A stretch of 12,209 nt of DNA from positions 1-12,209 of the forward strand of contig JAHWKV010000007.1 in assembly GCA_019347725.1 (NCBI GenBank). Direction: 5' to 3'. The translations under genes and the position numbers were made by a program. The notes below the pieces were generated by a model. The model had not been told where the DNA came from and ran no database searches. It saw nothing but the letters and a program-made list of their open reading frames with translations. Shown one piece after another: positions 1-12,209 of this stretch. The stretch comes from Actinomycetota bacterium (GTDB lineage: Bacteria; Actinomycetota; CADDZG01; JAHWKV01). Numbering within the stretch: position 1 is the stretch's first letter; every line of letters begins with the position of its first letter.

Positions 1-377
1 TAAACCGACACTCGCACCGTATCGGGAACGTCCTGGACGTTGTCCAGGCAACCCCGGGTCGAGACTCTGCCGCTCTGGTCGAAAATATAGGTGCCCTGCG
101 GCGCCACTCCCGTAGCCGGTGGTCCCTGCTGCGCGACCGGTTCGGGCGGAGGTGGCGCCGCAGGTGGTGGCTCAGCAGGCGCCGCAGGAGCGGGCGGCGG
201 GGGGGACGGTTGGGGGCTCAGCTCAGGCGACGGCGACGCGGCAGGCGATGGAGAGGGACTTACCGACGGCGACGGTGATGCAGGACTCTGCGACTCGATA
301 TCTGCACTGTCTCCGCAAGCTGCCAGCGCCATAGTGATGCTAAGAAGTACCGCCGCCAGGCGGTGTGAGCTACTCAT
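1..377 (-). CDS. Proline/serine-rich lipoprotein, 3' end outside window
   Basis: Partial gene of which 125 codons are visible; no stop is reached before the window edge. The N-terminus is a lipoprotein signal: a charged start (MSSSHR), a hydrophobic stretch, then the lipobox LAAC with the lipidated Cys at residue 21. Residues about 30-85 are a Ser-Pro and then Pro-Ala rich linker, as often seen between a lipid anchor and a folded domain. A domain begins near residue 95 (GTYIFDQSGRVSTRG), too short to name. The ATG at 377-375 is supported by a GGAGG 9 bases upstream (387-391). The start overlaps the end of the upstream permease gene by 8 bases, so it is probably translationally coupled to it. 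I infer an extracytoplasmic partner of the ABC transporter, but function is not shown by the sequence. Residue composition and lipobox make the lipoprotein call firm; the role is open. Confidence 0.85.
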   Translation of the reverse strand, partial: MSSSHRLAAVLLSITMALAACGDSADIESQSPASPSPSVSPSPSPAASPSPELSPQPSPPPPAPAAPAEPPPAAPPPPEPVAQQGPPATGVAPQGTYIFDQSGRVSTRGCLDNVQDVPDTVRVSV

Positions 378-2880
378 ACTCGATCGCCTCCACGACGCTG
401 ATCGACCCTGCCCGGCGGGCTGGCTCCAAAGCACCGACCACCGCCATAGCTATACCCCAAGGGAAGGCGATCAACGCCGGTAGAAGGACGAATTCGTACT
501 CCACAGGCATACCGCCCTGGTGTCCGATCGCCACAATCGCCGCTCGGTGCGCCAGGAAACCGAAAGCCACGCCGATCACCCCGCCGACGACTCCGAGAGC
601 CCCGGACTCCAAAGCCACCATCGCCCGGAGCTGCCTGCGGCCGGTGCCCAGCGCCCGCATGATACCCAGCTCCGTCTTGCGCTCAATAACCGAGATTATC
701 AAGGCGTTAACGATGGCTAGAATCGCCGCCCCAACAACGACTCCTACCATCGAATCGAACAGCGCCCTGACCTGCTTGACGGTTCCCTCGATAACACCCA
801 GATACTCCGAGCCGCTGCTGAGGTAAACGGGAACCGGTGAGTTCTCGACGAAGGTCTCGACCTCATTCCGGATCACCTCCCGGTCCACGTCCGAGGAATA
901 GCTAAGCTGATAGTCGCTCACGCCCGCGGCGCCGAACCAGTCCACCAGGTGGGAGCGGGCCACCGTTACCAGTCCCCGCTCCCAGGTGAAGCTGGGCTCC
1001 GACGCGATCACCTCGATGGTGCGTTCGCCCACCGGAGTCGGCAAGGTCAATTGGTCACCCACGCCTACGCCGAACAATTCTTCGAAGCGTGTGGAGATAA
1101 CCGCTGCACGCCCCTGCATGACCTCCCTACGCTGCTGCGGCGAGATTCCGGCCATCGCAGGTTCCGCCCCCACGGTGTTGGAGGTCCCTTGCAGCAAGAT
1201 TCGCTGACCCTCGTAGTTTACGAACTGAAAAGTGTTGGTACCGACGTTTTCCACGCCGGGAATGCCGTTTAGCCGTTCCTCCCATTCGGCCGGCAACAGC
1301 ACATCGGTGGCCAGGGAGACGCCTGAGGCGGCCGAGATGTAAAGATCGATCTCCCCCAGTGTGCCGACGCTGCGGTCGACCGAGGTGTTGATATTCATCG
1401 TGGCGCTTGCCTGCGTAACGATCATGCCCACGCCGGCCACCACTGCCACACTGGTGGCCCACGCCCGACGCGGCGAGCGCTGTACCGCCGAGGCAGCCAG
1501 CCGTCCCGCCACTCCAAAACGAGATGCGAGTCGAGCAGTGGCCTCCGCCAGCGGTTGAGTCAGGCCGTAGGTGATAACGATCGCCCCCGCCACGAGGCCG
1601 GACATGGCCACAAAACTCAAGGTGCCCGGGCCCCACACCGCGGTCGAGAAGGCCCCTACGAGGATCACCGCTCCAACAATGGCGGGTACCCATGAGATGC
1701 CTTTAACCTCTTCCAGCGATTCGAGCACGCCGGCGGGTCGCATGGAGTGGGCCGGCGGAACCTTCACCGCGGCAAACACGGGCATCGCCGCCGCCAGCAC
1801 CGATGAGACGACCCCCACCACAAGAGCCACCGGCACCGCGTAGGACGGCATGTTCAATCGGACCGCCACCTCAACCTGGGTGGCGTAGTAGTCGGGAATA
1901 GAGCCCACGAGGATACGCGCTATCCCAAGGCCGGCCAGGCTGCCGACGGCCGAGCCGATCAGGCCCAACACAGCCGCCTCGAACAACAGCAGGGTGAGCA
2001 GCCTGCGCTTGCCGCCCCCCAACGCCCGCAGCGTGGCCAGCTCCCGCCGGCGCTCCAGAGCCGCCATGCTCATCGTGTTGTAGACGAGAAAGGCGCCCAC
2101 GGTGACCGCAATGCTCACCCCCATAAGCATCCCGAAGCGCAAACTTGCGGTGGACGACTGCGCCTGGCGCAGCCGGCCCGACGGAGAGTCAACAAACGCG
2201 TCGACTCCCACGACCCCGGAAAGCGCCCGACGCAGTCCCTCTAGCTCATCGGTGGATTCAGCCACCACGAAGATCGAGTCCAGGTGCGGACCTTTGCCCA
2301 GTATCTGCTGCGCCAGCGGCAGCCCCGTAAGAGCGAAATTGCCTTCGCTGAACTGCGCTGCCTCACCTTCGATCACACCAACGACCGGCACCTGCTTTTC
2401 GCCGCCGGTAGAGAAAACCGTCACCGTGTCACCGCGCTCGACGCCAGTGCGGTCCGCCAGGGGCCGACCGATCAGGATTCCCGGCTCCACCGCCAGCTGC
2501 AGGAAGATCTCTTGTTGGTCCTCGGCCAGCTCGATTCCCAACGCCTCGGCGCGCTGGTCCACTCCCAAGAACAGGATGGGCTCCTGGTTGATCACGGCGC
2601 GGGTACGGACCATGGGCACCGCGGTTCGAACGCCCGGGGTCTGCTCCACGTCGAAAAAAGTGCTCTCGTCCAAGCCCTCGTTGGAGATGGCCGAGACCTC
2701 CAGGTCGGCCGAACCGGCCAGGTCGGCGATAAACCCCTCGACGCTTCCCGTTAACGAACCCAGCAAACCCAGTACCGCAACCAGCAGAGCCGAACCGATG
2801 GCGATACCGGATACGCTGAGCGCGGTGCGCATACGGTGCACGTTGAAGCGCCTGAGGTTGAGCAGCCTAAAAAGGTTCAC
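370..2880 (-). CDS. ABC transporter permease with two FtsX domains (MacB/LolC-like)
   Basis: 836 aa integral membrane protein, the permease of a type VII (MacB/FtsX superfamily) ABC system. It begins with a membrane helix at about 22-44, followed by an extracytoplasmic MacB_PCD-like domain (about 45-248). The first FtsX helix bundle follows (about 250-272, 296-322, 345-372). Two more helices lie at about 397-440, then a second helix near 474-490, a second extracytoplasmic domain (about 495-705) and a second FtsX bundle (about 709-731, 757-778, 798-816). Each bundle has the cytoplasmic coupling motif after its first helix: ERRRELATLRALGGGKRR (276-293) and ERKTELGIMRALGTGRR (733-749), showing internal duplication. 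Such fused permeases pair with a LolD/MacB-type ATPase and usually move or extract envelope substrates by mechanotransmission; the substrate here is unknown. The GTG start overlaps the ATPase stop as GTGA. No strong ribosome site lies at the usual distance, which fits coupling. The next gene is a lipoprotein. Confidence 0.92.
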   Translation of the reverse strand: MNLFRLLNLRRFNVHRMRTALSVSGIAIGSALLVAVLGLLGSLTGSVEGFIADLAGSADLEVSAISNEGLDESTFFDVEQTPGVRTAVPMVRTRAVINQEPILFLGVDQRAEALGIELAEDQQEIFLQLAVEPGILIGRPLADRTGVERGDTVTVFSTGGEKQVPVVGVIEGEAAQFSEGNFALTGLPLAQQILGKGPHLDSIFVVAESTDELEGLRRALSGVVGVDAFVDSPSGRLRQAQSSTASLRFGMLMGVSIAVTVGAFLVYNTMSMAALERRRELATLRALGGGKRRLLTLLLFEAAVLGLIGSAVGSLAGLGIARILVGSIPDYYATQVEVAVRLNMPSYAVPVALVVGVVSSVLAAAMPVFAAVKVPPAHSMRPAGVLESLEEVKGISWVPAIVGAVILVGAFSTAVWGPGTLSFVAMSGLVAGAIVITYGLTQPLAEATARLASRFGVAGRLAASAVQRSPRRAWATSVAVVAGVGMIVTQASATMNINTSVDRSVGTLGEIDLYISAASGVSLATDVLLPAEWEERLNGIPGVENVGTNTFQFVNYEGQRILLQGTSNTVGAEPAMAGISPQQRREVMQGRAAVISTRFEELFGVGVGDQLTLPTPVGERTIEVIASEPSFTWERGLVTVARSHLVDWFGAAGVSDYQLSYSSDVDREVIRNEVETFVENSPVPVYLSSGSEYLGVIEGTVKQVRALFDSMVGVVVGAAILAIVNALIISVIERKTELGIMRALGTGRRQLRAMVALESGALGVVGGVIGVAFGFLAHRAAIVAIGHQGGMPVEYEFVLLPALIAFPWGIAMAVVGALEPARRAGSISVVEAIEYE
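387..391 (-). promoter_or_regulatory. Ribosome binding site of the lipoprotein gene
   Basis: GGAGG on the minus strand, 9 bases before the ATG at 377-375. It lies inside the last codons of the permease gene and fixes the lipoprotein start. Confidence 0.75.
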
Positions 2881-3548
2881 TCTTCCAGTCGCCCGTCCTT
2901 GAGCTTGATAACCCGGTCGCCCATGAAGGCCGCCTTTTCGTCGTGCGTCACAATCACAACCGTGGCGCCCTCCTCGGTGACCACGCGCCTGAGCAGCTCC
3001 AGCACCGCCTGACCCGACTCCGAGTCCAGGTTCCCGGTCGGCTCGTCGGCCAGGACCAACAGCGGCTCGGCAACCAACGCTCGGGCAATCGCCACCCGCT
3101 GCATCTCCCCCCCGGACAGCTGGGACGGTTTGTGCTCCACCCGCTCGGCCAAGCCAACCTTCTCCAGCAGCTCAACCGCGCGGGGCCTGACATCTCTGAG
3201 TTTGGCGCCGCCCAGCAGCCTGGGCAGAGCGACGTTCTCCCACGCGGTCATGGTCGGCAGCAGATTGAAGAACTGAAAGATGAACCCCAGACTCTCTCGG
3301 CGAAAAACGGTCAGGTCTTCATCGCCCAGCTCGGACAGGTCCCTGCCGTCGATGACCACCGATCCCGAACTGGGCGAGTCGAGTCCGCCGATCAGGTGCA
3401 GCAAAGTTGATTTCCCCGAACCCGACGGTCCCATAATCGAGACCATCCGGCCTGCCTCTATGTCGAAGGAGACGCCCCTGAGCGCGGGCACCTGGGCGCT
3501 GCCCAGACGGTAGTTCTTAACGAGGTCGTCGACGTTTACCAGTGCCAA
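2877..3548 (-). CDS. ABC transporter ATP-binding protein (LolD/MacB/FtsE-like)
   Basis: 223 aa, the usual length for a stand-alone ATPase of the LolD/FtsE/MacB-type class. All nucleotide-binding motifs are present: Walker [10 protein letters not shown] (40-48), Q-loop Gln92 in FQFFNLLP, signature LSGGEMQR (144-151), Walker B LLVLADE with catalytic Glu169, D-loop NLDS (173-176) and the switch His202 in VTHD. It would energise the double-FtsX permease encoded directly downstream, whose GTG start overlaps this stop by 4 bases. The start is TTG at 3548-3546, chosen because AAAGG (3555-3559) lies 6 bases upstream and because the N-terminus then matches the family (a short beta strand before the NYRLG A-loop region). 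An 85-base gap separates it from the preceding gene, so a promoter of its own is possible. No motif is missing. Confidence 0.95.
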
Positions 3549-3633
3549 AACAGACCTTTCGAGGAATACGGGGCTAGATGCGCTACCTCTACTTTAAGTC
3601 GCTTCGGCCGCAAACAGGCCTGCCGCTCCTCGG
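3549..3633 (-). promoter_or_regulatory. 85-base gap before the ABC operon, possible promoter
   Basis: This is the only non-overlapping junction in the minus-strand gene block, so it is the natural place for a second promoter or a partial terminator. On the minus strand TTGCGG and TAGAGG occur 16 bases apart, but TAGAGG is a poor -10 match. I see no convincing GC-rich hairpin followed by a T-run. The ribosome site of the ATPase lies at its downstream end. The promoter call is an inference from spacing rather than from a strong motif. Confidence 0.3.
3555..3559 (-). promoter_or_regulatory. Ribosome binding site deciding the TTG start of the ABC ATPase gene
   Basis: AAAGG on the minus strand, 6 bases before the TTG at 3548-3546. 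No ATG or GTG in the same frame gives a family-length N-terminus, so this site decides the start. Confidence 0.65.
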
Positions 3634-4518
3634 TCAGGGTCTCAAGGTCATTCGGTCTACATCTTCGGGCACCGTCGCCGCAAAGCTGGTTTCCTGCAGA
3701 GCCACGGTTGGGTCCACCGGAACATCGATATAGCGCACCTCGGGGGCGTCCGCCGCCCGGCTCAAGGTCTCGTACGTCGCGTGGATGGCCACAGCGAAGA
3801 TTGTGGCCGGGGCCGGCTGCTCCAGCAGCCCCTTCGCTTCCCGGTAGCGCTCGAGCTGCCGGCCGTAAATTGCGCGGTATTCGTCCCCATCGACCACGGC
3901 AGCGATCTCGTTGAGAGCGTCGAGCCGCTGCTGGATGGCTTCCGCTTGCCATACGGCAGCCTGGTCCAGCGACCGGCCCACCAACGGCACGTGGGCCGGC
4001 TCTACTCCCTCCGTCGGGACCCGGGTCTGGGCGGCCAGGCCGGATAGGGAGCGCGCGGAGAGGAACTGCTGCACCTCATCCGCCGTTTTATAGGAGTTGA
4101 ACACGACGAGCGCCAGCGTCGATATTCCGGGGTCCGATTCGGCTCGTTCGGCAACCAAGGTGCGCCTGGAGGAGATGTAAGGCTCCACCGGCTCTCCCAG
4201 GGCGGGACCGACGGAGGCCGCCGCCGGCGACGCGCTCGGCGTCGGGTCCAGGTCCGAAATCAATTCGGAAACCACGTCAGAGCCGACCTGGCTGCCGACT
4301 ACGCCGACCAGACCGGACGCAAACAGGAGCGCCCCCACGATAAAAACCGTCCGGTTGGGGTGAGCTCGGGCCGCATCCGCGAGCCGGGAACCCAGCTGCT
4401 CCAGTACCAGGCGGGTTCCACCTTCCGTACGGGCAGTCGCCGGCTTTAGTTCGACCGCCGGCTTGCTTTCGGCAGAGCCGGATCGATTTTCAGGCGGGCT
4501 ACCCGCGTCCTCGCTCAA
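3634..4518 (-). CDS. Unrecognised single-pass membrane protein
   Basis: 294 aa, no family recognised. Residues 1-50 are polar and rich in Ser, Pro, Glu and Lys. One membrane helix lies at about 57-77 (TVFIVGALLFASGLVGVVGS), just after a basic stretch (RAHPNR), which predicts an N-in, C-out orientation. A short Pro/Ser/Ala-rich segment follows (about 91-105). Then comes a roughly 180-residue extracytoplasmic domain with alternating strand and helix character: STLALVVFNSYKTADEVQQFL (133-153), a Gln/Glu/Arg-rich helical part (about 186-232) and a strand-rich end. It is not a lipoprotein, since no lipobox Cys is present. The TTG start (4518-4516) overlaps the rluD-like stop as TTGA; a G-rich stretch GGGGGTGG (4520-4527) precedes it and no other plausible start lies nearby. 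Its place between rRNA-modification/lspA genes and a FtsX-type transporter suggests an envelope role, which is only an inference. Confidence 0.8.
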   Translation of the reverse strand: MSEDAGSPPENRSGSAESKPAVELKPATARTEGGTRLVLEQLGSRLADAARAHPNRTVFIVGALLFASGLVGVVGSQVGSDVVSELISDLDPTPSASPAAASVGPALGEPVEPYISSRRTLVAERAESDPGISTLALVVFNSYKTADEVQQFLSARSLSGLAAQTRVPTEGVEPAHVPLVGRSLDQAAVWQAEAIQQRLDALNEIAAVVDGDEYRAIYGRQLERYREAKGLLEQPAPATIFAVAIHATYETLSRAADAPEVRYIDVPVDPTVALQETSFAATVPEDVDRMTLRP

Positions 4519-5444
4519 TCCACCCCCGCGCGGTCTCGGGCAATCTGCAGCGCCGTCTTTAGGTCCGCCGGCAAGGCCTCCTCCACTCGGACCACCTCCC
4601 GCGTGAAAGGGTGCGTGAATTCAAGTGCCCATGCGTGTAAAAAGGGTCTGCGCAGACCCAGCGCCTGCGGGAGCTGACCGGCGCCTCCGCCGTACTGCGT
4701 GTCGCCCACCACCGGGCGATGGATGTGAGCCAGGTGCACTCGAATTTGATGGGTTCGGCCCGTCAGGAGCTTGACTGCAAGCAGACTGACCTCCTGAAGC
4801 TCTTCGAGAACTTCGAACTCGGTAACCGCCGCGCGACCGCTGGGACTTACGCTCATGTACGTAGGCCGGCCGGCCGACCGGCCGACCGGCGCCTCTATTC
4901 GGCCGGTAGGCAAAGCAAACCTCCCAACCACCAGTGCGCGGTACGTGCGCTGTATCTCCCTGGCCTTCATCTGAGCCACCAGCGCATAGTAGACCCGGTC
5001 GGTTTTGGCCACCACCAAAAGCCCTGAGGTTCCTTTGTCCAGCCGGTGCACGACTCCCCGCCGGTGCTCCCCCGACGCCGGCGCAAGCGGCATTTGTTCG
5101 GCCAGCACCTCGACCATAGTCGGCACGGGCGGCCCCTGCACACTGTGCACCACCAGACCCGCAGGTTTGTTTACCACCGCCAAGTGCTCGTCCTCGAAGC
5201 GCACGGGCACTTCCCAATCGCTGAGAACAGCCCTAGGGGGAGGCGGGGGCTCGTCGATCTCCACGAGCTGACCGCCCCGCACCTTCATAGATTTCGCAGC
5301 TTTACGCCCGTCCACCCGCACCCGACCGGAGGAGATGAGCCGCTGGATGTCGGTGCGGCCCCGGCCCGACGATTGGGCCAGCCACTGATCGAGGCGGTCG
5401 CCCGACGCCTCCCGGTCGACCTCGAGCCTCCTCGTCTCGGTCAA
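4515..5444 (-). CDS. rluD: RluA/RluD-family 23S rRNA pseudouridine synthase
   Basis: 309 aa; RluD-type enzymes are about 300-330 aa. It isomerises specific uridines in 23S rRNA to pseudouridine in the cytoplasm. An N-terminal S4 RNA-binding domain spans about 15-62 (RLDQWLAQ, IQRLISSGRVRVDG). The catalytic domain has motif II HRLDKGTSGLLVVAKT (133-148) with the catalytic Asp136. Further family motifs are the preceding VVNKPAGLVVH (90-100) and LLTGRTHQIRVHLAHI (226-241). The frame stays open far upstream into lspA, but the start is set at TTG 5444-5442, where AGAAGGG (5450-5456) sits 5 bases upstream and the TTG overlaps the lspA stop as TTGA. The lspA-rluD order is common in bacteria. The family is certain; the exact target uridines (RluD sites 1911/1915/1917) are inferred from the S4 plus RluD-like layout. 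Confidence 0.93.
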   Translation of the reverse strand: MTETRRLEVDREASGDRLDQWLAQSSGRGRTDIQRLISSGRVRVDGRKAAKSMKVRGGQLVEIDEPPPPPRAVLSDWEVPVRFEDEHLAVVNKPAGLVVHSVQGPPVPTMVEVLAEQMPLAPASGEHRRGVVHRLDKGTSGLLVVAKTDRVYYALVAQMKAREIQRTYRALVVGRFALPTGRIEAPVGRSAGRPTYMSVSPSGRAAVTEFEVLEELQEVSLLAVKLLTGRTHQIRVHLAHIHRPVVGDTQYGGGAGQLPQALGLRRPFLHAWALEFTHPFTREVVRVEEALPADLKTALQIARDRAGVD

Positions 5445-5989
5445 CGCCGCCCTTCTCGAAAGGCGGAGTAGAAAAGCAACGCCACACCCGTCACTATCGC
5501 CGCATCGGCCAAGTTGAAGGTGGGCCAAAAAGACAGATAGATAAAGTCGATGACGTGGCCCGATCCGCCCCCCGGCGGCTGCAACAGCCGGTCGATCAAA
5601 TTGCCCATTCCGCCGCCCAGCACCAGACCCAGCACCGCGGGAGCCTCCGGGTCCATCAACGCCCAGACCGCAACGCCGATTGTAACTACCAGGCTGGCGA
5701 GAAAAACCCATAATGTAGAGTCGGAAAACAGGCCGAAGGCGCTTCCCGGGTTCCGCACGAGACGAAGGTCGACGGTTTGCCCTATCAAAGATATGCGGCG
5801 GCCACCGCTGAGCGTCGCCAGTGCCCAGGCCTTGCTCGCCTGGTCTGTAAGCACTACTACGGCCGCAATTAGGAAGATGGCGACCTTGGTCCGCTTCGTA
5901 GAGATAACCTGCTCCGGAACACCTTGCAGCATGTAACGCAGATTAACGTACGCGACCCCGCATCCGGGGGGCCTTTCAGTTGAATCCAT
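5441..5989 (-). CDS. lspA: Lipoprotein signal peptidase (signal peptidase II)
   Basis: 182 aa aspartyl membrane protease that removes the signal peptide from prolipoproteins after diacylglyceryl transfer to the lipobox Cys. Four membrane helices are visible (about 35-58, 93-112, 117-134, 156-176). Family motifs are VLTDQASKAW (46-55) with Asp49, VRNPGSAFGLF (78-88), GNLIDRL (129-135) and FNLADAAI (158-165). The catalytic pair should be Asp133 and Asp162, and both are intact. The ATG at 5989-5987 gives an N-terminus about 20 residues longer than usual; Met20 (5932-5930) would give a 163-aa protein nearer the family norm, but it has no ribosome site. The ATG at 5989 also has only a weak one, so the start is uncertain. 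The stop overlaps the start of the downstream pseudouridine synthase gene. The encoded lipoprotein at 1-377 is a plausible substrate, among many in the cell. Confidence 0.95.
   Translation of the reverse strand: MDSTERPPGCGVAYVNLRYMLQGVPEQVISTKRTKVAIFLIAAVVVLTDQASKAWALATLSGGRRISLIGQTVDLRLVRNPGSAFGLFSDSTLWVFLASLVVTIGVAVWALMDPEAPAVLGLVLGGGMGNLIDRLLQPPGGGSGHVIDFIYLSFWPTFNLADAAIVTGVALLFYSAFREGRR
5450..5456 (-). promoter_or_regulatory. Ribosome binding site deciding the TTG start of the pseudouridine synthase gene
   Basis: AGAAGGG on the minus strand, 5 bases before the TTG at 5444-5442. It lies inside the last codons of lspA and rejects the longer upstream open frame. Confidence 0.7.
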
Positions 5990-6019
5990 TTGACCGGTCT
6001 ACCGTGTGGGCCGATCGCT

Positions 6020-6033
6020 GCAAATGACTTTGC
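6020..6033. repeat. Inverted repeat 1, 5-4-5
   Basis: GCAAA-TGAC-TTTGC, perfect 5-base arms around a 4-base centre. It overlaps the putative -35 of lspA, so it could be an operator, or a small hairpin in a transcript. Confidence 0.4.
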
Positions 6034-6035
6034 TT

Positions 6036-6049
6036 GCTACTGTAGTAGC
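6036..6049. repeat. Inverted repeat 2, 5-4-5 (arms extend to 6-2-6)
   Basis: GCTAC-TGTA-GTAGC, starting 2 bases after inverted repeat 1, with the two centres 16 bases apart. It shares the outer GC...GC frame and the central TG with repeat 1. Confidence 0.4.
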
Positions 6050-6078
6050 TCCGAAACGTCGCTAGGGGTATAACCGAT

Positions 6079-6092
6079 CTTGTTCGAACAAG
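6079..6092. repeat. 14-base palindrome covering the ileS start codon
   Basis: CTTGTTCGAACAAG is a perfect palindrome that contains the TTG start (6080-6082) of ileS. As RNA it could form a 5-base stem with a UCGA loop and mask the start; as DNA it could bind a dimeric regulator. One 14-base perfect palindrome is about what chance gives in 12 kb, so only its position makes it notable. Confidence 0.4.
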
Positions 6093-9000
6093 TACCAAGC
6101 AGGCCTGGGTTGGTCGCGGGCGAAAAAGCCGTACTAAAGCTCTGGGACGAGCAGAACACGTTTGAAAAACTGCGCGCCAAAACCCGGGGCAAACCACGGT
6201 GGTCGTTCCTCGACGGTCCCATAACCGCCAACGGCTTCATGGGGGTCCACCACGCCTGGGGCCGAACCTACAAGGACGTCTTCCAGCGTTTTTTCGCCAT
6301 GGCCGGCCACGACCTACGCTGGCAACAGGGTTTCGATTGCCAGGGACTATGGGTGGAGGTCCAGGTGGAGCGGGACCTGGGCTTCACCTCGAAGAGGGAC
6401 ATCGAGCAGTACGGGATCGAGAACTTCATCGCCCGATGTAAAGAGCGCGTTTATAAGTACTCCGACATTCAGACACGGCAGTCGATCCGTCTGGGCATGT
6501 GGAGTGACTGGCCAAACTCGTACTTCACGATGTCGGACGAGAACAACTACACGATTTGGAGCTTCCTCAAGCGCTGCCATGAGCGCGGGCTGATCTACAA
6601 GGGGCTCGATGCCATGCCGTGGTGCCCTCGGTGCGGCACCGGCATCTCCGAACAAGAACGCAAAGAAGGCTACAAAACGGTTACCGACCGGGCCGTCTAC
6701 GTTCGATTTCCCCTAAAAGGCCGGGCGGGCGAACATCTGCTGGTGTGGACCACCACTCCGTGGACGCTGGCCGCCAACGTGGCAGCGGCTGTTAACCCGG
6801 ATCTTACCTACCTCAAAGTCCGTCAAGGCGACGACGTCTACTATCTGTCGGAGGGGTGCGCCGGCGTCCTGAAGTCCGAGACCAAGCGGCTGGGCAAGCC
6901 CGAGGTGCTGGTCAAGATTACCGGCGCGGACATGGTGGGCTGGCAGTATTCCGGTCCCTTCGATCTACTGGAGGCCGCCGAACAGGCCGTTGCTCACCAC
7001 AAGGTGATCGAGTGGGAAGAGGTCTCCGACTCTAGCGGCACCGGTGTAGTTCACATCGCTCCGGGTTGCGGCAAGGAGGACTTCGATCTCGGCAAGAAGC
7101 TCGACCTGCCCATCGTCATGCCGATCGACGAAGCCGGCATCTATGGGGAGGGTTTCGGCGAGCTGACCGGCAAATCCGCGTCGGACGTAGCGGACGAGGT
7201 TACCGAGTCCCTCAAGCACTCCGGCCTCCTTTACAAGGCGGAGGGTTACGAGCACGACTACCCACATTGGTGGCGCTGCAGCACCCCCCTGCTGTTCCGA
7301 GCGGTCGACGAGTGGTACATCGACATGGGCTGGCGTGACGAAATTAAAGACAACGTCCGCAAGATCCGCTGGATCCCCGACTACGGCGAGGACCTGGAGC
7401 TCGACTGGCTCACCAACATGGGCGACTGGATGATCAGCAAGAAGCGTTACTGGGGCCTGGCGCTGCCCATCTTCGAGTGCGCGGGCTGCGGCTGGTTCGA
7501 CGTCATAGGCGGACTCGACGAGCTCAAAGCACGCGCCGTCAGCGGCTGGGAGGAGTTTGAGGGTGATCCCAACAACCCGAACACGCCCCACCGCCCATGG
7601 ATCGACAGCGTCCGGATCGGCTGCGGCAAATGCGGGGAATCCGCCATCCGCATACCCGACGTAGGCAACCCATGGCTCGACGCGGGCATCGTGCCGTACT
7701 CGACGGTTCGCTACAACACCGACCACGAGTACTGGGCTGAATGGATTCCCGCCGACTTTGTCGTTGAGTCCTTTCCAGGCCATTTCCGTAACTGGTTTTA
7801 CGCCCTGCTGACCATGAGCACGATGATGGAGGACATCCCCCCCTTCAAGACTCTGCTCGGCTACGCCTTGGTACGAGACGAAAAGGGCGAGGAGATGCAT
7901 TATTCAAAGGGCAACTCCATCCAGTTCGACGAGGCTGCGGACCGGATGAGCGCGGACGTCATGCGCTGGATGTACTGCCGGCACAATCCCACCAAGAACC
8001 TGAACTTCGGCTACGGGCACGGCGAGCAGCTGGAGCGCAAGGTCTTCGGCACCTGGTGGAACAGCTATCTGTTCTTCTGCAACTACGCCATTTTGGACGA
8101 CTTTGACCCCGAGCAGACGTTTATTCCCGTGGCGGACAGACCCGAGATCGACCGCTGGATCATCTCCAACCTCCAGCTGCTGGTCGACGGCGCAAACCGC
8201 CACTTCAACGACTACGCCGTCGGCCCTTTCGTCCGGCAGGCGGAAGAGTTTATCGAGGAGCTTTCCAACTGGTACATACGTCGCAACCGCCAGCGGTTCT
8301 GGGACCCCGTGGGAGCGGAGGCGACCGACAAACTGGCCGCCTATCAGACGCTTTACGAGGTACTCACCACGCTGACCAAACTGCTGGCGCCGGTTATCCC
8401 GTTCCTGACCGAGCGAATGTACGAAAACTTGCGCAGGCCCTCGGACCCCGAAAGCGTCCACCTGTGCGACTACCCTCGAGCCGTTCCAGAGCTCATCGAC
8501 GAGCAGCTGAGCTTTCAAATGAGTGTTGCACAGCAGGTGTCCAGCTCCGCACGAGCTCTACGGGAGCGCCTCGACCTCAGGGTCCGCCAGCCCCTGGCTC
8601 AGTTGAGAGTAGCCGCGCCGGAAGAGAGCCAGCGCAATGCGCTCGAGCGGCTGCGAGAGGTCATCCTCGACGAGCTGAACGTCAAGTCACTGACGGTGGA
8701 CAGCTCATTGGACGATCTGACCCGCTTGGAGCTAAAACCGCAATTCAAAGCGTTGGGGCCCAAGCACGGGCCCGACGCGAACAAAGTAGCTCAGGCGATC
8801 CGCCAGGCCTCCCACGAGCAAGCGGCCCAGATCGACTCGGGGCAAAGCACGATGCTCGTGGTGGACGGCGACAGCGTAGAGGTAACGCCCGAGGACGCCG
8901 GCGTCGTTACGCTGCAGGCGCAGGGCTGGGAAGTGGGCTTGGCTGGTGACATCCAGGTCGCCCTCGACACCCGCCTGACCGACGAATTGCTACGGGAAGG

Positions 9001-9250
9001 GCTCGCCCGCGACGTAGTCAGGCACATCCAACAACTGCGGAAGGAAAGCGGCCTCAACATTCAAGACCACATCGAGACTGCATACCAAACCGACGACGCG
9101 CAGCTGAGCAAGGCCATCTCCGAGTGGTGTGGATACATCCGAGGAGAGACGCAATCCACGACCTTGCACGAAGGGACGCTGGATCAGGAACCCCGAGGTG
9201 TAGAGCTGGGTAAGGCGAAGCTCAGCCTGGAGTTGCGTAAGGTTGGGTAA
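6080..9250 (+). CDS. ileS: Isoleucyl-tRNA synthetase, IleRS2-type with GVHH signature
   Basis: 1056 aa, the length of IleRS2-type enzymes. It charges tRNA-Ile with isoleucine and edits mischarged valine. The catalytic signature normally HxGH reads GVHH (55-58) within MGVHHAWGRTYKDVFQRF. The CP1 editing domain shows LVWTTTPWTLAAN (221-233) and GTGVVHIAPG (320-329) followed by the acidic pair E333-D334. Cys pairs C182/C185, C467/C470 and C515/C518 look metal-binding. The KMSKS loop reads EMHYS-KGNSI (605-614), with Tyr608 where Lys is usual. The anticodon-binding domain begins near 695, and the tail lacks the C-terminal zinc finger of IleRS1. The TTG start is forced by an in-frame TAA at 6071-6073 and gives the expected MFE-type N-terminus; AGGGG lies 11 bases upstream. 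The stop overlaps malQ by 8 bases. The gene is intact, and the identity as IleRS is firm. Confidence 0.95.
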   Translation: MFEQVPSRPGLVAGEKAVLKLWDEQNTFEKLRAKTRGKPRWSFLDGPITANGFMGVHHAWGRTYKDVFQRFFAMAGHDLRWQQGFDCQGLWVEVQVERDLGFTSKRDIEQYGIENFIARCKERVYKYSDIQTRQSIRLGMWSDWPNSYFTMSDENNYTIWSFLKRCHERGLIYKGLDAMPWCPRCGTGISEQERKEGYKTVTDRAVYVRFPLKGRAGEHLLVWTTTPWTLAANVAAAVNPDLTYLKVRQGDDVYYLSEGCAGVLKSETKRLGKPEVLVKITGADMVGWQYSGPFDLLEAAEQAVAHHKVIEWEEVSDSSGTGVVHIAPGCGKEDFDLGKKLDLPIVMPIDEAGIYGEGFGELTGKSASDVADEVTESLKHSGLLYKAEGYEHDYPHWWRCSTPLLFRAVDEWYIDMGWRDEIKDNVRKIRWIPDYGEDLELDWLTNMGDWMISKKRYWGLALPIFECAGCGWFDVIGGLDELKARAVSGWEEFEGDPNNPNTPHRPWIDSVRIGCGKCGESAIRIPDVGNPWLDAGIVPYSTVRYNTDHEYWAEWIPADFVVESFPGHFRNWFYALLTMSTMMEDIPPFKTLLGYALVRDEKGEEMHYSKGNSIQFDEAADRMSADVMRWMYCRHNPTKNLNFGYGHGEQLERKVFGTWWNSYLFFCNYAILDDFDPEQTFIPVADRPEIDRWIISNLQLLVDGANRHFNDYAVGPFVRQAEEFIEELSNWYIRRNRQRFWDPVGAEATDKLAAYQTLYEVLTTLTKLLAPVIPFLTERMYENLRRPSDPESVHLCDYPRAVPELIDEQLSFQMSVAQQVSSSARALRERLDLRVRQPLAQLRVAAPEESQRNALERLREVILDELNVKSLTVDSSLDDLTRLELKPQFKALGPKHGPDANKVAQAIRQASHEQAAQIDSGQSTMLVVDGDSVEVTPEDAGVVTLQAQGWEVGLAGDIQVALDTRLTDELLREGLARDVVRHIQQLRKESGLNIQDHIETAYQTDDAQLSKAISEWCGYIRGETQSTTLHEGTLDQEPRGVELGKAKLSLELRKVG

Positions 9251-10961
9251 CCTTCGGGCTCGCGCAGCCGCGTGCGGGATCGAACCCGGCTACCACGACT
9301 ACACGGGCGAGTGGCAACCGGCGCCCGACAAGACGCTTCAACTTTTAGTAGACGCACTGGAGCCGGAGATCGGATCCCTGCCTGCACTGGACGAGCCGTG
9401 GACTGCGGCCGGTGCCCAACGCTGCTACCCGCCTCCCAGTCGCAGGCTGTGGGGATGGTCGCTGCAGCTGTACGCTTTGCGCTCCGCAACCAGCTGGGGC
9501 ATGGGGGATCTGAGCGATCTCAGAGTCTTCGGCGAGCGCGCGCGCCGGGAACAGGGCACCGACACCCTTATGGTAAATCCAATCGGCGCAAGCACTCCCG
9601 GAGCCGGCATGCAGCCGAGCCCATACTTTCCAGGCAGCCGCATCTTTCGCAACCCCGTGTACCTGGGCATCGACGACCTGGCCGGTTCCAGCGCAGCGGT
9701 CGATACACTGCGTCCCGCCGCTCGGCGGATGAACTCCAGCGACCGGATCGATCGCGACGCGGTGTGGGCGTTGAAGCGCCCGGCACTCAAGGCGTTGTTC
9801 GACGATTTCGAAGGCAGCGGATCCTTCGATCGCTACCGCGCCCAGGAAGGGCCGCCTCTTAAGGACTACTCGACCTTCAGCGCCATTGCCGAATGGCACG
9901 GCGCCGATTGGAGAACCTGGCCCGATGAGCTGAGCACTCCCAACGCATCCGGAATCGAGTCGTTCCGCCGGGATCATGAGGAGGACGTGGAGTTCCACAG
10001 CTACCTGCAGTGGCTGATCGATGAGCAGCTTGCCGAGGCCGCCGGTGTTACGGGGCTTATCAAAGATCTGCCGGTAGGCGTCGACCCCGCAGGCGCCGAC
10101 GCCTGGGTTTTCCGGGGAGCCTTCGCTGAGGGCTTCCACGTCGGCGCCCCTCCCGACGACTTCAACCGCCGCGGGCAGGACTGGGGCGCCGCACCGTTTC
10201 ACCCTGCCCGCCTGGCTGCTATGCATTATGAGCCGTACATCCGAACTATCCGTGCCGCGTTCAAGCATGCCGCGGGCCTGAGGGTCGATCACGTGATGGG
10301 ACTGTTTCGACTGTTCTGGATCCCCCATGGGTGCGACCCAACCGAAGGTACCTACGTCCGGTATCCGGTCGGCGCGCTACTGGACCTGCTCGCCGCCGAG
10401 AGCCAGCAGGCCCGGGCGTTCGTCGTCGGCGAAGACCTCGGCACCGTAGAAGATGGTGTACGAGAGGCGCTCCGGGCCCGGGACATCCTGTCCTACCGGC
10501 TGCTGATCTTTGAGCCTTCCGCCGATTCCATCCCGGCCCAGTCGATGGCAGCCGTGAGCACCCACGACTTACCCACCATCGCAGGAGTTTGGACCGGGTC
10601 GGACTTGGAAGACCAAAGGCGGGCCGGGGTTCTCCCCGTCCCGGAGCTGTTGGAGGAGATGCGGCAGCGCCTCGCAGCCGCCTCCGGGTGCGAGCAGGAC
10701 GCCGCGGTGCCTGAGGTTGTGCAGCGGGCGTATTCGAGCTTGGCGGCCACCGAGGCGCGCATCGTCACGGTGACTCCGGAGGACGCCCTGGGGGAAACAC
10801 GCCGCCCGAACATGCCCGGCACCATCGAAACCTGGCCCAACTGGTGCCTCCCACTGCCGGCGACCCTCGAGGAGTTTTTCGACTCCGCGCGGGTCCAGCA
10901 GCTGGCCGGGGCCCTCAGAGATCTGGGCCGTGGCCCAGCAGGATCAGCGAACGTGCGGTGA
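9243..10961 (+). CDS. malQ: 4-alpha-glucanotransferase (amylomaltase, GH77)
   Basis: 572 aa cytoplasmic enzyme that transfers alpha-1,4-glucan segments between maltodextrins. Its length lies between the short Thermus type (about 500) and the longer E. coli/actinobacterial type (about 690-720), because the N-terminal extra domain is short (about 1-70). GH77 marks in order: YALRSATSWGMGDL (77-90), QPSPYFPGSRIFRNPVY (124-140), a DLPVGVDPAGADAW loop (near 275-290), nucleophile Asp349 in RVDHVMG, acid/base Glu397 in VVGEDLG, and His441-Asp442 in STHDLPT. The start is TTG 9243-9245, overlapping the ileS stop by 8 bases, with GGAG (9229-9232) 10 bases upstream; the N-terminus (LRARAAACGIEPGYHDYTG) matches the family. 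Its 3' end overlaps the convergent debranching gene by 47 bases. With GlgX it would recycle glycogen branches to phosphorylase substrates. Confidence 0.94.
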   Translation: MGNLRARAAACGIEPGYHDYTGEWQPAPDKTLQLLVDALEPEIGSLPALDEPWTAAGAQRCYPPPSRRLWGWSLQLYALRSATSWGMGDLSDLRVFGERARREQGTDTLMVNPIGASTPGAGMQPSPYFPGSRIFRNPVYLGIDDLAGSSAAVDTLRPAARRMNSSDRIDRDAVWALKRPALKALFDDFEGSGSFDRYRAQEGPPLKDYSTFSAIAEWHGADWRTWPDELSTPNASGIESFRRDHEEDVEFHSYLQWLIDEQLAEAAGVTGLIKDLPVGVDPAGADAWVFRGAFAEGFHVGAPPDDFNRRGQDWGAAPFHPARLAAMHYEPYIRTIRAAFKHAAGLRVDHVMGLFRLFWIPHGCDPTEGTYVRYPVGALLDLLAAESQQARAFVVGEDLGTVEDGVREALRARDILSYRLLIFEPSADSIPAQSMAAVSTHDLPTIAGVWTGSDLEDQRRAGVLPVPELLEEMRQRLAAASGCEQDAAVPEVVQRAYSSLAATEARIVTVTPEDALGETRRPNMPGTIETWPNWCLPLPATLEEFFDSARVQQLAGALRDLGRGPAGSANVR

Positions 10962-12015
10962 GGTTGAGACCCTGGCGCCGGCGCATCCTGGTTCCGGGGC
11001 GAGCGGTGTTGATGAGCTCCCGCCACCGGCCGGGATCGCCGGGCTCCGGCAGAGCGAAGTACGTCGAGCGGGCTCCGGAGTTGATCAGCAGCAGCAGCGT
11101 ATCGCCGCCAATCCTTTGACCGGTGGCGTCAACCTCATCGGCGCTCCCGGCCGGCATGAGCATTCCCAGCACATGATTGTCGACATCCTCCCAGTCCTGA
11201 GCCTGCATGGAAGACCCGTCGGGCCGTAGCCATACAACGGAAGGCACTTCGGTCTCCTTACCGCTGCTGGGCATGAAGTATCGGCGGCGACGTAGCACCG
11301 GGTGCTTCTTGAGGATCTGCATAGCCTGCACGGTAAAGTCCAGAAGCTGTTGCTGCGAGGGCGACAGGTCCCAGCTTATCCAGCTGATCTCGTTGTCCTG
11401 ACAGTAAGCGTTGTTGTTGCCCCCTTGGGTCCTCCCCATCTCGTCGCCGGCGACGATCATGGGCACACCCTGAGAGAAAAGCAGGGTCGACGTCAGGTTG
11501 CGAAGCATGCGGCTCCGCATGCGGCCGACTCGCTCGTTGTCGGTAGGGCCCTCTTCACCCCAGTTGCGACTAAGACTATTGCCCGTCCCGTCGCTATTGT
11601 TCTCCAGGTTGGCCTCATTGTGTTTGCGCGAGTACGAAACCAAATCCGCCAGCGTGAAACCGTCGTGGGAAGTTATGAAGTTGATGCTGGCCCTAGGCCC
11701 CCGCCCGCTATGCTCGAAAATATCCGATGAGCCCGATAGCCGGGACGCCAACTCCGGGACCTGACCCTTATCCCCTCTCCAGTAACGACGAATGCAGTCC
11801 CGGTAGCGGTCGTTCCACTCGCTCCAGTCCACAGGAAAATTACCCACCTGGTAGCCGTCCTCACCAAGGTCCCACGGCTCGGCTATCAGCTTCACCCCCT
11901 GCAGGACCGGGTCCTGCTGCACCACCTTGAAGAAAGCTGCTCTGGGATCGAACCAGTGGTTGTCCCGGCCCAGCACCGGAGCTAGATCAAATCGAAAGCC
12001 GTCGACATGCATCTC
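10915..12015 (-). CDS. glgX: Glycogen debranching enzyme GlgX/TreX, C-terminal part, 5' end replaced
   Basis: About 366 residues of a GH13_11 debranching enzyme that cleaves alpha-1,6 branches of glycogen or limit dextrin. The second half of the catalytic barrel is present: MHVDGFRFDLAPVLGRD with nucleophile Asp (11988-11986), KLIAEPWDLG with acid/base Glu (11880-11878), NFITSHDGFTLADLVSY with the third catalytic Asp, and further GlgX marks MIVAGDEMGRTQGGNNNAYCQDN. A C-terminal beta domain follows and ends in a normal way (ARSLILLGHGPDL). Spacings between the three catalytic acids (36 and 72 residues) equal those I recall for E. coli GlgX. The N-terminal CBM48 domain and first half of the barrel, about 330 residues, are absent: upstream of 12015 the frame continues into a different protein family. 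The gene as given cannot make a working GlgX; the cause is probably assembly. It converges with malQ and overlaps it. Confidence 0.88.
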   Translation of the reverse strand, partial: EMHVDGFRFDLAPVLGRDNHWFDPRAAFFKVVQQDPVLQGVKLIAEPWDLGEDGYQVGNFPVDWSEWNDRYRDCIRRYWRGDKGQVPELASRLSGSSDIFEHSGRGPRASINFITSHDGFTLADLVSYSRKHNEANLENNSDGTGNSLSRNWGEEGPTDNERVGRMRSRMLRNLTSTLLFSQGVPMIVAGDEMGRTQGGNNNAYCQDNEISWISWDLSPSQQQLLDFTVQAMQILKKHPVLRRRRYFMPSSGKETEVPSVVWLRPDGSSMQAQDWEDVDNHVLGMLMPAGSADEVDATGQRIGGDTLLLLINSGARSTYFALPEPGDPGRWRELINTARPGTRMRRRQGLNLTARSLILLGHGPDL

Positions 12016-12209
12016 GGCATAGGTCTGGCCGTTGGCCTGGACCGGGAACATGACCGGCGGGAAGGCGCCGGGGATTGCCGCGGAGGCGATCATGATCTTC
12101 TTTATGAGCTCGCGCTTCGTCGGGTAGCTCGAGGCGGCGATGGCGCCGATGTCCCAGATCACCGGGCGCTGGGCGTCGAGATAGGTCGTGCCGATCCAGA
12201 GCCGGCGGC
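11998..12209 (-). CDS. Patatin-like phospholipase fragment fused in frame to GlgX
   Basis: The frame upstream of the GlgX part reads RRLWIGTTYLDAQRPVIWDI, GAIAASSYPTKRELIKKIM and IASAAIPGAFPPVMFPV, then YAEMHVDG. This is the mid to C-terminal stretch of the patatin-like phospholipase (acyl hydrolase) fold: the GTT.LD.QRPVIWD strand, the I.ASAAIPGAFPPV loop and the EMHVDG(G) motif that carries the catalytic Asp of the Ser-Asp dyad. The Ser (GxSxG) half would lie beyond the window. The second Gly of the DGG motif is replaced by the Phe of the GlgX DGFRFD motif, so the join falls on the six residues both families share (12015-11998). Third codon positions here are mostly G or C, more so than in the glgX part, which hints at a different source genome. 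The family is assigned from memory of its motifs. Confidence 0.75.

Follow-up and report, generated by a model that had tools for sequence, protein, structure and literature searches.

The window analysed in this study corresponds to the complete contig C324 (12,209 bases), which comes from a source genome of 1.6 Mb (346 contigs, 64.19% completeness). The features located towards its end are listed in Table 1. On the minus strand, a single open frame of 430 aa begins at the contig end and extends from 12207 to 10915 with no internal stop. Residues 1–70 of this frame are patatin-like and residues 64–430 correspond to GlgX, with both similarities overlapping in the motif EMHVDG. The first-pass annotation had described one uninterrupted frame passing from patatin into GlgX on this strand, and both the frame and its coordinates were confirmed. 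Among the closest homologues, the patatin P0003 aligns to positions 12207–11998 and the GlgX protein P0122 to positions 12018–10918; the true breakpoint lies in the bases encoding EMHVDG or within a few bases of them. A distance of 195–212 bases separates the join from the contig end, where the patatin piece is cut off. Whether the contig terminates near this point had been raised as a question, and C324 does stop at 12209. Additionally, malQ and glgX were observed to converge, overlapping at their 3' ends by 47 bases (10915–10961).

Table 1. Positions in the window of the features at and near the join
Feature	Position	Strand	Evidence
malQ (4-alpha-glucanotransferase), convergent to glgX	9243..10961	+	572-aa ORF; homologues of 92% and 75% identity
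glgX 3' half including the stop codon, on the side that looks native	10915..11997	-	95% identity to full-length P0122; TIGR02100, E 2.6e-140
Join, 18 bases encoding EMHVDG, a word common to both families	11998..12015	-	Matches to both families overlap
Patatin-like phospholipase gene fragment, probably foreign	12016..12207	-	91% identity to P0003 (70 aa); GC3 0.94 vs 0.76–0.80
End of contig C324	12209		Contig of 12,209 bases

The patatin piece also differs in composition from the rest of the contig, with a GC3 of 0.94 versus 0.76–0.80 in five other coding stretches. Among 64-codon windows, 4 of the 2,811 that overlap and none of the 46 that do not overlap are as GC3-rich as the piece. This control omits the part of an RluD-like frame, the initial codons of which overlap lspA; when this part is included, the range is 0.69–0.80 and the count is 4 of 2,902 windows.

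The GlgX half and its malQ neighbourhood

The NCBIfam profile TIGR02100 (glgX_debranch) matched residues 64–424 of the frame (E 2.6e-140), corresponding to profile positions 331–686 of 688. The score of 468.7 bits, obtained with the C-terminal half only, falls below the curated cut-off of 640.9 bits. The GlgX piece was 95% identical to residues 328–694 of P0122, an intact GlgX of 694 aa, and 85% identical to P0123, an intact 700-aa GlgX labelled Actinomycetota. After the EMHVDG join, the glgX part begins at residue 335 of P0122. In its fit to the profile and to an intact relative, the window frame resembles the TIGR02100 family, but its N-terminal half is replaced by unrelated sequence running into the contig end. 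Outside its own genome, the best GlgX matches among the genomes searched were found in four genomes of the same family (62–64% identity). In all 19 of the aligned GlgX loci of relatives (L006–L024), P0122 was matched from residue 1–3 to residue 651–691.

A convergent malQ was identified near a full-length GlgX in three of the five same-family loci (L007, L008 and L009). The two genes adjoin in L009 and are 1.2–1.4 kb apart in L007 and L008, while no malQ was detected at E 1e-10 within the 1.5 kb flank of glgX in L006 and L015. The malQ homologues showed identities of 92% and 75%, the latter being P0243. This protein and the GlgX P0123, in each case the closest relative that carries a name, are each encoded on an Actinomycetota-labelled contig of 136,557 bases, presumably the same one. 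The GlgX half looks native to the contig.

Within the window's genome, which is 64% complete, P0122 matched the window and, weakly (37%), contig C117. The latter match (L003/L026, G000 contig C117:3290–3607) falls in an open frame of 429 aa and corresponds to residues 232–343 of P0122, the middle of GlgX. The C117 frame is perhaps another GH13 enzyme and not the missing GlgX half.

The patatin piece and its relatives

The patatin piece was 91% identical over 70 aa to residues 210–279 of P0003, an intact patatin of 426 aa, and the part that precedes EMHVDG (12016–12207) corresponds to residues 210–273. Among the best 120 of 6605 matches, P0003 is the closest patatin by identity, and all 120 contain the Patatin domain (PF01734). 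Searched directly, the Pfam Patatin profile gave a weak match to residues 30–70 of the 430-aa frame (E 0.036, 14.7 bits) and to the 64-aa piece alone (E 0.0095, 16.6 bits), both below the gathering score of 27.7 bits. The piece is thus identified as patatin through its homologues and not through the Pfam profile score. It also lacks the GxSxG serine region of PF01734 members: the GISVG stretch is located at residues 131–135 of P0003, and the window piece starts later, at residue 210, so that in the window patatin this region would fall beyond the contig end. The likeness to patatin-like phospholipases extends over residues 1–70 of the frame; what would follow EMHVDG is missing, and what precedes residue 210 of P0003 would fall outside the contig.

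The distribution of P0003-type patatins was very sparse among the phylum genomes searched. P0003 was matched by 3 of 396 phylum genomes, namely the window's own and two with weak partial matches (28% and 30% identity; E 5.6e-4 and 7.9e-4), and this type is nearly absent among the 395 other genomes. Within the window's own, incomplete genome, P0003 matched the window alone. Two other frames with a patatin domain were identified in this genome, on contigs C90 and C20, and neither matched P0003 at E 0.001. Patatins as such are therefore not foreign to the genome; it is the P0003 kind that is out of place. A native patatin of the P0003 kind was considered and rejected, given the two weak matches among 395 phylum genomes and the dissimilarity of the C90 and C20 frames to P0003.

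An organism is given in the name of 6 of the 120 patatin matches (best 120 of 6605), comprising five Pseudomonadota and one Phycisphaerales. In a scan of genome contigs (alignment A3), the best 80 of 551 loci were mostly proteobacterial by title, together with Planctomycetota and a few others. None of these 80 loci was titled Actinomycetota, and none exceeded 48% identity. When genome contigs were scanned with P0003 alone, a relative was confirmed in none of the 23 stretches. Based on these more distant, named matches, the source organism of the patatin piece is probably proteobacterial.

Two further observations were made among the patatin relatives. L029, the locus that matched best in the patatin scan, is titled Oceanobacillus amid mostly proteobacterial loci and may be mislabelled or contaminated. 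P0002, a protein of 608 aa from a JGI contig of 98,045 bases, contains two tandem patatin-type stretches, each with EMHVDGG, and sequence that looks out of frame behind each of them; these are possibly adjacent patatin genes with frameshifts.

The shared word and the origin of the join

EMHVDG belongs to the active site of both enzyme families, containing the catalytic Asp in patatins and forming conserved region II in GH13 enzymes. It was present in 102 of the 120 patatins listed and in 76 of the 120 GlgX proteins listed. The first-pass annotation had attributed the longer form EMHVDGG to patatins. This form does occur in other patatins, but the closest ones aligned by identity (P0003–P0006) read EMHVDGS. 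On the GlgX side, the closest protein, P0122, reads THMHVDG, with H in place of E. Owing to these variants, the stretch of DNA that the true parents may have in common could differ somewhat from 18 bases in either direction. Of 114 loci that were fetched, five contain the exact 18-mer, and each of these is a copy of the window's own contig. The best relatives of the patatin and of the GlgX side differ from it at a single base (17 of 18 identical), so that the true parents may, but need not, share the word. In de Bruijn assembly, the smallest k is usually 21, and two sequences can be joined only where they have a word of roughly k bases in common. Since 18 bases is less than this k, a few flanking bases would have to match too, unless the chimeric molecule was already present in the library. 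The reading frame is retained over the join, which counts against a chimera, although an in-frame shared motif would give this automatically.

Taken together, it is highly probable that the apparent fusion is an assembly (or library) chimera of two unrelated genes from different bacteria near a contig end. Each half has its own intact close homologues, the composition breaks, the word at the join is frequent in patatins and GlgX proteins alike, and the contig ends close by. The two sides would come from different source organisms, because the GlgX half is nearest to an Actinomycetota-labelled protein and, among the genomes searched, to those of the same family, P0003-type patatins are nearly absent from the phylum genomes searched, and GC3 breaks between the two sides. 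Searching the two halves separately had been proposed as a check, and it returned separate intact homologues, Actinomycetota-like for GlgX and of a type almost absent from the phylum genomes searched for the patatin. The contig of an uncultured, probably actinomycetote bacterium would be correct over malQ and over the 3' half of glgX. The switch would then take place at EMHVDG, made by the assembler or through a chimeric fragment in the library, and lead into a patatin gene from a second member of the sample, probably a proteobacterium, which may have nearly identical bases at this position; the contig would stop about 200 bases past the switch. A switch in the de Bruijn graph, instead of a chimeric library molecule, is the route that we infer. 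The fused protein would not be expected in the organism.

The same patatin–GlgX architecture was not observed in independent genomes among the matches listed. In a protein search, the best 120 of 8000 scored proteins reached a query coverage of at most 85%, and none spanned the join. In two overlapping sets of 61 and 396 genomes, none of the matches listed outside the window's own genome started before residue 62. Most of these matches began at residues 62–65, and partial ones began later. Of the 396 phylum genomes, 146 matched, and among the matches listed from genomes other than the window's own the earliest start was at residue 63 or later. The best 10 of 526 plasmid records likewise matched from residue 64 or 65, and none spanned the join. 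In a DNA search of 41 genomes, four short matches (28–52 bases) were found outside the window's own genome.

A different reading of the continuous open frame is that a real illegitimate recombination through microhomology occurred in the strain, with foreign DNA replacing the 5' half of glgX by a patatin part and leaving a fused, probably inactive gene. The lack of another close GlgX copy in the genome would fit such an event, though this genome is just 64% complete. However, with the join about 200 bases from the contig end, there is no longer foreign stretch to support an insertion, the join appears in no relative among the matches listed, and the GlgX half is stop-free and 95% identical to an intact gene, so nothing points to decay. 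Such a recombination is very unlikely, and we give similarly little credence to a living strain in which inter-phylum recombination at the active-site word of patatins and GH13 enzymes has produced an in-frame hybrid gene. The first-pass annotation had also preferred an assembly chimera over microhomology recombination, a preference supported here by the contig end, the separate homologues, the taxonomy, the GC3 values and the lack of a spanning match among those listed. A natural, functional family of patatin–GlgX fusion proteins, with which the frame open over the join would agree, is scarcely credible and was rejected, as no homologue among the matches listed spans the join and neither half is complete in the visible sequence, the patatin starting from P0003 residue 210 and GlgX from profile position 331 of 688.

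The assembly or library chimera is consistent with what is described for metagenome assemblies in PMC8172020, according to which k-mer graphs may hold paths without a counterpart in any real genome, and chimeric sequences in mock-community tests were always located at contig ends. As in those cases, DNA of two organisms appears to be joined at the end of a contig. The mock-community example given in that paper, however, involves genomes that closely resemble each other, those of Salmonella and Escherichia, whereas the window appears to join distant-looking organisms through one conserved word.

The patatin–GlgX frame is probably not a new protein and adds nothing new on biology. It is a clear case of how, at the end of a contig, unrelated enzyme families with a common conserved word can be linked in frame and enter databases as a seemingly credible new fusion. 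Frames of this kind at contig ends need to be screened before fusions are claimed.
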